Of a stretch of 64,000 bases of DNA, positions 1 through 64,000 are shown in pieces; the first letter of the stretch is position 1, and every line of letters starts with the position of its first letter. The position numbers and the translations under genes are program-made. This stretch comes from Candidatus Saccharimonadota bacterium (GTDB lineage Bacteria > Patescibacteriota > Saccharimonadia > Saccharimonadales > Saccharimonadaceae): NCBI GenBank assembly GCA_017511925.1, contig JAFWHS010000014.1, positions 62,001-126,000 of the forward strand. Reading direction: 5' to 3'. Under the pieces are notes generated by a model. It did not search any database. It saw nothing but the letters and a program-made list of their open reading frames with translations, and had not been told where the DNA came from.

Positions 1-359
1 TCCCAGCCGCCAAAAGATTCTTCGAAAGTTTTTGGAAAGTTTTGGACAAATTTAGCCGTTTCGTTTACTACCACTGGCCCAATTACGGCAATAACGCCGC
101 CGATCACTGCTACTACCAACAAATATGCTAATACGGCTGAGGCTGTCTGATGCTTCTTTTGCGCCCCAAAAAGTTTATCGAAAAACCCATTTACTTTCCT
201 TACCAACGGCCTTAACGCAAGCGCCAAAAAGATTGAAAGCCCGATAATTATAAGACCAGTTTTTGCCGAATACAAAAACATCAAGAGTAAACCAATACCA
301 ATCGGCACCAACCAAAACTTAATAAAAGTTTTCAAATCCGTCTCAATTACTTTCGACAT
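1..359 (-). CDS. AI-2E family transporter, N-terminal part (runs off window)
   Basis: This is the first ~119 residues of a gene that continues beyond the left edge. The start ATG is at 359 with a clear AGGAGG ribosome binding site just upstream (362-368). Two hydrophobic helices near residues 12-28 and 34-48 are followed by a basic stretch and a third helix (~72-95), then a hydrophilic segment. This spacing matches the N-terminal part of AI-2E/PerM family permeases, whose members export small molecules or act as Na+/H+ antiporters. The substrate cannot be deduced. It is divergent from queH. The family call rests on the general pattern only, as most of the protein is missing. Confidence 0.6.
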   Translation of the reverse strand, partial: MSKVIETDLKTFIKFWLVPIGIGLLLMFLYSAKTGLIIIGLSIFLALALRPLVRKVNGFFDKLFGAQKKHQTASAVLAYLLVVAVIGGVIAVIGPVVVNETAKFVQNFPKTFEESFGGW

Positions 360-408
360 AAACCTCCTTTTATAGATTTATTGTAGCATAAATGGTATAA
401 TTATGTAA

Positions 409-987
409 ATGAAATTATTAATGCATACTTGTTGCGCACCGTGTAGCGTTTATTGTATTGATGCCCTTCGTGCTGAAGATATTGAACCGACGCTTTTTTG
501 GTACAATCCAAATATCCATCCATATATAGAATATAAAACTCGTCGTGATTGTCTTAAAGATTATGCGGATCAAGTTAGCGTGAAATTAATTATCGATGAA
601 GACTACGGTCTGGATGAGTTTTGCAAAAATGTCGTGAGTGATATACCAAATCGTTGTGTCAATTATTGTTACAAAAAACGTCTTACTGAGACAGTACGTT
701 ATGCCGCCAAAAATGGTTACGACGCTTTTACGACCACGCTTTTGGTTTCGCCATATCAAAAACACGAAGAATTGAAACAAGCTTGCGAAGAACTTGCCAA
801 GCTTTCTGGTGTTGAATTTGTCTATCGTGATTTTCGTGTTGGTTTCCGCGAAGGTCAAGCCAAAGCTCGCGAACTCGGCCTCTACATGCAAAAATATTGC
901 GGTTGTATTTTCTCCGAAGAAGACCGCTACAAAAAACAGATTATGCGTGACCTAGATTCTTGCGAAATAGCCAAAAATAGTATATAA
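409..987 (+). CDS. queH: Epoxyqueuosine reductase QueH
   Basis: QueH (DUF208 family) reduces epoxyqueuosine to queuosine in tRNA, the last step of Q synthesis, and is the non-homologous alternative to QueG. The 192-residue length is typical. The sequence shows the N-terminal HTCCAPCS motif (C8, C9, C12), a CxxxC pair (C83, C87) and a C-terminal CGC (C164, C166), the cysteines that bind the iron-sulfur cluster and metal in this family. A TATAAT box at 396-401 ends only 7 nt before the ATG, so the mRNA is probably leaderless. queA follows after 9 nt and tgt overlaps queA, giving a queuosine cluster that acts on tRNA in the cytoplasm. Confidence 0.93.
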   Translation: MKLLMHTCCAPCSVYCIDALRAEDIEPTLFWYNPNIHPYIEYKTRRDCLKDYADQVSVKLIIDEDYGLDEFCKNVVSDIPNRCVNYCYKKRLTETVRYAAKNGYDAFTTTLLVSPYQKHEELKQACEELAKLSGVEFVYRDFRVGFREGQAKARELGLYMQKYCGCIFSEEDRYKKQIMRDLDSCEIAKNSI

Positions 988-996
988 TATATAGAA

Positions 997-3188
<2,192 letters not shown>

Positions 3189-3195
3189 GTCAATG

Positions 3196-3222
3196 AAAAA
3201 GGGAGCCGAAGCTCCCTTTAAT
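3196..3222. terminator. Bidirectional intrinsic terminator between tgt and the VWA lipoprotein gene
   Basis: A 9-bp perfect stem (AAAGGGAGC / GCTCCCTTT) with a CGAA tetraloop has A-runs on the left and T/A-rich sequence on the right, so it can work for both convergent genes. Confidence 0.85.
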
Positions 3223-3232
3223 AATTTGAAAA

Positions 3233-4915
3233 TTAGAGTTGAGTATTAAACAAGCTGCGCAGCTGGTTTACTAAATTTTCTGAGCTAGCATTTATGAGTG
3301 ACGCCTCATTAATATTGCTAAGCCTCTTCAACTCATCAGTGGCTCTTGAACCTTCATTAAGGTTGTATCCAATCGAATAAACTGGGACTTTTAATCCGCC
3401 CACAATTGGCGCTACACGGTCAAGATTGTAGCCGCGGTTTTGATCGCCGTCCGAAAGTATGAATAGCATTAGCTTTGCGTTTGGTACTTCAGCTTGCTTA
3501 TCGAGCATCATTTTGAGTGCTACTAGCATTGCATTGTAGGTAGCAGTACTACCTTCAATATCAAGTGCTTTTACTGCACCAGAAAAATATGCTCTTTGCT
3601 CTTCGTCGAAATTAGCGATTGGTAAATCTATGTGAACCTCGTCCGCAAAAGAAACCAAGCCAACATAATTATCCGAGCTAATATATGACGAAGCTGCGAG
3701 CAGCGATTGTTTCATTGCGTTGATTGGCTCACCAGCCATGCTGCCAGATATGTCGGCCACAAACACTGCAATAATCGGTTGACCACCATTCTTGTTAGTC
3801 TTCCAAATTTTCTGTGCAGATAAATAACCTAAACCATCCAACCCTGTTGCCTGTTCTTTGTAGTCATCATGTAAATTGAAACCCTTTTGGTTCGCAAGTT
3901 TTTGTGACTCACTACTCAGACAATAATTAACAAACAACTTTGCAGCTTCTTGCTTTTCGCTCGAAACATAACTAAAAGTATAAATTGGATGATCATGACG
4001 TATACCAGCCGGAGTATAAATATAATTTTTTAATTCCGGTGTATTAATATACGCCTGTTCTTCCATTACCATGGCTTTGATCAAACCTTTAGCCGCTGAA
4101 GCCTGCAACTCCGAAGTAGTATAAGCTACCGGCGGAGAAGTTTTTTGATACTCAAGCAATTTGTTTTGTGCAGTTTCTGAAAGTGGGTCTTCACTATCAA
4201 AAGCATGCAACATTGATGTTAGGATATTCAACCCTGTGCTTGACGTATAAGGATTAGTGTAGGCAAAAGTTAAATCGCCGTTAAGTGCCGCTTCAAGTAT
4301 TTTGTCTACGGACACCACATTATATTTTTCAATATATTTATCGTAAGTATTCTTTTGCATTAAAATACCAGCAGTATTCCCGGCAATTCTGTCAGCAATT
4401 TTTATTACGTCCACTCCGGAAGCGCTCAGCATTTCGCCCCAAGCCCAAGAGCTTGGTGCATAAACATCGGGCTTGTAATTCCCCTCGGTCATATAAGTGA
4501 GTACTTCACCAGAGGCTATTTTACGTATGCTGACATTTACTGTCTTGCCGTCATAAGTAATGCCGGCATTATTAAAGTTTTTTGCTACAACTGTTAGCCA
4601 GTCGTCAGGCGCCTTTTCCTTTGACATTTCAGTGGCAGCAGCAATTTCAATATTAATTTGTGCATTGCCACTCACTACAATCGGGAAAGTGCTAATATCT
4701 GCCAATGCTGAGTTGGTAGCCGCGTCGCTATAAATATCCAGTTTTGGCTCGCGGGTATCTGCTTTCAACTTTTTGTTAAAAGCATTAAGCTCAGTAATCG
4801 CTTCATCATATGAATAGATTTTTTCTTCTCCAACCTCATATGTTGAAACGCAGCCAGTAAGTAGGCTAACCATCAATATGATAGCCAAAATTATAGGTAG
4901 ATATTTTTTAATCAA
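3233..4915 (-). CDS. Lipoprotein with substrate-binding-like and VWA domains
   Basis: The 560-residue product starts with a lipoprotein signal peptide (lipobox LTGC near residue 22), so it should be anchored outside the cytoplasmic membrane. Residues ~45-360 resemble an extracellular solute-binding fold, with the SSAWAWGEML and NPYTSSTGLN stretches typical of type 2 binding proteins. Residues ~380-555 form a von Willebrand factor A domain with the metal-site motif DISGS followed by GSTATYNA and the SDGDQN segment. It overlaps the upstream gene by 8 nt and is the third gene of the TelA operon. Similar VWA/solute-binding fusions are known in bacteria, but a ligand or partner cannot be named here. 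Confidence 0.8.
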   Translation of the reverse strand: MIKKYLPIILAIILMVSLLTGCVSTYEVGEEKIYSYDEAITELNAFNKKLKADTREPKLDIYSDAATNSALADISTFPIVVSGNAQINIEIAAATEMSKEKAPDDWLTVVAKNFNNAGITYDGKTVNVSIRKIASGEVLTYMTEGNYKPDVYAPSSWAWGEMLSASGVDVIKIADRIAGNTAGILMQKNTYDKYIEKYNVVSVDKILEAALNGDLTFAYTNPYTSSTGLNILTSMLHAFDSEDPLSETAQNKLLEYQKTSPPVAYTTSELQASAAKGLIKAMVMEEQAYINTPELKNYIYTPAGIRHDHPIYTFSYVSSEKQEAAKLFVNYCLSSESQKLANQKGFNLHDDYKEQATGLDGLGYLSAQKIWKTNKNGGQPIIAVFVADISGSMAGEPINAMKQSLLAASSYISSDNYVGLVSFADEVHIDLPIANFDEEQRAYFSGAVKALDIEGSTATYNAMLVALKMMLDKQAEVPNAKLMLFILSDGDQNRGYNLDRVAPIVGGLKVPVYSIGYNLNEGSRATDELKRLSNINEASLINASSENLVNQLRSLFNTQL

Positions 4916-5669
4916 GAGAAATCTCCCCCTCTCTGTTAATTTTTTTCTCCATTGCCTTTATCCAGGCGTCAAGTTCTTGACGATCGCTGATGCCTTTACG
5001 ATTATAATCGTTGATATACGCAACCGAACGGTCGAGCAAAATCTCTACGGCCTCTAGCTCTTCGTCATTGCTTTTTAATGCGTCCTGGACAATACTTTGA
5101 TTGCGCTCACTTATTTCCTGCCCATTATATTCTACTAAAATACAGCAGTTTATAATATCACGGAAGTTTGCGCAAATCCTTTCTTCGGCACTATCAAGTA
5201 CCGCCGGGATATCGTTTAAATACAAAGCTTCGTTAGCTTTCAAAAGTCTTTCTAACTGTTCTTGGTATCTATCAATTTCATCCTTCTGTACGAGGCATTT
5301 AACCATCAGTGTATTCAGATTAGGATTTCGATCCCGTAGTTGCTCCAAACGAACTCTCACCTTTTCAGGATCTAAGGAATTCGTTTCGTAGTCAGCTGTC
5401 TGTTCATTATCATTATCGATCTTTTCTTGCAACAATTTATCTGACCTATGTTCGTTTAACTTTTCTTTTATTTCGGGCACAAAGCTCAAAAAGAGATTTC
5501 CCGAACCGAGCCCGAATATAAGCCAGTCAAGAGCCGTCAAGAATAAAGATGCACGGATTCCGAGCGATATAATGATAGCAGAATCAAACAACATCATTAG
5601 GCCCATGCCTACAAATCCGAGTGCTAACAACGCTAAGCCAAGCGCCCTTTGCCACTTCAACTTTATCAA
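4908..5669 (-). CDS. Membrane-anchored coiled-coil protein of the TelA operon
   Basis: I do not recognise the 253-residue family with certainty. Two hydrophobic helices (about residues 8-28 and 36-65) are followed by a long charged, helix-rich region, probably a cytoplasmic coiled coil. In Firmicutes a membrane protein of the XpaC type often sits next to TelA, and this gene takes that place, though it lacks clear motifs of that family. It lies 26 nt downstream of telA and overlaps the VWA gene by 8 nt, so the three are probably one transcript and may act as one envelope complex (inference). Confidence 0.6.
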   Translation of the reverse strand: MIKLKWQRALGLALLALGFVGMGLMMLFDSAIIISLGIRASLFLTALDWLIFGLGSGNLFLSFVPEIKEKLNEHRSDKLLQEKIDNDNEQTADYETNSLDPEKVRVRLEQLRDRNPNLNTLMVKCLVQKDEIDRYQEQLERLLKANEALYLNDIPAVLDSAEERICANFRDIINCCILVEYNGQEISERNQSIVQDALKSNDEELEAVEILLDRSVAYINDYNRKGISDRQELDAWIKAMEKKINREGEISLD

Positions 5670-5695
5670 CTCCTTTCAAATTTTTAATGTGCCAC

Positions 5696-6871
5696 TTAAG
5701 ACTCGGCGGGTGCCGTTATTGCAGGATTTTGCGTACTTTGCGCTACTGCGCCCATTACGCCTTGTACGAGCTTTTGCTCGGATTGAGCTATAATTTCTGC
5801 AGCCCTGCGGCGGTTTTCTGCCCCCTCTTTTTCAATGGTAATGTAGTCCATTACTGCGCCAACGATTTCGTTGTTAACAAATTCAATTGTTTCCGTGTCA
5901 ATAATTTGGCGATTAATGGCTTTGGCTGATTCCACAACTCCAGCGTGAAATTGTGCGGCCTGCTCTCTGAGCATTTTATTTGTGAGGTCGTCTACGGCAT
6001 TTGCAGCTTTAGCGGCCTCCAAATTATTTGTCATCGCAATAGCCATTGCGATTTTCTTACGCCAGAGCGGCATCGTCACGATGATTGATGTTTGCAATTT
6101 CATCGATAAATCTTCGTCGTTCTGGATTAGCATATTAATTTGTGGCGCTGATTGTAAGCAACTAGTTCTAGTCAACCTAAGATCATTGATGCGTTTTTCA
6201 AATTGGCTTATACTTTTGGCAAGTTTGTCCGCAAGCATTGCATCTTCTGGCTTGCCACTAGCTTCAGCTTTCTTCTGTAGCTCAACTAGCTCACCAGTTC
6301 TCGTTCTCTCCACAGCGATTTCGGCTGCTTTAATATAGAGAGTGAGCTCTTTAAAAGTCTCCCAGTTCTCGTCCCACAAATCTCCAAGCATTGTGATATC
6401 GGTCTGCAATTTTAACTTATGTCCTTCCAACTGCTTCTCGATATCGTTCAAAACTTTTTCTACGTCCTGCTGCTTTACGATGTAAGTTTTACTAGCTACC
6501 TGAATTTTCTTAAAGAAATTAGACAGGAAGCCTTTATGATCCCCTCCACCCTCGGCAGTGTCCATAGCTGTTACCATCTGGATTAGTAGCCCGCTTATTT
6601 CTCCCGTATTTTTAGTTTTTACGTTTTGAAGTGTGCGCGTAGCCACTGTTGCAGATTTGTTTTGCGCAGATGCTCCGTAGTTTAGAACTATATCCGTATT
6701 AGAAATATCAATTTTGGCGGCGAAATTATCCACCATTTGTTTTTCTTCAACAGTAAGTTCCTCTACTTTCGAAAGCACCTCATCGGTTGTCATTACGACT
6801 TTTGCCAGTCCGGCATCAGGTTGCTTAGTAGGAGCTCCCGATGCTCCGTCCAGTACTAAATTGATTGCCAT
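5696..6871 (-). CDS. Toxic anion resistance protein, TelA family
   Basis: The 391-residue, highly helical, soluble protein matches the TelA/KlaA family by its central LQTSIIVTMPLWRKKIAMAI stretch and the preceding helices with repeated E/K patterns. The family is linked to tellurite, nisin and cell-envelope stress, but the molecular function is not settled. The start ATG is preceded by an AGGTGG site and a perfect-consensus promoter. It heads an operon with a membrane coiled-coil protein and a VWA lipoprotein. The name should not be read as evidence for tellurite resistance. Confidence 0.85.
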   Translation of the reverse strand: MAINLVLDGASGAPTKQPDAGLAKVVMTTDEVLSKVEELTVEEKQMVDNFAAKIDISNTDIVLNYGASAQNKSATVATRTLQNVKTKNTGEISGLLIQMVTAMDTAEGGGDHKGFLSNFFKKIQVASKTYIVKQQDVEKVLNDIEKQLEGHKLKLQTDITMLGDLWDENWETFKELTLYIKAAEIAVERTRTGELVELQKKAEASGKPEDAMLADKLAKSISQFEKRINDLRLTRTSCLQSAPQINMLIQNDEDLSMKLQTSIIVTMPLWRKKIAMAIAMTNNLEAAKAANAVDDLTNKMLREQAAQFHAGVVESAKAINRQIIDTETIEFVNNEIVGAVMDYITIEKEGAENRRRAAEIIAQSEQKLVQGVMGAVAQSTQNPAITAPAES

Positions 6872-6934
6872 TGTTCATATTCCACCTTTCTTAAGATTAC
6901 AAATCGGGCATCAAAATGCCCAACTATGACGCAT

Positions 6935-6963
6935 ATTATAGCAAATTATACCTGTTTTGTCAA
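6935..6963 (-). promoter_or_regulatory. Consensus sigma-70 promoter of the TelA operon
   Basis: On the minus strand there is a TTGACA (6958-6963), a 17-bp spacer and a TATAAT (6935-6940), a perfect consensus match. A GGGCAT/ATGCCC hairpin lies in the leader (6906-6921). Unlike most genes here, this one has a real 5' leader of about 60 nt with a ribosome binding site. Confidence 0.88.
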
Positions 6964-6975
6964 TTTAACTAGAGA

Positions 6976-8316
6976 TTACTTAATGTAGTTCCAAACTGGG
7001 CCAGACTCAGTATCTTTTACAGTGATATTCTGAGCCGATAATAAATCACGGATCTCATCAGATCTTGCAAAATCTTTTTTCGCGCGCGCTTCGCTACGCT
7101 CTTTTATTAATTCATATTGCTCTGGAGCAATATCTGGTGTATCAGCAACCAATCTGAGCCCAAATAATTCATCAATTTTTCTCCAATCATCTAGCGACAA
7201 TACTGAATTATCAATCAAAGCAAACGCTTCGGCGGAATTAAGATTATTATTCACGGCTTCAAGTATTTTTTCAAATCCACCCTCACCCTTAACTTCTTTT
7301 TGATAGCATTCCGCAATACGATTGCGCCAATTTAGTCTTCTCTGTTTTGCGCCATCAAGCGATTCGAAAGTGAAGTTTCTTGTTCCTTGGTAATGCCCAG
7401 ATAAAAGCCACATTTTATAATCCATTGGCAAGTAACCACGCTCGCCCAAGTCATCAAGAGAGTAAGTATTTCCTAGTGATTTCGAAATTTTTTGTCCATC
7501 AATTGTAATAAAATCACAATGTAGCCAAAATCTTACTAATTCTCGCCCATATGCTGCATAAGTTTCGGCGACCTCATTAGTATGATGAACTGGTATATGA
7601 TCAATCCCTCCAGTATGGATATCGATTGGTTCGCCGAGTTCTTTATGGATAATCGACGCACACTCAAGATGCCATCCAGGATACCCAGGCCGGCCGAGAT
7701 AATCCCAACGCATTGCGTGTTTTTCGCCTGGCTTGATAAATTTCCACACCGCAAAATCTGCCGCATTGCGTTTCTCTTCCGAAAATTCCACTCTAGCTCC
7801 GGCTTGCAATCCGGCAAGATCTAATCTCGCGAAGTCCGCGTATCGTTCAAACTTAGACGTATCAAAATACACACCATCCGAAGTTTCGTAAGTATATCCA
7901 TGCTCCGTCATCAAGTTCACAGCCTCGATATCTTCCTTAATATAATCCGTTGCTCTTGCTACCACATCTGCCGGCAAAAATTCCATATCATTGTAACAAT
8001 CGAGATAAATTTTAATATAACGCTTTGCTACTTCCCATACATCCACGCCTTCACGCGCAGCGCCTTTCTCTAGCTTATCCTCTCCGGTATCGCCATCAGA
8101 CACTAAATGTCCCACATCTGTCAAATTCAAAACTCGCTTTACCGCATAGCCGTTAGCTTTCAGGGTGCGTACCAAAAGATCCCAATAGGTATAGGCCGCT
8201 AGATTCCCAATGTGGGGATAGTTGTATACTGTCGGGCCACAAGTATATACCTTTACTACGTCTCCTGCCGGTTTAAAATTCTCAACTTTTCGGCTCTTAG
8301 TGTTATATAGTTTCAT
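6976..8316 (-). CDS. cysS: Cysteinyl-tRNA synthetase
   Basis: CysS charges tRNA-Cys. The 446-residue protein has the class I HIGH motif as PHIGN (34-38), the zinc ligand C26 in YTCGPTVYN, further zinc-site residues C219 and HH (244-245), the GGIDH segment, and the KMSKS motif as KISKS (276-280). The C-terminal anticodon-binding helix bundle is slightly short. The start overlaps the upstream hydrolase gene by 14 nt, so the three-gene set nrnA-hydrolase-cysS is translationally coupled. No hairpin stands out in the short gap to the TelA promoter. Confidence 0.96.
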   Translation of the reverse strand: MKLYNTKSRKVENFKPAGDVVKVYTCGPTVYNYPHIGNLAAYTYWDLLVRTLKANGYAVKRVLNLTDVGHLVSDGDTGEDKLEKGAAREGVDVWEVAKRYIKIYLDCYNDMEFLPADVVARATDYIKEDIEAVNLMTEHGYTYETSDGVYFDTSKFERYADFARLDLAGLQAGARVEFSEEKRNAADFAVWKFIKPGEKHAMRWDYLGRPGYPGWHLECASIIHKELGEPIDIHTGGIDHIPVHHTNEVAETYAAYGRELVRFWLHCDFITIDGQKISKSLGNTYSLDDLGERGYLPMDYKMWLLSGHYQGTRNFTFESLDGAKQRRLNWRNRIAECYQKEVKGEGGFEKILEAVNNNLNSAEAFALIDNSVLSLDDWRKIDELFGLRLVADTPDIAPEQYELIKERSEARAKKDFARSDEIRDLLSAQNITVKDTESGPVWNYIK

Positions 8317-9043
8317 TTAGCTCCTTTTCTAAAATCTCACACACTTTATCGTATTTGTCATGCGATATGCCATGTCGTCCGGGTGTTTTATTAATTATAA
8401 TATATTTCGGATTATCTTTCAGCAGTTTAGGATAATTAAACGACGCAATAAATTGGTCTAACTCGCCATATATTATATTAGTTGGTGTCTTTATATTCGC
8501 TAGCGCATCGTAATTATTTTTATCGAGTACAATATTATCCATTAAATTATTGAATGATTTTTCTTTTGTAAGGGCAGGGTCTTTTACACTCACCGCATCT
8601 TTAAATAATTTAATACCAGTTATAAAAGCGGGATTGTCAAAATCTTTTTTGGTATATACTGGTGCAGAAATTAATATTAGGCTCTTGACCTCGTCTTTAT
8701 ATTTATCAGCATAGCGCGTCACGATAAAAGTACCCAAAGAATGCCCCACTAGCACCAAAGGTGTTTTAATGTCCAGCTTTTTAATTGCATTACGTAGCGC
8801 TGTTAGCTGTTCAGTGTAATCATAATTTAGGTCATCGGATTTCATTGACTTTCCCGAACCAAGTAAATCAAAAGTAATAAACCTCACATCATCTAGCTTC
8901 TTTGAATTTTCTAAATAGTCCAACAATCCTTTAAAAGTGCTTGAATCAGAAGCGATCCCGTGTATTAATACTACAGTAAGTTTTGGGTTACCCGAATTGC
9001 AAAAATCATTAGCTTTTGCTAAAATCAGGCCATTTTTATTCAT
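8303..9043 (-). CDS. Alpha/beta hydrolase
   Basis: The 246-residue protein has the alpha/beta-hydrolase pattern: VLIHGIASDS oxyanion-loop region (~25-35), the nucleophile elbow GHSLG (~101-105), a DQF segment matching the acid position and a late RHGIS histidine. No signal peptide is seen, so it is cytoplasmic. The substrate is unknown; the family includes esterases, lipases and lyases. It overlaps nrnA by 8 nt and cysS by 14 nt, with no obvious functional link to either. Confidence 0.85.
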   Translation of the reverse strand: MNKNGLILAKANDFCNSGNPKLTVVLIHGIASDSSTFKGLLDYLENSKKLDDVRFITFDLLGSGKSMKSDDLNYDYTEQLTALRNAIKKLDIKTPLVLVGHSLGTFIVTRYADKYKDEVKSLILISAPVYTKKDFDNPAFITGIKLFKDAVSVKDPALTKEKSFNNLMDNIVLDKNNYDALANIKTPTNIIYGELDQFIASFNYPKLLKDNPKYIIINKTPGRHGISHDKYDKVCEILEKELNETI

Positions 9044-10025
9044 CTTGCATTTCCTCTAGCAATTTCGGAACTATATCTACTAATTCGCGCACTACTTCTG
9101 TATAGTTTGTATCATAAGTTCTAAACCCAGCCGCATATGGATGCCCACCACCACCAAAATACCCGGCTACTTTATCGGCAATTTTTACACCAGCCGCACA
9201 ACGAATTTTGCCAGTCACCTTACCATCCGGATAGGTCTTAACTGCTACGGCTACTTTTACGCCTTCCACCATGCGAAGTTCTTCCAGTATTAATACATTT
9301 GGATTATATTCGTCAGAATATTCTCTTATATCCTCCCAAGGTATATGGACTGTAGCCAGCGCACCGTCCAAAGAATATTCCACGCGCTTAATCAAAACAG
9401 CCTTATAATCCAAAATTCGCACTGATTTTTTCATAAATTCACGACGTTTTTCTTCCAGTTCTGAGATATCAGCACCAAGTTTTGTCAATTCCGCTGCGAT
9501 TTCAAAAGTTCGCGCCGTCACTGCCGCACTAGTGAGCCCTAAAGTATCAGACAATATACCTTGGAAAATCGCTTCCGCTGCAGGCTTATCTATGTTTATA
9601 TTGCAATCAATAGCGACTTCATAAATTAGCTCCGCGCAAGCCGGCTTGGTTTCGATGATGCTTTCGTGTGGAAAATTCAGATCGTCTTCGCTCTCATGAT
9701 GATCTATTACGAGCACGGGCGCATTATATAATCTATTTTTGATCGCCGTATCTTCGAGCAATTTAGATAACAAAACCTCCGCCGCAGTATCCACTATGAT
9801 ATATCCGTCCGCTCTAAAATCAAATTCATTTGTTATCCTAGACCAATCATCAAAATAATGTAAATATTTTGGAATATCTACCGGGCAATACAAGGTAATA
9901 TCCTTATCACTCAACAAATAATCCAACGCTATCGCCGAACCGAGCGAATCACCGTCAGGGTTTTCCGCTTGAATTATACAAATAGATTTTTTATCTTTAA
10001 CAAATTCTAAAAACTTCTTATACAT
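9036..10025 (-). CDS. nrnA: DHH-family phosphoesterase, NrnA-like
   Basis: NrnA-type enzymes degrade short oligoribonucleotides (nanoRNA) and pAp. The 329 residues show NPDGDSLGS (22-30), a metal Asp near 79, the DHH triad (108-110), and the C-terminal DHHA1 signature GGGGHPYAAGF (~293-303). These fit the bifunctional oligoribonuclease/PAP phosphatase family, although cyclic dinucleotide phosphodiesterases share the same core. On the minus strand a TATAAT (10032-10037) ends 6 nt before the ATG, so the operon transcript is probably leaderless. Confidence 0.88.
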   Translation of the reverse strand: MYKKFLEFVKDKKSICIIQAENPDGDSLGSAIALDYLLSDKDITLYCPVDIPKYLHYFDDWSRITNEFDFRADGYIIVDTAAEVLLSKLLEDTAIKNRLYNAPVLVIDHHESEDDLNFPHESIIETKPACAELIYEVAIDCNINIDKPAAEAIFQGILSDTLGLTSAAVTARTFEIAAELTKLGADISELEEKRREFMKKSVRILDYKAVLIKRVEYSLDGALATVHIPWEDIREYSDEYNPNVLILEELRMVEGVKVAVAVKTYPDGKVTGKIRCAAGVKIADKVAGYFGGGGHPYAAGFRTYDTNYTEVVRELVDIVPKLLEEMQDE

Positions 10026-10047
10026 ATAAATATTATATCACACAGGC

Positions 10048-11778
10048 CTAAATGGCTTTTAGGGCCATAAAATCAATTTTGCCGAGTTTAGTTTTTGGCA
10101 ACTCGTCCAAGAATTGTATGGCGCGAGGAATTTCATACTTAGCCAAATATTGTTTATAAATTTTTGCCAAGTCTTTTTTACAGGCACGCTCTTTAGCGTC
10201 TTTCTTCAATACTACAAATACTTTTACGATTTCACCACGCAATTTATCTGGCACGCCAATACAGGCGCAGCTCTCCACGTATTTAGATTTCAAAGTTACT
10301 TCCTCGATATTCGTCGGATACACATTGTATCCATTAGTTATAATCATTCTCTTCAAGCGCCCTCTAAAATAAACCACTCCGCGTTCATCTAAATACCCAA
10401 TGTCACCAGTCTTTAAATATTTTTTAACACCAACTTTCGTAAAAGTAGATTTTGTTTCTGCTGGTTCATCCAAATATTCTTTCATTATCGTAAGCCCGCG
10501 TACGAGAATTTCACCGTCTTCGCCGACCTCAACTGGTTTGCCAGTCTTAACGTCTTGAATCAGCACTTCGCTATCCGGCAATGGAAAGCCAATCACGTCC
10601 GCGCCATTTGCTACGCTGGCCGGTGAGAATATCATGCCTCCCGCCGCTTCTGTTAATCCGTATCCGTTCTGTAGAATAGCTTTTGAGCCGTGAGCTTTCA
10701 AAAAATTATTTACTTTTGTTTTAAGCGCTTGGCTTACCATGTCGCCACCGGATACTACACCCTTGATGCGACGAAGTTCATGTTTACCAAATTTAATTTT
10801 AGTTAAATATTCAAATACCGTCGGTACACCAACTAAAATATTTATCTTATATTTTTTAATATAATTTCTTAACTTTTTTGCATTAAATTGCGGGATCAAA
10901 ACTATTCGCATGCCGCAATAAAATGGAATATGCATACAAACCCCCAACCCAAAAGCATGAAAATTTGGCAGAAATGTTAGCATTGAATAGCGCGTCTTTA
11001 AAAGTTCTGGTACTAAATATTTTGCCCCCAACGCCTGCGCGTTAAAATTTAAGTTAGTTAACACTACACCCTTTGGCTTGCCGGTCGTCCCGCCCGAATA
11101 AAGAATCACCGCCGCATCATTTTGATTTACTCGTACATGCGGGTTCCCAACATATTTACTAGACTTAGCCAAAAACTTGTCCCAAGTCAAAACATTTTGT
11201 CCACGCTTCACATGATTTTTGCGCCCCTTAGTGAAATAATATATTGCGCGCACAATAAAATCCATTGAGCGCGTAGCTGGCACCACAATCACCTGTTCGA
11301 GTTCTGTGTTTTTGATAATCGACTCAACCTTCGGATAGGAGATGTCTATGCATAACATCACCTTAGATTTAGCGCGGTTTACATACTCTTCGATTTCCTT
11401 TTCCGAAGAAAGCGGATGGATCATATTTGCTACCGCCCCCACCTCATTTATTGCATAAAACATATAAACTTCTTCTGGAGTATTTGGCATGCATACAGTT
11501 ACGCGATCGCCTTTCTCTACGCCAAGTGCCTTGAGCGCTCTTGCTACGCGATCAATCTTTTTCACCAATTCCTTATACGTGATTTGTGCACTATAATAAT
11601 CAATCGCAACATTGTGCGGCCATTTGCAAGACGATTCATAAACTATGTCGTAAAGCCCACCTTCAAAATATTCTATATCTTTTGGTAATTTCTCAATATA
11701 ACCATATTTAGCGCGCTCCAATTTCATATCGATAGCACGGACAGATTTTTTCAGTTTATTATAGATAAATTCGAGCAT
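10048..11778 (-). CDS. AMP-dependent acyl-CoA synthetase/ligase
   Basis: This 576-residue adenylate-forming enzyme carries the P-loop-like motif YSGGTTGKPKG, the YGLTE adenylation motif, the TGD and GRxKxxI hinge motifs (KTGDIGYLDERG, FRGRLKRMIITNG) and the C-terminal catalytic lysine in PKTKLGKID. It should activate a carboxylic acid, most likely a fatty acid, to its CoA thioester. The N terminus has an amphipathic basic helix but no signal peptide. A TATAAT (11785-11790) ends 6 nt before the ATG. It lies upstream of nrnA with a 22-bp gap. Together with the nearby phospholipid genes it may serve activation of host-derived fatty acids (inference). Confidence 0.88.
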   Translation of the reverse strand: MLEFIYNKLKKSVRAIDMKLERAKYGYIEKLPKDIEYFEGGLYDIVYESSCKWPHNVAIDYYSAQITYKELVKKIDRVARALKALGVEKGDRVTVCMPNTPEEVYMFYAINEVGAVANMIHPLSSEKEIEEYVNRAKSKVMLCIDISYPKVESIIKNTELEQVIVVPATRSMDFIVRAIYYFTKGRKNHVKRGQNVLTWDKFLAKSSKYVGNPHVRVNQNDAAVILYSGGTTGKPKGVVLTNLNFNAQALGAKYLVPELLKTRYSMLTFLPNFHAFGLGVCMHIPFYCGMRIVLIPQFNAKKLRNYIKKYKINILVGVPTVFEYLTKIKFGKHELRRIKGVVSGGDMVSQALKTKVNNFLKAHGSKAILQNGYGLTEAAGGMIFSPASVANGADVIGFPLPDSEVLIQDVKTGKPVEVGEDGEILVRGLTIMKEYLDEPAETKSTFTKVGVKKYLKTGDIGYLDERGVVYFRGRLKRMIITNGYNVYPTNIEEVTLKSKYVESCACIGVPDKLRGEIVKVFVVLKKDAKERACKKDLAKIYKQYLAKYEIPRAIQFLDELPKTKLGKIDFMALKAI

Positions 11779-11837
11779 AAAACAATTATAACATTTAGAT
11801 ATATATTTATAATAATTTTCTGTGCTATAATCAAAAC

Positions 11838-12524
11838 ATGGATAAGAACTTTCGCGTGAGAGTGTCGGTAGGTGTAGGCATGTTTGCCGTAGCGCTCGTA
11901 TCTCTCTATACTTTCAACGGTACACCATTTAAACTATTATTTACGTTATTTGCTGTTATCTCTATGTTGGAGCTATTTAGTTTCTTCCGTAAAAAACATA
12001 AATCCTCTGCTACGTTTTTGGCTGTATTAGAAATCGTATTTCTTGTATGGGGTACCATTTTCGTAGCGGACATTGATGTGCCTCACTTTTGGTATATTAT
12101 TTTAGGTGTGCCAGGTTATGATATTTTTGCATATCTTTTTGGTAAAGCTTTCGGCGGTAAGATTTTCAAAAAGTCTCGCCCCTTCCCACATATCTCCAAA
12201 AATAAAACATGGGAAGGTACCATCCTGGGGCTAGCCTCGGCTATCATAATGGTGACAATTTTAATGGCTGTACGTGGCAGTTTTAGCACCGACTGGTATT
12301 ATTTGCTATGTGGCCCACTTGCATTAATGGGCGACTTATTTGAAAGCCATCTCAAGCGCCAATTCAAGGTCAAAGATTCTAATGAAATCGTTATCAAAAA
12401 CAAAATCTTTGCCAAGTTGGAGCTCCTCGTCGGTGGTACCGAAGGTCACGGCGGCTATCTAGATCGTATCGACTCCACTGCTTTTGCTGCTACTATTTTA
12501 TTAATAATTTCCAGCCTTTTCTAA
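11838..12524 (+). CDS. cdsA: Phosphatidate cytidylyltransferase
   Basis: CdsA makes CDP-diacylglycerol from phosphatidic acid and CTP. The 228-residue integral membrane protein is a little short for the family but keeps the C-terminal signature: GDLFESHLKR followed by KD, then GGTEGHGGYLDRIDS. About six to seven membrane helices are visible. TATAAT at 11826-11831 ends 6 nt before the ATG, so the mRNA is probably leaderless. The 3' end overlaps the convergent pgsA by 32 bp, placing two consecutive enzymes of phosphatidylglycerol synthesis tail to tail. Confidence 0.92.
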   Translation: MDKNFRVRVSVGVGMFAVALVSLYTFNGTPFKLLFTLFAVISMLELFSFFRKKHKSSATFLAVLEIVFLVWGTIFVADIDVPHFWYIILGVPGYDIFAYLFGKAFGGKIFKKSRPFPHISKNKTWEGTILGLASAIIMVTILMAVRGSFSTDWYYLLCGPLALMGDLFESHLKRQFKVKDSNEIVIKNKIFAKLELLVGGTEGHGGYLDRIDSTAFAATILLIISSLF

Positions 12525-13029
12525 GATAATCCACGCCAGATAAAATCGTTAAGATAACTACGACATATAATAATATATCGTTAATTACGCTTAAGATATT
12601 ATTATTTAATATTATGTTTAATAATATTAAAGTTAAAGTAATCATTTGTACCATAGTTTTTGATTTGCCATAAATAGAAGCAGCTACAACTTTACCACTT
12701 TTTGCAGACATCATCCTCATGCCGTCCACCGCAAAATCTCGAATTAATATCACTGCAAACATCCAAAGCGGCACAATATTAAGTACTACTAATGCCAAAA
12801 AAGTTAAATTAACTAACATTTTATCTGCCAAAGGGTCTAAAAACACTCCAAGATCGGTCACCTTTTTTGTCTTACGTGCCCAACGCCCATCTATAAAGTC
12901 CGTGATTGATGCCGCAACAAAACAAATTACCGTGATAATTTGTGCCGGTAAATTATCCATAAAAATACAAATCATCAAAGGTGCTATTAAAATAATTCTT
13001 AGTATTGTTAGTATCGTCGGTCCGTTCAT
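12493..13029 (-). CDS. pgsA: CDP-diacylglycerol--glycerol-3-phosphate 3-phosphatidyltransferase
   Basis: The 178-residue membrane enzyme has an exact CDP-alcohol phosphotransferase motif: D47-G48-x2-A51-R52-x8-G61-x3-D65-x3-D69. It condenses CDP-diacylglycerol with glycerol-3-phosphate to phosphatidylglycerol-phosphate; assignment as PgsA rather than another CDP-alcohol transferase rests on length and overall pattern. It overlaps the upstream HAD phosphatase gene by 4 nt (ATGA), and a phosphatase of that type could plausibly act on phosphatidylglycerol-phosphate. Its 3' end overlaps cdsA on the other strand. Confidence 0.9.
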   Translation of the reverse strand: MNGPTILTILRIILIAPLMICIFMDNLPAQIITVICFVAASITDFIDGRWARKTKKVTDLGVFLDPLADKMLVNLTFLALVVLNIVPLWMFAVILIRDFAVDGMRMMSAKSGKVVAASIYGKSKTMVQMITLTLILLNIILNNNILSVINDILLYVVVILTILSGVDYLRKGWKLLIK

Positions 13030-13457
13030 ACTACATCTCTTCTATGATCTACTTTAAATGAGCGAATCTTAGCAAACTTTGCTGCAAGTACGTCGGTGGA
13101 CCATTTATCGCCCAACATTACAGTTTCTTCTGGCTTAAAATTATATTCCTGCATTGCTTCGGTTAATTTTGTGCTAAGAGGTTTCTTTGCCCACCACACA
13201 CATGGTACATCAATTGGCTCGCAAAATTTCTGCATCATTTTTTTGCGGCCATTATTACTAATAATCACTATTTTTACCCCAGCGCTCTTGCATTCTTCAA
13301 TCCAGTCGGCTAGTTCATCGGCCGGCTCTTTTTCCGAGTGAAGTCTAAGAGTATTATCAAGATCACAAAGCAAAAGCTTCACACCTTCCTTTTTTAGTAA
13401 AGCCGGGGTTACATCTTCAAATCTTTCAAACTTTTTGTCTGGTTTAAAAATACTCAT
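13026..13457 (-). CDS. YqeG-family HAD phosphatase
   Basis: The 143-residue HAD-superfamily (subclass IIIA) protein has the catalytic DLDNTL motif (near residues 32-37), a SNN motif II, and MLGDKWSTDVLAA as motifs III/IV. It matches the YqeG family. Yeast Gep4 and plant PGPP1, relatives of this family, dephosphorylate phosphatidylglycerol-phosphate. Coupling to pgsA by a 4-nt overlap makes that activity an attractive guess here. A TAAAAT box ends 6 nt before the ATG, again without a ribosome binding site. Confidence 0.85.
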   Translation of the reverse strand: MSIFKPDKKFERFEDVTPALLKKEGVKLLLCDLDNTLRLHSEKEPADELADWIEECKSAGVKIVIISNNGRKKMMQKFCEPIDVPCVWWAKKPLSTKLTEAMQEYNFKPEETVMLGDKWSTDVLAAKFAKIRSFKVDHRRDVV

Positions 13458-13493
13458 GTAATTATTTTAGCACAAAGTGCTCACGTTACCAAT

Positions 13494-14099
13494 CTATAGC
13501 TTAGTCCTATTTTCGAGTGCTGCTGATAATGTGATCTGGTCCGCGTAAGATAAATCTACGCCAAGCGGCAACCCTCTTGCTAGCCGTGTAAGTTTTAGGT
13601 CGGGCTTCGCTTCATGTAAAACCTTTTCTAAAAGAAGAGCGGTAGATTCACCCTCTACAGACGGATTAGTAGCAATAATGACCTCCGTCACATTATCCTT
13701 ATTTAAGCGTTCCACTAATTCCTTTACGTGTAGTTGGTCTGGCGTAATTCCGTCTATCGGCGATATTGCACCACCAAGAACATGATATGTTCCAGTATAA
13801 GCATGCGTATCTTCAATTGCATATATGTCCAACGGTTCTTCCACTACCATTATAGTAGCCTTGTCGCGCTTAGGGTCTTCATAGAGCGGCGAAACCGTCT
13901 CGTCGGAGTCAATCAAGGCAAAAGTCACTGGACAGGATTTTACTCCGTCATGTAGACTACTTAATGCGTCAGCAATATTTTCTGAGATTTTTGAGTTAGA
14001 CTTAAAAAGATAATAAGCATATCTTTCGGCAGTACGCGGCCCCACTCCAGGCAACATGCCTAGCGCATCTATCACATTCGTTAGTGCTTTGGGTAGCAT
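13494..14099 (-). CDS. recR: Recombination mediator RecR with a degenerate zinc finger
   Basis: RecR works with RecO/RecF in loading RecA on gapped DNA. The 201-residue protein has the N-terminal helix-hairpin-helix (LPGVGPRTAERYA, ~16-28), a TOPRIM domain (MVVEEPLD, then TNPSVEGEST) and the C-terminal LARGLPLGVDLSYAD signature. The expected four-cysteine zinc finger between these parts is nearly gone: only C56 (KSCP) remains and the other three positions are not cysteine. The start is 1 nt downstream of ybaB, the classic ybaB-recR pairing. Confidence 0.93.
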   Translation of the reverse strand: MLPKALTNVIDALGMLPGVGPRTAERYAYYLFKSNSKISENIADALSSLHDGVKSCPVTFALIDSDETVSPLYEDPKRDKATIMVVEEPLDIYAIEDTHAYTGTYHVLGGAISPIDGITPDQLHVKELVERLNKDNVTEVIIATNPSVEGESTALLLEKVLHEAKPDLKLTRLARGLPLGVDLSYADQITLSAALENRTKL

Positions 14100-14100
14100 A

Positions 14101-14397
14101 TTACATTCCGAGGCCAGAGAGTCCGCCCATTAGTGGCTTCATCTTATCGGTGGCAATTTCTTGTGCCTTAGCAAAACCATCACGCATACAGTTCTCAATC
14201 CAACGTTCTAGTTCATGAATATCATCGAGGTCTACCTTCTCTGGATCAATTTTTACTTTTTTTACTTTCAGCTCACCATTGATTTGCACTACCACTGCGC
14301 CATCTCCGGCTTCTACTTCTACGACTTCATTTTTCAATTCTTTTTGAGCTTTACGAAGCTGATTCAAAAGCTTCATTTGGTCCATTGTCTGACCCAT
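14101..14397 (-). CDS. YbaB/EbfC family nucleoid-associated protein
   Basis: This 98-residue helical protein has the YbaB pattern: an N-terminal coiled-coil with LLNQLRKAQKEL, a central beta sheet with VVVQINGELKVKKVKI, and a C-terminal MGGLSGLGM tail. YbaB proteins are dimeric DNA-binding proteins often coded between dnaX and recR. Here recR is directly downstream, while dnaX lies upstream but is separated by dnaB and a GT-C gene. Confidence 0.92.
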   Translation of the reverse strand: MGQTMDQMKLLNQLRKAQKELKNEVVEVEAGDGAVVVQINGELKVKKVKIDPEKVDLDDIHELERWIENCMRDGFAKAQEIATDKMKPLMGGLSGLGM

Positions 14398-14402
14398 AGT
14401 AA

Positions 14403-15839
14403 TTATTCTCCTTTTACAGTATATAAATATATTATATCAGAGTTTTCGCGCATAGATGAAGTAATAATGCGTGAAAGTTGATATTTATCGCTCGTATTTG
14501 TACCATATAATACGGCTAGCTTCTCTGGGTTAACCTCGCCAATTTCGTAAGCCACACTGATATCAGTAGAATCCTCCAATATTTTATAAAAATCATAATT
14601 ATCAGAAACCAGCAATGTCTCATCGGTTAAAGTTTTACGAATTATTGATAAATCATACTTAAATTCATTTGCTACGCTCGGATTATAACGATAGCCGTAA
14701 ACATATTGCAAAAGGCTCGGTATCAACATGGCGCCAAACAATATAGAAAGCGGAATAACCGCTGCGACTCTCGCATAAGGATTTTCTGGGAATAATCCGT
14801 ACCATTTTTCTAGTAAATATTTCAAACCGTGCGCCACCAAGATAGCAAATGGTAAAATAAAGAAAATTACAGCATTTGGATTTAGACCGGTGATGGCAAT
14901 AGTGAATAATAGCAATAGTGAAGCAATAGAGTTACGCGACGCAAAAAATCCTTTTGTCGTCGAAAAGAGGCCAATCAAGGCCAGAGCCAAGGTGGGCAGA
15001 CTCATTAATGGTGCCAAAAATACACTTTTAACTTCTGCAGTCCAACCAAATAATGGAGTCAACCCCGACCCTATGTTTCGGAAGAATTCATTTAGCTTAA
15101 AATCTTTCATTGATAATAGCTCTAATATAGTATCAGGATGGTTGATGATGTTTACAATCAGTGAAGCAATTCCACCGACAATAATAACACCTACCAAAAA
15201 TAGCGGTAATTTTGGTAATCTTTTCACTATGAAACGTAAATGTGGCTGGAATAACACAAATAAAACACAAAACACTGCAAAATATATCATTCCAGGCGTA
15301 AAAATAGATGCTAGTAATGCTATGGCGAATAGAAAGCAATACATCGGCTTAGGGCGCTTTTCACCTTGGATTTTAGAACCCAGCCAAAGAAGTAAAGTTG
15401 GCCAAAATACCATCATAATAAGTGGTGTGCCAGAGCCGGCTAAAAACAAAAATGGCGTAGATAGTACAACTAAGCATGAAGCGAGTAATGAGACATTACT
15501 CTTAAACCAACGGTTCAAAAGTAGAATCAAAAGGAGCCCAAATATAAGCCCCACTAAAATGCTAGGTAATTTAATTGCGTAAGGTGTCAGGCCAAACAAC
15601 ATAATAGACACTTTTTGCAAAAGTCGGTATGGTAAATCTACTAAATCACCTTTCAAAAAACCGTCCATGCCCAAATGATAAGAACTTACCGCAGAATTCA
15701 TCTCCGCATCAGACAAACCATATTGTGCCACCATCGGCAATATAAACAACAAAGCAATAAACGCCGCACCGAGCAACACGTAGCCAATCACAAATCGGTA
15801 TCTATATAAAAAAAGTTTAGAAATAATAATTTTCTTCAC
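14403..15839 (-). CDS. GT-C type membrane glycosyltransferase
   Basis: The protein (~478 residues from GTG at 15839) has around 11-12 membrane helices and, after the first one, a loop with LSDAEMN, matching the Asp/Glu-containing first outer loop of PMT/ArnT-like GT-C enzymes. These transfer sugars from lipid-phosphate carriers to proteins or glycans outside the membrane. A longer start at 15857 is possible but would include the TATAAT box (15846-15851) inside the coding region; the GTG 6 nt downstream fits the leaderless pattern of this genome. It ends 5 nt before ybaB. The acceptor is unknown. Confidence 0.75.
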   Translation of the reverse strand: MKKIIISKLFLYRYRFVIGYVLLGAAFIALLFILPMVAQYGLSDAEMNSAVSSYHLGMDGFLKGDLVDLPYRLLQKVSIMLFGLTPYAIKLPSILVGLIFGLLLILLLNRWFKSNVSLLASCLVVLSTPFLFLAGSGTPLIMMVFWPTLLLWLGSKIQGEKRPKPMYCFLFAIALLASIFTPGMIYFAVFCVLFVLFQPHLRFIVKRLPKLPLFLVGVIIVGGIASLIVNIINHPDTILELLSMKDFKLNEFFRNIGSGLTPLFGWTAEVKSVFLAPLMSLPTLALALIGLFSTTKGFFASRNSIASLLLLFTIAITGLNPNAVIFFILPFAILVAHGLKYLLEKWYGLFPENPYARVAAVIPLSILFGAMLIPSLLQYVYGYRYNPSVANEFKYDLSIIRKTLTDETLLVSDNYDFYKILEDSTDISVAYEIGEVNPEKLAVLYGTNTSDKYQLSRIITSSMRENSDIIYLYTVKGE

Positions 15840-15874
15840 TACATTATTATACCACAAGAATAATTGTAATAGTA

Positions 15875-17239
15875 TTATTCTCGCGTTTTATCAAGCGACA
15901 TAAAACGTAGCAATTCTGGATGGAAGTACAATTCGATCTTGCCGACGGCACCGTGACGATGTTTTGCCACCAATAATTCCGTAATGTGCGTTTCTTCGTA
16001 GTTGTCATCATTTTGTCGGTAATAATCTGGTCTATGCAAAAACATCACGAGGTCTGCGTCTTGCTCGATCGAACCAGATTCACGAAGATCCGATAGTACC
16101 GGTCGAGGGTCATCGCGCCCAGTCACCTGACGTGACAACTGCGCCAAGGCTACTACTGGTATCTCTAGTTCACGAGCCAAAATCTTCAAACCGCGAGAAA
16201 TTTCTGTCACCTCCTGCACACGGTTTCCTGCATAGCGATCCGACCCGGAAATAAGCTGCAAATAGTCTACTATCACTATGCCAATATCATGATCGTGCAT
16301 AGCACGACGTGCCTTATTGCGAAGTTCTACAATTGTCATTGAGCTAGTATCATCTATATAAATTGGTATTTCGTCCATTTCGCCAAGGGCGTCACCAATT
16401 TTCGAAAATTCCTCATCCGTCAAATTACCAGTTCGCATTTTCCAGTTATCTACGCCAGACACATCTGAAATCATACGGTCCACGATTTCATTTGCTGCCA
16501 TCTCCATTGAGAAGAACAAGACGCCTTTATTATTCATGCTGGCGATATTGTAGGCTAGGTTTTGCGCAAAAGTAGTTTTACCCATTGCCGGACGTGCACC
16601 GATAATTACCAAATCACCTTTTTGCAAACCAGCGGTTTTTTTGTCCAGGTCGCGAAAACCAGTTTTGAGCCCACGCAGAGCGCCTTTATTCTTGTGGAGC
16701 TCCTCGATTCTATCAAAGGCATTTGCTAGCAACTCTTCCATCGGCGTATAGTCGCTTTTGATAATTTTGTCTGACACTTCAAAAAGTTGTTTTTCAGCTG
16801 CGCCAATTAGTTCATCTACATTTTCACCTTCTTCATAGGCCTTATTTGTGATTTCTGTGCCAGCCTGAATCAATCTTCTGCGCACTGAAGCTTTTTCAAT
16901 AATATCCGCATACGCTTTAGCATGTGAAGAAGTTGGTACAAAATTTGTCAGCTCAGTTAGATAAGGCGCACCACCAACACTTTTTAGTTTTTTCAAAGAT
17001 TTAAGTTCGGCCGTCAAAGTCAACAAATCTATTGGGCGATGCTGGTCATACAAATTCATCATCGCTTCAAAAATCGCTTGATGTCTTTCCTCGTAAAAAT
17101 CTTTTGCGCGTATAACCGTAATTACTTCCGGAAAAACTCCATCTGACAACAAAATTGCACCGAGCAAAGATTTTTCGGCTACGATATCTTGCGGCGGTAC
17201 ACGACCGCCACTATTAGAACGGGTTGCCTCCTCCATCAT
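15875..17239 (-). CDS. dnaB: Replicative DNA helicase DnaB
   Basis: DnaB is the hexameric helicase at the replication fork. The product has the N-terminal helical domain (PPQDIVAEKSLLGAILLS), a linker and the RecA-like ATPase with Walker A GARPAMGKTTFAQ, Walker B VIVDYLQL and the SDLRESGSIEQDAD region. No intein is seen. I start it at ATG 17239 (MMEEATRSN), preceded by GGTGAGG; a GTG at 17254 is also open. Either start lies inside the end of dnaX, so the two replication genes are translationally coupled. Confidence 0.95.
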   Translation of the reverse strand: MMEEATRSNSGGRVPPQDIVAEKSLLGAILLSDGVFPEVITVIRAKDFYEERHQAIFEAMMNLYDQHRPIDLLTLTAELKSLKKLKSVGGAPYLTELTNFVPTSSHAKAYADIIEKASVRRRLIQAGTEITNKAYEEGENVDELIGAAEKQLFEVSDKIIKSDYTPMEELLANAFDRIEELHKNKGALRGLKTGFRDLDKKTAGLQKGDLVIIGARPAMGKTTFAQNLAYNIASMNNKGVLFFSMEMAANEIVDRMISDVSGVDNWKMRTGNLTDEEFSKIGDALGEMDEIPIYIDDTSSMTIVELRNKARRAMHDHDIGIVIVDYLQLISGSDRYAGNRVQEVTEISRGLKILARELEIPVVALAQLSRQVTGRDDPRPVLSDLRESGSIEQDADLVMFLHRPDYYRQNDDNYEETHITELLVAKHRHGAVGKIELYFHPELLRFMSLDKTRE

Positions 17240-18569
17240 TATGTACCTCACCACCCATTATATCAGAAATCTTCGAAATTAACTCATCTTTTGGCGCGTT
17301 GGGATTTTCACCAACCTCTCCGATTGCAACTTTCATACCACCGGCCGCGTCAATCAAAATCTTTTTGTTATTATCACGTGACAAAATTGTTTTAGCAATT
17401 TTTTTATTCGGATAAATATTTAATTTATTGCCATTTACGACATAACTAGCCTTTGCAACTTGAGAGTAAACTGCGTCATTCATGCCGCGCACGGTTTCGA
17501 GAAAACTATTCCAATCAAAGTTGCTTGGCGTGTGAGATACTGGAGTATTGATGGCGGCAGACGAATCCTGATGAGCGGGAGCCTGAGGTGCGACAACGCT
17601 AGGCTGAGCACTGATCGCTCGCGGCGGCGATGAGGTTTCTTTTATCCCGTCGCTGCATAATGCCACCAATAATTTCGCTTCTGCAAAAGGGGCTCTCACA
17701 TCCGGCAAGCTAGCCAATAATTTTAATAATTCTGGCTGCGGATTGTCAATGATCGTGGCAATCATTTCTTCAGCCAGAGTCTCTGGCCTTACTCCAGATG
17801 ATAGTAGTTCTTTTAGTAAATTAGTAATCTGTGTAATGTCGCCAGATTTATAGCTGTCTAGTAATGCAAGAATTTTTTCATCCTCAGGCAAACCCATGGC
17901 GTTTTCTACAATCTCTTTCGTAATTTCTTCAGATGTTAAAGTTGAAATCTGATCAAGTAGCGATAAAGAATCCCTAAAAGACCCGCCACCGCGTTTTACG
18001 ATTATTTTCAATGCATCATCAGCGATTTTGATCTTCTCTTTTTCGCAGATAGATTTTAGATGTTCAAACATAGTTTTGCTATCTGCCAAGCCAAAAGTAT
18101 AAGTTTGGGCTCTAGACGTAATCGTAACAGGTACCTTATATGCGTCCGTGGTCGCCATAATAAATATTACATGTTTAGGCGGTTCCTCGAGGGTTTTTAA
18201 GAGTGCATTAAATGCCTCTTTTGTCAGCATGTGGACTTCATCAATGATATAAACTTTATACTTCCCAGAAGTTGGTGCGATAGCTACTTTTTCACGCAGC
18301 TCTCTTATGTTATCAATACCGCGATTGCTCGCGCCATCAATCTCAATAATATCCACATAGTCATCTTCTATTTCATAAGGAAACCCATTTACTTCATGTG
18401 CAAAAATTCTCGCAACACTAGTTTTACCAGTTCCACGTGGCCCAATAAAAAGGTATGCGTGATTAATCTTGCCAGACTTCAAAGAATTAATTAATGGCTC
18501 AGTCACTTGTGGCTGTCCTACCACCTCAGCCAAAGTCATTGGACGATAACGTCTATATAATGCCTTCAT
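17214..18569 (-). CDS. dnaX: DNA polymerase III subunit gamma/tau, without zinc module
   Basis: DnaX is the AAA+ clamp-loader ATPase. The 451 residues include LYRRYRPMTLAEVVGQ, Walker A GPRGTGKT (43-50), Walker B with IDEVHML, and the arginine-finger segment ITSRAQTY. The usual four-cysteine zinc-binding module between Walker A and DIIEIDGASN is absent: only about 20 short, cysteine-free residues remain where about 35 are normal. A proline/alanine-rich linker (~315-345) precedes a C-terminal domain of tau type. No obvious frameshift slippery site is visible. It begins 4 nt after the upstream unknown gene and overlaps dnaB. Confidence 0.94.
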   Translation of the reverse strand: MKALYRRYRPMTLAEVVGQPQVTEPLINSLKSGKINHAYLFIGPRGTGKTSVARIFAHEVNGFPYEIEDDYVDIIEIDGASNRGIDNIRELREKVAIAPTSGKYKVYIIDEVHMLTKEAFNALLKTLEEPPKHVIFIMATTDAYKVPVTITSRAQTYTFGLADSKTMFEHLKSICEKEKIKIADDALKIIVKRGGGSFRDSLSLLDQISTLTSEEITKEIVENAMGLPEDEKILALLDSYKSGDITQITNLLKELLSSGVRPETLAEEMIATIIDNPQPELLKLLASLPDVRAPFAEAKLLVALCSDGIKETSSPPRAISAQPSVVAPQAPAHQDSSAAINTPVSHTPSNFDWNSFLETVRGMNDAVYSQVAKASYVVNGNKLNIYPNKKIAKTILSRDNNKKILIDAAGGMKVAIGEVGENPNAPKDELISKISDIMGGEVHNDGGGNPF

Positions 18570-18573
18570 AAAG

Positions 18574-19092
18574 CTAGAGTGCTGCCTCTACGGCTGCCCA
18601 CGTCGCATCTTCGTTTTGTGCAGGTATCGTTATGGATACTTGCGCTCCGTCGCGTAAATGGAAATAAGTCACCGATGCATAAAGAATCTGATACTCTCTG
18701 CCAGCTACTTCTACAAAATACTTATCGTCGTGATGTACCAAAGTACCAATTACCGTCTTACGTTCTACTGGACCAATCTGTTTGTATACAAACTTGCCGT
18801 CCTCTGTAATGGTAAGCTTCATGATGTCACCTTCGACTAATTTAGATTTTGAAGCATAATTTGCTGGTACCGGATAATTTTTACCATCCGGTCCAATCAT
18901 GATCTGTCCATCAAAAATTCCCTCAATGACTTTACCCTCTGGGCCAGATACCACCGTCTCGCGTGGCGCAGCGATAGTCTCCCCATCGCCAATTATTGAG
19001 ATCAAAAGCTCTTTTGCTGCAGATAAATTTGTCTCAGCCTCAGTGATAAGGCTGCGCAATCTTTTTATTTGTTTTTCCGAAATTTCAGACAT
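18574..19092 (-). CDS. Conserved-looking unknown protein upstream of dnaX
   Basis: I do not recognise this ~172-residue soluble protein. It begins with a helical/coiled-coil segment (residues ~5-35) and continues with two beta-rich parts that contain the similar stretches VIEGIFDGQIMIGPDGKNYP and VIGTLVHHDDKYFVEVAGRE, suggestive of small beta-barrel domains. The start at ATG 19092 is preceded by GCGAGG; the GTG one codon earlier is less likely. It is the first gene of the run leading to dnaX (4-nt gap). Its promoter region (~19110-19160, minus strand) holds TTGACT and overlapping TATAAT boxes. Confidence 0.7.
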   Translation of the reverse strand: MSEISEKQIKRLRSLITEAETNLSAAKELLISIIGDGETIAAPRETVVSGPEGKVIEGIFDGQIMIGPDGKNYPVPANYASKSKLVEGDIMKLTITEDGKFVYKQIGPVERKTVIGTLVHHDDKYFVEVAGREYQILYASVTYFHLRDGAQVSITIPAQNEDATWAAVEAAL

Positions 19093-19225
19093 CACCTCGC
19101 ATTCCTGCCTAAATATAATATTAATATTATATTATATCAGCTGCCAGCAAAAGTCAACATTTTGCCGTCAAAGTTTTCCACCAATTTAACATCGGTAGCG
19201 CAAAAAATGTTGTAAATTTTACATT

Positions 19226-20278
19226 TTAAGACTCTTTCCAAAGTCCGGTATGTTTTGCTCCGTCATAAATCATGGTTGGGATACCCTTAACTCTCAGATC
19301 GTTCTCTATGATGCTTCGGTTTTCCGACATTTTAGTTGTTGTCTCCGGGTAATTTGCGATTTTACGAATTTCACTAATTCCATCATTATCAAACCCAGCG
19401 TCTTTTAACCATTCTTCGAGTTGCTCAGTAGCTTCATCTTTGTCATAATCATTGTTAAATAGATTTTGATAAGAAATTCCCTTCTCGTTTTTTTCGGTAA
19501 AGATATGATCAAGCAACTCTACCGCTAGGCCAGAACGTATTTGTTCTGCTGCAAACATATAACGCACGATAATCTCCGAATTTTTAAACTTATAGCTATC
19601 ATCAGTGTCTTGAATTGCGAACGGCACCAAATGCACATCATATTTGTCGAAGAATCCGGCCGCCTTTTGATTACGATATGATGTCATGCATACTGAGCAC
19701 CCCGGGTCAAAGATATCTATCGCAATAGGCTTATCGGCATTTTCGCCTGTATTCACCGAAACATAATTAAAATCAAAATCCTCTGCATTATAACTTCTAA
19801 ATTTGTCTGGTATTGCTTCGAAAATCTCGCCCCATTCCTCAAACCATCGCCCAGTCGCCTCGATTACATTAGTCGGCTCGGATTCATCAATCGAACAAAT
19901 TTCGGCCCCCAATGTACAAGCGGATGGTTTAGTCACATTACAGCTACCAAGCGCCCAGAGCGCAAGTAATGACTTGACGGCAGTTAATATAGCCCAAATT
20001 GCAACAATCACGATTATGACCGATAAAATCTCAATCAGCACCGAAAGTGGCTTGGTCCATTTTGGATGCTTTATAATTACGCGACTTAAGATTGTGTTTT
20101 TTACATCCTCTTTAAAACCGGTTTCGCATTTTTGCAGACGTACTTTTTTCCAAAGACAGCCCCAAGCTTTTTTAAACATTTTGAGATAAGCTTTGCCAAC
20201 CTTAGGTTTAAATATGGAAATAATTCCCACAAAAACCCCAATAATTGCCAAAATAATAAATGCAGCTATACACACCAT
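19226..20278 (-). CDS. Membrane protein with DsbA/thioredoxin-like domain
   Basis: The 350-residue product has two membrane helices (about 4-22 and 79-108) with a basic cytoplasmic stretch between them, then an outward-facing region. This region has a CxxC active site CSVC (194-197) in IAIDIFDPGCSVCMTS and a late cis-proline loop VKGIPTMIYDG. It fits a thiol-disulfide oxidoreductase of the thioredoxin fold acting outside the cell membrane. Further cysteines (C113, C121, C128) could form disulfides. No partner such as DsbD or VKOR is adjacent. A TAAAAT box ends 9 nt before the ATG. Confidence 0.8.
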   Translation of the reverse strand: MVCIAAFIILAIIGVFVGIISIFKPKVGKAYLKMFKKAWGCLWKKVRLQKCETGFKEDVKNTILSRVIIKHPKWTKPLSVLIEILSVIIVIVAIWAILTAVKSLLALWALGSCNVTKPSACTLGAEICSIDESEPTNVIEATGRWFEEWGEIFEAIPDKFRSYNAEDFDFNYVSVNTGENADKPIAIDIFDPGCSVCMTSYRNQKAAGFFDKYDVHLVPFAIQDTDDSYKFKNSEIIVRYMFAAEQIRSGLAVELLDHIFTEKNEKGISYQNLFNNDYDKDEATEQLEEWLKDAGFDNDGISEIRKIANYPETTTKMSENRSIIENDLRVKGIPTMIYDGAKHTGLWKES

Positions 20279-20296
20279 AATGAAACTATTTTACCA

Positions 20297-21460
20297 CTAG
20301 CCTAATACTTTTCCTAGTACTTTTTTGATTTTATCTATATCTTCAGGTTTATTGTGCAGACCCAACGAAAATCTAATCAATGGCGGAAAGCCCATCACAT
20401 GATCTAGATAATAATGCGCACAGAAATATCCAGTACGCGCCATAATATTCTCACGCGACAATGCCTCGCCGACCAAATGCGAATCTAGCCCCTCGATATA
20501 AAATGAAATAGTAGTACTCGGCTCTGCATTTACTAAATGTACTTTTGGCGAATTCTTCAAAAACTCAAATAATTCTTTTGTATTATCATACAGCATTTTC
20601 CAATCTTTTTTGGGTACTTTTTCTAACCAATCTATTGCTGCACCAAGTGCAACTATCTCCCCCCAAGCCTGCAACCCGGGCTCAAATCTAGTATAGCGAT
20701 GCTCTTTACCTTCCGCTGACAAAACATAAAAATCTTTTTCTACATCGTCTACCATACCTCCGCCCACAAATCTCGTTTGCAAAAATTCTGCCAAATCGTC
20801 TCGCCACACAATTACGCCAAGTGAAGGCGCATACATTTTATGTGCCGAGAAACAAATCGCGTCAGCGTCCACGCCACGTACTATTTCTGATGAATGCGCC
20901 ATAGCCTGGGCCGCATCTATAATCACAATCCCGCCTGATTTATGTACAACCTTAATCAACTCGTTAATATTTGATAATTCCCGACCGTCAAAATTTGAAA
21001 CACAGTTAACTACTACGATTGCTTTATCAAAGTTATAATTATCTAGATCGATCGCGCCACTTTTCTCGCGCACCATTACTTCGCGCGGCAAACCAGTCTT
21101 TTCTGCAAAAGCCATTGTGGCTAGAAATGGCGAATTATGTTCGATATCGCTAGTCATTATTTTTTTAAACTTTTTTGCATCTAGCTGATTTAAGATTAAA
21201 TTAATCCCATAAGTAGTATTAAGTGTGAAAGACACAGTATATTTACGTGGCTTCAACTTCAAAAACTTCAAAACTTTCTCACGCGTCGCCTCAACTTTTT
21301 CGTCAGTCACTCTCCCCCATTTATATTTAACGCGTTCGCCGCAAGAATTATGCTCAGTGTAATATTTATTGAGCGCATCAATCACTGCGCGTGGTCTAAG
21401 ACTCTGGCACGCCGAGTCGAGATAAACTTCCCCCTCACCCAAATAATCAAAATCGTTCAT
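20297..21460 (-). CDS. SufS/CsdA-like cysteine desulfurase (class V aminotransferase fold)
   Basis: This 387-residue PLP enzyme has the class V pattern: VYLDSACQSL at the N terminus, DAAQAMAH (PLP-binding Asp), the Schiff-base lysine in CFSAHKMYAP, and RTGYFCAHYYL matching the catalytic cysteine loop of SufS-type enzymes. It would supply sulfur from cysteine. No SufBCD or SufU genes are adjacent, unlike the second desulfurase (iscS-iscU) at 59.4-60.9 kb, so its sulfur acceptor is unclear. TATAAT (21468-21473) ends 7 nt before the ATG. Confidence 0.82.
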   Translation of the reverse strand: MNDFDYLGEGEVYLDSACQSLRPRAVIDALNKYYTEHNSCGERVKYKWGRVTDEKVEATREKVLKFLKLKPRKYTVSFTLNTTYGINLILNQLDAKKFKKIMTSDIEHNSPFLATMAFAEKTGLPREVMVREKSGAIDLDNYNFDKAIVVVNCVSNFDGRELSNINELIKVVHKSGGIVIIDAAQAMAHSSEIVRGVDADAICFSAHKMYAPSLGVIVWRDDLAEFLQTRFVGGGMVDDVEKDFYVLSAEGKEHRYTRFEPGLQAWGEIVALGAAIDWLEKVPKKDWKMLYDNTKELFEFLKNSPKVHLVNAEPSTTISFYIEGLDSHLVGEALSRENIMARTGYFCAHYYLDHVMGFPPLIRFSLGLHNKPEDIDKIKKVLGKVLG

Positions 21461-21480
21461 ATAGATAATTATAACATAAC

Positions 21481-21565
21481 AAAAAACAGAATTACCCGAT
21501 TCGAGGGAGTAAAGCTTGGCCTAGTGGCCTTGAACGCTCCCGAGAATGGGTAATTCTGTTTTAAA
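21481..21565 (-). terminator. Long structured terminator downstream of rplL
   Basis: The outer arms ACAGAATTACCC / GGGTAATTCTGT with flanking A- and T-runs form an intrinsic terminator for rplL. Inside lies a 44-nt branched element (21502-21545) with a second stem (GGGAGT/GCTCCC), conserved internal-loop bases and a GGCC hairpin. The same 44-nt layout recurs at 49854-49897. Confidence 0.8.
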
Positions 21566-21594
21566 AATTACAATTAGCTAACCATTTTGAAGAT

Positions 21595-21966
21595 TTAGGC
21601 GAGTTCTACAGTCGCACCAGCCTCTTCAAGGGCTTTCTTCATCGCTTCAGCGTCAGCCTTTGCGACTTTCTCTTTCACGGTAGCAGGAGCACCGTCGACG
21701 ATAGCCTTAGCTTCGCCAAGACCAAGTCCAGTAGCTTCCTTTACGGCCTTGATGACGGCGATCTTCTGAGCACCAGCATCCTTGAGGACTACGTCGTACT
21801 CAGCTTTGCCTTCATCAGCGGCAGCAGCATCGCCACCAGCAGCAACAGCTACGGCTGCAACTGGCTCAATGCCATATTCGTCTTTAAGTAAAGTTTTAAG
21901 TTCGTTAACTTCGAGCACGGTCATATTTACGAGCTCTTCAGCCAACTTTTTAATATCAGTTGCCAT
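21595..21966 (-). CDS. rplL: 50S ribosomal protein L7/L12
   Basis: This 123-residue protein forms the flexible ribosomal stalk that recruits translation GTPases. It has the N-terminal dimerisation helices ([17 protein letters not shown]), an alanine-rich hinge (~36-52) and the C-terminal domain with [15 protein letters not shown] and [12 protein letters not shown]. It is 17 nt downstream of rplJ in one operon under an L10 leader. Confidence 0.98.
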
Positions 21967-21983
21967 ATTTTCTCCTTTATAAA

Positions 21984-22559
21984 TTATTCGGTTGCCGTTT
22001 CGGCTGGCTTTTCTTCTTCGGCTTTCTCAGCTTCAGCAGGTTTTTCTTCTTCAGCTGGCTTAGCTTCTACTGTCTCCGGCTTATTTTCCAAACCAGACAC
22101 AATTCCATTGATGCCAGAGAGCAAGGTATCCACCACCTGAGCGATAAGTTCGTTCTTGGTTGGGAGTGAGCCCAGCGTCTTGACTTCTTCGGTAGAAAGC
22201 GCAGCGCCTTCAGCATTAAAACCACCAATTAGCTCCATCTTTGCGTGAGTTTTAGCAAATTTTGTCAAAACTTTTGCCGCATCGAAATCTTCGTCCGAGC
22301 CCATTGCATAAAGCAATTGGCCAGTTAGTCCAGAAGCGTCAGTATCTTTGTAGGCAGCAATTTCTTTCATTGCAACCTTTACAAGACGGTTCTTTACGAC
22401 CTTGATTTTGATGTTTGACTCACGTGCGAGCTTGCGAAGCTCTTGCAATTCTGCTACGGTTAAGCCTTCGTACTTTGCGTAGACCACCATTTTGGCATTA
22501 CTAAGAAGCTCCGTCAAATCAGCAACCAATGTATTCTTTTTATCCTTTGAAATTGCCAT
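21984..22559 (-). CDS. rplJ: 50S ribosomal protein L10
   Basis: L10 is the base of the ribosomal stalk and carries L7/L12 dimers. The N-terminal part ([41 protein letters not shown]) and core match the family. The 191 residues include a ~35-residue Glu/Lys/Ala/Pro-rich tail after the L12-binding helix, longer than usual. rplL follows after 17 nt. An L10 leader with its own promoter precedes the gene, so autoregulation by the L10-L12 complex is likely. Confidence 0.97.
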
Positions 22560-22579
22560 AAAAAGTTCCTTTGGTTATT

Positions 22580-22690
22580 TCGTTAATATCATAGCTAGCT
22601 AATTGTTAAATAGCGTCACCAAATAAATTTAAGAAAATTCCTCGGTGGCATGATTAAGAGCACGCTCCGCCACTGTCTTTGGTAACTCCC
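22580..22690 (-). ncRNA. Ribosomal protein L10 leader
   Basis: Minus-strand sequence at about 22634-22686 shows the L10-leader hallmark: CCAAAGACAGTGGCG, a variable hairpin, CTTAAT, then TGCCACCGAGG, with the GTGGCR / YGCCAC arms complementary. In other bacteria the L10(L12)4 complex binds this structure to repress its operon. It lies between a good promoter and the rplJ start, as expected. Confidence 0.85.
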
Positions 22691-22693
22691 CTA

Positions 22694-22722
22694 ATTATAG
22701 CACACATCGCTTCAAAAATCAA
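22694..22722 (-). promoter_or_regulatory. rplJ-rplL operon promoter
   Basis: Minus strand: TTGATT (22717-22722), 17-bp spacer, TATAAT (22694-22699). Transcription would begin near 22687, immediately upstream of the L10 leader. Confidence 0.8.
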
Positions 22723-22723
22723 G

Positions 22724-23269
22724 CTAACGGACTCGTTTAGTCGTCAAGAATTGTATGATTGACCCGAGCGCCGCGATACCAATAATTAGCGGCCAATAAT
22801 AAGAATCTAAATTGAGACCTGGTATCCAAGCAATTAGGGCCATGGTTATAGCGTAAGCACCTGCCGCTGAAGTTGCAATTATCACGGCCGGCTTCATCAG
22901 CATTACGGCCGCACCAGCTGCAACTACGCCAACCACTGCGCCAATTGCCAAAGTTTGCATTTCGGCACCAAAATATTGCGCCGTTATCATCATCACGAGA
23001 CCAAAGGCAATCCCGCCCACGCAGATTTTTTCGATCGAAAACCCAAGCAGCGCCATCAGAAGCCCGCCAGCTATTGGCAAGAGATTTTGCCATAAGTCAT
23101 TATTCACGATATCGGTAAACGCATCGTTTATAATTGGCATCAAATACCCCATCAAAGAGTAGCCCAGCAAAAACCATATTATAAAAAATGCAATTTTTTT
23201 GATTCTGTACCCCAACACCAGCAGAGCCAAGCCTACTAGCGCCATCAAGATAAGCTCAGTATTTTCCAT
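22724..23269 (-). CDS. Multi-pass membrane protein, possibly DUF4203/TMEM198-like
   Basis: The 181-residue protein consists almost entirely of about seven hydrophobic helices with Gly/Ala-rich stretches and short loops, and a basic C-terminal tail (TTKRVR). The pattern resembles DUF4203/TMEM198-type proteins, but no diagnostic motif was found and the function is unknown. A TATAAT (23276-23281) ends 6 nt before the ATG. It overlaps the rplJ promoter region at its 3' end and has no terminator of its own, so some read-through into rplJ is possible. Confidence 0.65.
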   Translation of the reverse strand: MENTELILMALVGLALLVLGYRIKKIAFFIIWFLLGYSLMGYLMPIINDAFTDIVNNDLWQNLLPIAGGLLMALLGFSIEKICVGGIAFGLVMMITAQYFGAEMQTLAIGAVVGVVAAGAAVMLMKPAVIIATSAAGAYAITMALIAWIPGLNLDSYYWPLIIGIAALGSIIQFLTTKRVR

Positions 23270-23302
23270 ACCTCAATTATACCATATGCGGAATATTAGA
23301 AA

Positions 23303-23363
23303 CAACAAAAAAATATACCTTCGGGAGCGAATGACCCATCCCCAAAAAGGTATATTTTTGTTG
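23303..23363 (-). terminator. Terminator downstream of rplA
   Basis: Long AT-rich arms (CAACAAAAAAATATACCTT / AAGGTATATTTTTGTTG) enclose a GGGA..TCCC inner segment; the minus-strand transcript ends in a T/A-rich run. It is symmetrical enough to work on both strands. Confidence 0.75.
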
Positions 23364-23365
23364 CA

Positions 23366-24259
23366 TTAGTTATAAATGTTTTCGATAGCGATCGATGGCC
23401 CCATCGTAGTGGTGATAAATACACTCTTTACGTAAGTACCTTTGAGCGATGCAGGCTTTTGTGCCTTTAGACTCTCAAAGAAAGCATTTGCGTTCTCGAG
23501 TAATTTATCAGTGCCAAACGAAACTTTGCCCACACCAATATGTACGATAGATTGCTTATCTACACGATATTCAACCTTACCAGCCTTAGAATCCTTTACG
23601 GCTTTCTCTACATCATTGGTTACAGTGCCAGCCTTTGGATTTGGCATCAAGCCCTTTGGCCCAAGGAGACGTGCGTATTTACCGAGCTTTGGCATATATT
23701 GTGGGGTAGAAATTAATACGTCAAAATCAATTGTACCTTTGTCGAGTTGTTTCAAAAACTCTTCATCTTCGGCAATGTCTGCACCGGCAGCTTTGGCGGC
23801 CTTGCAAACATCGAGTGGAGCAAATACAGCTACGCGCACAGTTTTACCGTTACCATTTGGTAAAACCAAAGTAGTGCGAATATTCTGGTCAGCCTGACGT
23901 GGGTCTACACCAAGCCTTGCATGTACTTCTACGGAAGCATCAAATTTCACTGGACTAGTCTTGATTGCGAGATCCAAAGCGTCTTTTAGGTTATAAGCCT
24001 TACCCTTTTCGACCAACTTTGCCATTTCCTGATATTTTTTACCACGGCGTTCCAACTTAGAACGAGTGATTGGAGCGGCGCCCTTTGGTTTCGCTGCGGC
24101 TTCAGCTGCAGCGCGCTCTACCTTACGAGCTTGGCGTTCTTCCTCAGCTTTCACCTCTTCGATATGTTTTTTAGATTTTTTACCAGATTTCGCATAGGTC
24201 TCCTCTGCCTCAACGACCTCTACGATTTCTTCGTTCTTCTTGACCTCTTCTTCGGCCAT
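23366..24259 (-). CDS. rplA: 50S ribosomal protein L1 with charged N-terminal extension
   Basis: L1 binds 23S rRNA at the mobile stalk. Residues ~70-297 are a normal L1 (KYQEMAKLVEKGKAYNLKDAL, LGPKGLMPNPKAGTV, and a C-terminal TTTMGPS). The first ~65 residues are a Glu/Lys/Ala-rich extension with little expected structure. The ATG is preceded by AGGAAAAT and a minus-strand TATAAT at 24319-24324. Presence of L1 argues against the CPR lineages reported to lack it. rplK, normally its partner, is coded on the other strand 0.7 kb away. Confidence 0.96.
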   Translation of the reverse strand: MAEEEVKKNEEIVEVVEAEETYAKSGKKSKKHIEEVKAEEERQARKVERAAAEAAAKPKGAAPITRSKLERRGKKYQEMAKLVEKGKAYNLKDALDLAIKTSPVKFDASVEVHARLGVDPRQADQNIRTTLVLPNGNGKTVRVAVFAPLDVCKAAKAAGADIAEDEEFLKQLDKGTIDFDVLISTPQYMPKLGKYARLLGPKGLMPNPKAGTVTNDVEKAVKDSKAGKVEYRVDKQSIVHIGVGKVSFGTDKLLENANAFFESLKAQKPASLKGTYVKSVFITTTMGPSIAIENIYN

Positions 24260-24356
24260 ATTTTCCTTTCTGTGGTGCTAACGAATAAAACTCTCCCACT
24301 ATTAATTAACTACGCACTATTATACCACATTTTTATCAAAAAATGAAGTCAAAAAC

Positions 24357-24384
24357 AAAAAAAGGGCCCACCTCAGTGGACCCT
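24357..24384 (-). terminator. Intrinsic terminator of the 24393-24812 gene
   Basis: Minus-strand stem GGGTCCAC / GTGGGCCC (8 bp, one G-U), TGAG-like loop, followed by a run of seven T. Confidence 0.85.
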
Positions 24385-24392
24385 GTGCGGAT

Positions 24393-24812
24393 TTAATCTC
24401 CGTAACAATAGCCTCTATGGCATTTCATCCGAGCTTTGCCCGGCTTTGTACCACAGAAGTAGTACTTTTCTCCATGGTGGCTAATTTGCCACCGAGAATC
24501 TATAATATAAGCTCTTACGCTGTTAAAAGCGTGGTCATATTGCAGATTCTCTACCTCCTTGAGAACTAAACTTAACCTGCCTACTGGCATAGCCGTTAGA
24601 TAGGCTACCACTACATTTCGGTTTAGGATTCTGAGAACTTCTATCTCTGGATACTCATCCATAATGTATCCCGGAATTTTTCTCAGCGGGAGCTTTAGCC
24701 TCCGTCTTTCCTCTTTGAGAAATGCATATTCTATCGGATTTGTACGATACGACTCTGCATACATCTCCCAGAGATAAATAATCCTTTGCCGTAATTCGCT
24801 TGCTGGTGTCAT
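24393..24812 (-). CDS. Unknown small protein between rplA and rplK
   Basis: I do not recognise this 139-residue protein. The start at ATG 24812 is chosen because AGGGGGTG lies 5-6 nt upstream; a longer reading to 24866 is open but has no such signal. The product is basic, helix-rich in the first half (ELRQRIIYLWEMYAESYRTNP, EYAFLKEERRRLKLPLRKIPG) and ends with three cysteines (CGTKPGKARMKCHRGYCYGD), which may bind a metal. It has its own terminator. The arrangement of helices plus a Cys cluster suggests a nucleic-acid-associated protein, but this is only a guess. Confidence 0.6.
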   Translation of the reverse strand: MTPASELRQRIIYLWEMYAESYRTNPIEYAFLKEERRRLKLPLRKIPGYIMDEYPEIEVLRILNRNVVVAYLTAMPVGRLSLVLKEVENLQYDHAFNSVRAYIIDSRWQISHHGEKYYFCGTKPGKARMKCHRGYCYGD

Positions 24813-24923
24813 TTTGTCACCCCCTACAAATGTTTTTCTAGTACCTGGCATAACACCAAAAACCACGCACTAACTTAATTATAGCACAAAACTTCAAAGA
24901 AGTCAAGCTTATACGTGTAGACT

Positions 24924-24952
24924 ATTTACTTTTTTAGATTTTTTGATATAAT
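24924..24952 (+). promoter_or_regulatory. rplK promoter
   Basis: TATAAT at 24947-24952 with a weak TTTACT about 16 bp upstream. The leader to the rplK ATG is about 45 nt and contains an AAGGA just upstream of the start, so rplK is not leaderless. Confidence 0.7.
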
Positions 24953-25005
24953 ATACGTGTTACATAATGCTTCTAAATTAAAAACTTTAATCAAGGATTT
25001 TTACG

Positions 25006-25434
25006 ATGGCAGAGAAAAAAGTTATCGGTAATTTGAAATTACGTATCCCTGGTGGCAAGGCTACTGCTGGCCCTCCGGTTGGTTCTACGCTTGGCCAATG
25101 GGGTCTTAACATGATGGATTTCATTAATCCATTCAACGAAAAGACTAAAGAATTCATGGGCAAGAATGTAATCGTCCATATCAAAGTTTATGAAGATCGT
25201 ACTTTTGATTGGATCTGCCTTGGTCAACCAGTGGATGATTTAATCCGCGAAGCTATCAAGATCGACAAGGGTTCTGGTAAGCCAAATGTTGATAAGGTTG
25301 GTAAAATTACTAAAGCTCAGCTCCAAGAGATCGCCGAGAAAAAAATGGATCAGCTCAACGCTATTGATATCGAAGGTGCAATCAAGATCGTAGCTGGCAC
25401 AGCTCGTTCAATGGGCGTAGAAGTTACAGAATAA
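25006..25434 (+). CDS. rplK: 50S ribosomal protein L11
   Basis: L11 is part of the GTPase-associated centre of the ribosome. The 142 residues match the full family: KLRIPGGKATAGPPVGSTLGQWGLNMMDF at the N terminus (proline-rich hinge PPVG) and the C-terminal RNA-binding domain ending in IEGAIKIVAGTARSMGVEV. It is transcribed alone, with its own promoter and terminator, not in the usual rplKA pair. Confidence 0.98.
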   Translation: MAEKKVIGNLKLRIPGGKATAGPPVGSTLGQWGLNMMDFINPFNEKTKEFMGKNVIVHIKVYEDRTFDWICLGQPVDDLIREAIKIDKGSGKPNVDKVGKITKAQLQEIAEKKMDQLNAIDIEGAIKIVAGTARSMGVEVTE

Positions 25435-25440
25435 AATCTC

Positions 25441-25474
25441 AAAAAATACAGCATCAAACGGTGCTGTATTTTTT
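25441..25474 (+). terminator. Intrinsic terminator of rplK
   Basis: Perfect 13-bp arms AAAAAATACAGCA / TGCTGTATTTTTT with an 8-nt loop. Confidence 0.92.
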
Positions 25475-25513
25475 ATGTTTTTAAAATAAAAATATGATAT
25501 AATCATAAGCGAT

Positions 25514-27256
25514 ATGGAAGAAGAGCCGTATTTTTATCATCCGCTAGAAAATATCGAAGATGTAGAGCTTTTTGAGGAGGCCGTAGAACGCACTCATTTC
25601 ACAAGGTCACTATCTTCAGAGCGACCTTATACGTATTGGACGCTCGAATTATACGACCAGGATAACGGTATTCGTGGTGGCGGCGGTTTAGGTGTACTTG
25701 CTGCTGACACCCGCAGGATCGCCGAACAGGTAGGCATACCTTTTGCACTAATTACTCCTTTCTATCCTTCAGAAACACATCAAATCATGAAAAATGGACA
25801 AGTTCATGACGAGCACATTGATGTAAATTATCATGACTACGGTTTTAGGTTTATCGATAATATTCATATTAAATGCTGCGACAATCTCTGCAAACTCGAT
25901 GTTATCGAAAAAAGATTCAAAAATACCAGAATTATCTGCATTACCGAGCCGAATTTTGGCGAATTGTATTCCGGTATGAGTGGATCCGACCACAGATTAT
26001 ATCAAGAGGTTTCTCTAGGTTTTGGCGGTTATATAGCCTTAAAACTTCTCGGGTTAAAGCCGGCCATTATGCAACTAAACGAAGTTGCAACCTTTTTCGC
26101 CGCTTTGGCCAGACTAGATGAGCTTGTCTCAAATGGCATGGATTTTTACGAGGCAGTGGTGTACACGCGCAAGCATACCCTATACACCAACCACACCTTA
26201 GTCCAAGCAGCCGAAGCAGAGTTTAATATTGAGCAATTTAGAAGATTCGTCTATCCAAATCTTAAATCTCCAGCTGTGCGCAAATGGTTGGATGATAAGT
26301 TTATGAATGGCCAGCTCAAATTATCTTCGGTTACTATAGAGATTGCAGAATTGCGCAGCGGAGTCTCTAAGCTTCATGCTAGAGTAGCAAACTACCATGA
26401 TATCGCTGGTAATAAAGTCAAATTCAAAGCTATCACTAATGGTATTGATCTTGAAAAATGGACTCTACCCGAAATCCTATCTTTCTATCATGAGGCCAGC
26501 ATTATAGATACATTTGGCTTCCCGGACGTCGATTTTACCAGTCACCTCGGCGCTATTACAGCAGACAAAATCCGCGTGTTTAAGGCTGCCGGCCGCAAAA
26601 TTCTAAACGATACCCTTTCTACTCGCCCAGACCAAAATGGCAAAATCTTACATTTTGGCGATAACGATTTCATTTTCGACTTCAAACGCAGGTTCGTAGA
26701 TTACAAACGTCCAGAATTGCCGTTCAAAAACCCAACTAAACTTCGCGAAATTTTAGAGCCAAGAGGCGCACATTATGTCATCGCCGGGCGCGTTCATACT
26801 GGCGACGAAATCATGGCAGGAAAACTCCGTATTTTACTCGAAACCGTAAAACAAGATGATTATCTCTGCGACCATGTTCACTATATTGCCGACTATGATG
26901 AAAAACTGGCCTACGGGCTTTCTTGTGGGTCGAATGTTGCAGTAAATGTACCAATAGTTGGCCTAGAAGCCTGTGGCACATCCTGGATGAAAGACATTAT
27001 TAACCTGAACTTGCTTATCTCCACCCACGATGGCGGCGTGGCTGATGCTTCGGCCGAAAATTATCTTAATGTTCACGGCATGACAGAAGACGAAGAACTG
27101 GAAGAGTTGTATCGCAGAATGGAAGAAGCTATTTCTGTTTGGAATAATGATTTTGACTTAGAATTTCTTTTGCAGAAACAACTTGCCGCTTACCTTCCTG
27201 TGATTTCTGGTTCCAGAATGCTAAAAGATTATCTTGACTTCCTCTTCCCGCTGTAG
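25514..27256 (+). CDS. glgP: Alpha-glucan (glycogen/maltodextrin) phosphorylase
   Basis: The enzyme releases glucose-1-phosphate from alpha-1,4-glucans. The 580-residue protein belongs to the shorter phosphorylase group. It shows GGGLGVLAADTRRIAEQ near the N terminus, FDFKRRFVDYKRPEL matching the phosphate-site KR..YKR motif, and the PLP-lysine segment GLEACGTSWMKDI followed by STHDGGVAD. TATAAT (25498-25503) ends 10 nt before the ATG. It sits between rplK and secE, splitting a cluster normally made only of ribosome/translation genes. With GH57, GH97 and the glycosyltransferase elsewhere in the window it suggests storage or use of alpha-glucans. Confidence 0.88.
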   Translation: MEEEPYFYHPLENIEDVELFEEAVERTHFTRSLSSERPYTYWTLELYDQDNGIRGGGGLGVLAADTRRIAEQVGIPFALITPFYPSETHQIMKNGQVHDEHIDVNYHDYGFRFIDNIHIKCCDNLCKLDVIEKRFKNTRIICITEPNFGELYSGMSGSDHRLYQEVSLGFGGYIALKLLGLKPAIMQLNEVATFFAALARLDELVSNGMDFYEAVVYTRKHTLYTNHTLVQAAEAEFNIEQFRRFVYPNLKSPAVRKWLDDKFMNGQLKLSSVTIEIAELRSGVSKLHARVANYHDIAGNKVKFKAITNGIDLEKWTLPEILSFYHEASIIDTFGFPDVDFTSHLGAITADKIRVFKAAGRKILNDTLSTRPDQNGKILHFGDNDFIFDFKRRFVDYKRPELPFKNPTKLREILEPRGAHYVIAGRVHTGDEIMAGKLRILLETVKQDDYLCDHVHYIADYDEKLAYGLSCGSNVAVNVPIVGLEACGTSWMKDIINLNLLISTHDGGVADASAENYLNVHGMTEDEELEELYRRMEEAISVWNNDFDLEFLLQKQLAAYLPVISGSRMLKDYLDFLFPL

Positions 27257-27269
27257 TATACTATTGACA

Positions 27270-27292
27270 AGTCTGGTATCAGACTATTTTTA
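27270..27292 (+). terminator. Weak hairpin terminator between glgP and secE
   Basis: AGTCTG / CAGACT 6-bp stem with a GTAT loop, followed by ATTTTTATT. It directly follows a TTGACA hexamer (27264-27269), so it may instead be part of the secE promoter region or an attenuator. Confidence 0.5.
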
Positions 27293-27307
27293 TTGTAAAG
27301 GAGTAAA

Positions 27308-27559
27308 ATGGCCAAAACGAAAACTAAGATCAAGACTAAGAAAACAGCCAAGAAAGCTTTCGTACTTTTCCGTCCATTTATAGCTTTTGGGCGATATTTA
27401 CGCGATTCGTGGCGTGAAATTCGCCAGGTACGCTGGCCAAACCGCAAAGCCACCTGGAAAATGGTGCTCGCAGTATTCGTTTATACAGCATTATTTGTGA
27501 CGCTAATTTCTTTACTCGATCTATTCTTTACATGGTTATTTAGTTTAATAATAAAATAA
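27308..27559 (+). CDS. secE: Preprotein translocase subunit SecE
   Basis: SecE clamps SecY in the protein-export channel. The 83-residue protein has a Lys-rich N terminus, the conserved amphipathic segment DSWREIRQVRWPNRKATWK, and a single C-terminal membrane helix, all typical of the short bacterial form. AAAGGAG precedes the ATG. nusG follows 9 nt after the stop. Confidence 0.96.
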   Translation: MAKTKTKIKTKKTAKKAFVLFRPFIAFGRYLRDSWREIRQVRWPNRKATWKMVLAVFVYTALFVTLISLLDLFFTWLFSLIIK

Positions 27560-27568
27560 GGAGACAAA

Positions 27569-28117
27569 ATGGCAGTAAACCGTTACGATGACACAAGGGC
27601 CTGGTATGCAATTTCTACATACAGTGGCTACGAAGACAAGGTAGCTGATTCTATTAATCAGCGTACTAATACCGTAGAAATGGCAAACAAAATTTTTGAA
27701 GCAATCGTGCCAAAAGAAAAGCAAATCGAAATTAGAAATGGTAAGCGTAAAGTAGTAGACCGCAAGATTTTGCAAGGTTATGTGCTCGTAGATATGAAAT
27801 TATCTGATGAAACTTGGTATATTATCCGCAACACACCAGGTGTTACAGGCTTTATCGGTACCGGCACCCAGCCAACTCCAGTCTCCGAAAAAGAAATCGC
27901 CAAAATCAAAAAACGTATGGGCGTAGAAGATCCAAAGTTCTCCGTCAAATACGAAATTGGCGAAGTAGTTTCCATTACCGACGGCCCATTCAAAGGCTTC
28001 GACGGTACAGTTTCCGAGATCGATGCCGCTAAAGGCAAGCTCAAAGTCATGGTATCTATGTTCGGCCGCGAAACACCTGTAGAATTGGATGCATTGCAAG
28101 TCAAGCAACTTGGCTAA
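27569..28117 (+). CDS. nusG: Transcription termination/antitermination protein NusG
   Basis: NusG binds RNA polymerase and couples it to Rho or the ribosome. The 182-residue protein has the NGN domain (WYAISTYSGYEDKVADSINQR, LQGYVLVDMKLSDETW, NTPGVTGFIG) and a C-terminal KOW domain with GPFKGFDGTVSEID. AAGGAG precedes the ATG. It forms an operon with secE. The 3' end overlaps the convergent acyltransferase gene by 4 bp, with no terminator hairpin between. Confidence 0.97.
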   Translation: MAVNRYDDTRAWYAISTYSGYEDKVADSINQRTNTVEMANKIFEAIVPKEKQIEIRNGKRKVVDRKILQGYVLVDMKLSDETWYIIRNTPGVTGFIGTGTQPTPVSEKEIAKIKKRMGVEDPKFSVKYEIGEVVSITDGPFKGFDGTVSEIDAAKGKLKVMVSMFGRETPVELDALQVKQLG

Positions 28118-29073
28118 TACCAGAATTTTTCTGGCAGTTTATCCGCAATTCTTTTATGAAAATCATAATCAAAACCCTCAAGTCTCTTGGGGGCTTTGGT
28201 TTTGAAGTAATTTTTACGAATTTCTTTGGCGGTCATAATTTCACCAGGAATCAATTTATACTTTTTGTTAAAATTTAGACCCCTTTTATAATCCTTTGGT
28301 GGCAAAACTGCCATTGGCACAAAGTCACAATTCATTTCTGGGTCTTGATATAATTCCAGTGCCAGTATTGACATTGTAGGAATGATAGGCTCTTCTTTAT
28401 CATAAATTTCTTTAGTTTTAAACACTGTAGCTTGCCGAGTTGCCGACGGCGCTACAAATATTACTCCACCATTTTTCACCACATCATGAGATAACTTCGT
28501 ATATAAATCACGAAATTCACGCTTGATTTTAGATCCAGCTTCAAATAACGGTGAACCTTTATGTATATTCATTTTATCCCATGTAGACGGGGTGATGGTC
28601 GGCGTAATTATGATGCCAAGTTGCTTTATTCTGTCAAAATCAGTCGCAAGTGCCTCATACCATGGCAAATTTACCGGAAATAGCATTGGTTTATCTCCCA
28701 TCACGTCCATTTTCATCATTAAGATTCTTGCGATTTCCCCCAGCGAGGGATGATTAAAACCAATTACTAGGCCATTTTCAGAATCTTTCGGAAAACCAAC
28801 ATAGCTACCTGGCGTGATTTTCTTTAAGCGCCTCACTAGCTTGGCGCGTGCGTTTTTTGCGTGTTTCTCTGGATCATTTTTTGGCCCGGTAGTGCCAAGC
28901 ACGTAATTAATTGCCGCGTTACAGATCTTCCCCACCGGTACCATTTCTTTTCGTAAATTTTCAGCCCCAAGAGTCTTAAGTAGAGAGTATCCTTCGTGTT
29001 GAATTTTATCTATAATCTCTTCCGCTGAAAGAGTTTCTAGTTGTTTGTTTGTAAAAACTTTCTTTGTCGCCAT
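28114..29073 (-). CDS. PlsC-like acyltransferase family protein
   Basis: The ~319-residue protein has GFNHPSLGE in place of the NHxxxxD motif of glycerolipid acyltransferases, followed by a FVAPSATRQ segment at the position of the usual FPEGTRS motif. The match is partial, since the acidic residue is Glu one position off, so the assignment to lysophosphatidic-acid acyltransferases is tentative. No clear membrane helix. I use ATG 29073 because a TATAAT (29081-29086) ends 7 nt upstream; the reading extending to 29100 would place the box inside the gene. A role with cdsA, pgsA and gpsA in phospholipid synthesis is possible. Confidence 0.65.
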   Translation of the reverse strand: MATKKVFTNKQLETLSAEEIIDKIQHEGYSLLKTLGAENLRKEMVPVGKICNAAINYVLGTTGPKNDPEKHAKNARAKLVRRLKKITPGSYVGFPKDSENGLVIGFNHPSLGEIARILMMKMDVMGDKPMLFPVNLPWYEALATDFDRIKQLGIIITPTITPSTWDKMNIHKGSPLFEAGSKIKREFRDLYTKLSHDVVKNGGVIFVAPSATRQATVFKTKEIYDKEEPIIPTMSILALELYQDPEMNCDFVPMAVLPPKDYKRGLNFNKKYKLIPGEIMTAKEIRKNYFKTKAPKRLEGFDYDFHKRIADKLPEKFWY

Positions 29074-29126
29074 AAAATTAATTATAGCATTTTGTGACAT
29101 TTTATGTTAAAATTAATATTATCGAA

Positions 29127-29201
29127 TGGGGATTCGCCAAGTGGTAAGGCAGTGGGTTCTGGTCCCACCATTCGGGGGTTCGAATCCCTCATCCCCAGCC
29201 A
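29127..29201 (+). tRNA. tRNA-Gln (CUG)
   Basis: A full cloverleaf is visible: acceptor TGGGGAT / ATCCCCA, D-arm, anticodon arm GTGGG-TTCTGGT-CCCAC with anticodon CTG, and T-arm GGGGG-TTCGAAT-CCCTC. GCCA ends the gene, so CCA is encoded. Confidence 0.96.
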
Positions 29202-29227
29202 AGTATAAGTGTAATGGATAATAAATT

Positions 29228-29566
29228 ATGAAAATGCATGAAATGAATTTGCAACCAAAATATTTCGACTTCATGAAAGATGGCACAAAGCGCATAGAGT
29301 TGCGCCTTTATGACGAGAAGCGTAGCCAAATCCAGCTTGGAGACATCATTGAATTTTCAAAATCTGAAAACGACAAAATAAGAGCCGAAGTTATCGGTCT
29401 TCTTCGTTATAATTCGTTCAATGATTTATTTGAAGACTTCGACATTTCGATTCTTGCCGATGCCTCTATGACAAAAGATGAGTTACTTAGCGTATTGAGC
29501 GAATTTTACACCCCCGAAAAACAAGCCCAATATGGGGTTGTCGGTATCCGTCTAAAGATGCTTTAA
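29228..29566 (+). CDS. ASCH domain protein
   Basis: This 112-residue protein is a single ASCH domain (PUA-like beta-barrel), seen from KYFDFMKDGTKRIELRLYDEKR with the GxKxxExR-type motif, then LGDIIEF and the C-terminal GVVGIRLKML strand. ASCH proteins bind RNA or modified nucleosides; some hydrolyse N4-acetylcytidine. It lies 26 nt after tRNA-Gln, with which it may be co-transcribed. A convergent neighbour carries a second ASCH domain. Confidence 0.85.
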   Translation: MKMHEMNLQPKYFDFMKDGTKRIELRLYDEKRSQIQLGDIIEFSKSENDKIRAEVIGLLRYNSFNDLFEDFDISILADASMTKDELLSVLSEFYTPEKQAQYGVVGIRLKML

Positions 29567-29570
29567 AAAT

Positions 29571-29604
29571 AAAAAAGCGCCTTTCTATAAAGGGCGCTTT
29601 TTTG
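29571..29604. terminator. Bidirectional terminator between the two ASCH genes
   Basis: Perfect arms AAAAAAGCGCC / GGGCGCTTTTTT (with extended T/A pairing) serve both convergent genes. Confidence 0.92.
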
Positions 29605-29609
29605 AGAGA

Positions 29610-30425
29610 TTAGCCGTTGAAGACGTGTTCACGAGAGTGGTTATTGTAATAGCCATCGGCGAGGATTTCTGTCTCTACCCAACCATACTTTTCGATAACC
29701 TTAGTAAACTGATTTAATTTGTAGTCGGCAATCGTAATAAGTGGGCGAGTTGTTCCTAACCACGCGAAACACTTCTCAAGTAACTCGGTGGCGATTCCGC
29801 GCTTCTGGTATTCAGGCTTTACGAAAAGAGTACTAATTTTCTTTTCATCGTTATCCTTTTTCAATATTGCAACAGCCGCAATCTTATTGTCCATATAACA
29901 TGTGATAATTTCGCGCTCGCCATCGAATATACCTGGGATATATTTGCTAAAATAATGATCACAATGATCGGGATAATCTTCACATATCCAATCAGTTATC
30001 ATGTATGCCTCTGCTATAACTTTAGCAAATTTCTTATTTGCACCAGCTTTAAGTAAATCCGAAGCTTTGTAAAACTCGCGAGAAGGCTTCTCGTCTGTTT
30101 TGAATTCTAGCTCAAAGACGTAAACGCCAAGTGATTCTCTATCCTTAGGATAAATCCCCTGAAGCGTACGAAGTGCTCCATTAAAAGTCATGCCGGGTAA
30201 AACACGGTCAACGCCCTCAACTTCGAGCATCCTTTTGAAACTATCATAAACGGCAACGCGTTTTACATAGAATTCATTTGGGCCGTAGTTCTCGAATGTA
30301 ATCGTGTCTCCCTGATGAACCTTTTTGATCTGCGAATATCCAACGCGAATCTCGAGGTTCTTTTCTCCGCTTTTGAGCTGACGGAAATACTCTTTTTTGA
30401 CTCTCCAGACGTGTTTTTTCGTCAT
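29610..30425 (-). CDS. ASCH-GNAT fusion protein
   Basis: The 271-residue product joins an N-terminal ASCH domain (residues ~5-108; EYFRQLKSGEKNLEIRVGYSQIKKV, QGDTITFENYG) to a C-terminal GNAT acetyltransferase (~115-270) with the acetyl-CoA loop LFVKPEYQKRGIATELLEKC. The N-terminal part may bind RNA and the C-terminal part acetylate a linked substrate, but that is inference from the fusion. It has a proper leader with AAAGGAG. It is convergent with a second, stand-alone ASCH gene next to tRNA-Gln. Confidence 0.85.
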   Translation of the reverse strand: MTKKHVWRVKKEYFRQLKSGEKNLEIRVGYSQIKKVHQGDTITFENYGPNEFYVKRVAVYDSFKRMLEVEGVDRVLPGMTFNGALRTLQGIYPKDRESLGVYVFELEFKTDEKPSREFYKASDLLKAGANKKFAKVIAEAYMITDWICEDYPDHCDHYFSKYIPGIFDGEREIITCYMDNKIAAVAILKKDNDEKKISTLFVKPEYQKRGIATELLEKCFAWLGTTRPLITIADYKLNQFTKVIEKYGWVETEILADGYYNNHSREHVFNG

Positions 30426-30523
30426 CGTTAATCAACTCCTTTTAAAGATCAATAGTAACGGTAACCCGTTCTCCCTTAATTATATCACAAAATATCAAAA
30501 AAGTCAATTTTAACCGCTTTCCC

Positions 30524-33500
30524 TTACTCGCTCCTCAGTGCTTCTACCGGGTCTTTCTTTGAAGCCGAGCGTGCCGGTATTAACCCAGACACCAAAGTCA
30601 AAACAACGCTAAGAATAATCAAAAACCCAGCCGTCTTTGGGTCTAATGCCGCAGAGAGTGGTATATCTCCAGTGAAATGATGTAGCACCAAGTTTATGAT
30701 TGGAATGCAAAGATATGATATTGCTACACCAAATAAGCCAGACAAGAATCCAATAATAAACGTCTCTGCATTGAAAATTGACGAAATATTATGTTTGCTC
30801 GCCCCAATTGCACGCAAAATCCCAATTTCCTTAGTTCTCTCATACACAGAAATATATGTAATTACACCAATCATAATAGATGACACTACTAGCGAAATCG
30901 ACACGAACGCGATCAAAACATAACTCACGGCATCTACGATCGTCTTGACCGAACTCATCAAAACCCCAGTCGTATCAGAATATTCAATCACTTTCCCATC
31001 CTGATTATACTCACGCATCAGCTCATTATAATGATCCAAAAATTCTATAAATCGAGTTTTTCCGTCAAACGAGTTAAAATAAAAAGCAATTTCCATTGGG
31101 TCATCCAAATCTTGATAACCCAGCAAGGCCAAATTTGTATTATAAGTCGCCTGTTTTTCATTGAACATTGCCGACACCACTCTTGCTAATTCGTCCTCAC
31201 TGAAATTTAATGTAAAAGCACCAATTAGGGCATCTGTATCCAGACCAAAAGCATCTGTAAAGCTATTTGTAAGGTAAGATGTTAATCCGATCACTTTTTC
31301 TGTAACTCTCATCTGCACTAAAAAGCCCGTAATTTTGATAGCTAATCCTTCAAATGTTGCCGTAATTTCTGCCGAGCTCATTAATCCATCAACCACCGTA
31401 TCTACTGCACCCGCCGGCACTACAACCGCATCGGCTTCTAAACTATAGCTCGGGTTAAACTGCTTCATGGTTTCTTCATACTGTTTTGCGTAAGCTTCCA
31501 GCATCCCACGCATTATCCCACCATAAATTGTTTCAAATTGCTCCTTTCCAAGTAAATATTTTTCACCAATTTCCGAAAGTTTTTCAGAATTAGCGCTGAG
31601 CACCCGCTCTACAATATCATCAATCTCGCTATACATAAAATTCCCTAGCGCCTCATTGCCTATAATTTCAGCAAAAGTCGCTCGCGTGAGTACCTCCAGT
31701 TCGCTCGTTAATTCAGCCTGCACCGGTTTTATATCTGCAGTAACTTCACCTGCTATTTCTTTCATATATTCCTCGGTCTTGGCTGCCACCGCATTTCGGT
31801 CAACATTCACCTTGATTGCATTTGCAATCTTTGTTTCATCTATCCGCACTAAATCCGAAAACTCGAAATTAAATTTGTTTTGTTTCTCGCCGAATTTTGT
31901 ATTTGAGAAAATATCTATTGTGGGGTTTTCAATCTGCTTTTTTACAATTTCTGTTTTGCTAGATTCTTCAATAATATGCGTAGTTAAACTCGGCAGATAC
32001 AATACGCCACTTCCCACCGCCATTAATCCATCATCCATCGTAACCACGCCTACAATTTTGAGTTTTTCTGATCGTTTCTCATAAACATTTCGCATGAAAT
32101 CCGCATCATCAGACATATCCTCATATACTTCATATTTTGCATTATATTGATAAGTATCGGCAGGCAAAAGTAATCTCAAATCTACGTTGAGTAAATCATC
32201 ATAAGTCAGCTCAAGTGGCTCGTTTTTGATATTTACGGCTTCGCCACCCATAATTTTAGTGATAATTTCATTTAATTCGTCCGTATCATGGAAGCCCAAT
32301 GAGTATGTTAATAATTCTGAAATTTCACCTTTGCTCGGCAAAAATACTACCATTTCGTTGTAATTTTCTGGATATCGTCCAGCCAAAAGTTCCGTATCGT
32401 TTTGTAAATTCGTCGCATCATATTGGCGAAATACAGACGTCATACTCGAATATGAGTTTAATAAAGAATTACTACCTAAAATTGTCGTAAATAGACTACT
32501 TGGATTTAATTTTGCGAGCTCCCCGGTCGCATCTACGGTATAAATTAATGGATCTATATTATATTCATATTCTACCAAACGTACATCGTCTTTTAATTCA
32601 TCAGTGTGTCCATCATAATATCTCATAAAGCTGTTAAGATCATTATGCGTTACATTGCCAAGCGAAGCCGTCAAAACTTGATTTTCTATCAATTTGCTAC
32701 CATCTTCATGCTCACTCCCGCCTGTAAAATTCAGCAAAATTCCAGTAATATTTGTTGAATCTCGCATCAGCGCCAGTGGATACGAAGTTAGCGTATCATG
32801 CTCGATCTTATCAATGTAATTTTGAAATCCTGTAGAAACTGCAGAAATCAAGGCAATACCAATAATCCCAATCGAACCCGCAAAAGCCACTAGCACCGTC
32901 CGGCCTTTTTTGGTCAATAAATTTTTCAATGACAAAGACAATGCCGTAATGAAAGACATTTTTGTTTTCTTACTCTTATGTTTGGCACGCTCTGCATCTA
33001 AATCAGTTTTTGCGCTGCCATCATATACATCAGAATCTGCCACAATTTGGCCGTCTTTTATATTTATGATCCTTGTCGCGTATTCATCCGCTAATTCCGG
33101 ATTATGCGTCACCATAATTACGAGTTTATCTTTTGCTACTTGTTTTAGTAGATCCATAATTTGCAAACTAGTTTCCGAGTCCAGTGCCCCAGTCGGCTCA
33201 TCAGCGAGTAAGATATCAGGATCATTTACGAGCGCTCGGGCTATTGCTACCCTTTGCATTTGTCCGCCAGAAAGCTGGTTTGGTTTTTTGTCGATCTGAT
33301 CTTTTAGACCCACTTGGATCAAAGCATGTTTGGCTCGCCGAATCGCTTCACGTTTTGATACGCCCGACAAAGTCAGTGCCAACCTCACATTTTGCAAAAC
33401 CGTTTGATGTGGAATAAGATTATAATTTTGAAATACAAAACCAATTCTATGGTTGCGGTATGCATCCCAATCTTTATCATGGAAATCTTTTGTAGAAATT

Positions 33501-33697
33501 TCGTTAATTTTAAGATCACCTGAAGTGTAATGATCTAGCCCGCCGATAATATTAAGCAGTGTCGTCTTGCCGGACCCAGACGGCCCAAGTATCGCCACAA
33601 ATTCATTTGCGCGAAAATTTACTGACACCTTATTCAAGGCCTTATGTTTCAGCCCACCAGTCTCATAGACTCTAGTCACACTCCTAAGCTCTAGCAT
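30524..33697 (-). CDS. MacB-like ABC transporter, ATPase fused to FtsX-type permease
   Basis: The 1057-residue protein starts with an ABC ATPase: Walker A GPSGSGKT (38-45), signature LSGGQMQRVAIARAL (~143-157), Walker B ILLADEPTGALD. After a basic linker comes a membrane helix (~265-287), a very large outward domain (~290-920), and three C-terminal membrane helices with the FtsX-type core (SIMIGVITYISVYERTKEIGILRAIGA). Such proteins use ATP hydrolysis in the cytoplasm to drive work outside the membrane (lipoprotein, peptide or drug export). The outer domain, over 600 residues, is unusually big. TATAAT (33705-33710) ends 7 nt before the ATG. Confidence 0.92.
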   Translation of the reverse strand: MLELRSVTRVYETGGLKHKALNKVSVNFRANEFVAILGPSGSGKTTLLNIIGGLDHYTSGDLKINEISTKDFHDKDWDAYRNHRIGFVFQNYNLIPHQTVLQNVRLALTLSGVSKREAIRRAKHALIQVGLKDQIDKKPNQLSGGQMQRVAIARALVNDPDILLADEPTGALDSETSLQIMDLLKQVAKDKLVIMVTHNPELADEYATRIINIKDGQIVADSDVYDGSAKTDLDAERAKHKSKKTKMSFITALSLSLKNLLTKKGRTVLVAFAGSIGIIGIALISAVSTGFQNYIDKIEHDTLTSYPLALMRDSTNITGILLNFTGGSEHEDGSKLIENQVLTASLGNVTHNDLNSFMRYYDGHTDELKDDVRLVEYEYNIDPLIYTVDATGELAKLNPSSLFTTILGSNSLLNSYSSMTSVFRQYDATNLQNDTELLAGRYPENYNEMVVFLPSKGEISELLTYSLGFHDTDELNEIITKIMGGEAVNIKNEPLELTYDDLLNVDLRLLLPADTYQYNAKYEVYEDMSDDADFMRNVYEKRSEKLKIVGVVTMDDGLMAVGSGVLYLPSLTTHIIEESSKTEIVKKQIENPTIDIFSNTKFGEKQNKFNFEFSDLVRIDETKIANAIKVNVDRNAVAAKTEEYMKEIAGEVTADIKPVQAELTSELEVLTRATFAEIIGNEALGNFMYSEIDDIVERVLSANSEKLSEIGEKYLLGKEQFETIYGGIMRGMLEAYAKQYEETMKQFNPSYSLEADAVVVPAGAVDTVVDGLMSSAEITATFEGLAIKITGFLVQMRVTEKVIGLTSYLTNSFTDAFGLDTDALIGAFTLNFSEDELARVVSAMFNEKQATYNTNLALLGYQDLDDPMEIAFYFNSFDGKTRFIEFLDHYNELMREYNQDGKVIEYSDTTGVLMSSVKTIVDAVSYVLIAFVSISLVVSSIMIGVITYISVYERTKEIGILRAIGASKHNISSIFNAETFIIGFLSGLFGVAISYLCIPIINLVLHHFTGDIPLSAALDPKTAGFLIILSVVLTLVSGLIPARSASKKDPVEALRSE

Positions 33698-33740
33698 TAC
33701 TTATATTATAACAAAAAATTATAAAAATATCGATAATCAA

Positions 33741-33787
33741 AAAAGAGAGTGTCGCCAGCTCCATACGGTGCCTTGTTTCACTCTATA
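33741..33787 (-). terminator. Terminator of the CdiA-CT-like gene
   Basis: Minus-strand AGAGTG / CACTCT stem with an internal GGC/GCC pairing, followed by a TTTTTT run. Confidence 0.7.
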
Positions 33788-33798
33788 GGCAAATATTA

Positions 33799-34218
33799 TC
33801 ACAATTCGTTCACGAAATCAATAACCTTACGACTTTTTGTGATAACTAATAATTTCTTAATACCATGCTTATTATTGTGTAAATAATATTTTGTTCTAGA
33901 AATCGCCTGATTGCTATTCATTTTTATTCTCGAAAGATCTAATATGATATTACTAGATTGCTTCGCTGCCTTTTTTAAAATATTTTCAATCGTCTTAGCC
34001 CCATTACCTTGCGGGGATTTAAGCTCCCATTCAACACCATTCATTCTAAGGTCTGGAGTTTTTCCGAATCCCGGATGTATACATATAATATCGGTATCAA
34101 AATATTCTGATAAAAACAAAATTACATTCATTTCATGGAAACGAAGTTGTTTGCGGCTTTGTCCTTCAAATAATATTTTATTATGCATATTTTTTGATTT
34201 CCAAAATATGACCGGCAT
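33799..34218 (-). CDS. CdiA C-terminal-like nuclease domain protein
   Basis: The 139-residue protein matches the PD-(D/E)xK-type CdiA C-terminal tRNase family: TPDLRMNGVEWELKSPQG gives the D..E-x-K catalytic pattern, followed by a basic helix (NILKKAAKQSSNIILDLS) and a final VITKSRKV strand. In contact-dependent inhibition systems and mobile elements such domains are toxins; here it is free-standing with no leader, carrier domain or recognisable immunity gene. The start is uncertain: ATG 34218 overlaps a TATAAT, so ATG 34188 (MHNKILFEG) may be the real one. The gene is AT-richer than its neighbours, hinting at transfer. Confidence 0.68.
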   Translation of the reverse strand: MPVIFWKSKNMHNKILFEGQSRKQLRFHEMNVILFLSEYFDTDIICIHPGFGKTPDLRMNGVEWELKSPQGNGAKTIENILKKAAKQSSNIILDLSRIKMNSNQAISRTKYYLHNNKHGIKKLLVITKSRKVIDFVNEL

Positions 34219-34306
34219 TATATCATATAAGAAGTAAATTTAAAACCCTGCACCATAAACTAAATTTTTTCTTCCATTTTTAAAATAATTATGCTAATAT
34301 GGGGTC

Positions 34307-35073
34307 ATGGAACCAAACGTGGGAAACGGTCAACAAAATAGCCAGCCAAATATGGCCGGCCAGTCTTTCGGTGCTCAACGACCTCCAATGCAAAATACAG
34401 CGACTGGGGGGGGGTATATAGTAGTCAACCTACGGCGCCAATAACTAGCACGCCGCAACTCACTACTCCGGTTTATTCTTCGGATCAAGATATTGTATTA
34501 CAAACAAGCAATGGTGGTCGCAAAAAGTGGCCATGGATTGTTGTCGCCATGATAGTTTTGATTGCGGCAATTGGCAGTGGGCTAGCGTTCTTGTTGTCGT
34601 CCAGTCAAAAGTCGCAAGAAATAGAGCCGCTAGACGGCTATGTACATGATTTAATGGAGGATTCATATAGTAAGATAAATAATATACAGCAAACATTTGT
34701 AGAGGCAAGAGATGGCGAATATTCATCGGAAGGGCTCTTTTCGGAGGACGCTAAAAATTACATTAACGAAATGGGCGTCACAATGGAAAATTTCTATAAT
34801 GAAGTTTCCGCTATAGACCTCTCCAGAATCACCGTGCCATTGGCTAAAGAAAATCTCGAGAGATTAAAAGCGAACCTAGATCAAAATATCAGCGCCTATA
34901 CTAATACGGTAGACTTATATAATCAGTATTACGATGATGGCACATATACTGACGAAACTACCGTTCAAGACATTTTCTCTATATATACCGATAATGAAGA
35001 ATTCACTAGTATATACTATTACGAAATAATTGGCGATTTAATCGCGGAGTTGCAAAATGCAGAAGAAGAATAA
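34307..35073 (+). CDS. Single-pass membrane protein, reading frame broken at a run of nine G
   Basis: From ATG 34307 a Gln/Asn/Pro-rich frame runs into a run of nine G (34406-34414) and meets a stop soon after. A -1 shift there (or one extra G) joins it to a frame that stays open to 35073 and gives ~255 residues. The joined protein has a disordered cytoplasmic N terminus (~80 residues), one membrane helix (KKWPWIVVAMIVLIAAIGSG) and an outer domain rich in acidic residues. A TAATAT box ends 6 nt before the ATG, supporting that start. The alternative ATG at 34549 would begin inside the membrane helix and is unlikely. First gene of a four-gene envelope cluster; function unknown. Confidence 0.65.
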
Positions 35074-36628
35074 AAAAGTTAAGATTGCTGCGCTTTTAGT
35101 GGTTATAGCTCTAACGATAACAGCTTTTGCAACACCTTTCCGAGCTTATGCTGAGTTTTTTGAGGAAGGTATAGAGTTAGATATAGACACCTCGACCATT
35201 AATTTGGCAGATGCTTGGGGTCAAATTAAAAATGCTGCCATCATACATCTTGTGGCCCAGAAAATGAAAAAATGCATAGAGATCGACCCGAGTACGTATC
35301 GTGAAGTGACGATGCAAAATCAGAGTAAAGAAACGATGTTGATATCAAGAGACGACGTTGTAGACAAGGGGTTATTTTTCAGTCATGACTGGTCTTACAG
35401 AGAAAATAGAGTTGCTGTTGGCCCGTGGCTATCACGGATTATCACGAGCAACAAAGAAAATTTTACAGACGAAGGAACAATTAGGTGTCCTAGTAATAAT
35501 GGAGAGAATGGTAATATTTCAAACATGTTTGTATATATCCTTAATCATTACGGAGAGGAAGGTTTGCCAAATAATATAGAGGAAAACCCAGAGACCACTC
35601 GGCAAGAGCGCTTAGAGCTAGCCTGTAACGGTACAGAGGCTGGACTTCTGTACCCAGTAGGTTCAAATGACTGTTCGAAAGCGGAAAAATATGCAATGTC
35701 GTGGGTGAAGAAAGATGAAAACGGCTCAATTATTACTCTCAGAGGAGAGAGCTATGCTAAACAGTTATATCAAGCAATGAAAGAACGGTCAGGCAATAAT
35801 TATATCTTGGATTGGGATTCATTGGATAGGTATAACGGTGTGGACGGGTATTATCTATATAGTAATGACTATAAGTCTCAGTGCGGAGAAAACTTTCGCA
35901 CTGACGTCACGGATTCTACGGATAATGCGTATAGGGGTTATAGGATCGGGAACGATGGAGTTATTGAAGCCGGACACTATATCATTAATGAATCAACAAA
36001 CACGGCTAGGGCATCTTTTGTCGTTAGCGAAGAGGAGGGCGAAACAAGGACCTGTACTCAATTAGTTGACGGCATGAATAGGCATATAGAAGCCTATGTA
36101 AGGAAAGTCAATTATGAAATTTACAACATCTGCAAAGCCGGTACCGATGAGGCCATCGAAGATAAAAGAAAAGAACTACAAGAAAAATATCTCAGTAGCG
36201 AAAACGACAAAAAAGCTGACGCTGAAGCCGTAATTGCTGAATATGATAGAATACAAGCGGAAAACGAATACGTAGAAAAAACAAAAGATGACGGCACTAA
36301 AGAATTAATTTCTGTAAAAACCACATATGCTAATAATGACTATATACCAGAGTGGGAAATGTCATATTCGTATGGATCAGGACCGTCATGGGAAGAAATG
36401 ATTGATGAGGGTAGTATCCCTACTGATTTTATCTGGGCCTGCCGCAGTCATCTACCGTATATAGATGTAATCGTAGACCAGGAGGCTGATTTAGCCGGTG
36501 CCCTCGAAGACAAATTTAAAGATAAATGTATGGAAGCTTTAGATCTAGGTTGGTTAATATGTCCTGTTATTAATTACATCTCCGACGCAGTCGATGGATT
36601 AATGGACGCAGTGGATGGGCTTATATAA
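35057..36628 (+). CDS. Secreted/envelope protein of the T4SS-like cluster
   Basis: I do not recognise this 523-residue protein. It has a signal peptide or N-terminal anchor (residues ~9-32, ending ATPFRAYA), a long hydrophilic region with several cysteines that could form disulfides, a Glu/Lys/Ala-rich coiled coil (~370-420), and a C-terminal hydrophobic stretch (LGWLICPVINYISDAVDGLMDA). It overlaps the preceding gene by 17 nt and the VirB6-like gene by 14 nt, so the genes are translationally coupled and the products probably work together in the envelope. Confidence 0.65.
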   Translation: MQKKNKKVKIAALLVVIALTITAFATPFRAYAEFFEEGIELDIDTSTINLADAWGQIKNAAIIHLVAQKMKKCIEIDPSTYREVTMQNQSKETMLISRDDVVDKGLFFSHDWSYRENRVAVGPWLSRIITSNKENFTDEGTIRCPSNNGENGNISNMFVYILNHYGEEGLPNNIEENPETTRQERLELACNGTEAGLLYPVGSNDCSKAEKYAMSWVKKDENGSIITLRGESYAKQLYQAMKERSGNNYILDWDSLDRYNGVDGYYLYSNDYKSQCGENFRTDVTDSTDNAYRGYRIGNDGVIEAGHYIINESTNTARASFVVSEEEGETRTCTQLVDGMNRHIEAYVRKVNYEIYNICKAGTDEAIEDKRKELQEKYLSSENDKKADAEAVIAEYDRIQAENEYVEKTKDDGTKELISVKTTYANNDYIPEWEMSYSYGSGPSWEEMIDEGSIPTDFIWACRSHLPYIDVIVDQEADLAGALEDKFKDKCMEALDLGWLICPVINYISDAVDGLMDAVDGLI

Positions 36629-38585
36629 GATGGTGATGAATAATATGTTGCAATTTGCGAGCGTTTTAAGCCTAGATTCTAGTTTCTTTACTAGTGGTGA
36701 TACCAGTCCGGCATATTTGGTTTGGCAATATATACAAGGTTTTTCCAATGCAATAATTATAGTAATACTAATTTTTGTTATATTTTCCCAGCTGACCGGT
36801 ATCGGCATAGATAATTATGGTATTAAGAAAATATTGCCTAAGCTTATTGTGACTGCAATCCTGATCAATCTATCATATATAATTTGTCAGATCGCGGTGG
36901 ACCTATCGAATATTATAGGTAACGGATTGAAGGGTATGTGTACTGGTATCTCCGATAGTGTATGGGATGCTTTAGTTGCGAACGGGACCGTTAGCGCTGC
37001 AGACAGGACGGAAATTGGTTTCTCTGGAATTTTTGCTGCCCTATTTGGCGCTGGAGCTGGAGCAGCCGTAGCTGCATCTACTGCTTTGAGCGTAGTTGCT
37101 GTGGCTGGTAGCGCGCTATGGTGGATACCTCTTTTAATTACTGCAGTTATAGGGTTGATATCTATTTTGATGTTTTTCGTCATCTTGGCATTAAGAAACA
37201 TAATAACTATTGTGTTGGTCGCTATCTCTCCGCTCGCGTTAGTTTGTTATATTCTACCAAATACGCAGAAGTTATTTAATAAATGGCTAGACCTTTTTAA
37301 GGCTATGCTTGTTATATATCCGGTCTGTGCCGGGCTATACGGTATCAGCAAGTTAATGAAAGTTATTACGTATAGTGCAAGCGGAACTCATATACTTATG
37401 GTAATGGTCGCCATGTTGTCTACTTTTGTGCCATTTCTTGTTGCGCCATCGCTCATTAAAAAATCACTCAACGCCCTTGGTAACTTGGGGAGTCGAATGA
37501 GTAACTTAGATGAACGTCTGAAAGGCGGCATTCGAAGTGGGCAAGATGCAATTAAAGGTACTGCTAAGTATCAAGATGCATTGCGCACTACTTCTTTAAA
37601 AAGAGCTGAAGGTCGAGTTGCTAAATTTAATGCTGCAAAAAGAAAATTTGCAGAACTTAGTAGCAAAGGAAACTTATCCAGAAGTGAGCAGCGTCAGTTT
37701 AACAAAGCAAAAAGGATGTCTGGGAACTCAGACAATGCCAGACAAGCTAGTTTGGCTAATAGACTCTATGCAGCTAATCAACAGGCGATCAACAAAGCTC
37801 AAGCCGAGGATACTGAAGCTCAGCGTATAGCTATGCGGGAAGATACTGGCGATTATGATGTTAACTTGATGGGCGCTCAATTGGGCCAAATGCTGGATAA
37901 TATAGATAACGGCAAGGAACTTTCCGCGGCAGATGAAAATAGATTAAATGCATTATTCTCTCAACTTTCTACTCAAAGTGGTGGCGCTAAGAAAATCTAC
38001 GAAGCTGTTAACAGTCGTACTGGCAAATCCGCACAGAAAATCGGGTCCATTATGGGGTCAAACGATAAGGTTCGTGCCGCTCTTGAAAGCAAAGGACGCA
38101 GTGTGGCTGCGCGTATCGCCGATATTGCTTCCGGTACAATCTCAGCTAATACCACGCAAGACGCGTACGAAGGTATGAATAATAATTATCTCCGATTCTT
38201 AAGGCAGCAACGTGCAGCTGGCCAAGCCGGCACCATGGAAAGAGTATCTGAAACTGACTGGAAAGCTAGCTCTGGTGACAGCGATAGCACTACGGTCATT
38301 CAGAGTATCGCAAGTGACGTTCTCGACAAGGATAAAGACCTCGTCACTCAGTCTGGCGGTGAAGTGGAGAAACTTGTAAACGCCCTCAAATCTACACCGG
38401 ACGGCCAAGCTCGTATTGATCGAATGGCAGCAGATTCCAATCTCTACGCCCATGGTGATGTCGCAGAACGTGTCAGACAAACAATTCTAAATAGCGCTAC
38501 GCCACCGGCGCCATCCGAACCAAAAACTATGAGGATTAAAAACATGAGTAGTGGTGAGGAATATGAATTTAAAGTGGATAAATAA
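36615..38585 (+). CDS. VirB6/TrbL-like polytopic membrane protein
   Basis: The 656-residue protein has about seven membrane helices in the first ~300 residues, including LRNIITIVLVAISPLALVCYILP and LFKAMLVIYPVCAGLYG, a pattern typical of VirB6/TrbL inner-membrane channel components of type IV secretion. The remaining ~350 residues are hydrophilic, rich in Gln, Ala, Lys and Ser, and likely cytoplasmic or disordered. I take ATG 36615; ATG 36630 is an alternative. The following gene begins 3 nt after the stop. VirB4/VirD4 ATPases are not in the window. Confidence 0.65.
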   Translation: MGLYKMVMNNMLQFASVLSLDSSFFTSGDTSPAYLVWQYIQGFSNAIIIVILIFVIFSQLTGIGIDNYGIKKILPKLIVTAILINLSYIICQIAVDLSNIIGNGLKGMCTGISDSVWDALVANGTVSAADRTEIGFSGIFAALFGAGAGAAVAASTALSVVAVAGSALWWIPLLITAVIGLISILMFFVILALRNIITIVLVAISPLALVCYILPNTQKLFNKWLDLFKAMLVIYPVCAGLYGISKLMKVITYSASGTHILMVMVAMLSTFVPFLVAPSLIKKSLNALGNLGSRMSNLDERLKGGIRSGQDAIKGTAKYQDALRTTSLKRAEGRVAKFNAAKRKFAELSSKGNLSRSEQRQFNKAKRMSGNSDNARQASLANRLYAANQQAINKAQAEDTEAQRIAMREDTGDYDVNLMGAQLGQMLDNIDNGKELSAADENRLNALFSQLSTQSGGAKKIYEAVNSRTGKSAQKIGSIMGSNDKVRAALESKGRSVAARIADIASGTISANTTQDAYEGMNNNYLRFLRQQRAAGQAGTMERVSETDWKASSGDSDSTTVIQSIASDVLDKDKDLVTQSGGEVEKLVNALKSTPDGQARIDRMAADSNLYAHGDVAERVRQTILNSATPPAPSEPKTMRIKNMSSGEEYEFKVDK

Positions 38586-38588
38586 ATC

Positions 38589-40805
38589 ATGCCAAAAATT
38601 GCCGTATCCAAGAAAAACATATTTTCTAAACTTAAATCCAAAAAAGCCGCCATTAGTGTCATAGTGATACTCTTTGGTGGCCTCATCTTGGCAATAATTG
38701 GTCTCTTTGCTTTACCAATTTTAGCAATAGCTGCCATAGACCAAGGGCTCCAAGATTCATTAGGCTTTACGGACACCAGTGCAGTTCTTGAAAAGGCATC
38801 AGAATATGTGACTAAGGAACAACTGAGTAAAGGAAAAATCCGCAGTGACTATGCGGCAGATCTAGAACAAAATGGTATATTGGTCGGCCAGGTTACGGCA
38901 TCTGGCGATTTTGTCCGTACGGATACTTATATTGCAGATTTAGGCTCTCCTGAAATTGCTTCGAATAATTTAGCCTACATAAAACAAGAAGGCGGCGAAC
39001 TGGCCATTCTGTTTGATAACGAAATTATTACGGCTGACAATTTTATTGCCAAACTTGAATCTACGCCAAAAATGTATGCGGCTTATTCAAAAGCCTTAAA
39101 TATTACTGCTAGATTTTATTATAGCGACGAAGTAGAAAAAATATATCAAAACTTCGGCTTATCCCGCAATAATTTCTCAAGTTGGCAGTATACCGGAGAT
39201 AAGAAAACTGATCGTGAAAGTTTCAACGATATTGCCAAACAGATTCTGAGCGCCAATTTCGATTTAGACCTTAACGGATATGAAGAAGAAAATCCTGAAC
39301 CTGAAAATCTTCAGACGTCCGTTAAGGGTAATGATGCCACAAAATTAGTTAACGAAATTTCAACAAAAACCAAGTCCGATGACAGTACTACTGCCACCAA
39401 GAAAGCTACCAGCCTCCTTAATGCTTCGGTTTCATCTAGCGAACCATATACGGCTATTAAATCATTTCTCCTTACTGAAGAAGTTATTCAGCGTGCCAGA
39501 ATAGACGGAGACGGCCCCATAGATGTGGTAATGGATGTTTTATCTAGCTCCAATACAGCTAAAGTATATGACGTAAGCGCTGGGGCAGAAGCTACTATTA
39601 AAGATTCTATTTTAAAAACCAATAATTTTATATCAGCCGTGTCAAATTCGTCTTTTTCTCAAGACGAAGCATTAGATTATTCTAGAGACAGAGTTATCAA
39701 TACATCAATAAAAGTAGATTCAGACATCATCAATAATACTAAAGAGTCTGCTAGTGGAGATAAAAAGTTTAATATTCTCACCACAATCAAAGGTGATAAA
39801 TCTGCAAATTCTGCAACCATAGCAAAAAACACCACTAGCATCGATAACGTCTTCTATAGTGACCCAATAGACACCTTCGAAAGTTCTATTGGCGGTAATC
39901 GCATTGTTGAGGGCGGAGCATATCTGTCTAATCTTATAAACCAAAACGTATTGGGGGCCATGCCGTCAGATAATGCGCAAATTTCTAATTACAATGCAGA
40001 AGTTGAAGAAGTACTTGCACGTCGTGCCGAGGCCGAACGTGCTACGCTTAGTCCATTTGATATATCTTCCAAAAATACTTTTTTTGGGAAGCTAGTCAAT
40101 CAATTCGCTATATCATATTTAAAAAATTACTCTAGCTCAGTTGCGCCAGCGCTTGCTGCTGTAGGTGAAACCGTAGCGAGTTCTGCGGGGAGTTTATTCA
40201 GTCAAGCTAACGCCGAAGGTAGCCAAAAATATCGTGATTTAAACGGAGATTGTCCTACTGCAAACAGCGTATATAATGTAGAGGGCGACTTATATTGTAA
40301 TACACATAATACGATAAGCACAGATTATATTAGCTACACACTAGACGATTATAAAAACAGCTCAATCGGGTCTATGATTAAAGACGACGGAGAGATAAAA
40401 GATAACAGTGAGTTGGCCGAGTTTATTACGCTCGGTACTGAACGCGAAGTTACTGTCGGCGTCGAAAGTGCTGAAATTTGTGAGAGCTGGAAAAGTTTTC
40501 ACAATAATGGCGTCGGAGGAGTTTGGCGAAAGATTGTAAGTTTCATATCTGATATGCTCGGACTCTACGAATCATGTAATGGCGTAGACTCCAAAGTTGC
40601 CACCGGTGCAAAGTATACTATAAGCTCCAGCAATCCAGAGAATGAAAAAATGAAACTATTTTCAAGTTATGTTACGTATCAAATGGTTTCTTCCCTCATT
40701 AGTGATGCCAAGAACCAAGTCACGGCTTACAAAGAAAGATATCATGCCGAACATCCACTCATAAGCGATGATTCCCTTGCGAGAAACAACATCCCCGAGA
40801 ACTAA
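38589..40805 (+). CDS. Large membrane-anchored protein of the T4SS-like cluster
   Basis: This 738-residue protein has a short basic N terminus (cytoplasmic), one strong membrane helix (~17-45) and a long outward region rich in Ser, Asn and Asp. Cysteines occur only near the C-terminal part (DLNGDCPTANSV, DLYCNTHN, EICESWKSF, LYESCNGV), suggesting a disulfide-stabilised domain at ~545-680. No family is recognised. It follows the VirB6-like gene after 3 nt and is the last gene of the cluster; a surface or cell-contact role is inference. Confidence 0.65.
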   Translation: MPKIAVSKKNIFSKLKSKKAAISVIVILFGGLILAIIGLFALPILAIAAIDQGLQDSLGFTDTSAVLEKASEYVTKEQLSKGKIRSDYAADLEQNGILVGQVTASGDFVRTDTYIADLGSPEIASNNLAYIKQEGGELAILFDNEIITADNFIAKLESTPKMYAAYSKALNITARFYYSDEVEKIYQNFGLSRNNFSSWQYTGDKKTDRESFNDIAKQILSANFDLDLNGYEEENPEPENLQTSVKGNDATKLVNEISTKTKSDDSTTATKKATSLLNASVSSSEPYTAIKSFLLTEEVIQRARIDGDGPIDVVMDVLSSSNTAKVYDVSAGAEATIKDSILKTNNFISAVSNSSFSQDEALDYSRDRVINTSIKVDSDIINNTKESASGDKKFNILTTIKGDKSANSATIAKNTTSIDNVFYSDPIDTFESSIGGNRIVEGGAYLSNLINQNVLGAMPSDNAQISNYNAEVEEVLARRAEAERATLSPFDISSKNTFFGKLVNQFAISYLKNYSSSVAPALAAVGETVASSAGSLFSQANAEGSQKYRDLNGDCPTANSVYNVEGDLYCNTHNTISTDYISYTLDDYKNSSIGSMIKDDGEIKDNSELAEFITLGTEREVTVGVESAEICESWKSFHNNGVGGVWRKIVSFISDMLGLYESCNGVDSKVATGAKYTISSSNPENEKMKLFSSYVTYQMVSSLISDAKNQVTAYKERYHAEHPLISDDSLARNNIPEN

Positions 40806-40845
40806 TTTTCAGCCCTTTTTAAGCTTTTTATATTAAAATATAACC

Positions 40846-41565
40846 ATGGACGAGAAAATATTCGACCGGATTGAAAAAAAGTATCTGATTACTGCTAAAC
40901 AAAAGCGCAAGATTTTAAAAGAACTCAAAAAACATATGAAAAAAGACAAATACTTTAAATCCGACGTATTTAATATTTATTTCGATACTGACAATTACGA
41001 TTTTATTATCAAATCCATTGACCACCCCACTTTCAAACAAAAGCTCCGTGCTAGGTCTTATGATGGCTACGACAAAGTATTTTTCGAACTTAAGACCAAA
41101 ATGCTGGGCAAGGACCACAATGTCGGTTATAAACGCAGAGTCTTAATTGCGCACAAAGATTATGATGATCTCGTCAAGGGTCGTGCCAGTATGTTAGAAC
41201 TTGCTGCCCGCAAAATAGAAGAAGGTTCCGATCTTCAAATCGCCAAAGAAGTTGATTATTTCATGCAGCATTTTGATCTCAAGCCAAAAATTTTAGTTTA
41301 TTATGATCGCGAAAGCTATGTAGATGACGATGGTCTTCGTATTACTTTTGATGAAAACTTAAAATATCGCAACAAGAACTTAAAATTTCTTAAAAAAACT
41401 TCCGATAAAGCTTACTTTAAATCAGAAAAAAATATTATAATGGAAATAAAGGCACATGGCTTTCTGCCGCTATGGCTTGTGGATTTACTCAGCGCAGAAC
41501 ACATTTACCCAGAACGATTTAGCAAAATCGGTAAAATATACGAAACTATAAGAAAGGAGAAATAA
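40846..41565 (+). CDS. VTC domain-containing protein (polyphosphate polymerase type)
   Basis: The 239-residue protein matches the VTC/CYTH-related tunnel fold: N-terminal FDRIEKKYLITAKQK, the paired basic strands KLRARSYDG and FFELKTK, the GYKRRV segment and late IIMEIKAHG. In yeast Vtc4 these Lys/Arg/Glu residues bind polyphosphate and triphosphate. In bacteria such proteins occur next to DUF4956 membrane proteins, as here, and may modify a surface polymer. The stop and next start overlap as TAATG. A TAAAAT-like box lies just before the ATG. Confidence 0.85.
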   Translation: MDEKIFDRIEKKYLITAKQKRKILKELKKHMKKDKYFKSDVFNIYFDTDNYDFIIKSIDHPTFKQKLRARSYDGYDKVFFELKTKMLGKDHNVGYKRRVLIAHKDYDDLVKGRASMLELAARKIEEGSDLQIAKEVDYFMQHFDLKPKILVYYDRESYVDDDGLRITFDENLKYRNKNLKFLKKTSDKAYFKSEKNIIMEIKAHGFLPLWLVDLLSAEHIYPERFSKIGKIYETIRKEK

Positions 41566-42236
41566 TGTTTAATACTATCTTTGATGCCACAACTGTAGGG
41601 CTAGAGATAAACACCGCCCTAATCGCGGCTGGTGCAGCATTAATTTTGGGTATTGTGCTAGCAATTACTCATATGAAAACTTCACAAACCACTAAAGGTT
41701 TTCTCACCACGCTGGCGGTATTACCTTTACTAGTCATGGCTGTGATGATCATGATAAATGGAAACCTAGGTACATCCATCGCAATCTTAGGCGCTTTCTC
41801 ACTTATCCGTTTCCGCTCTTTGCAAGGTCACGCCAAAGATTTACTTAGTATATTTTTCGCCATGATGATTGGCCTCGCGTGTGGTATGGGCCATATCCTT
41901 TTTGGCGCCGTAATTACTGTAATTGCGATTATTGCCATCATCCTATTTAGTTACACTCATTTTTTGGAACCAGACCCACGTGAACGCGTACTCAAAATCG
42001 TCATTCCAGAAGATATGGATTATGATGAAGTCTTTGATGATGTTTTCAAAAAATACACTTCTCGCCATCGTCTCGTCCGTATGAAAACTATGAACATGGG
42101 CAGCCTATATAAGCTCACTTATGATGTTAAATTGAAACACGGCATCAAAGAAAAAGATTTCCTAGATGAAGTCCGTGTTAAAAATATGAATCTCAAAGTT
42201 TTGCTCTCCGAACCTTGTTGTGAAGAGGAGATATAA
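41565..42236 (+). CDS. DUF4956 membrane protein
   Basis: The 223-residue protein has about four membrane helices (residues ~20-130), the family stretch GAFSLIRFRSLQGHAKDLLSIFFAMMIGLACGMG, and a C-terminal cytoplasmic domain (~140-223). DUF4956 proteins accompany VTC-domain proteins in many bacteria. The precise role is not known; a transporter or membrane anchor for the VTC protein is a common guess. Coupled by TAATG to both neighbours. Confidence 0.88.
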   Translation: MFNTIFDATTVGLEINTALIAAGAALILGIVLAITHMKTSQTTKGFLTTLAVLPLLVMAVMIMINGNLGTSIAILGAFSLIRFRSLQGHAKDLLSIFFAMMIGLACGMGHILFGAVITVIAIIAIILFSYTHFLEPDPRERVLKIVIPEDMDYDEVFDDVFKKYTSRHRLVRMKTMNMGSLYKLTYDVKLKHGIKEKDFLDEVRVKNMNLKVLLSEPCCEEEI

Positions 42237-43684
42237 TGCGAAAAAGATACACCCTATGGTATATTTTGTCCGGCTTAGCTCTCGTAGCCATCTTGGCGCT
42301 CGCTATTATAATTAATAATAATTACGGCACCACTAACCTAGAAAATGCCACCAGCTCCTTAGATACCGACAACGGCGATCTAAAAATTAATTGGGATCGC
42401 TATCCGTCATACGAGATAGAGCTTAAAGATACATTGACTATCACTCAGTCTGGCACCTACCACCTTACAGGATCACTAATTGATGACAATATAATTATTA
42501 ACGTTAGTGATGGCGTCGTAAAAATAATTTTAGATAATGTTAACATTCAAAATTCCACTGGCCCCGCCATAGCCTGTTACTTGGCAGATGATTTGGTGAT
42601 TGAACTAGTTGGCGATAATACTCTCTCGGATGGTAAAACCTACTCCGCAGATTACGATGAAGACGTCAAGGGTGCTATTTATTCCAAGTCAGACCTCACT
42701 TTCCAAGGTGAAGGCACACTAAACCTTACTGCCAACTACCAAGATGCTATCGTCTCAAAAGACGACCTTAAATTTAATAATGGCATCTACAATATATCAG
42801 CAGCAGATGATGCTATTCGTGGTAAAGATTCAGTTTATATTGTCGATGGCGATTTTAGTATCACCGCCAAATCCGATGCCATTAAGTCCACTAATGAAAC
42901 TGATGCCGGCAAGGGCTTTGTTCTAATCGAATCCGGAGATATTACAATCAACTCTGGCGATGACGGCATTCATGCTATTCGTACACTTGTTATTAATAAT
43001 GGCAAAATCAATATCGAAAAAAGCTACGAAGGCCTCGAAGCCCAGGTTATCACCATTAATGGTGGCGAAGTATCTATCATTGCCAATGATGACGGTATAA
43101 ATGCTGGCGGCGGCTCCGACACCACCACTACGACCAATGACCGTCGAAACCCTGGCGCCATGGACGTAAATACCAATTGCATCCTCACTATTAATGGCGG
43201 CAATATATATATTAATGCTAGCGGAGACGGTGTAGACAGTAATGGCTATATTTATTTCAATGGCGGCAATGTCGTAGTGGACGGCCCTACAAATAACGGC
43301 AACGGCGCCCTCGATTCTGGTGCGGGGATTATCATGCATGGCGGTACGGCGATAGCGGTGGGCTCAAATGGTATGGCCGAAACTTTAGGTTCTACATCTA
43401 GTGTATATAATATTAGTGTTTATTTCGCTTCATCTCAAGCTGCTGGCACCAAAATTGAAATTAAAGATTCTACCAACAATACTATTTTAAGCCATACCTC
43501 TGCCAAAGCTTTTGCCCATATGGCTGCGGGCAGTGACAAATTTAATCTTGGCGAAACTTATACTATATATATAAATGGTAAAAAATACCAAGATTTCACT
43601 ATCACCGATACCACTACCACAGTTGGTAATAATAATGGTAATATCAATCAAAATATGATGCCCGGGCCAAACAATCGCAGATAA
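42236..43684 (+). CDS. Cthe_2159-family carbohydrate-binding beta-helix protein
   Basis: The 482-residue protein has an N-terminal membrane helix (~9-28) and an outer region that folds as a repetitive right-handed beta-helix. This can be seen from repeated units such as SGDDGIHAI, ANDDGINAGGGSD and ASGDGVDSNG spaced every ~20-30 residues. It fits the Cthe_2159 family, whose founding member binds acidic polysaccharide and calcium. The Asp/Asn-Gly turns are likely calcium sites. It is the third member of the VTC-DUF4956 set and probably sits at the cell surface. Confidence 0.82.
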   Translation: MRKRYTLWYILSGLALVAILALAIIINNNYGTTNLENATSSLDTDNGDLKINWDRYPSYEIELKDTLTITQSGTYHLTGSLIDDNIIINVSDGVVKIILDNVNIQNSTGPAIACYLADDLVIELVGDNTLSDGKTYSADYDEDVKGAIYSKSDLTFQGEGTLNLTANYQDAIVSKDDLKFNNGIYNISAADDAIRGKDSVYIVDGDFSITAKSDAIKSTNETDAGKGFVLIESGDITINSGDDGIHAIRTLVINNGKINIEKSYEGLEAQVITINGGEVSIIANDDGINAGGGSDTTTTTNDRRNPGAMDVNTNCILTINGGNIYINASGDGVDSNGYIYFNGGNVVVDGPTNNGNGALDSGAGIIMHGGTAIAVGSNGMAETLGSTSSVYNISVYFASSQAAGTKIEIKDSTNNTILSHTSAKAFAHMAAGSDKFNLGETYTIYINGKKYQDFTITDTTTTVGNNNGNINQNMMPGPNNRR

Positions 43685-43738
43685 TAATTTTCCGTTGCTT
43701 TTTCTTGTTTATGCTATAATTGTAAAAAAGGAGGTCAA

Positions 43739-44686
43739 GTGCAATTAATTGCAATTTTACTTATTACGGTCTCAATTCTCACGTTCTTATCGGGAATTGC
43801 AGTGTTTTTTGGTGCTAGTAAAGGCGATCGTGCACGTTCAGCATGGTTTTTCTTGGCCACTATTTTTGCCACTATTTGGATGGTATCTATTTCACTGTTT
43901 CTTATTGCTACGCCAGACTGGGGCGAACAGCTTACATGGATTGTAGATCTTACTTATATCAGTGCTATCTTTATTGACATTGCTCTTCTAGGCTATATTA
44001 GCTGGCGCAAAAAGTATGGCAAAATCGCTACACTTACCTTCACTATGCTAGGCTTGGTCTTCGCAATATTCTTTATTCTTAACCCAGGTCTACTCTATAG
44101 CGAAGTTAAGCTCTCTAGTGCCGGAAATAGCCTAGTTACTAACTTTGGGCCATTCTATTTTACCTATATTGCTTTCTTCTGTGCACTTGTTCCAGCCGTC
44201 ATGATCACACTGCTCAAACAAATCTTAGATTCCAGATCTACTCGCGTACGCGGTAGTGATGTAGTACTCTTAATCGGCTTTGGTATTTCTGGTACTATGT
44301 CTCTTGTATTTAATCTTATTTTGCCACTTTGGAACTGGAGTTTAATTTGGTTGGGTCCACTAGCCATCAGCACTACGATCTTGGCTTTCTATTATACAAT
44401 TTTAAGATATCGCGCCCTCAATCTCACTTCGCGTTGGCTCAAGATCCTGTCCTACATTGTACTCATTACTTCCGCCGCCGTATTATATATGATCATTTTC
44501 TATCTTATATTTAAAGGCATGTTTAAGGGTGCCTCGCCATCCATAGAAGTCATTATCCTCAATTTCATCATGGTATTATTCTTCCTCTTACTTATGCCGG
44601 CCATGAATGAACTTATGTCGTTTGTCCGTTCACTTATTGCCAATCCGGAAGAAGAATCAGAAAAAATCAAGAAAGCCGAAAAATAA
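43739..44686 (+). CDS. Seven-TM sensor-like membrane protein (histidine-kinase N-terminal type)
   Basis: The 315-residue protein has about eight hydrophobic helices and looks like the N-terminal 7TM sensing module found in some histidine kinases, but it ends after the membrane part with a short charged tail and has no kinase domain. The GTG start at 43739 is chosen because a strong AAGGAGG lies 5 nt upstream, after a TATAAT at about 43714. The CAP-domain gene starts 1 nt past its stop, so the two are probably one operon. Function unknown. Confidence 0.7.
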   Translation: MQLIAILLITVSILTFLSGIAVFFGASKGDRARSAWFFLATIFATIWMVSISLFLIATPDWGEQLTWIVDLTYISAIFIDIALLGYISWRKKYGKIATLTFTMLGLVFAIFFILNPGLLYSEVKLSSAGNSLVTNFGPFYFTYIAFFCALVPAVMITLLKQILDSRSTRVRGSDVVLLIGFGISGTMSLVFNLILPLWNWSLIWLGPLAISTTILAFYYTILRYRALNLTSRWLKILSYIVLITSAAVLYMIIFYLIFKGMFKGASPSIEVIILNFIMVLFFLLLMPAMNELMSFVRSLIANPEEESEKIKKAEK

Positions 44687-44687
44687 A

Positions 44688-45650
44688 ATGGAGCAACCAA
44701 CCCCCAAAAAATCCAAAATGACCGTATTGCTGTCAATAAACGCAGCCGCCATTTTGGTCGCCGGCGTTTTAATTGCTAGTGCCATCTGGTTTAATGGTGG
44801 TGTAGATTTTCGCATGGTGGGTGAGCGTTCCGACATCGTAGAAGACACTGTTGGAGAACTGGCCTTACTGGAATCCGTATCAGATTCAGATGCTAAGATA
44901 CAAGATGATATTAATATCATAGGTAACGACGATTACGTATCCACTGCTAGCCATGAATTCGATAGTTCCGCCGTATCTTCTAGTGAACTCTGGAACGAAA
45001 GCAATATTACTATTTTTGCCACACCAGATATCGATATTTGTGTAGGTGGCGGACTATCTGATCTTGGCGACATGTATTGGCAAACTTCCAACACGGATGT
45101 TATTGCAGGCTTTTATGATTCATCACGCACTTGGCTTGGTTACGACAATAAAACCTGCCGTTATCCAGTCGTTAAAAGTTCCGGCACTACTACTATCACA
45201 GCTGGCACCTATGATGGTAAACGCAAAGATTCTATCACCGTCACGGTGGTAGACCCACCAGTAGATCAATGGAAACATGAAGTTCTGACACTAGTAAACA
45301 AAGTTCGAACCAAAAATAATTTAGATCAACTCACTTGGGGCTATACTTGCGAATCTGCGGCAGATGTCCGCGCGAACGAAACAATTACCTTATATAGCCA
45401 CACCCGCCCAGACGGCTCAAGTTGGTCTACTGCCTGCCCAACACCAGCGACTGGTGGAGAAAGTGGTGAAAACCTCGCCATTGGCAATGCAGCAGTTTCA
45501 CCAGCTTCGGTTGTAGCACTCTGGATGGGATCAGAAACCCACCGTGCCAATATCCTAAATCCAGATTTTACCAAAATGGCCGTAGGTTTTGTTTACAACC
45601 CAACTACCACTTATCGTACTTACTGGTCTCAATTCTTTAGTACTTATTAA
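44688..45650 (+). CDS. CAP (SCP/PR1) domain protein, membrane-anchored
   Basis: The ~320-residue product starts at ATG 44688, 1 nt after the upstream stop. It has a basic N terminus, a membrane helix (~12-35), an intermediate domain (~75-190) with a possible disulfide pair (CVGGG, KTCRYP), and a C-terminal CAP domain (~200-320). The CAP part shows LVNKVRTKNNLDQLTW, YSHTRPDGSSW, GENLAIG and GSETHRANIL, the usual His/Glu/His cavity motifs. Bacterial CAP proteins are secreted and mostly of unknown function. The 3' end overlaps the convergent CapA fusion by 4 bp. Confidence 0.88.
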   Translation: MEQPTPKKSKMTVLLSINAAAILVAGVLIASAIWFNGGVDFRMVGERSDIVEDTVGELALLESVSDSDAKIQDDINIIGNDDYVSTASHEFDSSAVSSSELWNESNITIFATPDIDICVGGGLSDLGDMYWQTSNTDVIAGFYDSSRTWLGYDNKTCRYPVVKSSGTTTITAGTYDGKRKDSITVTVVDPPVDQWKHEVLTLVNKVRTKNNLDQLTWGYTCESAADVRANETITLYSHTRPDGSSWSTACPTPATGGESGENLAIGNAAVSPASVVALWMGSETHRANILNPDFTKMAVGFVYNPTTTYRTYWSQFFSTY

Positions 45651-47848
45651 TTATTTACTACTTTTTCTATTTCTGTGGCTAGTGTACGAATTTGTTGATA
45701 AGTTACGCCGCTCGTCATAACTACTACAATCAGATGACGATTTTGCTTGGTAAAATCAACTATGGCCGCATCATTATAAATATTCCAAGCCTTACCATTC
45801 CAATCCCACCCCACTTTATTATAAACCTTCACATCATCCGAAAAGCCGCTCGGCAGACCTTGTCGCCAATTATATTCGGTAATTGGCTGGATCAAAAAAG
45901 AATCTTGCATCCTAGCGATCAAATCACTATCTTTGATTTCTTTATGTTTATAGAATATTTTCATCATTTGCATGATTTCCATTGGCGTAGCTTCCAGATC
46001 ACTTACTTTTGCACTTTTAATCTTAAAATTATTCTGAGCTATACTGTCCAAATTGTCGCGCCCTATCATACCCCATAGTGTTTCAGCACATGCGGAATTA
46101 GACTCACGTACGGCTAAGTCCAAACATTCCAAGACCGTGTGGCCAGTACTTCCAGCAATATCATCAGCTTTCCATTCTCCACTCTGTACTCTTTTGTATC
46201 CTTCATAAACTACAAACAATTTATAAATCGACGCTGTAGCAAACTTCTCATTCCCATGATAGCTACCCACCAACTTATCATTGTCTAGGTCGTAAATTAC
46301 CACGCCTTTTTCACCATTCACGGAGCCAACCCAATTCTCTACTGCAGATTGAAATCCATTAGCCGCAATCTTCGGCTCAGGTCTTTCACTAATCAATCTG
46401 TCAAGAAAACGCCGCGCAGATTCTGCATCCATCACTTCCGGCTGCATATTTTTATCATATACCGTTGGCACGATTTGCGTTTGTAGCAACCTCCCCTTAT
46501 AAAAATGATGCACCAACACTAAGCTGCGAGTTGTACCTGGCCACCATACTTGGTCGAAGAAAAGATTGCCCAAACCATAATATATAGCGCCATCTCCATA
46601 AAGCTCAAAAGTTTGCGGCTGATGTGCGGAAGTTCCCACTACCACATCGGCGCCTAAATCCACCAAATGTCTAAAGAAGCCCACCTGATCCCCTGCTGCC
46701 GAATCCGCATAATCACAAGTCGTATCTTCCGTTTCGGATACATAAGCGCTACATTCATAATACTGTATATCTACAATCACAAAATCTCCCCGCCCCTTTG
46801 CCTCAGCAATTTGTGCCGCTGCTTTGTCTTCGTAATATTGATTTGCGCCGGGCGTATCATCATAAGTAGCACCACCGGTAGACAAATTATAAGCCAACAT
46901 TGTAATATTCGTGCCCTTTTCATCAATTTCTAATGGCGTTGCTGCTTCATCCGCAGTTTTTCCACCACCCACAATCTTAATATTATTTTCATTGTAGGCA
47001 TCTATCGTCTCAAGCGCTGCCGTGTCACCACAGTCTTGGTTGTGATTCCCAGTCAATTCTACAATATCTAACCCGATCGCAGTCAAAGTGTTAATAAATC
47101 TCTTATCCGAACAAATATTTTTAGAAGAAGCGTAGTCTGTAAAAGACGATTCGTTCGAAGTGTGTGTTAGATCAAAACTACTTAAAAAATCTTTAATTTT
47201 TTCTGCAAAATAATTCGCATCACCCACTTTATATAATTTCTCGTTCATGCCACGGCTTAGCGCCGTTACGCCAGTTTGTGCAAAAGTCAAAGTCATATCA
47301 TTGCTTGGAAAATCTTTTGTAAACTCGCCAGCCACCAAAGGTTTAACCTCCGTATCATAACCATCGGATTCAAATTTTACAATCCTAAACACCGCGCCAC
47401 TCTTAAAATCATCCAAATAATATCCATCATTAATCTTTAATAATTTTCTTGTGAAATCTAGATTATCTATACTTATCAAATCGTAATTTTCTTCTTCAAA
47501 AACATCCTCTACCGAGTCCGCCAAAATATTATCATCGCTACTATAAAAATCCGTTACGGGCACAATAATGTTGTATAAAAATTCACCCTCATTTAGATCG
47601 GGCAGCTCTAGAGTATCATAGGCCGAAATCTTTACGTCATTATCTAATTCCACTTCATCATTAAAAATACTTTGCAACAACGCAACCTCTTCGCTACTTA
47701 ATGATTCATCATAATACACCACTCCGGGCACTCGAAAAATCCCAGTCTTTGTCAAAAATTGCACACCAAAAAATGTTGCCGCAAAAAACAATGCAAAGCA
47801 ACATAATATTAATAAATATGGTTTACGGCGAGTCTTCCTCCTTGCCAT
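45647..47848 (-). CDS. CapA-like metallophosphatase fused to a beta-lactamase-type serine hydrolase
   Basis: The start is ATG 47848 (MARRKTRRKPY), 6 nt after TATAAT (47855-47860). The ~733-residue protein has an N-terminal membrane anchor (~12-32). A CapA/poly-gamma-glutamate-type metallophosphatase follows at ~215-490 (LTFAQTGVTAL, VELTGNHNQDCG, VVVGTSAHQPQ, GLGNLFFDQ). A C-terminal class A beta-lactamase-like domain (~520-730) has the SxxK motif SIYK and the SxN-type motif in RESNSACAETL. It should act outside the membrane on a peptide or cell-wall polymer. The fusion links a hydrolase of gamma-linked peptides to a penicillin-binding-like fold; the substrate is unknown. Confidence 0.83.
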   Translation of the reverse strand: MARRKTRRKPYLLILCCFALFFAATFFGVQFLTKTGIFRVPGVVYYDESLSSEEVALLQSIFNDEVELDNDVKISAYDTLELPDLNEGEFLYNIIVPVTDFYSSDDNILADSVEDVFEEENYDLISIDNLDFTRKLLKINDGYYLDDFKSGAVFRIVKFESDGYDTEVKPLVAGEFTKDFPSNDMTLTFAQTGVTALSRGMNEKLYKVGDANYFAEKIKDFLSSFDLTHTSNESSFTDYASSKNICSDKRFINTLTAIGLDIVELTGNHNQDCGDTAALETIDAYNENNIKIVGGGKTADEAATPLEIDEKGTNITMLAYNLSTGGATYDDTPGANQYYEDKAAAQIAEAKGRGDFVIVDIQYYECSAYVSETEDTTCDYADSAAGDQVGFFRHLVDLGADVVVGTSAHQPQTFELYGDGAIYYGLGNLFFDQVWWPGTTRSLVLVHHFYKGRLLQTQIVPTVYDKNMQPEVMDAESARRFLDRLISERPEPKIAANGFQSAVENWVGSVNGEKGVVIYDLDNDKLVGSYHGNEKFATASIYKLFVVYEGYKRVQSGEWKADDIAGSTGHTVLECLDLAVRESNSACAETLWGMIGRDNLDSIAQNNFKIKSAKVSDLEATPMEIMQMMKIFYKHKEIKDSDLIARMQDSFLIQPITEYNWRQGLPSGFSDDVKVYNKVGWDWNGKAWNIYNDAAIVDFTKQNRHLIVVVMTSGVTYQQIRTLATEIEKVVNN

Positions 47849-47882
47849 ATCATTATTATAACACGTATGATATAATTTTAGT
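47849..47882. promoter_or_regulatory. Compact divergent promoter region for the CapA fusion and GH97 genes
   Basis: Only 34 bp separate the two divergent ATGs. Minus-strand TATAAT (47855-47860) and plus-strand TATAAT (47871-47876) each end 6 nt from their own start codon, so both mRNAs should be leaderless. The -35 region of each promoter lies inside the opposite gene. Confidence 0.75.
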
Positions 47883-49847
47883 ATGTTTAAGTGGGCAAAC
47901 TTATTTGGCAAAAACGACGCCACCAAAGAAATCACTTCTCCAGACGGACGCACAATTTGTTATTTTGTCTTAAAAAATGGCCAAATTTTCTATCGCGCCA
48001 CTCGTGACAATAAAGTTATTATTGGCTTATCCAAACTAGGTTTTAAAATTTGTGGCGAAAACCCATTAGGTAGCAATCTTAAACTTATTCGCACCTGGTC
48101 AACCCGTCATGATGAAGCTATTGAATTACCTTGGGGAGAAGATCATATTATACAAAATCTTTACCGCGAAACTGCATTTTATCTTTCCGAAAATAAACCA
48201 TCTAATCGCATTTTTACTTTGCGTATCCGTGTATTTAATGATGCTATTGCTTTTCGTTACGAAATCCCACCTCAACCCAAATTTCAGCGCATCACTGTGG
48301 CTGACGAGCTGACCGAATTTAATATCAACCCCAATGCCATTTGTTACAAAATTCCGGCCTTCGAACCAGACCGCTATGAATATAACTACGAAAAAACCAC
48401 CATATATAATATATCTGGCTCCGTACATACTCCGCTCACGATTAAAATACCGGCCGGCTACTATCTTTCCATTCACGAAGCCGCACTTTACGATTACGGC
48501 TCTATGACTCTAACCCTAAATGACCAAAAAATCCTAAAATCCAACATCACGCCGCTTTCTGATGGTACCAAGGCTCACCTCAACTTACCGTTTCAAACTC
48601 CCTGGCGCTTAATTATGGTAGCCGATTCAGCCACTAGCCTCACGACCAATCGCGCAATGCTTTGCCTGAACGATCCTCCACACCAAGATTTCTCATGGGT
48701 CGAAACTCTAAAATTCATAGGCATTTGGTGGGCTATGTATGTTGGTGAGTGGACTTGGGCGCCAGGCGAACGTCACGGCGCTACCACAACTCATGCCAAA
48801 GAATACATTGATGCCGCAGTAAGATTAGGTATTCGCGGGCTATTGATCGAAGGTTGGAATGAAGGTTGGGAAGGTGATTGGCTTGAAAATGGCATTAACA
48901 ACAGCTTCACAGATGCTACGCCAGATTTCGACCTTGAAGAAGTCGCTCGCTACGCCAAAAATCATGATATTGAACTAGTCGGCCACCATGAGACCGTTGG
49001 TTTTGTCGACAATTACGAAAAACAACTTGAAACTGCATATAATTATTACGCAGTAAACAATATACACTATATCAAAACTGGATATGCCGGCAGCATGATG
49101 ATGATAAATGGGCGCCGTGAATATCATCATTCACAACTAGGCGTTAATCATTATCAAAAAACCGTCGAACTTGCCGCCAAAAAACATATTTGTCTAGATA
49201 TCCATGAGCCAATCAAAGGCACCGGCATCGAACGTACCTGGCCTAATTTACTTAGTCGCGAAGGCGCACGCGGTCAAGAATACGAAGGCGGCGCTATCTC
49301 ACCCTCCCATGCCTGCTTTTTGCCATACACACGTCTTCTTTCTGGCGGCATGGATTATACTAATGGTATCTTTGATATTACGAATAGCGTCAAACGTATT
49401 TCCACTACTATTTCTCGCCAAATCGCTTATTTTATTACTATTTATTCCGGTATGGCCATGGCTGCCGACCGCCCGTACATTTACGAAGAGAGATTTCCAG
49501 AAATTTTTGAATTTATTCGTAACGTCCCTACAAATTTTGAAAAAACTTTACCTATTGCTGGCGAAATTGGTGAATATTATATCGTTGCTCGCAAAGATAG
49601 AAATAGCGAAGATTGGTATATCGGTGGTGTCACCGATGAAACTAGCCGCCGTATACTAATCAACTTAGACTTCTTGGATAGCGGCGTCTATTCAGCCGAA
49701 ATCTATTCCGATTCCGAAAATGCTCATTATCGCGATAATCCATTTGGCTATAATATCCAAAAAAAGCATGTCGGCCGTAGCGACGCACTAGATATTTACA
49801 TGGCGCCAGGCGGCGGATTTGCGATTAGACTAGCAAGGCTAAAGTAG
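47883..49847 (+). CDS. GH97 family glycoside hydrolase
   Basis: The 654-residue protein follows the GH97 plan: N-terminal beta-sandwich (~25-260), a catalytic barrel (~275-550) with KFIGIWWAMYVGEWTW, GLLIEGWNEGWEGDW, HHETVGFVDNYEKQ and REGARGQEYEGG, and a C-terminal beta domain. GH97 enzymes are calcium-dependent alpha-glucosidases or alpha-galactosidases, mostly known from Bacteroidetes. No signal peptide is visible, so this one appears cytoplasmic, unlike SusB. It may have been acquired by transfer (inference). The last codons lie within the arm of a shared terminator. Confidence 0.88.
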   Translation: MFKWANLFGKNDATKEITSPDGRTICYFVLKNGQIFYRATRDNKVIIGLSKLGFKICGENPLGSNLKLIRTWSTRHDEAIELPWGEDHIIQNLYRETAFYLSENKPSNRIFTLRIRVFNDAIAFRYEIPPQPKFQRITVADELTEFNINPNAICYKIPAFEPDRYEYNYEKTTIYNISGSVHTPLTIKIPAGYYLSIHEAALYDYGSMTLTLNDQKILKSNITPLSDGTKAHLNLPFQTPWRLIMVADSATSLTTNRAMLCLNDPPHQDFSWVETLKFIGIWWAMYVGEWTWAPGERHGATTTHAKEYIDAAVRLGIRGLLIEGWNEGWEGDWLENGINNSFTDATPDFDLEEVARYAKNHDIELVGHHETVGFVDNYEKQLETAYNYYAVNNIHYIKTGYAGSMMMINGRREYHHSQLGVNHYQKTVELAAKKHICLDIHEPIKGTGIERTWPNLLSREGARGQEYEGGAISPSHACFLPYTRLLSGGMDYTNGIFDITNSVKRISTTISRQIAYFITIYSGMAMAADRPYIYEERFPEIFEFIRNVPTNFEKTLPIAGEIGEYYIVARKDRNSEDWYIGGVTDETSRRILINLDFLDSGVYSAEIYSDSENAHYRDNPFGYNIQKKHVGRSDALDIYMAPGGGFAIRLARLK

Positions 49848-49911
49848 TATTCTTGAGGACCATAAGCTTGGGCGAGCGCCCTCGAGCGCGTCCGAAAGAA
49901 TATTACTTTAG
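49838..49911. terminator. Structured bidirectional terminator between GH97 and sortase genes
   Basis: Near-palindromic arms GGCTAAAGTAGTATTCTT / AAGAATATTACTTTAGGC contain the last codons (Leu-Lys-stop) of both convergent genes. They enclose a 44-nt branched element (49854-49897) with the same layout as the one after rplL. Confidence 0.8.
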
Positions 49912-50394
49912 GCTTGCTTTTACAATCAGTCTATGTGATGCATCACCATTACCGTAATCTTCGCCAGCGCAAGTCATAATAGTGATCGTATCCACTTCAC
50001 GCGAAGATAATATCTCACTCATATCTACATCTTTCTTTTCTAAAATTCCTATTTCTTTCACTACATAAAGTTTTTCGTCATAAATAATCTCATCATCAAC
50101 TTTTAATAAATTCAAATTTTCAAATATTCCACTAGAATGCCCAATAAGCAAAGTATTATTTTCGGCCCCCGCAAAGCTCCCCACTATCGTATCAGGAGTT
50201 TTTAACGCATAATTTTCTAACTTTAAGTCAGTCACATCAGATTGTAACCCAATCGCTGGAATCGCAAGCTTTTTTGCAGTCTCATATTGCGTTGCTTCCG
50301 CAGGAGTAAGGCCAAAAATCAAATACACCACAAAAAACATTGAATATAACACAATCGTCAACTTGCGTAAATCCACAGTTTTCCTGATTTCCAC
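49903..50394 (-). CDS. Sortase family transpeptidase
   Basis: The 163-residue protein has an N-terminal membrane anchor (~13-30) and a sortase fold with the catalytic triad in place: H86 in LLIGHSS, C142 in TIMTCAG, and R155 in HRLIVK. Sortases join LPXTG-type proteins to the cell wall or to each other. The short length and TxTC motif point to a class D/E/F-like enzyme. No LPXTG substrate is recognised in this window. It shares its terminator with the GH97 gene. Confidence 0.88.
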   Translation of the reverse strand: MEIRKTVDLRKLTIVLYSMFFVVYLIFGLTPAEATQYETAKKLAIPAIGLQSDVTDLKLENYALKTPDTIVGSFAGAENNTLLIGHSSGIFENLNLLKVDDEIIYDEKLYVVKEIGILEKKDVDMSEILSSREVDTITIMTCAGEDYGNGDASHRLIVKASLK

Positions 50395-50433
50395 ACTCCT
50401 CCTTTTGTACCATTATAACATAAGCACAAAAAA

Positions 50434-50979
50434 TTAAACACCAGGATTAAACATTTTTAACTTTTTTTCATGAACTTTATAATTTTTGTCATGTCGCCCT
50501 ACCTCAGCCCAAAAATCTTTCGAATGATCCATGTGGTTAAGATGTGCCAGTTCATGCAAAATCACATAATCTCTCAATGCTTCAGGCACTTTCATTAAAC
50601 CAATATTAAGTGAAATCGTTTTATTCGATGAGCAACTTCCCCATCTCGTGTTAGCATGTGTTAGTCGACATTTCTCATAGCTGTAACCATATAAATTTGC
50701 ATAATACTCCAACCTATATGGCAAATATTCTTTCGCTTTTTTCATCAAAACTTTTTTCTGATAATCTCTCGCACGCTGTTCACCTGGGTCTTTTACTGGC
50801 AATTTCTCACGGATCATTTTGCGATTCGAATTCAAAAATCTCTTCGCCAAAAATTCCGACGTATAAGTCGGGACCGACATTTGCAATCTACCAGAAGTCG
50901 CAATCGAAAATCTAACCCCCCTAGCTAAAGGACTTTTACGGACTATTACTTCACCAAACTCTTTATCGTTTAAGAGCAT
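50434..50979 (-). CDS. YgjP-like M48-type metallopeptidase (DUF45)
   Basis: The 181-residue protein has the zinc motif HELAH (142-146) followed by NHMDHSKDFW with the third ligand H152, and the upstream RWGSCSSNKTISLN segment, all diagnostic for the YgjP/DUF45 family. Its role is unclear; the family is often linked to restriction-modification or stress functions. No membrane helix is seen. It overlaps the kinase gene upstream by 17 nt. Confidence 0.92.
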   Translation of the reverse strand: MLLNDKEFGEVIVRKSPLARGVRFSIATSGRLQMSVPTYTSEFLAKRFLNSNRKMIREKLPVKDPGEQRARDYQKKVLMKKAKEYLPYRLEYYANLYGYSYEKCRLTHANTRWGSCSSNKTISLNIGLMKVPEALRDYVILHELAHLNHMDHSKDFWAEVGRHDKNYKVHEKKLKMFNPGV

Positions 50980-51460
50980 CGGCTAAACCAGAAAGTACAT
51001 GTTTTGACTGAGTTTCAAAAGTATGCTTGCCAGACAAAATAATCGGATGTTCCACTTCTGAAGGTGCTTCCAAATTTTGCACAGAAGTATCATAAATGTC
51101 TTTCGCCTTAGCCACAGACTTATATTTCATCTTCATACGCGATTTAATTGTAGCAACATCAGTTTGGATCCAAATAAGTGACGGATCATATCCTGCCGTC
51201 ATCAAAATCTTTCGCACCTCATTACGATCCTTTTCTGTGTCTAGGCATCCTTCTAAAATAATCGTTTTACCAGTGCGCGCAATCAAAGCAATAATCAACG
51301 CGATATTCTTACGTGTTAAACGATTTTCTTCACGAATCTCGTCGAGATTATAACAGGCAAGATCGAATCTCTTTGCAAACTTCTGTGCAAATGTAGTTTT
51401 CCCACTGCAAGGCGCCCCGAAAACAAGCAAAGCGCGCGGTTTTAACTTATTACCTTCCAT
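50963..51460 (-). CDS. AAA/zeta-type small P-loop kinase
   Basis: This 165-residue P-loop protein has Walker A GAPCSGKT (15-22), a following NLDEIREE segment (Walker-like Asp that binds substrate or Mg), and a lid-like basic region (SRMKMKYKSVAKAKD). It resembles small-molecule or zeta-toxin-type kinases. No antitoxin partner is visible, so a toxin role is not supported. It is coupled to the YgjP gene by a 17-nt overlap. Confidence 0.78.
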   Translation of the reverse strand: MEGNKLKPRALLVFGAPCSGKTTFAQKFAKRFDLACYNLDEIREENRLTRKNIALIIALIARTGKTIILEGCLDTEKDRNEVRKILMTAGYDPSLIWIQTDVATIKSRMKMKYKSVAKAKDIYDTSVQNLEAPSEVEHPIILSGKHTFETQSKHVLSGLADALKR

Positions 51461-51501
51461 AATACCTCTATTGTATCATAAAAATATATTTCAAGTAAAG
51501 A

Positions 51502-52380
51502 TCAATTATTCACCCCATGATGCGCATTAAAAGATTCAGCGTTTAATGTCGCAAAATCATAACCATGCTCATAACCATATTGAATAATTTTTTCTACCGC
51601 CGCTACCGAAAAATCTTTGACATCATGCTGCAATACAATATATTCACCGTCGCCCAATTTATTCACTACGTTTGTGTACACTTCCTCAGTTTTTGTAGTT
51701 TCGCCCGCATCGCCAGAAACTATATTCCAATCAAAATAAACAAATCCTCGCTTTTCTACTTCATCTACGAGACGCGACATTATTCTTTTGCCGCCATCAT
51801 AACGCGTACTAATCGTATTTGAACTACCTCCTGGAAACCTCATCAGCATCGTAGTTTGTCCAGTTACCCTTTTTACGCGCTCCTGCACTTTAACCAAATC
51901 ATTTATAAAGTTATCTACATTTCGATAAATATACGAATATTGATGCGAAAACGTATGTAATCCTATCGCATGACCTTCCTCATATTCACGCAACAACACC
52001 GCATCATCACCAGAACCAGTTACAAAAAATGTTGCCCTAACTCCATAATGCTTCAATATATCAAGTAAAATATTCGTGTACGGACCTGGCCCATCATCAA
52101 AAGTCAAATATATTATGCCATGTTTTTCCGGCACTTCAACATCGATATTTTCTCCACCATCGGTCACTTTTTTAAAAGACATATTTATACTTGGCAAAAC
52201 ATCTTCCGGAACCTCCAAAAAAGCTTCAGTCTCAGCCAAGTTGTCATTTTTTTGCATATTCATTACAATAGACGCCACAAAAAACTCGGTTGCAAGCACC
52301 GAGACAAAAGCCAGACCCACCAAAAGCACCAATGGCAAAACGCGCCGACGGCGCACTATCTTAACAGTTTTACCTTTCAT
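51502..52380 (-). CDS. Polysaccharide deacetylase (NodB domain), membrane-anchored
   Basis: The 292-residue protein has a basic N terminus and a membrane helix (~14-38), then a NodB domain (~85-285): motif 1 TFDDGPGPYT, motif 2 HTFSH, motif 3 RFPGGSS, and a late VLQHDV motif. The metal ligands (Asp, His, His) are present. It likely removes N-acetyl groups from peptidoglycan or another surface glycan outside the membrane. It begins just 7 nt downstream of the tRNA-Trp gene on the same strand and may share its transcript. Confidence 0.92.
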   Translation of the reverse strand: MKGKTVKIVRRRRVLPLVLLVGLAFVSVLATEFFVASIVMNMQKNDNLAETEAFLEVPEDVLPSINMSFKKVTDGGENIDVEVPEKHGIIYLTFDDGPGPYTNILLDILKHYGVRATFFVTGSGDDAVLLREYEEGHAIGLHTFSHQYSYIYRNVDNFINDLVKVQERVKRVTGQTTMLMRFPGGSSNTISTRYDGGKRIMSRLVDEVEKRGFVYFDWNIVSGDAGETTKTEEVYTNVVNKLGDGEYIVLQHDVKDFSVAAVEKIIQYGYEHGYDFATLNAESFNAHHGVNN

Positions 52381-52387
52381 ATAATTC

Positions 52388-52463
52388 TGGCAGGGGCGGC
52401 AAGACTTGAACTCGCGACACCTGGTTTTGGAGACCAGTGCTCTACCAACTGAGCTACACCCCT
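52388..52463 (-). tRNA. tRNA-Trp (CCA)
   Basis: Minus-strand cloverleaf: acceptor AGGGGTG / CGCCCCT, D-arm TAGCTCAGTTGGTAGAGCA, anticodon arm CTGGT-CTCCAAA-ACCAG with anticodon CCA, T-arm with GTTCAAG. The CCA tail is encoded. A CCA anticodon with TGA used as stop supports the standard code. Confidence 0.96.
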
Positions 52464-52512
52464 AAATAAATTATATTTACATTCTATCACAAAACGTGCT
52501 AAAATAAAATAG

Positions 52513-53736
52513 ATGAAAATACTTATGTTAGGATGGGAATTACCGCCGCATAATAGTGGTGGTCTCGGCGTAGCCTGCCTCAACATGGCTCGTGCACTTT
52601 CTCGCGAAGGTGCCGACATTAAATTCATCGTTCCATACACTGCCGAGCATCCAGACATTGACTTTATGCAGGTTATCCCCGCCACCAATCTCGACCCAAT
52701 TTATCGTTATGGCGGAGGCTCCTACGAATCCATGCGTTTACTTGAAAAAATTATCCCAACCGCAGATAAAGAACAAACTCTTTCTATTCGGGATGTCCAA
52801 AAAACTTATTGTGACTTTATCGAAACTCATCTCATGAAGTTCAAGCCAGAAGTCATTCACGCTCACGACTGGCTCACTTACGAAGCTGGCATACTTGCCA
52901 AACAAAAATACAATGCCCCACTTATTGCACATGTACACGCTACCGAATACGACCGCGCCGGCATGCACACTGGCAATCCACTCATTCATGAAATCGAATA
53001 TGAAGGCCTCATGATGGCCAATCAAATCATCGCTGTCTCCGAATCTACCAAACGCATTATCCACGAAAAATATCATATTCCACTTAATAAAATTAAAGTC
53101 GTATATAATTCCCTCGACGAAAACTACGAAAAGTCCAATTATACTTTTAATGACAGCACCTATGGCTATCTCACCAAACTCAAAAGTGAAGGATGGACAA
53201 TTATTTCTACCGTTGGTCGTTTTACCGTACAAAAAGGTTTACATAATTTCATGCATGCTGCCGCCCTCGCCGTATCAAAAGAGCCCAAACTTATGTTCGT
53301 TTTTGCCGGTGACGGCGAAGAACGCAATGAGCTAATTTCATTAGCCGCCGATCTTGGCATCGCTAAAAATGTCATTTTCACCGGTTTTATTCGCGGTAAA
53401 AGATTACGTGATATTTACTCGATCTCCGACATTTTTGTCATGAGTTCAATTTCCGAACCTTTCGGGCTTACCGCTTTGGAAGCGGCTCACCATGGCGACG
53501 CATTAATTCTCACCAAACAATCAGGCGTATCAGAAGTAATTTGGTCCGCTATGACCTACGATTTTTGGGATCAAGAAAAACTCGCCAACGAGATCGTAGC
53601 TATTGCCAAAAATGACGCTTTACGTGATTCTTTGCAGCAAAACGTCAAAAATGAATATCGCAAAATTTCCTGGAAGCAAGTTGCTAAAAAATGCATGAAG
53701 ATATATAATAATACAATAAAACATAAGAGGTATTAG
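52513..53736 (+). CDS. Glycosyltransferase, glycogen-synthase-like (GT4/GT5 fold)
   Basis: The 407-residue protein has a GT-B fold: N-terminal MLGWELPPHNSGGLGVACLNMARALS with the Gly-rich nucleotide-sugar site, HAHDWLTYEAG, a central TVGRFTVQKGLHNFMHAA and the C-terminal SISEPFGLTALEAAHHG motif (EPFGL with the conserved Glu). These features match the ADP/UDP-glucose alpha-glucan synthases and related GT4 enzymes. The next gene, 1 nt downstream, encodes a GH57 enzyme, so the pair likely builds or branches an alpha-glucan. A TAAAAT (52500-52505) ends 7 nt before the ATG. Confidence 0.88.
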   Translation: MKILMLGWELPPHNSGGLGVACLNMARALSREGADIKFIVPYTAEHPDIDFMQVIPATNLDPIYRYGGGSYESMRLLEKIIPTADKEQTLSIRDVQKTYCDFIETHLMKFKPEVIHAHDWLTYEAGILAKQKYNAPLIAHVHATEYDRAGMHTGNPLIHEIEYEGLMMANQIIAVSESTKRIIHEKYHIPLNKIKVVYNSLDENYEKSNYTFNDSTYGYLTKLKSEGWTIISTVGRFTVQKGLHNFMHAAALAVSKEPKLMFVFAGDGEERNELISLAADLGIAKNVIFTGFIRGKRLRDIYSISDIFVMSSISEPFGLTALEAAHHGDALILTKQSGVSEVIWSAMTYDFWDQEKLANEIVAIAKNDALRDSLQQNVKNEYRKISWKQVAKKCMKIYNNTIKHKRY

Positions 53737-53737
53737 A

Positions 53738-54940
53738 GTGCGCGCGATTTGTCTTTACTTACACATCCATCAGCCGCTCCGTTATCGAGAGTACTCTATT
53801 TTTGATGTGGGCGTAGACTCAAATTATTTCCACGACCAATATAATGGACGCCAGTCAAACGAACGCATCTTTCGTAAAGTTGCCGACAAAAGCTATTATC
53901 CAATGCTTAATCTTTTGCTCGACAACATGAAAATACGCCCAGGTTTCAAAGTTTCCTTCTCGATCACTGGCACTTGGCTTGAACAAGCCGAAAAATGGGG
54001 ACCCGAACTTATCGATATCATCCGCGAAATGGTTTCACGTGGCCAGGCCGAGATTGTAGACGAAACATATTACCATTCGCTTGCTTACTTTTATAATTTA
54101 GACGAATTTACCGCTCAGGTCAAAATGCATTCCGAAAAAATTCAGCAACTTTTCGGTGTTACACCAAAAGTCTTCCGTAATACCGAATTCGCCTACAATG
54201 ATAGCCTCGCTAAATGGGCTGAAGACCACGGCTATGAAGGCATCCTTGCTGAGGGTTGGGATAAAGTACTAGGTTGGCGCAGCTCAAACCACGTTTATCG
54301 TCCTACTGGCTGTCAAAATATCAAATTACTACTCAAAAATTATCGTCTCTCCGACGACATCGCTTTTCGTTTCTCTAACCGTAGCTGGGGCGAATGGCCC
54401 CTCACCGTTCCAAAATATCAAAATTGGCTTGATATGGATTCACTCCGAGGCAACCTCATTAATCTTTTCATGGATTTTGAAACTTTTGGCGAACACCAAT
54501 GGAAAGATACTGGCATTTTCGATTTCATGAACACACTTATCTCATCTTGGCTCAGTGTTTACGAAAATAAATTTGTCACCGTTTCTGAAGCCTGCAATTT
54601 AGAACCACCTGTAGATGAAATTTCCATGCCAGAGACAGTTACTTGGGCTGACACCGAGCGCGACCTTTCCGCCTGGCTCTCCAATTCCATGCAAAATTCT
54701 GCCATGCAAAATCTTTACGATATGCGCGATCAAGTACTCGCCACAAATGATCTTGGCCTTATTTCAGATTGGCGCAATATGACTACTTCCGATCACCCAT
54801 ATTCTATGTGTACCAAATATTGGAATGATGGCGATGTTCATGCTTACTTCTCAGCCTATGCTTCGCCCTATGAATCTTTCATGTATTACATGAATGTTCT
54901 ACGAGATATTGAGTATAGAATAAAAAATAACCCCCTTTAG
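53738..54940 (+). CDS. GH57 family alpha-amylase / 4-alpha-glucanotransferase
   Basis: The 400-residue protein matches GH57: N-terminal CLYLHIHQPLRYREYSIFD (family motif HxHQP), the FRNTEFAYND segment carrying the catalytic Glu (nucleophile motif), and MDFETFGEHQW carrying the catalytic Asp. GH57 enzymes act on alpha-1,4-glucans as amylases, branching enzymes or glucanotransferases. The start is GTG 53738, 1 nt after the glycosyltransferase stop, and is translationally coupled. The stop codon lies in the loop of the terminator hairpin. Confidence 0.9.
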   Translation: MRAICLYLHIHQPLRYREYSIFDVGVDSNYFHDQYNGRQSNERIFRKVADKSYYPMLNLLLDNMKIRPGFKVSFSITGTWLEQAEKWGPELIDIIREMVSRGQAEIVDETYYHSLAYFYNLDEFTAQVKMHSEKIQQLFGVTPKVFRNTEFAYNDSLAKWAEDHGYEGILAEGWDKVLGWRSSNHVYRPTGCQNIKLLLKNYRLSDDIAFRFSNRSWGEWPLTVPKYQNWLDMDSLRGNLINLFMDFETFGEHQWKDTGIFDFMNTLISSWLSVYENKFVTVSEACNLEPPVDEISMPETVTWADTERDLSAWLSNSMQNSAMQNLYDMRDQVLATNDLGLISDWRNMTTSDHPYSMCTKYWNDGDVHAYFSAYASPYESFMYYMNVLRDIEYRIKNNPL

Positions 54941-54950
54941 GGGGTTATTT
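54924..54950. terminator. Bidirectional terminator of GH57 and rpmG
   Basis: Arms AAATAACCCCC / GGGGGTTATTT with a short TTTA loop, overlapping the 3' ends of the convergent genes. Confidence 0.88.
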
Positions 54951-55158
54951 AGCGTTTCTTCTCTTTTACTTCGTTGCGTCCAAGATTTTTCTTGGTTTCC
55001 ACAAAAAGCACGTGTTTGCGAAGCACTGGATCATACTTCTTAAGACTTAACTTATCAGGAGTATTCATCGTATTCTTCTTCGTGTAGTATGCACGCACAC
55101 CCGACTCTTCCGAGACGAGACCAACGAGTTTTCTTTTAGTATTATTCTTCTTTGCCAT
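54949..55158 (-). CDS. rpmG: 50S ribosomal protein bL33 (zinc-free form)
   Basis: This 69-residue protein has the bL33 pattern [21 protein letters not shown]. The cysteine pairs of zinc-binding L33 are absent, so it is the C- form. The tail after the core is Lys/Glu-rich and slightly long. It is the only gene of its unit and ends in a shared terminator. Confidence 0.92.
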
Positions 55159-55186
55159 AATTAAACATTATTTTATCACAGATTGT

Positions 55187-55216
55187 AAAAAAAGGCAAGA
55201 CTTTAAGTCCTGCCTT
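55187..55216 (-). terminator. Terminator of the small zinc-finger gene
   Basis: Minus-strand arms AAGGCAGGACTT / AGTCTTGCCTT followed by seven T. Confidence 0.85.
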
Positions 55217-55235
55217 ACGGAGTGATTAGGGAACC

Positions 55236-55424
55236 CTACGGCAACAACCCGCTACCATTACAATATTTACATTTACATTTATCAACGTCATATCCAGTAC
55301 CATCGCAATGATAACATTTCTTCGGCTTATAACCCAAGCCACACTCTGCTTCGTGCTGATCGCGCTCATGCTCTGTCAAGAAAGGTCTGCCACATCTTGA
55401 GCAACTGTACGTCAACCACTCCAC
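55236..55424 (-). CDS. Small zinc-finger protein
   Basis: The 62-residue product is dominated by metal-binding motifs: CxxC plus a later HxxxC-like pair (C8, C11, H24, C28) in a C2H2-type arrangement, then two CxxCxGxG units (CYHCDGTG and CKYCNGSG) like half of the DnaJ zinc domain. It may bind nucleic acid or act as a metal/redox adaptor. No family is recognised. A clear terminator follows. TGG (Trp3) and the Cys pattern favour a real gene over a chance frame. Confidence 0.72.
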   Translation of the reverse strand: MEWLTYSCSRCGRPFLTEHERDQHEAECGLGYKPKKCYHCDGTGYDVDKCKCKYCNGSGLLP

Positions 55425-55465
55425 CCCCTTTCACTAATGTACGATTTGGCCAAATTATACTATTT

Positions 55466-58400
55466 TTAAGATTTCTTTGCAAGCAAAAGCTCAATAAACT
55501 CTTTTATATCCTTGAGTCCTCTATTTTTATCCGGCGATATCATTATCTCATTATCACTTATGAAATTTAAAGATTCCACCATATTATATATAGTGCCGAG
55601 AATCTCCCTTAACTCCTTCTCATCCTTATCATTATATTCATATATTTTGTCATACACCTCTCCATCATTATCGTCCGGTGTTACAAACAATATATGCGCC
55701 TTTTCTACTTTATATTTTGCATATTTTGGCGAATTATTAAGCAATAACTTATAAAATCCCAACTGCAACATATATTTATATAATGTAGCGTGCGATTGCC
55801 ACTTTTCTTTATGATATTTGCCAGTCTTAAAATCATATATTTCAATAATCTTTTTTTCATCATCGATTATCATGTGATCGATTTTACCTGTTACCGGCAC
55901 GCCATCTATGACTAATTTTTCTGGCGCAAAATCCACTTCTGCCTTTCCACCACGCAGAATACTGCCAAATTCCTTTAGTGCCACCGCAAGATCCGCCGGG
56001 CCTTTTTCACGCAAACTCCTAATTATATCAGCAGATAACTCCTTTTTATCAAGTTCTGACAAATAATACTTCACTGCCTCTTCATCACCAAACCCAGCAT
56101 TTGTTACTTTCTCAAAAACTTTATGCACCAAATCACCATGCGCGAGTGCTTCAGTCTCCGGTTCGCGCGGCACTTGTAATATGTATGATTTAAAGAATTT
56201 CTCCGGCCCCGCATAAGCCACGTCAATAAAACTCGTCAACGCCGACGCCGACATGCGGAATTTCTTTACGCGCTCCTTATAAAGCGCTATCATGTCAGGA
56301 TTATTCGCAATATAAGGCATCAGCCAATTTTTGACATTATCTTCACTTAAGTCTGGCGCCGCCGCTTCATATATTTGTTGCACTTTCTTAGTCGGCAAAA
56401 ATGGCGACACCACATCTTCTCCATCTACATATTCCTCAAAATACTCCAACCGCTCGGGAGATTTACCATTAAAATCATGCAAAGAATTCGTAATAATCAA
56501 AGATTTTTTCGCACGCGTCAACGCTACATATAATATGCGTAATTTCTCGCTATCCGTCATGCCAGTATGTCGAATTTGCGTTAAATTTTTCGGCAAAGCC
56601 AGTAGATTATTATTGCCCTTACCTTTACCCCAGGCCGTATGATCCGCCGAAATAATAAATACATATTCAAATTCCAAGCCTTTGGCCTTGTGTGCCGATA
56701 GCACTTGTACCGCCTCATCTGCATCACGATACGGACTTGATGTGACTAACGGCATATCTGCCGCCAAATAATCATCCACCATTTCGACCAAGTCTTTCAA
56801 TTTCAAAACCTTTTCGCCACAATGTTTTATCAACTTACCACGCAAAGACGCCAATTTTTCATAAAAACAAAATCTTTCATAAGTATCCAATTTTTCAATT
56901 TTCATTATAGAAATTAATTTATCCAAGAAAATCTCTAGTGGCTCGCTAAACGCTATTCTCGCTAATTCCGCAAAATATTCTGCCACTGCGCGAAGTCTAT
57001 CATTATCGCTATCTATCATTACATCAAATATCGCCCGATGCTCACTATGCGCTTTTCCAGCCAGTTTAATTACCTCGAGTATTGGCAAATCAAAAAAGTC
57101 ATATGACAAAAGTTCCAGCATCTGCACAGTAGACTTTTTTTCATAGATCAGCTCATGCACGAATCTCGCAATCGTCAAAATTTCATGTATCTTTTCATCC
57201 TCAAACAAATCGTCTCGTTTTTCGTAAGCAATTTTAATTTCCGGATACATTTTCAGATACGGCAAAAGTGGTTCAAAATATTTCCTTTTATATGAAATCA
57301 CCGCAATTTCACTTTGCTTTACGCCAGACTTAATCAACTTTGCGATTTCTTTAGCTATAAATCCATATTCTGCATCCGAGGCCGCGAATTCATAACGCAA
57401 AATCTGCGACGAATCAGGTGATTCTTTATGCGCGACCAATTCTTTATCTGCGAATCTATCCGGCGCCTGTCTAATAATTTCTCGCGAAAAATTCAAAATC
57501 TCTTGTGTACTGCGATAATTTTCTACCAAAGTCACTACATGAGCACCGTAATATTCTTTAAAATCCGTCAGGTTCGACGCCAAAGCTCCCTGAAACTCAT
57601 AAATCGCCTGATCATCATCCCCCACTGCCATAATCATCGGCTTTTCATAATCAGTCAAAGCTTTCACGATCGCAAATTGCGACGGGTTTGTATCCTGAAA
57701 CTCATCCAACATGATAAATTGATATCGCTCTTCCAAAGTCAAGCGAAAACCGTCATCACTTCGCAAAACTTTCACTGCCTCCTCAATCATATCGTTAAAA
57801 TCATACAAGCCATTTTCTTTAAGATATTCCTCATAACTTCCCATTAAACTCGCCACAGACAATAATTTCTTATTCGCCACCCGATCCTTCAACCTATATT
57901 CCCCCCGTTCCGTCTTTTCAAAAAAATCATTTCGCCACTTCGTAAGTGGAGTTACTGATTGTTTCGTTTCAGCTTCCAAGTAAGCTTCTTCGAAGGCCCT
58001 CGCTAGCACTACAATTAATCGCTCAATCTTCGATTCTGTTTTTTTGTAATTATTCAATATTTCATATATATTATTATAAGAATTCTCTAAAGACTCTTGA
58101 TATTTACGTGGCACTGCCTTAAGAAGATACGGCGAAATCGCCTCAGACAACACTTTCGAATCTTCTATATTTTGCTTTGCTATTGCCCCAAGCTCTTCCG
58201 CAGACAATCCCGCTGCTTTCGCTTCACCAATTACGCTAATAATATCTTTTACATTATCGCCTTTTAATATATCCGTCCCCGGCAAATTATCTTGCAACGA
58301 CTTCACGATTTTAAATTGCGTTACTTCATCTATTGCTGCGTCCAATTTCCGATCATACTCAAGCGAATAATTTTTATATTGCGCTAATATTTCCGACCCA

Positions 58401-58657
58401 AAAGCATGGTACGTACCAATATTTACCTTGAGCCCATCTTTACCTACGATTGTTTTTAAGCGCTCGCGCATATTCGCCGCCCCAGTCTCAGTAAAAGTCA
58501 AACACAAAATATTCTCCGGATTCGTATCGGTATTTTTCAAAATGTATGCCACTTTTTCCGATAAAAGCTGAGTTTTACCAGTCCCCGGACCAGCCAGCAC
58601 TAAAAGTGGCCCTTCGAGATATTCTACAGCCTCTTTTTGTTTCGCATTTAGACCCAT
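55466..58657 (-). CDS. UvrD/Rep-type helicase with C-terminal PD-(D/E)xK nuclease
   Basis: The 1063-residue protein is a superfamily 1A helicase: motif I AGPGTGKTQ (22-30), motif Ia LTFTETGAANMRERL, motif II MLDEFQDTN, motif III GDDDQAIYEFQGA, motif IV-type VENYRSTQEIL, motif V SAHKAKGLEFEYVFI and motif VI YVALTRAKK. The last ~250 residues contain a RecB-type nuclease core (GKIDHMIIDDEKKIIEIYDFKTGK, with D..D.K). It resembles AddA/PcrA hybrids that process DNA ends for recombination. No AddB or RecC partner is adjacent. It follows gpsA with no gap. Confidence 0.92.
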   Translation of the reverse strand: MGLNAKQKEAVEYLEGPLLVLAGPGTGKTQLLSEKVAYILKNTDTNPENILCLTFTETGAANMRERLKTIVGKDGLKVNIGTYHAFGSEILAQYKNYSLEYDRKLDAAIDEVTQFKIVKSLQDNLPGTDILKGDNVKDIISVIGEAKAAGLSAEELGAIAKQNIEDSKVLSEAISPYLLKAVPRKYQESLENSYNNIYEILNNYKKTESKIERLIVVLARAFEEAYLEAETKQSVTPLTKWRNDFFEKTERGEYRLKDRVANKKLLSVASLMGSYEEYLKENGLYDFNDMIEEAVKVLRSDDGFRLTLEERYQFIMLDEFQDTNPSQFAIVKALTDYEKPMIMAVGDDDQAIYEFQGALASNLTDFKEYYGAHVVTLVENYRSTQEILNFSREIIRQAPDRFADKELVAHKESPDSSQILRYEFAASDAEYGFIAKEIAKLIKSGVKQSEIAVISYKRKYFEPLLPYLKMYPEIKIAYEKRDDLFEDEKIHEILTIARFVHELIYEKKSTVQMLELLSYDFFDLPILEVIKLAGKAHSEHRAIFDVMIDSDNDRLRAVAEYFAELARIAFSEPLEIFLDKLISIMKIEKLDTYERFCFYEKLASLRGKLIKHCGEKVLKLKDLVEMVDDYLAADMPLVTSSPYRDADEAVQVLSAHKAKGLEFEYVFIISADHTAWGKGKGNNNLLALPKNLTQIRHTGMTDSEKLRILYVALTRAKKSLIITNSLHDFNGKSPERLEYFEEYVDGEDVVSPFLPTKKVQQIYEAAAPDLSEDNVKNWLMPYIANNPDMIALYKERVKKFRMSASALTSFIDVAYAGPEKFFKSYILQVPREPETEALAHGDLVHKVFEKVTNAGFGDEEAVKYYLSELDKKELSADIIRSLREKGPADLAVALKEFGSILRGGKAEVDFAPEKLVIDGVPVTGKIDHMIIDDEKKIIEIYDFKTGKYHKEKWQSHATLYKYMLQLGFYKLLLNNSPKYAKYKVEKAHILFVTPDDNDGEVYDKIYEYNDKDEKELREILGTIYNMVESLNFISDNEIMISPDKNRGLKDIKEFIELLLAKKS

Positions 58658-59440
58658 CTAATCTCTCCGTTCAAGCCGATCATCCGCCATTAAAACTCTC
58701 AGATATCTTGCCTCTTCTGGTACTACTATATCGCCTTGCTTAATTTTCCCAAGCGCCGCTAGCCCCTCTACAGTCTTTTCTGGCAAATAATTTGCGTCAG
58801 CCCTCAACTTCATTCCATATTCATAATTCCGTGACGGTTTTGCGCAAGTAATTTCAAGATCCCCCTCACCGCAAGGCAAATCTACCGTCTCGGCCTTTGC
58901 GCTATTTGCTACCAAAATCGCTTTCATCTCTTGTGCCGCTGCATACAAAAATCCTACATGCTCCTCTGTGTTTGGTATCAACCCCATCAATCCCGCCTGC
59001 ACCGCGTAAACATTTTTAAGTGCTCCACACATCAACACACCACGCTCATCGTTGGTATAATCAAAAGTCAAATAAATCGTACTAAACATTTTAATTATTC
59101 TCTGGTCTGTAGCCACTAAACGTGTTCTTTTGCCGGCTTTTATATCGTCCGCAAAACCTGGCCCTGACAATATCATATAATCTTCAAAATCTTTAAAAGT
59201 ATCCAATGTCAAAATACCTTTCGTGGCAATCACAAGCGGCAAGTTCTTTGGTAAAAGCGGCAACATTTCTGGCACTGCCCCCGACGGCACGGCCAGCACT
59301 ACTGCTTCAGCTCCAGATAGCACCTGATCCAATTTTTTATTACCCTTTACATCATAATATTCTACGTCGTATTTATTTTCTACCAATAATCCACCCAGTG
59401 CTGTGCCGAAAGCTCCCGCTCCCATTATTGCTACTTTCAC
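58658..59440 (-). CDS. gpsA: Glycerol-3-phosphate dehydrogenase (NAD(P)+), short form
   Basis: GpsA makes sn-glycerol-3-phosphate from dihydroxyacetone phosphate. The 260-residue protein has the Rossmann motif MGAGAFGTALGG (6-17), ILSGPGFADDI (family SGPxxA), the catalytic-lysine segment MCGALKNVYAVQAGL, and the C-terminal GEGDLEITC..SRNYEYG signature. At ~75 residues below the usual length it is compact but keeps all motifs. The GTG start at 59440 overlaps the stop of iscU (GTGA), and uvrD-like starts 1 nt after its stop. It supplies the backbone for the phospholipid steps coded elsewhere in the window. Confidence 0.9.
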   Translation of the reverse strand: MKVAIMGAGAFGTALGGLLVENKYDVEYYDVKGNKKLDQVLSGAEAVVLAVPSGAVPEMLPLLPKNLPLVIATKGILTLDTFKDFEDYMILSGPGFADDIKAGKRTRLVATDQRIIKMFSTIYLTFDYTNDERGVLMCGALKNVYAVQAGLMGLIPNTEEHVGFLYAAAQEMKAILVANSAKAETVDLPCGEGDLEITCAKPSRNYEYGMKLRADANYLPEKTVEGLAALGKIKQGDIVVPEEARYLRVLMADDRLERRD

Positions 59441-59847
59441 TTTTCACCATCCTTTTCTCTATATTTTTCTATCGCATCTTTTAGTGCATCATGCCCCAAC
59501 ACCGAACAATGAAATTTATGCTTCGGTAACTTACCTAAATAATCGTCAATATCTTCCGCCTTAATTTCAAGCGCTTCATCAAGCGTCTTGCCTTTTGCAA
59601 TCTCCGACAATGCCGAAGTAGAAGCGATCGCCGACGCGCATCCATAAGTCTTCCACTTTACATCCACAATCTTACCGTCACGCACTTTAATGTACACCTT
59701 CATTTGATCTCCACAAATTGGATTACCCACCAAACCCATCGCATCATATTCAAAATTCGCCTCATCTCCCATCAAAAAATTTCGTGGATTCAAAAAATGA
59801 TCCTTCACCGTCTCCGAATAAATCCAATCTTGTCCCTCCTGTACCAT
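59437..59847 (-). CDS. iscU: Iron-sulfur cluster assembly scaffold IscU/NifU-like
   Basis: The 136-residue scaffold has the three cluster-binding cysteines and the regulatory aspartate: NPICGDQ (C45, D47), TYGCASAIA (C70) and KFHCSVLG (C114). It accepts sulfur from the cysteine desulfurase coded just upstream and builds Fe-S clusters, which proteins such as QueH need. It overlaps gpsA by 4 nt. The gap to iscS is 15 bp. Confidence 0.94.
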   Translation of the reverse strand: MVQEGQDWIYSETVKDHFLNPRNFLMGDEANFEYDAMGLVGNPICGDQMKVYIKVRDGKIVDVKWKTYGCASAIASTSALSEIAKGKTLDEALEIKAEDIDDYLGKLPKHKFHCSVLGHDALKDAIEKYREKDGEK

Positions 59848-59862
59848 AATACCCTAATTTTA

Positions 59863-60915
59863 TCACGAAATTGTGCTAATTTCCTGCAATCTTTTTACAA
59901 TACCCGGCAACACTTCCATAACACGCTCCACATCTTCTATCGTATTATCTATCCCAAACGAAAATCTAATCGACGAATGTGCAACTTCCGCATCACCAGT
60001 TTTTGCCATCAATACATGTGAGGGTTTTGCATCCCCCGATGCGCAAGCCGACCCTGTAGACACAATAATTCCTTCCGCATCCAAGTACAGCTGAATAGAT
60101 TCACCCTCCGCCGCACGAAACGATACATTTAGAATATTCGGCAAAGATTTTCCTAATACAATATCTGTATTAAGACTACTACCTGGTATCTCTGCCAGAA
60201 TCCGTCGAGCCAAAACATCTCTAAGATTGCGCACATAAGTATCATAAATTTCCCAAGTCTTTTTATCTTTCATATACTTTAGAGCCGCACCAAATCCAAT
60301 AATCCCCGCCGTATTATAGGTACCTCCTCGCCGCCTCTTCTCTTGGTTGCCACCCACTATCAAAGGTCGAAACGGCACTCCTTTTCGTACATACAAAACT
60401 CCCACTCCCACCGGACCGCCAATCTTATGCGCGCTCAAAGTCGCATAATCCAACCCCAAAGCTTTCACATCTATCGGCATCTTACCTAGCACTTGCGTAA
60501 GATCCGAATGTAGATATTCATCCTCACCCACGCATGGCAACTCCAAAATCTCACCAAGCTCATTATTTGCCAACATATAAGAATACAGCTTCGGTCGCTT
60601 ATTACCACGGTAAATTTCAGCTACTTCGATAATCGAATGATGTTCATAAGGCGACGTCTCGATCTCACACCCCTCGAAGGTATGCATCACTGCATTATTA
60701 GATTCACTCGCCCCCGAAGTAAAAATAATCTCCTCGGGCTCACAATTAATCAGTTCAGCCAGCAGTCCTCGTGTTCGCTCGATTTCATTCATCGCTAGAT
60801 GCCCCGGCGTATGCAGGGCCGACGCATTGGCAAAATATCGCCCGTAGGCTTCATTCATCGCCCTAGCCACCTCCGGGAGCACCGGCGCCGTCGCCGCATA
60901 ATCCAGATAAATCAT
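59863..60915 (-). CDS. iscS: Cysteine desulfurase IscS/NifS-like
   Basis: The ~350-residue PLP enzyme has YLDYAATAPV at the N terminus, the EPEEIIFTSGASESNN segment, the Schiff-base lysine in TLSAHKIGGP, and the catalytic cysteine loop STGSACASGD. I start it at ATG 60915, 9 nt after TATAAT (60925-60930); the GTG at 60924 would touch the box. With iscU next to it this is the main Fe-S assembly unit of the window. Its promoter region lies back to back with that of the DGR template RNA. Confidence 0.94.
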   Translation of the reverse strand: MIYLDYAATAPVLPEVARAMNEAYGRYFANASALHTPGHLAMNEIERTRGLLAELINCEPEEIIFTSGASESNNAVMHTFEGCEIETSPYEHHSIIEVAEIYRGNKRPKLYSYMLANNELGEILELPCVGEDEYLHSDLTQVLGKMPIDVKALGLDYATLSAHKIGGPVGVGVLYVRKGVPFRPLIVGGNQEKRRRGGTYNTAGIIGFGAALKYMKDKKTWEIYDTYVRNLRDVLARRILAEIPGSSLNTDIVLGKSLPNILNVSFRAAEGESIQLYLDAEGIIVSTGSACASGDAKPSHVLMAKTGDAEVAHSSIRFSFGIDNTIEDVERVMEVLPGIVKRLQEISTIS

Positions 60916-60944
60916 AACAATCACATTATATCATAGCCCAAAAA

Positions 60945-60950
60945 TATAAT
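60945..60950 (+). promoter_or_regulatory. Candidate promoter (-10) of the DGR template RNA
   Basis: A plus-strand TATAAT at 60945-60950 would start a transcript near 60957, leading into the structured leader and the template repeat. A second AT-rich box (TAATAT, about 60955-60960) overlaps. No good -35 is visible; the call depends on the -10 box and on the context. Confidence 0.5.
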
Positions 60951-60956
60951 AAAATA

Positions 60957-61400
60957 ATATAGGGGGTAGTTGTCGTGGGCAACCGCCACTTAGGAGCCGG
61001 GCCAAATAGAAAGTCATCGTCAACGGCGCTCGCTCGTACGACAACTTTTTACAAAGAGTTGGGTAGGTCCACTATCGCAACAAAAGTTGCCAGAGTCCTT
61101 AGCGCTACCACTTTCGCGGAAGTGAATAGACTTTAGCGGCCTACACATCCCCTGCGGTTGGTCCGGTCCGGCAACGTGAACGATGGCTCCCTTAACAACG
61201 CAGGGTACAACGGCAACTACTGGTCTAGTACGGTCAACAATGCTAACAACGCTTACAACCTGAACTTCCGTAGTGATAACGTTAACCCTGCCAACAACAA
61301 CAACAGGAACAACGGAAGGTCAGTGCGCTGCGTCTCTGAGTACTAGTTTGGCTCGTAGCGCTCTTCGTCGCCGGCTTTCCCCCGCAACTCTTTCCCCCCC
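60957..61400 (+). ncRNA. Putative DGR template RNA with structured leader
   Basis: No protein gene fits 60916-61157. The plus-strand RNA can form a 9-bp stem AGTTGTCGT / ACGACAACT (60968-60976 with 61038-61046), a GCAAC-AAAA-GTTGC hairpin (61077-61090) and a CACTT / AAGTG hairpin (61109-61124) before the template repeat. AAAGAGTTG (61053-61061) pairs with CAACTCTTT (61385-61393), extended by GG/CC across one bulged G, which would close the entire repeat into one domain. In characterised DGRs a structured TR RNA is the template bound by RT and Avd. Ends are estimates; the T5 run at 61046-61050 could instead terminate a short RNA. Confidence 0.6.
61158..61393 (+). repeat. DGR template repeat (TR)
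   Basis: This 236-bp unit matches 63445-63680 in inverted orientation. The first 189 bp read as an open frame of 62 codons ending in TAG and contain 19 AAC codons; the last 47 bp are non-coding. Compared with VR there are 20 mismatches, 19 of them at TR adenines (one G-to-A at codon 35). AAC codons mutate at first and second positions only, giving Tyr, Ser, Val, His and Gly in VR, the known DGR scheme that avoids stop codons. It has no start signal of its own and is not considered a gene. Confidence 0.93.
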
Positions 61401-61414
61401 ACCAAAATCAAAAA

Positions 61415-62581
61415 TCAAATTCTAAAATCCCACCCCATTTCCTCAAACACCGTACGAATATAATTGCTCGCATCAAGGTGTGTCATGATCCCCATATATG
61501 ACACAATCGTTTCAATATTCTTAAATCCTTGCGTCATCTCAAGCGCCGCTCGGCGAAAATTTTTTTGTAGTCTATCACTCGGATATAAACAATGCGGATA
61601 TACCCGCGCGCCCAAAAAACTCATACCTTTTTTCACATTCTGATAATATCGCTTTTTCTTGTGCATAATCAACCCAAGCTCCTCCCTCAAATACTTCTCT
61701 ATCACCGCCACATCTTCCTTAGCTTGCGAATATTGTTCTTCCGGCACCATGATATAAAAATCGTCCACATATCGTCCATAATATTTATAACCCAAATCAA
61801 AATAAATAAATCTATCTAGTTGCCCAAGATAGATATTGGATACTAATTGCGAAGTTAAATTTCCAATCACCACGCCATATCCTGGTTCTTGCGTAAAAAG
61901 ACTCTTTTCTGGCGGTAATACCGCAGGGTTCCAATTATCACGCGGCCCCCGTTTCCAAGCTTTACTTGCCGGATCGTCAAAAATGATCATCCTCCACAAA
62001 TAATCACAAATCTTATATATTTTATATCCCACCGGATCATCAATTACATCCGCAAATTGCCGATCGAGTCCCCATTTAATCCGCTCATATAACTTTTGCC
62101 TCGGCAAACTCATAAAATACCCTCTGATATCTAGTTTTATTACATATGCTTCCTTTGTAAAATTCTCCGACGCTCGCCACATCATCTTTTGCGCGCGCTG
62201 TATACCAAATAATGTACCCTTACCCACCCTGCAAGAATACGAATCATATAAAAATCGCCGGTCCCACCATCCGGCTTGCATATTATATAAGAAATGATGT
62301 ATCACTCTGTCGCGAAATGGTGCGGCAAAGATTTCCCTTACCATCGGCTTAAAAATCACAAATGCCACACTCGGACTTGGTTCATAACGCCGCTCCACCA
62401 CAGCGTCTCTGAGCAAAATTATATTTTTTATCCAATTTTGTTCAAAATGATGTTCATCGTATGTCTTAAGCTTACCTTTTCTAGCGTCTTCAAAAGCCCG
62501 CGTCAACTCATCTAAGAGCCACTGTCGAATGCCTACTTGCTTAACCTTTTCTACGGCTTTTTCTAACTCTATCGGCTTCAC
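61415..62581 (-). CDS. DGR reverse transcriptase
   Basis: The 388-residue protein is a compact group-II-like reverse transcriptase: the palm motif A aspartate D151 in KLDIRGYFMSLP, the IGNLTSQ motif (239-245) typical of DGR/retron enzymes, and the catalytic YVDD (271-274), followed by a short thumb (~300-388). No maturase or endonuclease domain is present, as expected for DGR enzymes. It copies TR RNA with errors at adenines; the cDNA replaces VR in the target gene. It overlaps the accessory gene by 41 nt and runs towards TR, which is on the other strand and ends 22 bp away. Confidence 0.93.
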   Translation of the reverse strand: MKPIELEKAVEKVKQVGIRQWLLDELTRAFEDARKGKLKTYDEHHFEQNWIKNIILLRDAVVERRYEPSPSVAFVIFKPMVREIFAAPFRDRVIHHFLYNMQAGWWDRRFLYDSYSCRVGKGTLFGIQRAQKMMWRASENFTKEAYVIKLDIRGYFMSLPRQKLYERIKWGLDRQFADVIDDPVGYKIYKICDYLWRMIIFDDPASKAWKRGPRDNWNPAVLPPEKSLFTQEPGYGVVIGNLTSQLVSNIYLGQLDRFIYFDLGYKYYGRYVDDFYIMVPEEQYSQAKEDVAVIEKYLREELGLIMHKKKRYYQNVKKGMSFLGARVYPHCLYPSDRLQKNFRRAALEMTQGFKNIETIVSYMGIMTHLDASNYIRTVFEEMGWDFRI

Positions 62582-63386
62582 GTTTTATGTGCCCTTCTAT
62601 TCTATTTTCCATAAACACTACCTGCTCCCCCACCTTCACGCAAGACTCTCTCGTCCATAACTTAAGCCCCGCCAAAATCTGCAATTCTATCAAAAGATCG
62701 TGCGTATTTCTTCGCATAACTTTCCAATCAGCCAACAATACCTCCGGCGGTGCATTTAGCGTCTCAGACATTCTATAATAATCTCTAATTAATACATCGC
62801 AAAGCTCTACTATCCTACGACCATTAGTCGCGCTAGATAGCTTGTCCAATCTTCTAAAACATATCCTATGCAACCTCGTCGCTACCTCAATCATTTTTTG
62901 ATGCAAAACCGGATCTGCAAAAGTTACCTTTACTATACTATTTAACGCCGCCTGATGCTCTTCTTCCTTTTGCCGCATCAATGCCAATTCTTTATTAGTG
63001 AATTGATGATTTAACTGAAAAATCACCGAACGGTCTTTCAAAGTTTCTTTTTCATACAAGCCGGCCTTTTCTAGCCGTCGTCGCACTACGCTAAACCCCC
63101 TCGTACGAATTCTTCCCATTTTGTATTGGATGTAGAAGCTATCGAGATCGTCCGTCATCGACACGGCGATCCCAAGCTTCTCACACACCGCATATTTATA
63201 TATCAATGCAGAATTATCACTCATTTCGCACCAGTCATTTTCGCCATCACACGGGATGACCAAAACATACTGAGCATTTTTGCTCTCAAATTTTATTGCC
63301 CGCCGCTTTAGTTTGTCGTATTCTTTTCTATCTACTTTACCAATCGTATCGAGGCGCGCCAAATCATCTGTACTACTTTTCTCCAC
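62541..63386 (-). CDS. DGR accessory protein: Avd-like C-terminal bundle with extra N-terminal domain
   Basis: The C-terminal ~115 residues (about 165-281) form four amphipathic helices of the Avd/four-helix-bundle type (LHQKMIEVATRLHRICFRRL, GRRIVELCDVLIRDYY, HDLLIELQILAGLKLW, KVGEQVVFMENRI), basic as needed for RNA binding. Avd forms a pentamer that binds RT and TR RNA. Residues 1-~150 are an additional domain with mixed helices and strands (YVLVIPCDGENDWCE, GIAVSMTDDLDSFYIQYKMGRIR) that I cannot assign. The start is GTG 63386, 6 nt after TATAAT (63393-63398), so accessory gene and RT have their own leaderless promoter. Confidence 0.78.
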   Translation of the reverse strand: MEKSSTDDLARLDTIGKVDRKEYDKLKRRAIKFESKNAQYVLVIPCDGENDWCEMSDNSALIYKYAVCEKLGIAVSMTDDLDSFYIQYKMGRIRTRGFSVVRRRLEKAGLYEKETLKDRSVIFQLNHQFTNKELALMRQKEEEHQAALNSIVKVTFADPVLHQKMIEVATRLHRICFRRLDKLSSATNGRRIVELCDVLIRDYYRMSETLNAPPEVLLADWKVMRRNTHDLLIELQILAGLKLWTRESCVKVGEQVVFMENRIEGHIKREADRVRKSRRKG

Positions 63387-63392
63387 TATTCT

Positions 63393-63398
63393 ATTATA
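63393..63398 (-). promoter_or_regulatory. -10 box of the DGR accessory-RT operon
   Basis: Minus-strand TATAAT ending 6 nt before the GTG start of the accessory gene, in the gap after the variable repeat tail. It allows RT expression apart from the target gene. Confidence 0.65.
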
Positions 63399-63444
63399 TC
63401 TTATTTTTACATTTTGCTCATGTTTTTCTATTTATCGTCTCGAC

Positions 63445-63680
63445 AAAGAGTTGCGGGGGAAAGCCGGCGACGAAGAGCGCTACGAGCCAAACTAGTACTC
63501 AGAGACGCAGCGCACTGACCACCCGACGCTCCTGCTGCCGTTGTTGGCAGGGTTAACGTTATCACTACGGAAGTATAGGTAGTAAGCGACGTTAGCATTG
63601 CTGACCGTACTAGACCAGTAGTAGCCGTAGTACCCTGCGTAGTTAAGGGAGCCATCGACCACGTGGCCGGACCGGACCAA
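63445..63680 (-). repeat. DGR variable repeat (VR) with 3' homing tail
   Basis: On the minus strand, VR covers the last 62 codons of the target gene (63492-63680) plus a 47-bp tail after the stop (63445-63491) that is identical to the TR tail. Fifteen codons carry adenine substitutions relative to TR; fourteen of them change the amino acid. The perfect 3' part is the expected place for the initiation-of-mutagenic-homing (IMH) sequence. Confidence 0.93.
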
Positions 63681-64000
63681 GTAAAGAGGGCTTTGGACTA
63701 GCTTATTACCGTTACCAGTATTGCCACCATTATATACATTGTTTAGCCTAGCGAACTCACTCTTGGCGGCTACACTAGATACTGTAGGGAGTCTCCAGCC
63801 TTTAGGGCAAATGGAGTTCTGGGGGTTATTGGCTACGTTATTGTAGGTGCTGGTATTATACCCACCGGAAGCATTGGAGGCTATAGCTGCGCTCCAGTTG
63901 TAGTAGTTACCAATTTTTCCGTGATTACCGTTACCGGTAAAGGCATTGTGGCTAAAGTAAGTAGGAGCTACGGTATTGTTTGCGTTAAGGTAGTTACAGG
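63492..64000 (-). CDS. DGR target protein, C-terminal part with C-type-lectin/FGE-like variable domain (runs off window)
   Basis: The frame is open from the window edge to the TAG at 63492, so the last ~169 residues are seen. They contain SICPKGWRLPT and YYWSST, ending in a W-S-V-R-C-V segment, the signature of the Fibrobacter-type paralogous/DUF1566-like C-type lectin fold used by many DGR targets. The VR gives variable residues Tyr, Val, Ser, His, Gly and Trp on the presumed ligand face. The conserved frame (WSST, FRSDNVNP, SVRCVSEY) is untouched. The two cysteines (ICP and RCV) may pair. Its N terminus, and therefore its signal peptide or anchor, lies outside. A surface adhesin role is inference. 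Confidence 0.9.
   Translation of the reverse strand, partial: CNYLNANNTVAPTYFSHNAFTGNGNHGKIGNYYNWSAAIASNASGGYNTSTYNNVANNPQNSICPKGWRLPTVSSVAAKSEFARLNNVYNGGNTGNGNKLVQSPLYLVRSGHVVDGSLNYAGYYGYYWSSTVSNANVAYYLYFRSDNVNPANNGSRSVGWSVRCVSEY

Follow-up and report, generated by a model that had tools for sequence, protein, structure and literature searches.

The window, the 64,000-nucleotide stretch of Candidatus Saccharimonadota DNA analyzed here, contains a four-gene cluster in which the first gene, referred to here as the head gene, is followed by genes encoding proteins of 523, 656 (VirB6/TrbL-like) and 738 amino acids. The reading frame of the head gene is broken at a run of nine G, and the coordinates of the gene, its promoter, the tract, and the rest of the cluster are given in Table 1.

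Table 1. Features of the head gene, its G9 tract, and the downstream cluster (window positions).
Feature	Position	Strand	Support
Extended -10 element TGCTAATAT, (nearly) leaderless promoter	34292..34300	+	present in 5/5 aligned orthologs
Upstream frame, ATG to premature stop, 45-residue Gln/Pro/Gly-rich tail	34307..34444	+	
G9 homopolymer tract, 99 bases past the first base of the ATG, -1 frame shift	34406..34414	+	
Downstream frame: remaining tail, one transmembrane helix (~34528-34596), helical extracytoplasmic domain	34414..35073	+	homologs; AlphaFold2
Second gene, 523 aa, secreted/membrane; start overlaps head-gene end by 17 bases	35057..36628	+	
Third gene, 656 aa, VirB6/TrbL-like polytopic membrane protein	36615..38585	+	relatives in 170/174 genus genomes
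Fourth gene, 738 aa, N-terminal membrane helix, no family	38589..40805	+	

A TAATAT hexamer (34295-34300) is followed by six bases and then by the ATG at 34307, and the frame that opens there ends after 45 residues with a stop codon at 34442-34444. An extended -10 element (TGCTAATAT, TGCTAAAAT or TGCTATAAT) lies immediately 5' of the ATG in every one of the five orthologs aligned, which argues that ATG 34307 is the correct start. The frame starting at 34414 is open for 219 residues up to the stop ending at 35073, and it encodes the membrane helix and the C-terminal domain. From its upstream stop as far as the tract, this downstream frame contains no ATG, GTG, or TTG, and its earliest ATG (34549) is within the membrane helix. 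A change in the length of the G9 run would shift the reading frame of a gene that begins 5' of it. An earlier note on this DNA had described an ATG frame with TAATAT six nucleotides upstream, joined to the membrane-domain frame solely by a -1 shift at the nine G, and both descriptions were confirmed, coordinates included. Neither Pfam nor NCBIfam places the head protein in a credible family. AlphaFold2 models it as a membrane helix plus helical bundle with a mean pLDDT of 70, and when the model was compared with the PDB by Foldseek, 473 matches reached E<=10 and none reached 0.001.

In the remainder of the cluster, a GGAG is also found 5' of the ATG of the second gene. The 656-amino acid protein encoded by the third gene has no match in Pfam; one of its homologs (L399) matches Pfam TrbL at E 0.0095, under the cut-off. 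VirB4 was not found beside the VirB6-like gene in the cluster. The window genome has its best VirB4-like match on contig C19, with a score under the curated cut-off, and a weak VirB4 match (E 1.3e-4) is present on C24, approximately 39 kb before the tract and just outside the window. The cluster had previously been called T4SS-like, a label that the homology of the third gene to VirB6/TrbL supports and that the lack of an adjoining VirB4 weakens; it is a reasonable and fair but weak assignment. If the label is correct, the tract may control a secretion system.

The window genome (G000) is a draft assembly of 832,473 bases in 24 contigs. The head protein has matches in seven of 60 genomes, its own genome counted, and with a profile built from five sequences 151 of 174 genomes give matches; many of these matches are confined to the tail and membrane helix. 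Among the 30 best profile loci, 27 lack any G/C run of at least nine, and with the tract missing from most orthologs, the switch is not conserved as a feature of the head gene. The other three of these 30 loci, from the window (G9), G014 (C9, L008), and G168 (C10, L146), are all out of frame, and the tracts of G014 and G168 both start 58 bases past the first base of the ATG. A fourth tract-bearing ortholog, from G001 (G9, L066/L219), came from the tract survey described below; it is the first gene in its cluster, has the same plan of tail plus membrane helix, and is in frame, so that three of the four orthologs are out of frame and one is in frame. The window and G014 have a frame offset of -1, G168 one of +1, and G001 one of 0, and the coding-strand base of the tract is G in some orthologs and C in others. 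Across species, then, tract length differs among relatives, with open and closed states in both the gene family and the cluster. An IMG/VR search with the flank of the window tract gave no matches, and close relatives of the locus were found neither in phage records by DNA nor among genome contigs by peptide patterns.

The regions upstream of 99 VirB6-like matches, 409,286 bases in total, contain four G/C runs of nine or more: those of the G014 and G001 head genes, and one each in G099 and G144. The latter two are in the same non-head cluster gene with shared flanks, which has an open G9 in G099 and a closed G10 in G144. All four runs are located in N-terminal tails, although the first 180 bases of ORFs make up 13% of these regions. 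A third-order Markov model of the regions predicts 1.75 G/C runs and 44.7 A/T runs, against four and one observed; upstream of VirB6-like genes, long A/T runs are avoided and G/C runs are not. The window genome has a second frame-broken gene, with a C10 tract (L001, 1501-1510, G000:C4) that is out of frame. The ortholog of this gene in G001 (L073) has a C10 at the same place and is closed, and a G/C run of at least seven is absent from the other 22 of the 24 family matches. A further tract of the window genome (L003, G9) is in frame.

The nine-G pattern is present in 49 of 80 genomes of the genus, and 72 distinct tracts drawn from the genomes listed in that search were surveyed. Twenty-one of the 72 lie between -35-like and -10-like boxes, compared with 1.3% of random positions. 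When the -35/poly-G/-10 pattern was searched directly, it gave 56 matches (one site, in G126:C35, was counted twice owing to overlapping matches) spread over 34 of the 174 genus genomes, against none for the reversed control pattern; elsewhere in the order, four of 182 genomes contain it. The spacers are 14 to 20 bases long, except at five sites with a spacer of 9. At four places in one genome (L117 and other G126 sites), TTGAC abuts the G run with a spacer of 9, and in L077 (1501-1519, G001:C6) a G19 run is found 5' of a -10-like TAGAAT. One match, at 1672-1698, is common to G027 and JAFWHT010000036.1 (Candidatus Saccharibacteria bacterium RGIG5751, sheep ileum). The poly-G promoter pattern has no match in the window genome; a promoter-type tract was considered for the window locus, where TATATA follows the run, and rejected, as there is no good -35 at a suitable spacing.

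An ORF of at least 80 amino acids starts within 300 bases of each of the 30 poly-G promoters examined (L105-L134). The genes behind these promoters often look secreted. With a looser cut, signal peptides are predicted for 18 of the 30, against 22 of 54 window ORFs (p 0.07), and with a stricter cut for 16 of 30 against 16 of 54 (p 0.03), which points to a weak enrichment. About eight of the 30 (L107, L108, L112, L114, L119, L121, L127, and L129) have in common a short N-terminal motif around W/Y-[DE], and only L108 and L114 are otherwise alike. The motif could be a common targeting signal.

Further tracts of the genus are located within signal peptides. A pair in G031 has an identical signal-peptide start, closed with G10 in L088 and open with G9 in L090; the flanks are identical for 30 bases upstream and 82 downstream, and the regions further upstream differ. 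An orthologous Dam-type methyltransferase gene has G12 in G083 (L042) and G10 in G070 (L092), the former in frame and the latter out, with the Pfam Dam match spanning the tract in G083. The poly-G promoter pattern is also found outside the group, in at least 117 stretches from many gut Clostridia and Bacilli, from Streptococcus, Treponema, and other bacteria, and the promoter device is therefore common outside Saccharibacteria. In L278-L357, the poly-G spacers are flanked by TTGACA and TATAAT, in gut Clostridia/Bacilli, Streptococcus suis, Treponema, and Streptobacillus.

How far chance accounts for these tracts depends on the class. In the window, there is one G/C run of nine or more against a third-order Markov expectation of 0.07, and no A/T run of that length against an expected 10.7. 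G/C runs of seven give four match positions, compared with 2.07 in shuffles, and 20 of 100 shuffles reach four. Over the whole window genome, the three G/C tracts of nine or more are near chance by number. Chance was thus rejected as an explanation for the promoter class and not for the number of tracts in the window genome, and the position of the tract in the gene together with the states of its relatives are stronger signs than tract number. Among coding tracts, 12 of those at N-termini are out of frame and six are in frame, compared with two and eight for internal tracts, a contrast (one-sided Fisher p 0.023) that is only indicative, since the counted tracts include some that are related to one another as orthologs or paralogs. 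Leaving out three tracts found by homology gives p 0.058. The 2:1 ratio of out-of-frame to in-frame tracts near starts is what would be expected of random phase. The counts were sorted by hand because the mechanical frame caller missed L001, L015, and L073 and reversed the states of the Dam pair L042/L092, which were judged by the Pfam Dam match; ambiguous tracts, among them L016, L039, L072, L082, L094, and L104, were excluded.

We consider it likely, from comparison of these sequences, that the G9 tract of the window is a phase-variable contingency tract. The best surviving alternative, although an unlikely one, is that the tract is real and its length was miscalled or settled by majority vote in the consensus, the gene being intact in most cells. 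The window genome is, after all, a draft of 24 contigs, and homopolymers are the usual place for errors, as a Saccharibacteria genome paper (PMC9600527) says of nanopore data. However, the 96 A/T runs of 6-7 that lie within intact window ORFs indicate an assembly otherwise clean at homopolymers, orthologs in separate assemblies are likewise out of frame, and the out-of-frame tracts are concentrated at N-termini. A majority vote would in itself imply variation. Much less probable is a fixed frameshift in a decaying, permanently broken gene: the window frame is indeed broken and most orthologs are intact without a tract, but the 219 codons past the tract are open and still match those of relatives, and the shift sits in a long G run with both states found among relatives. 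Equally improbable is a programmed frameshift, raised as an alternative in the earlier note, in which ribosome or RNA polymerase would slip on the run to make a constant share of protein; a nine-G run can slip, and transcriptional insertions and deletions are the subject of one paper, but slippage in one direction is disfavored by ortholog offsets that are not constant (-1, -1, +1, and 0) and by a coding-strand base that is either G or C.

The MutS_V domain was found in none of 60 genus genomes, whereas the same search was positive in 11 of 14 control genomes, which suggests that slippage at the tract would go uncorrected by the mismatch-repair route. The earlier claim of phase variation is well supported by comparison with the tracts of relatives and by the lack of a detected MutS; the window locus itself entered the comparison as a single copy. 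The mechanism that we propose is that, during replication, the G run would gain or lose G's by slipped-strand mispairing, which, with no MutS homolog found, would probably escape mismatch correction. Each change in length would bring the N-terminal tail into frame with the membrane domain or take it out of frame. G9 is probably the OFF length: in this assembled state, translation from the leaderless ATG would end at 45 residues, with no good later start before the membrane helix, whereas cells whose tract has a suitable length would make the whole single-pass membrane protein. Given the 17-base overlap of the second gene with the end of the head gene, the early stop may reduce translation of the second gene, and the VirB6-like cluster may likewise be translated less when the head gene is OFF. 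We infer that switching occurs in living cells, and it may be used in contact with host bacteria.

A broader proposal, which we hold with even confidence for and against, is that this animal-associated genus of Saccharibacteria has a phasome, in which poly-G tracts occupy promoter spacers, signal peptides, and the N-termini encoded by T4SS clusters, their mutability preserved through loss of mismatch repair. Small populations would thus display many combinations of surface and secreted proteins to their host bacteria. Phase variation has been studied mainly in animal pathogens, and Saccharibacteria live on bacteria and have very small genomes. If the proposal is true, mutable tracts that vary the proteins of the surface and of a secretion cluster could explain variable infection of hosts within a clone. 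The poly-G loci would then provide a list open to amplicon sequencing in co-cultures, and the lineage, seemingly without MutS, would offer a natural setting in which to test contingency loci.

Contingency loci with poly-G or poly-C tracts in reading frames are known from Neisseria (HmbR/HpuAB) and from Campylobacter. The window tract resembles them in being a G/C homopolymer of at least nine in the 5' part of a coding region, in a gene for an envelope protein, with open and closed states among relatives of the gene. It differs from them in that its bearer is a Patescibacterium without detected MutS, the locus is known from one copy, and the gene family is unnamed. Other genomes of the genus resemble the promoter-spacer loci of Neisseria porA, with G runs between -35 and -10 and abutting the -10, whereas the window tract is in a reading frame and the window genome is without the promoter kind. 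Within the candidate phyla, a hypervariable gene is described from a Gracilibacterium (PMC6851277), with a coding repeat of 9 bases that keeps the frame. The likeness is slippage-type variation in a candidate-phylum bacterium; unlike the window tract as proposed here, that repeat changes the length of the protein and is not an on/off switch. With the patescibacterial type IV secretion system (PMC12102498), the window cluster shares a membrane protein that is VirB6-like by homology and differs in having no adjoining VirB4 and a head gene without a family. No report of poly-G switching in Saccharibacteria or Patescibacteria was found among the openly licensed papers searched, and the window tract is probably a known kind of element in a new place.

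Follow-up and report, generated by a model that had tools for sequence, protein, structure and literature searches.

How a diversity-generating retroelement (DGR) could start cDNA synthesis when its template repeat (TR) lies on the strand opposite its reverse transcriptase (RT) is the question raised by a locus at the end of a 64,000-nucleotide stretch of contig JAFWHS010000014.1 (hereafter, the window), which is part of an 832-kb MAG of 24 contigs. To our knowledge, nearly all that is known of the DGR mechanism comes from BPP-1, with its primer 3' of the TR, and BPP-1 is the only DGR whose RNA has been worked out experimentally. There, cDNA is primed from an internal adenine of a folded spacer that lies 3' of the TR and recruits bRT-Avd (PMC12875486). 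In the present element, termed DGR1, the TR lies on the strand opposite the RT, end to end with it, and the gap between the TR end and the RT stop codon is 21 nt, which leaves no room for a BPP-1-type 3' spacer.

A cellular DGR with a reversed template repeat

DGR1 is a genuine, cellular DGR of Saccharibacteria, whose parts are collected in Table 1. The initial annotation had described a complete-looking DGR, comprising an RT with YVDD and IGNLTSQ, an Avd-like accessory protein, a TR, a variable repeat (VR), and a target. All of these parts were present where it had placed them, RYVDD and IGNLTSQ were found in the 388-aa RT, and the DGR identity was upheld by A-specific TR/VR differences, a DGR-type RT, an Avd fold, and a FISUMP/Lcl_C-like target C-terminus. 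The RT, accessory, and target frames are all open. The description as complete-looking held for the parts, except that the target gene extends beyond the window, being complete (573 aa) in the contig. While the reading as a DGR stood, the strand and RNA architecture were absent from it, namely the TR opposite the RT, a leader at ~60958-61157, and an accessory protein of twice the size of Avd.

Table 1. Positions of the DGR1 features in the window
Feature	Position	Strand	Details
Candidate -10 element of a putative separate TR RNA promoter	60945..60955	+	TATAAT/TAAAAT, from sequence
5' leader of the TR RNA	60958..61157	+	~200 nt
Helix P1 in the leader	60969-60976 (GTTGTCGT) with 61038-61045 (ACGACAAC)	+	
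Leader strand AAAGAGTTG of the proposed primer duplex	61053..61061	+	Complementary to the TR end, 61385-61393
Nucleotides following the primer strand, GGTAGGTCCACT	61062..61073	+	Counterpart of conserved motif AGRRRYNCNCTT, assigned by eye
Candidate priming adenine	near 61065	+	Placed from BPP-1 geometry
TR	61158..61393	+	Mutable part 61158-61346; IMH-like 3' part 61347-61393
TR end, CAACTCTTT	61385-61393	+	Last letters of the IMH-like part
DGR reverse transcriptase, 388 aa	61415..62581	-	
Accessory protein, 281 aa	62541..63386	-	N-terminal alpha/beta domain (~residues 20-125) and C-terminal Avd four-helix bundle (155-278)
VR	63445..63680	-	Coding part 63492-63680; 3' junction 63445-63491 identical to TR
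Target gene, C-terminal part	63492..64000	-	Whole gene 573 aa, L011:7493-9214, runs beyond the window

The TR and the VR form an inverted pair of 236 nt that is 92% complementary. Of the 236 positions, 20 differ between the two, and the TR has an adenine at 19 of these (A>G, 9; A>T, 9; A>C, 1; G>A, 1), and this adenine bias is far beyond chance (Fisher p = 1.2e-10 over the coding 189 nt). Because the differences sit at the adenines of the + strand copy, this copy is the TR and the RNA is that of the + strand. The presence of just one non-A difference in 236 nt suggests recent homing.

Among PDB sequences, the sole match to the RT was BPP-1 bRT (8ub7, E 3.9e-27). Its nearest records were Candidatus Saccharibacteria MAGs, several of them from sheep or goat gut, and no close RT relatives were found in viral contigs. 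These neighbours, together with the 832-kb genome, agree with the small host-dependent cell that had been envisaged for the element. As a separate observation, at least one DGR-type RT gene was seen in 48 genomes of the genus (an order-level sample), many of these genes lying near contig ends, and genomes G391, G424, G062, and G374, as well as others of the genus, contain up to four such genes per ~700 kb genome.

The position of the TR was compared across 106 distinct loci whose RTs are related to that of DGR1; nearly all of these loci belong to the same family or order, and TR/VR pairs were detectable in 87. The TR lay downstream of the RT on the other strand in 73 of these 87 loci and downstream on the same strand, at ~180-235 nt, in five; it was upstream of the RT on the same strand in six and on the opposite strand in three. 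The distance between the TR end and the RT stop ranged from overlap to >1.5 kb. In the RT tree, 73 of 76 reversed-TR loci fell in one 80-member clade (SH-aLRT 100), indicating that the inversion is old and stable. In all 51 of the BPP-1-type phage loci, the TR and RT shared a strand and the spacer measured 120-165 nt, and 34 of the 39 loci in a wider Patescibacteria sample had the TR upstream on the RT strand. An extended -10 element (TGNTAWAAT) was present 5' of the TR in 26 of 72 related loci, versus 16 on the other strand and five in RT antisense, and was not seen in this form in the DGR1 locus. These counts, with the candidate element in Table 1, hint at a separate promoter for the TR RNA.

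Complementarity between the leader and the TR end

One strand of the leader is complementary to the final nucleotides of the TR, and both sides co-change in the closest relatives, the leader/TR-end pairs being AAAGAGTTG/CAACTCTTT, AGGGGCATT/AATGCCCCT, AAGGGGTAT/ATACCCCTT, and AGAGAACTG/CAGTTCTCT. Helix P1 is likewise altered in sequence yet still complementary in these relatives. An unrestricted duplex search was confounded by bulges and was dropped; instead, we adopted ungapped helices and a cross-locus permutation, in which the best ungapped helix between a leader and its own TR end was compared with those formed with the TR ends of other loci, permuted across loci. The pairing was locus-specific across 72-86 loci. 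The own-locus helix between leader and TR end gave z = 11.5 (0/10,000 permutations), and the same permutation test for own-locus pairing with the 3' flank of the TR gave z = 0.6. Independence of the loci, which are in fact related, is assumed in the permutation; related loci with similar helices make the test stricter, not looser.

The nucleotides just after the helix strand share a common motif, AGRRRYNCNCTT, across loci. When the search was anchored on the best match to this motif and only the 23 adjoining nt were tested, z was 16 (0/10,000 permutations, 72 loci), and in the subset with the VR >1 kb away, where hairpins beside the VR cannot contribute, it was 15.3. Watson-Crick runs of at least 8 occurred in 22 of the 72 loci, versus 0.7% between loci, and runs of at least 6 occurred in 39 loci, with 36 different helix sequences; about half of the loci had no Watson-Crick run of at least 6 at the anchored place. 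When the tested segment was moved along the TR, the signal peaked sharply between -6 and -2 nt, counted from where TR/VR homology ends, and was about zero elsewhere in the TR. Since the TR end is set only by similarity to the VR, this peak ties the helix to the retrohoming boundary.

A 5' signal was also present in the wider Patescibacteria (39 DGRs; 5' z = 5.9 versus 3' z = 1.1) and in phage DGRs related by RT (n = 62; 5' z = 4.9 versus 3' z = 0.2). The tail range for these wider sets was -10 to +14; it had initially been -14 to +3, under which the wider Patescibacteria reached only p = 0.06, and was then widened. The 5' pairing therefore extends beyond the reversed-TR loci, and it is the reversal that is special to the Saccharibacteria clade. 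In one group of phage DGRs (L367, L371, L372, L375, L379, L382, L387, L389, L393, L395, L397, and L402), a leader element TTGAATCTG, or a close variant, was observed ~140 nt 5' of the TR and is complementary to the TR end CAGATTCAA.

Several other approaches gave null results. Minimum-energy folding of the single DGR1 RNA did not choose the leader/TR-end helix, an automatic motif scan across loci missed DGR1 itself, an Rfam scan of the leader and TR returned no match, and RNAalifold yielded no consensus on a MAFFT alignment of ten leaders, which was too poor. BPP-1-type phages, tried as a positive control for the 3' helix, were uninformative because close relatives share the pairing.

Accessory protein, target, and a second DGR

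The accessory protein was modelled by AlphaFold on a 33-sequence alignment (pLDDT 93). In keeping with its earlier assignment as Avd-like, its C-terminal part superposed on Avd 4dwl (Z 14.9, rmsd 1.5, 109/110 aligned), and residues 155-278 also matched the DGR ribonucleoprotein entries, among them 8ub8 (Z 14.5); searches of Pfam, PHROGs, PADLOC, and PDB sequences returned nothing firm. The N-terminal domain, when modelled alone (pLDDT 91), had as its best fold match MSH3 in human MutS-beta (8rb2, chain residues 230-335), with a weak Z of 5.0 that was tied with the unrelated GFRP. Against the MutS domain I profile, hhalign gave a probability of 17.5% and a score of 23, versus at most 14 for shuffled columns, in a colinear alignment that sets a WCEM segment over MutS FYEL. 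The Saccharibacteria clade has this domain, which was absent from the other Patescibacteria and phage loci searched, and none of 40 genomes of the genus contained a MutS_I match above cut-off. We treat the weak, model-based likeness to MutS domain I as a lead and not as a finding. A sub-cut-off Pfam MutS_I match on the accessory gene of a second DGR (see below) is no evidence alone, because similar chance matches occur in many Patescibacteria genomes.

A C-type-lectin fold, as named for the target in the initial annotation, is a candidate assignment: the target C-terminus scored 33.8 bits with Fib_succ_major (the Pfam FISUMP domain), just below the cut-off of 33.9, and 20.4 with Lcl_C, below the cut-off of 34.9. 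The target is probably a secreted FISUMP-type protein, and it likely has a role at the surface. On the same contig, outside the window, lies a second element, DGR2 (L012:5940-10029; contig C24:203939-208028), whose RT is 51% identical to that of DGR1. Its accessory gene and RT are on the + strand and its TR and target on the - strand, the TR thus being antisense to the RT, and 28 of its 29 TR/VR differences are at TR adenines. In addition to the DGR2 target, the genome contains seven further, scattered FISUMP paralogs (L013, L014, L015, L016, L017, L018, and L019). Four paralogs were aligned with the DGR1 TR; two of them, C4 and C21a, showed A-biased differences (p = 2e-7 and 2e-6, respectively), and the bias was weak in the other two. 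Because the segment after the stop codon that is common to the TR and the cis VR is missing from all four, and an IMH at this segment is required in BPP-1 (PMC3240598), these paralogs are probably former, not present, targets.

Proposed priming from the leader and competing readings

Taken as a whole, the locus is best explained as a reversed-TR DGR with a 5' leader that primes cDNA, followed by adenine mutagenesis and VR replacement, and we consider this explanation probable. Counting against it are the minimum-energy fold, the motif scan that missed DGR1, the loci lacking a Watson-Crick run of at least 6, and the weak promoter signal. The RT and the Avd-containing accessory protein would act on an RNA that is transcribed convergently to the RT and consists of a structured 5' leader and then the TR. 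The leader would pair with the last TR nucleotides, so that the 3' end of the template adjoins a leader nucleotide, which would prime cDNA, probably via its 2'-OH as described for BPP-1. The RT would then make errors at adenines while copying the TR, and the resulting mutated cDNA would replace the VR, whose 3' junction would retain the same end sequence. The outcome would be repeated rewriting of the C-terminal part of the probably secreted FISUMP protein. While the pairing was established by permutation, it is its geometry that suggests cDNA priming from the 5' leader, in a retron-like topology; RNA-protein assembly and current activity are presumed parts of the mechanism. In BPP-1, the same helix search found Sp 48-54 paired with TR 123-129, directly before A56, which we take to be the internal priming adenine, and for this reason we propose that DGR1 would use the same initiation duplex in permuted order.

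Paired ends are common in structured RNAs, and the leader pairing might stabilise the RNA, form an end-to-end closing stem, or act in regulation, in an ordinary BPP-1-like RNA that still uses a primer spacer 3' of the TR, antisense to the 3' end of the RT. Such a placement has its precedent in the BPP-1 spacer (PMC12875486), but we judge it unlikely here, given that (i) own-locus pairing with the 3' flank was absent (z 0.6), (ii) the TR end to RT stop distance varies from overlap to >1.5 kb, and (iii) the helix stops exactly where TR/VR homology ends. That the element has decayed, with the TR, RT, and VR as relics of homing that has ended, would fit the several FISUMP paralogs elsewhere that have drifted from the TR; the open RT, accessory, and target frames and the single non-A difference between the TR and the cis VR in 236 nt make it very improbable. 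A far-reaching extension of the leader-primed reading, which we offer tentatively and with some doubt, is that many DGRs of Patescibacteria and some phages would have the primer 5' of the TR, retron-like and permuted relative to BPP-1; that TR inversion would thus have been freed in host-associated Saccharibacteria; and that Avd would have gained a MutS domain I-like mismatch-binding module for the mutated cDNA/target heteroduplex in MutS-less cells.

DGR1 resembles BPP-1 (bRT, Avd, TR, Sp, mtd) in its RT family, Avd fold, and A-specific TR-to-VR change, as well as in a short duplex of a flanking RNA strand with the 3' part of the TR. It departs from the BPP-1-type architecture, where the TR is on the RT strand and a 144-nt primer spacer lies between TR and RT, in that its TR is opposite to the RT and its pairing strand is 5' of the TR; moreover, BPP-1 Avd lacks the extra N-terminal domain. 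With the CPR (Patescibacteria) DGRs, clade 2 of Roux et al. 2021 (PMC8144416), it has in common the host group, multiple targets, and targets without recognised anchors; the wider Patescibacteria loci share the 5' pairing, whereas the reversed TR belongs to the Saccharibacteria clade. The inverted DGRs of DiGReF (PMC3521204) and cassette G5 of Yan et al. 2019 (PMC6642488) also have RT and TR on opposite strands, but their VR and target go with the TR, a layout (TR, VR, and target opposite the RT) that fits DGR2, whereas in DGR1 the VR and target go with the RT and only the TR is reversed. In retrons, too, a 5' primer domain precedes the template, and the 3' end of the template folds back to pair with the 5' part; however, DGR1 does not combine a retron RT with an msr-msd RNA, its RT belonging with those of DGRs and acting with adenine mutagenesis and a VR target, and the similarity is one of RNA topology alone.

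CPR DGRs, inverted layouts, and multiple VRs were already known (PMC8144416, PMC6642488, PMC3521204). The literature searched, which did not extend to recent work on the BPP-1 ribonucleoprotein structure, described no 5' primer element or reversed-TR Saccharibacteria clade, and the novelty of both is provisional. If priming from the 5' leader is true, the RNA would be a self-contained unit free to occupy any position and either strand, seemingly broken layouts would be explained, and the practice of TR search and expression would change. Directed protein evolution would also gain a compact template that can be expressed separately, and there would be a testable explanation for the persistence of several DGRs in episymbionts whose genomes are very small.
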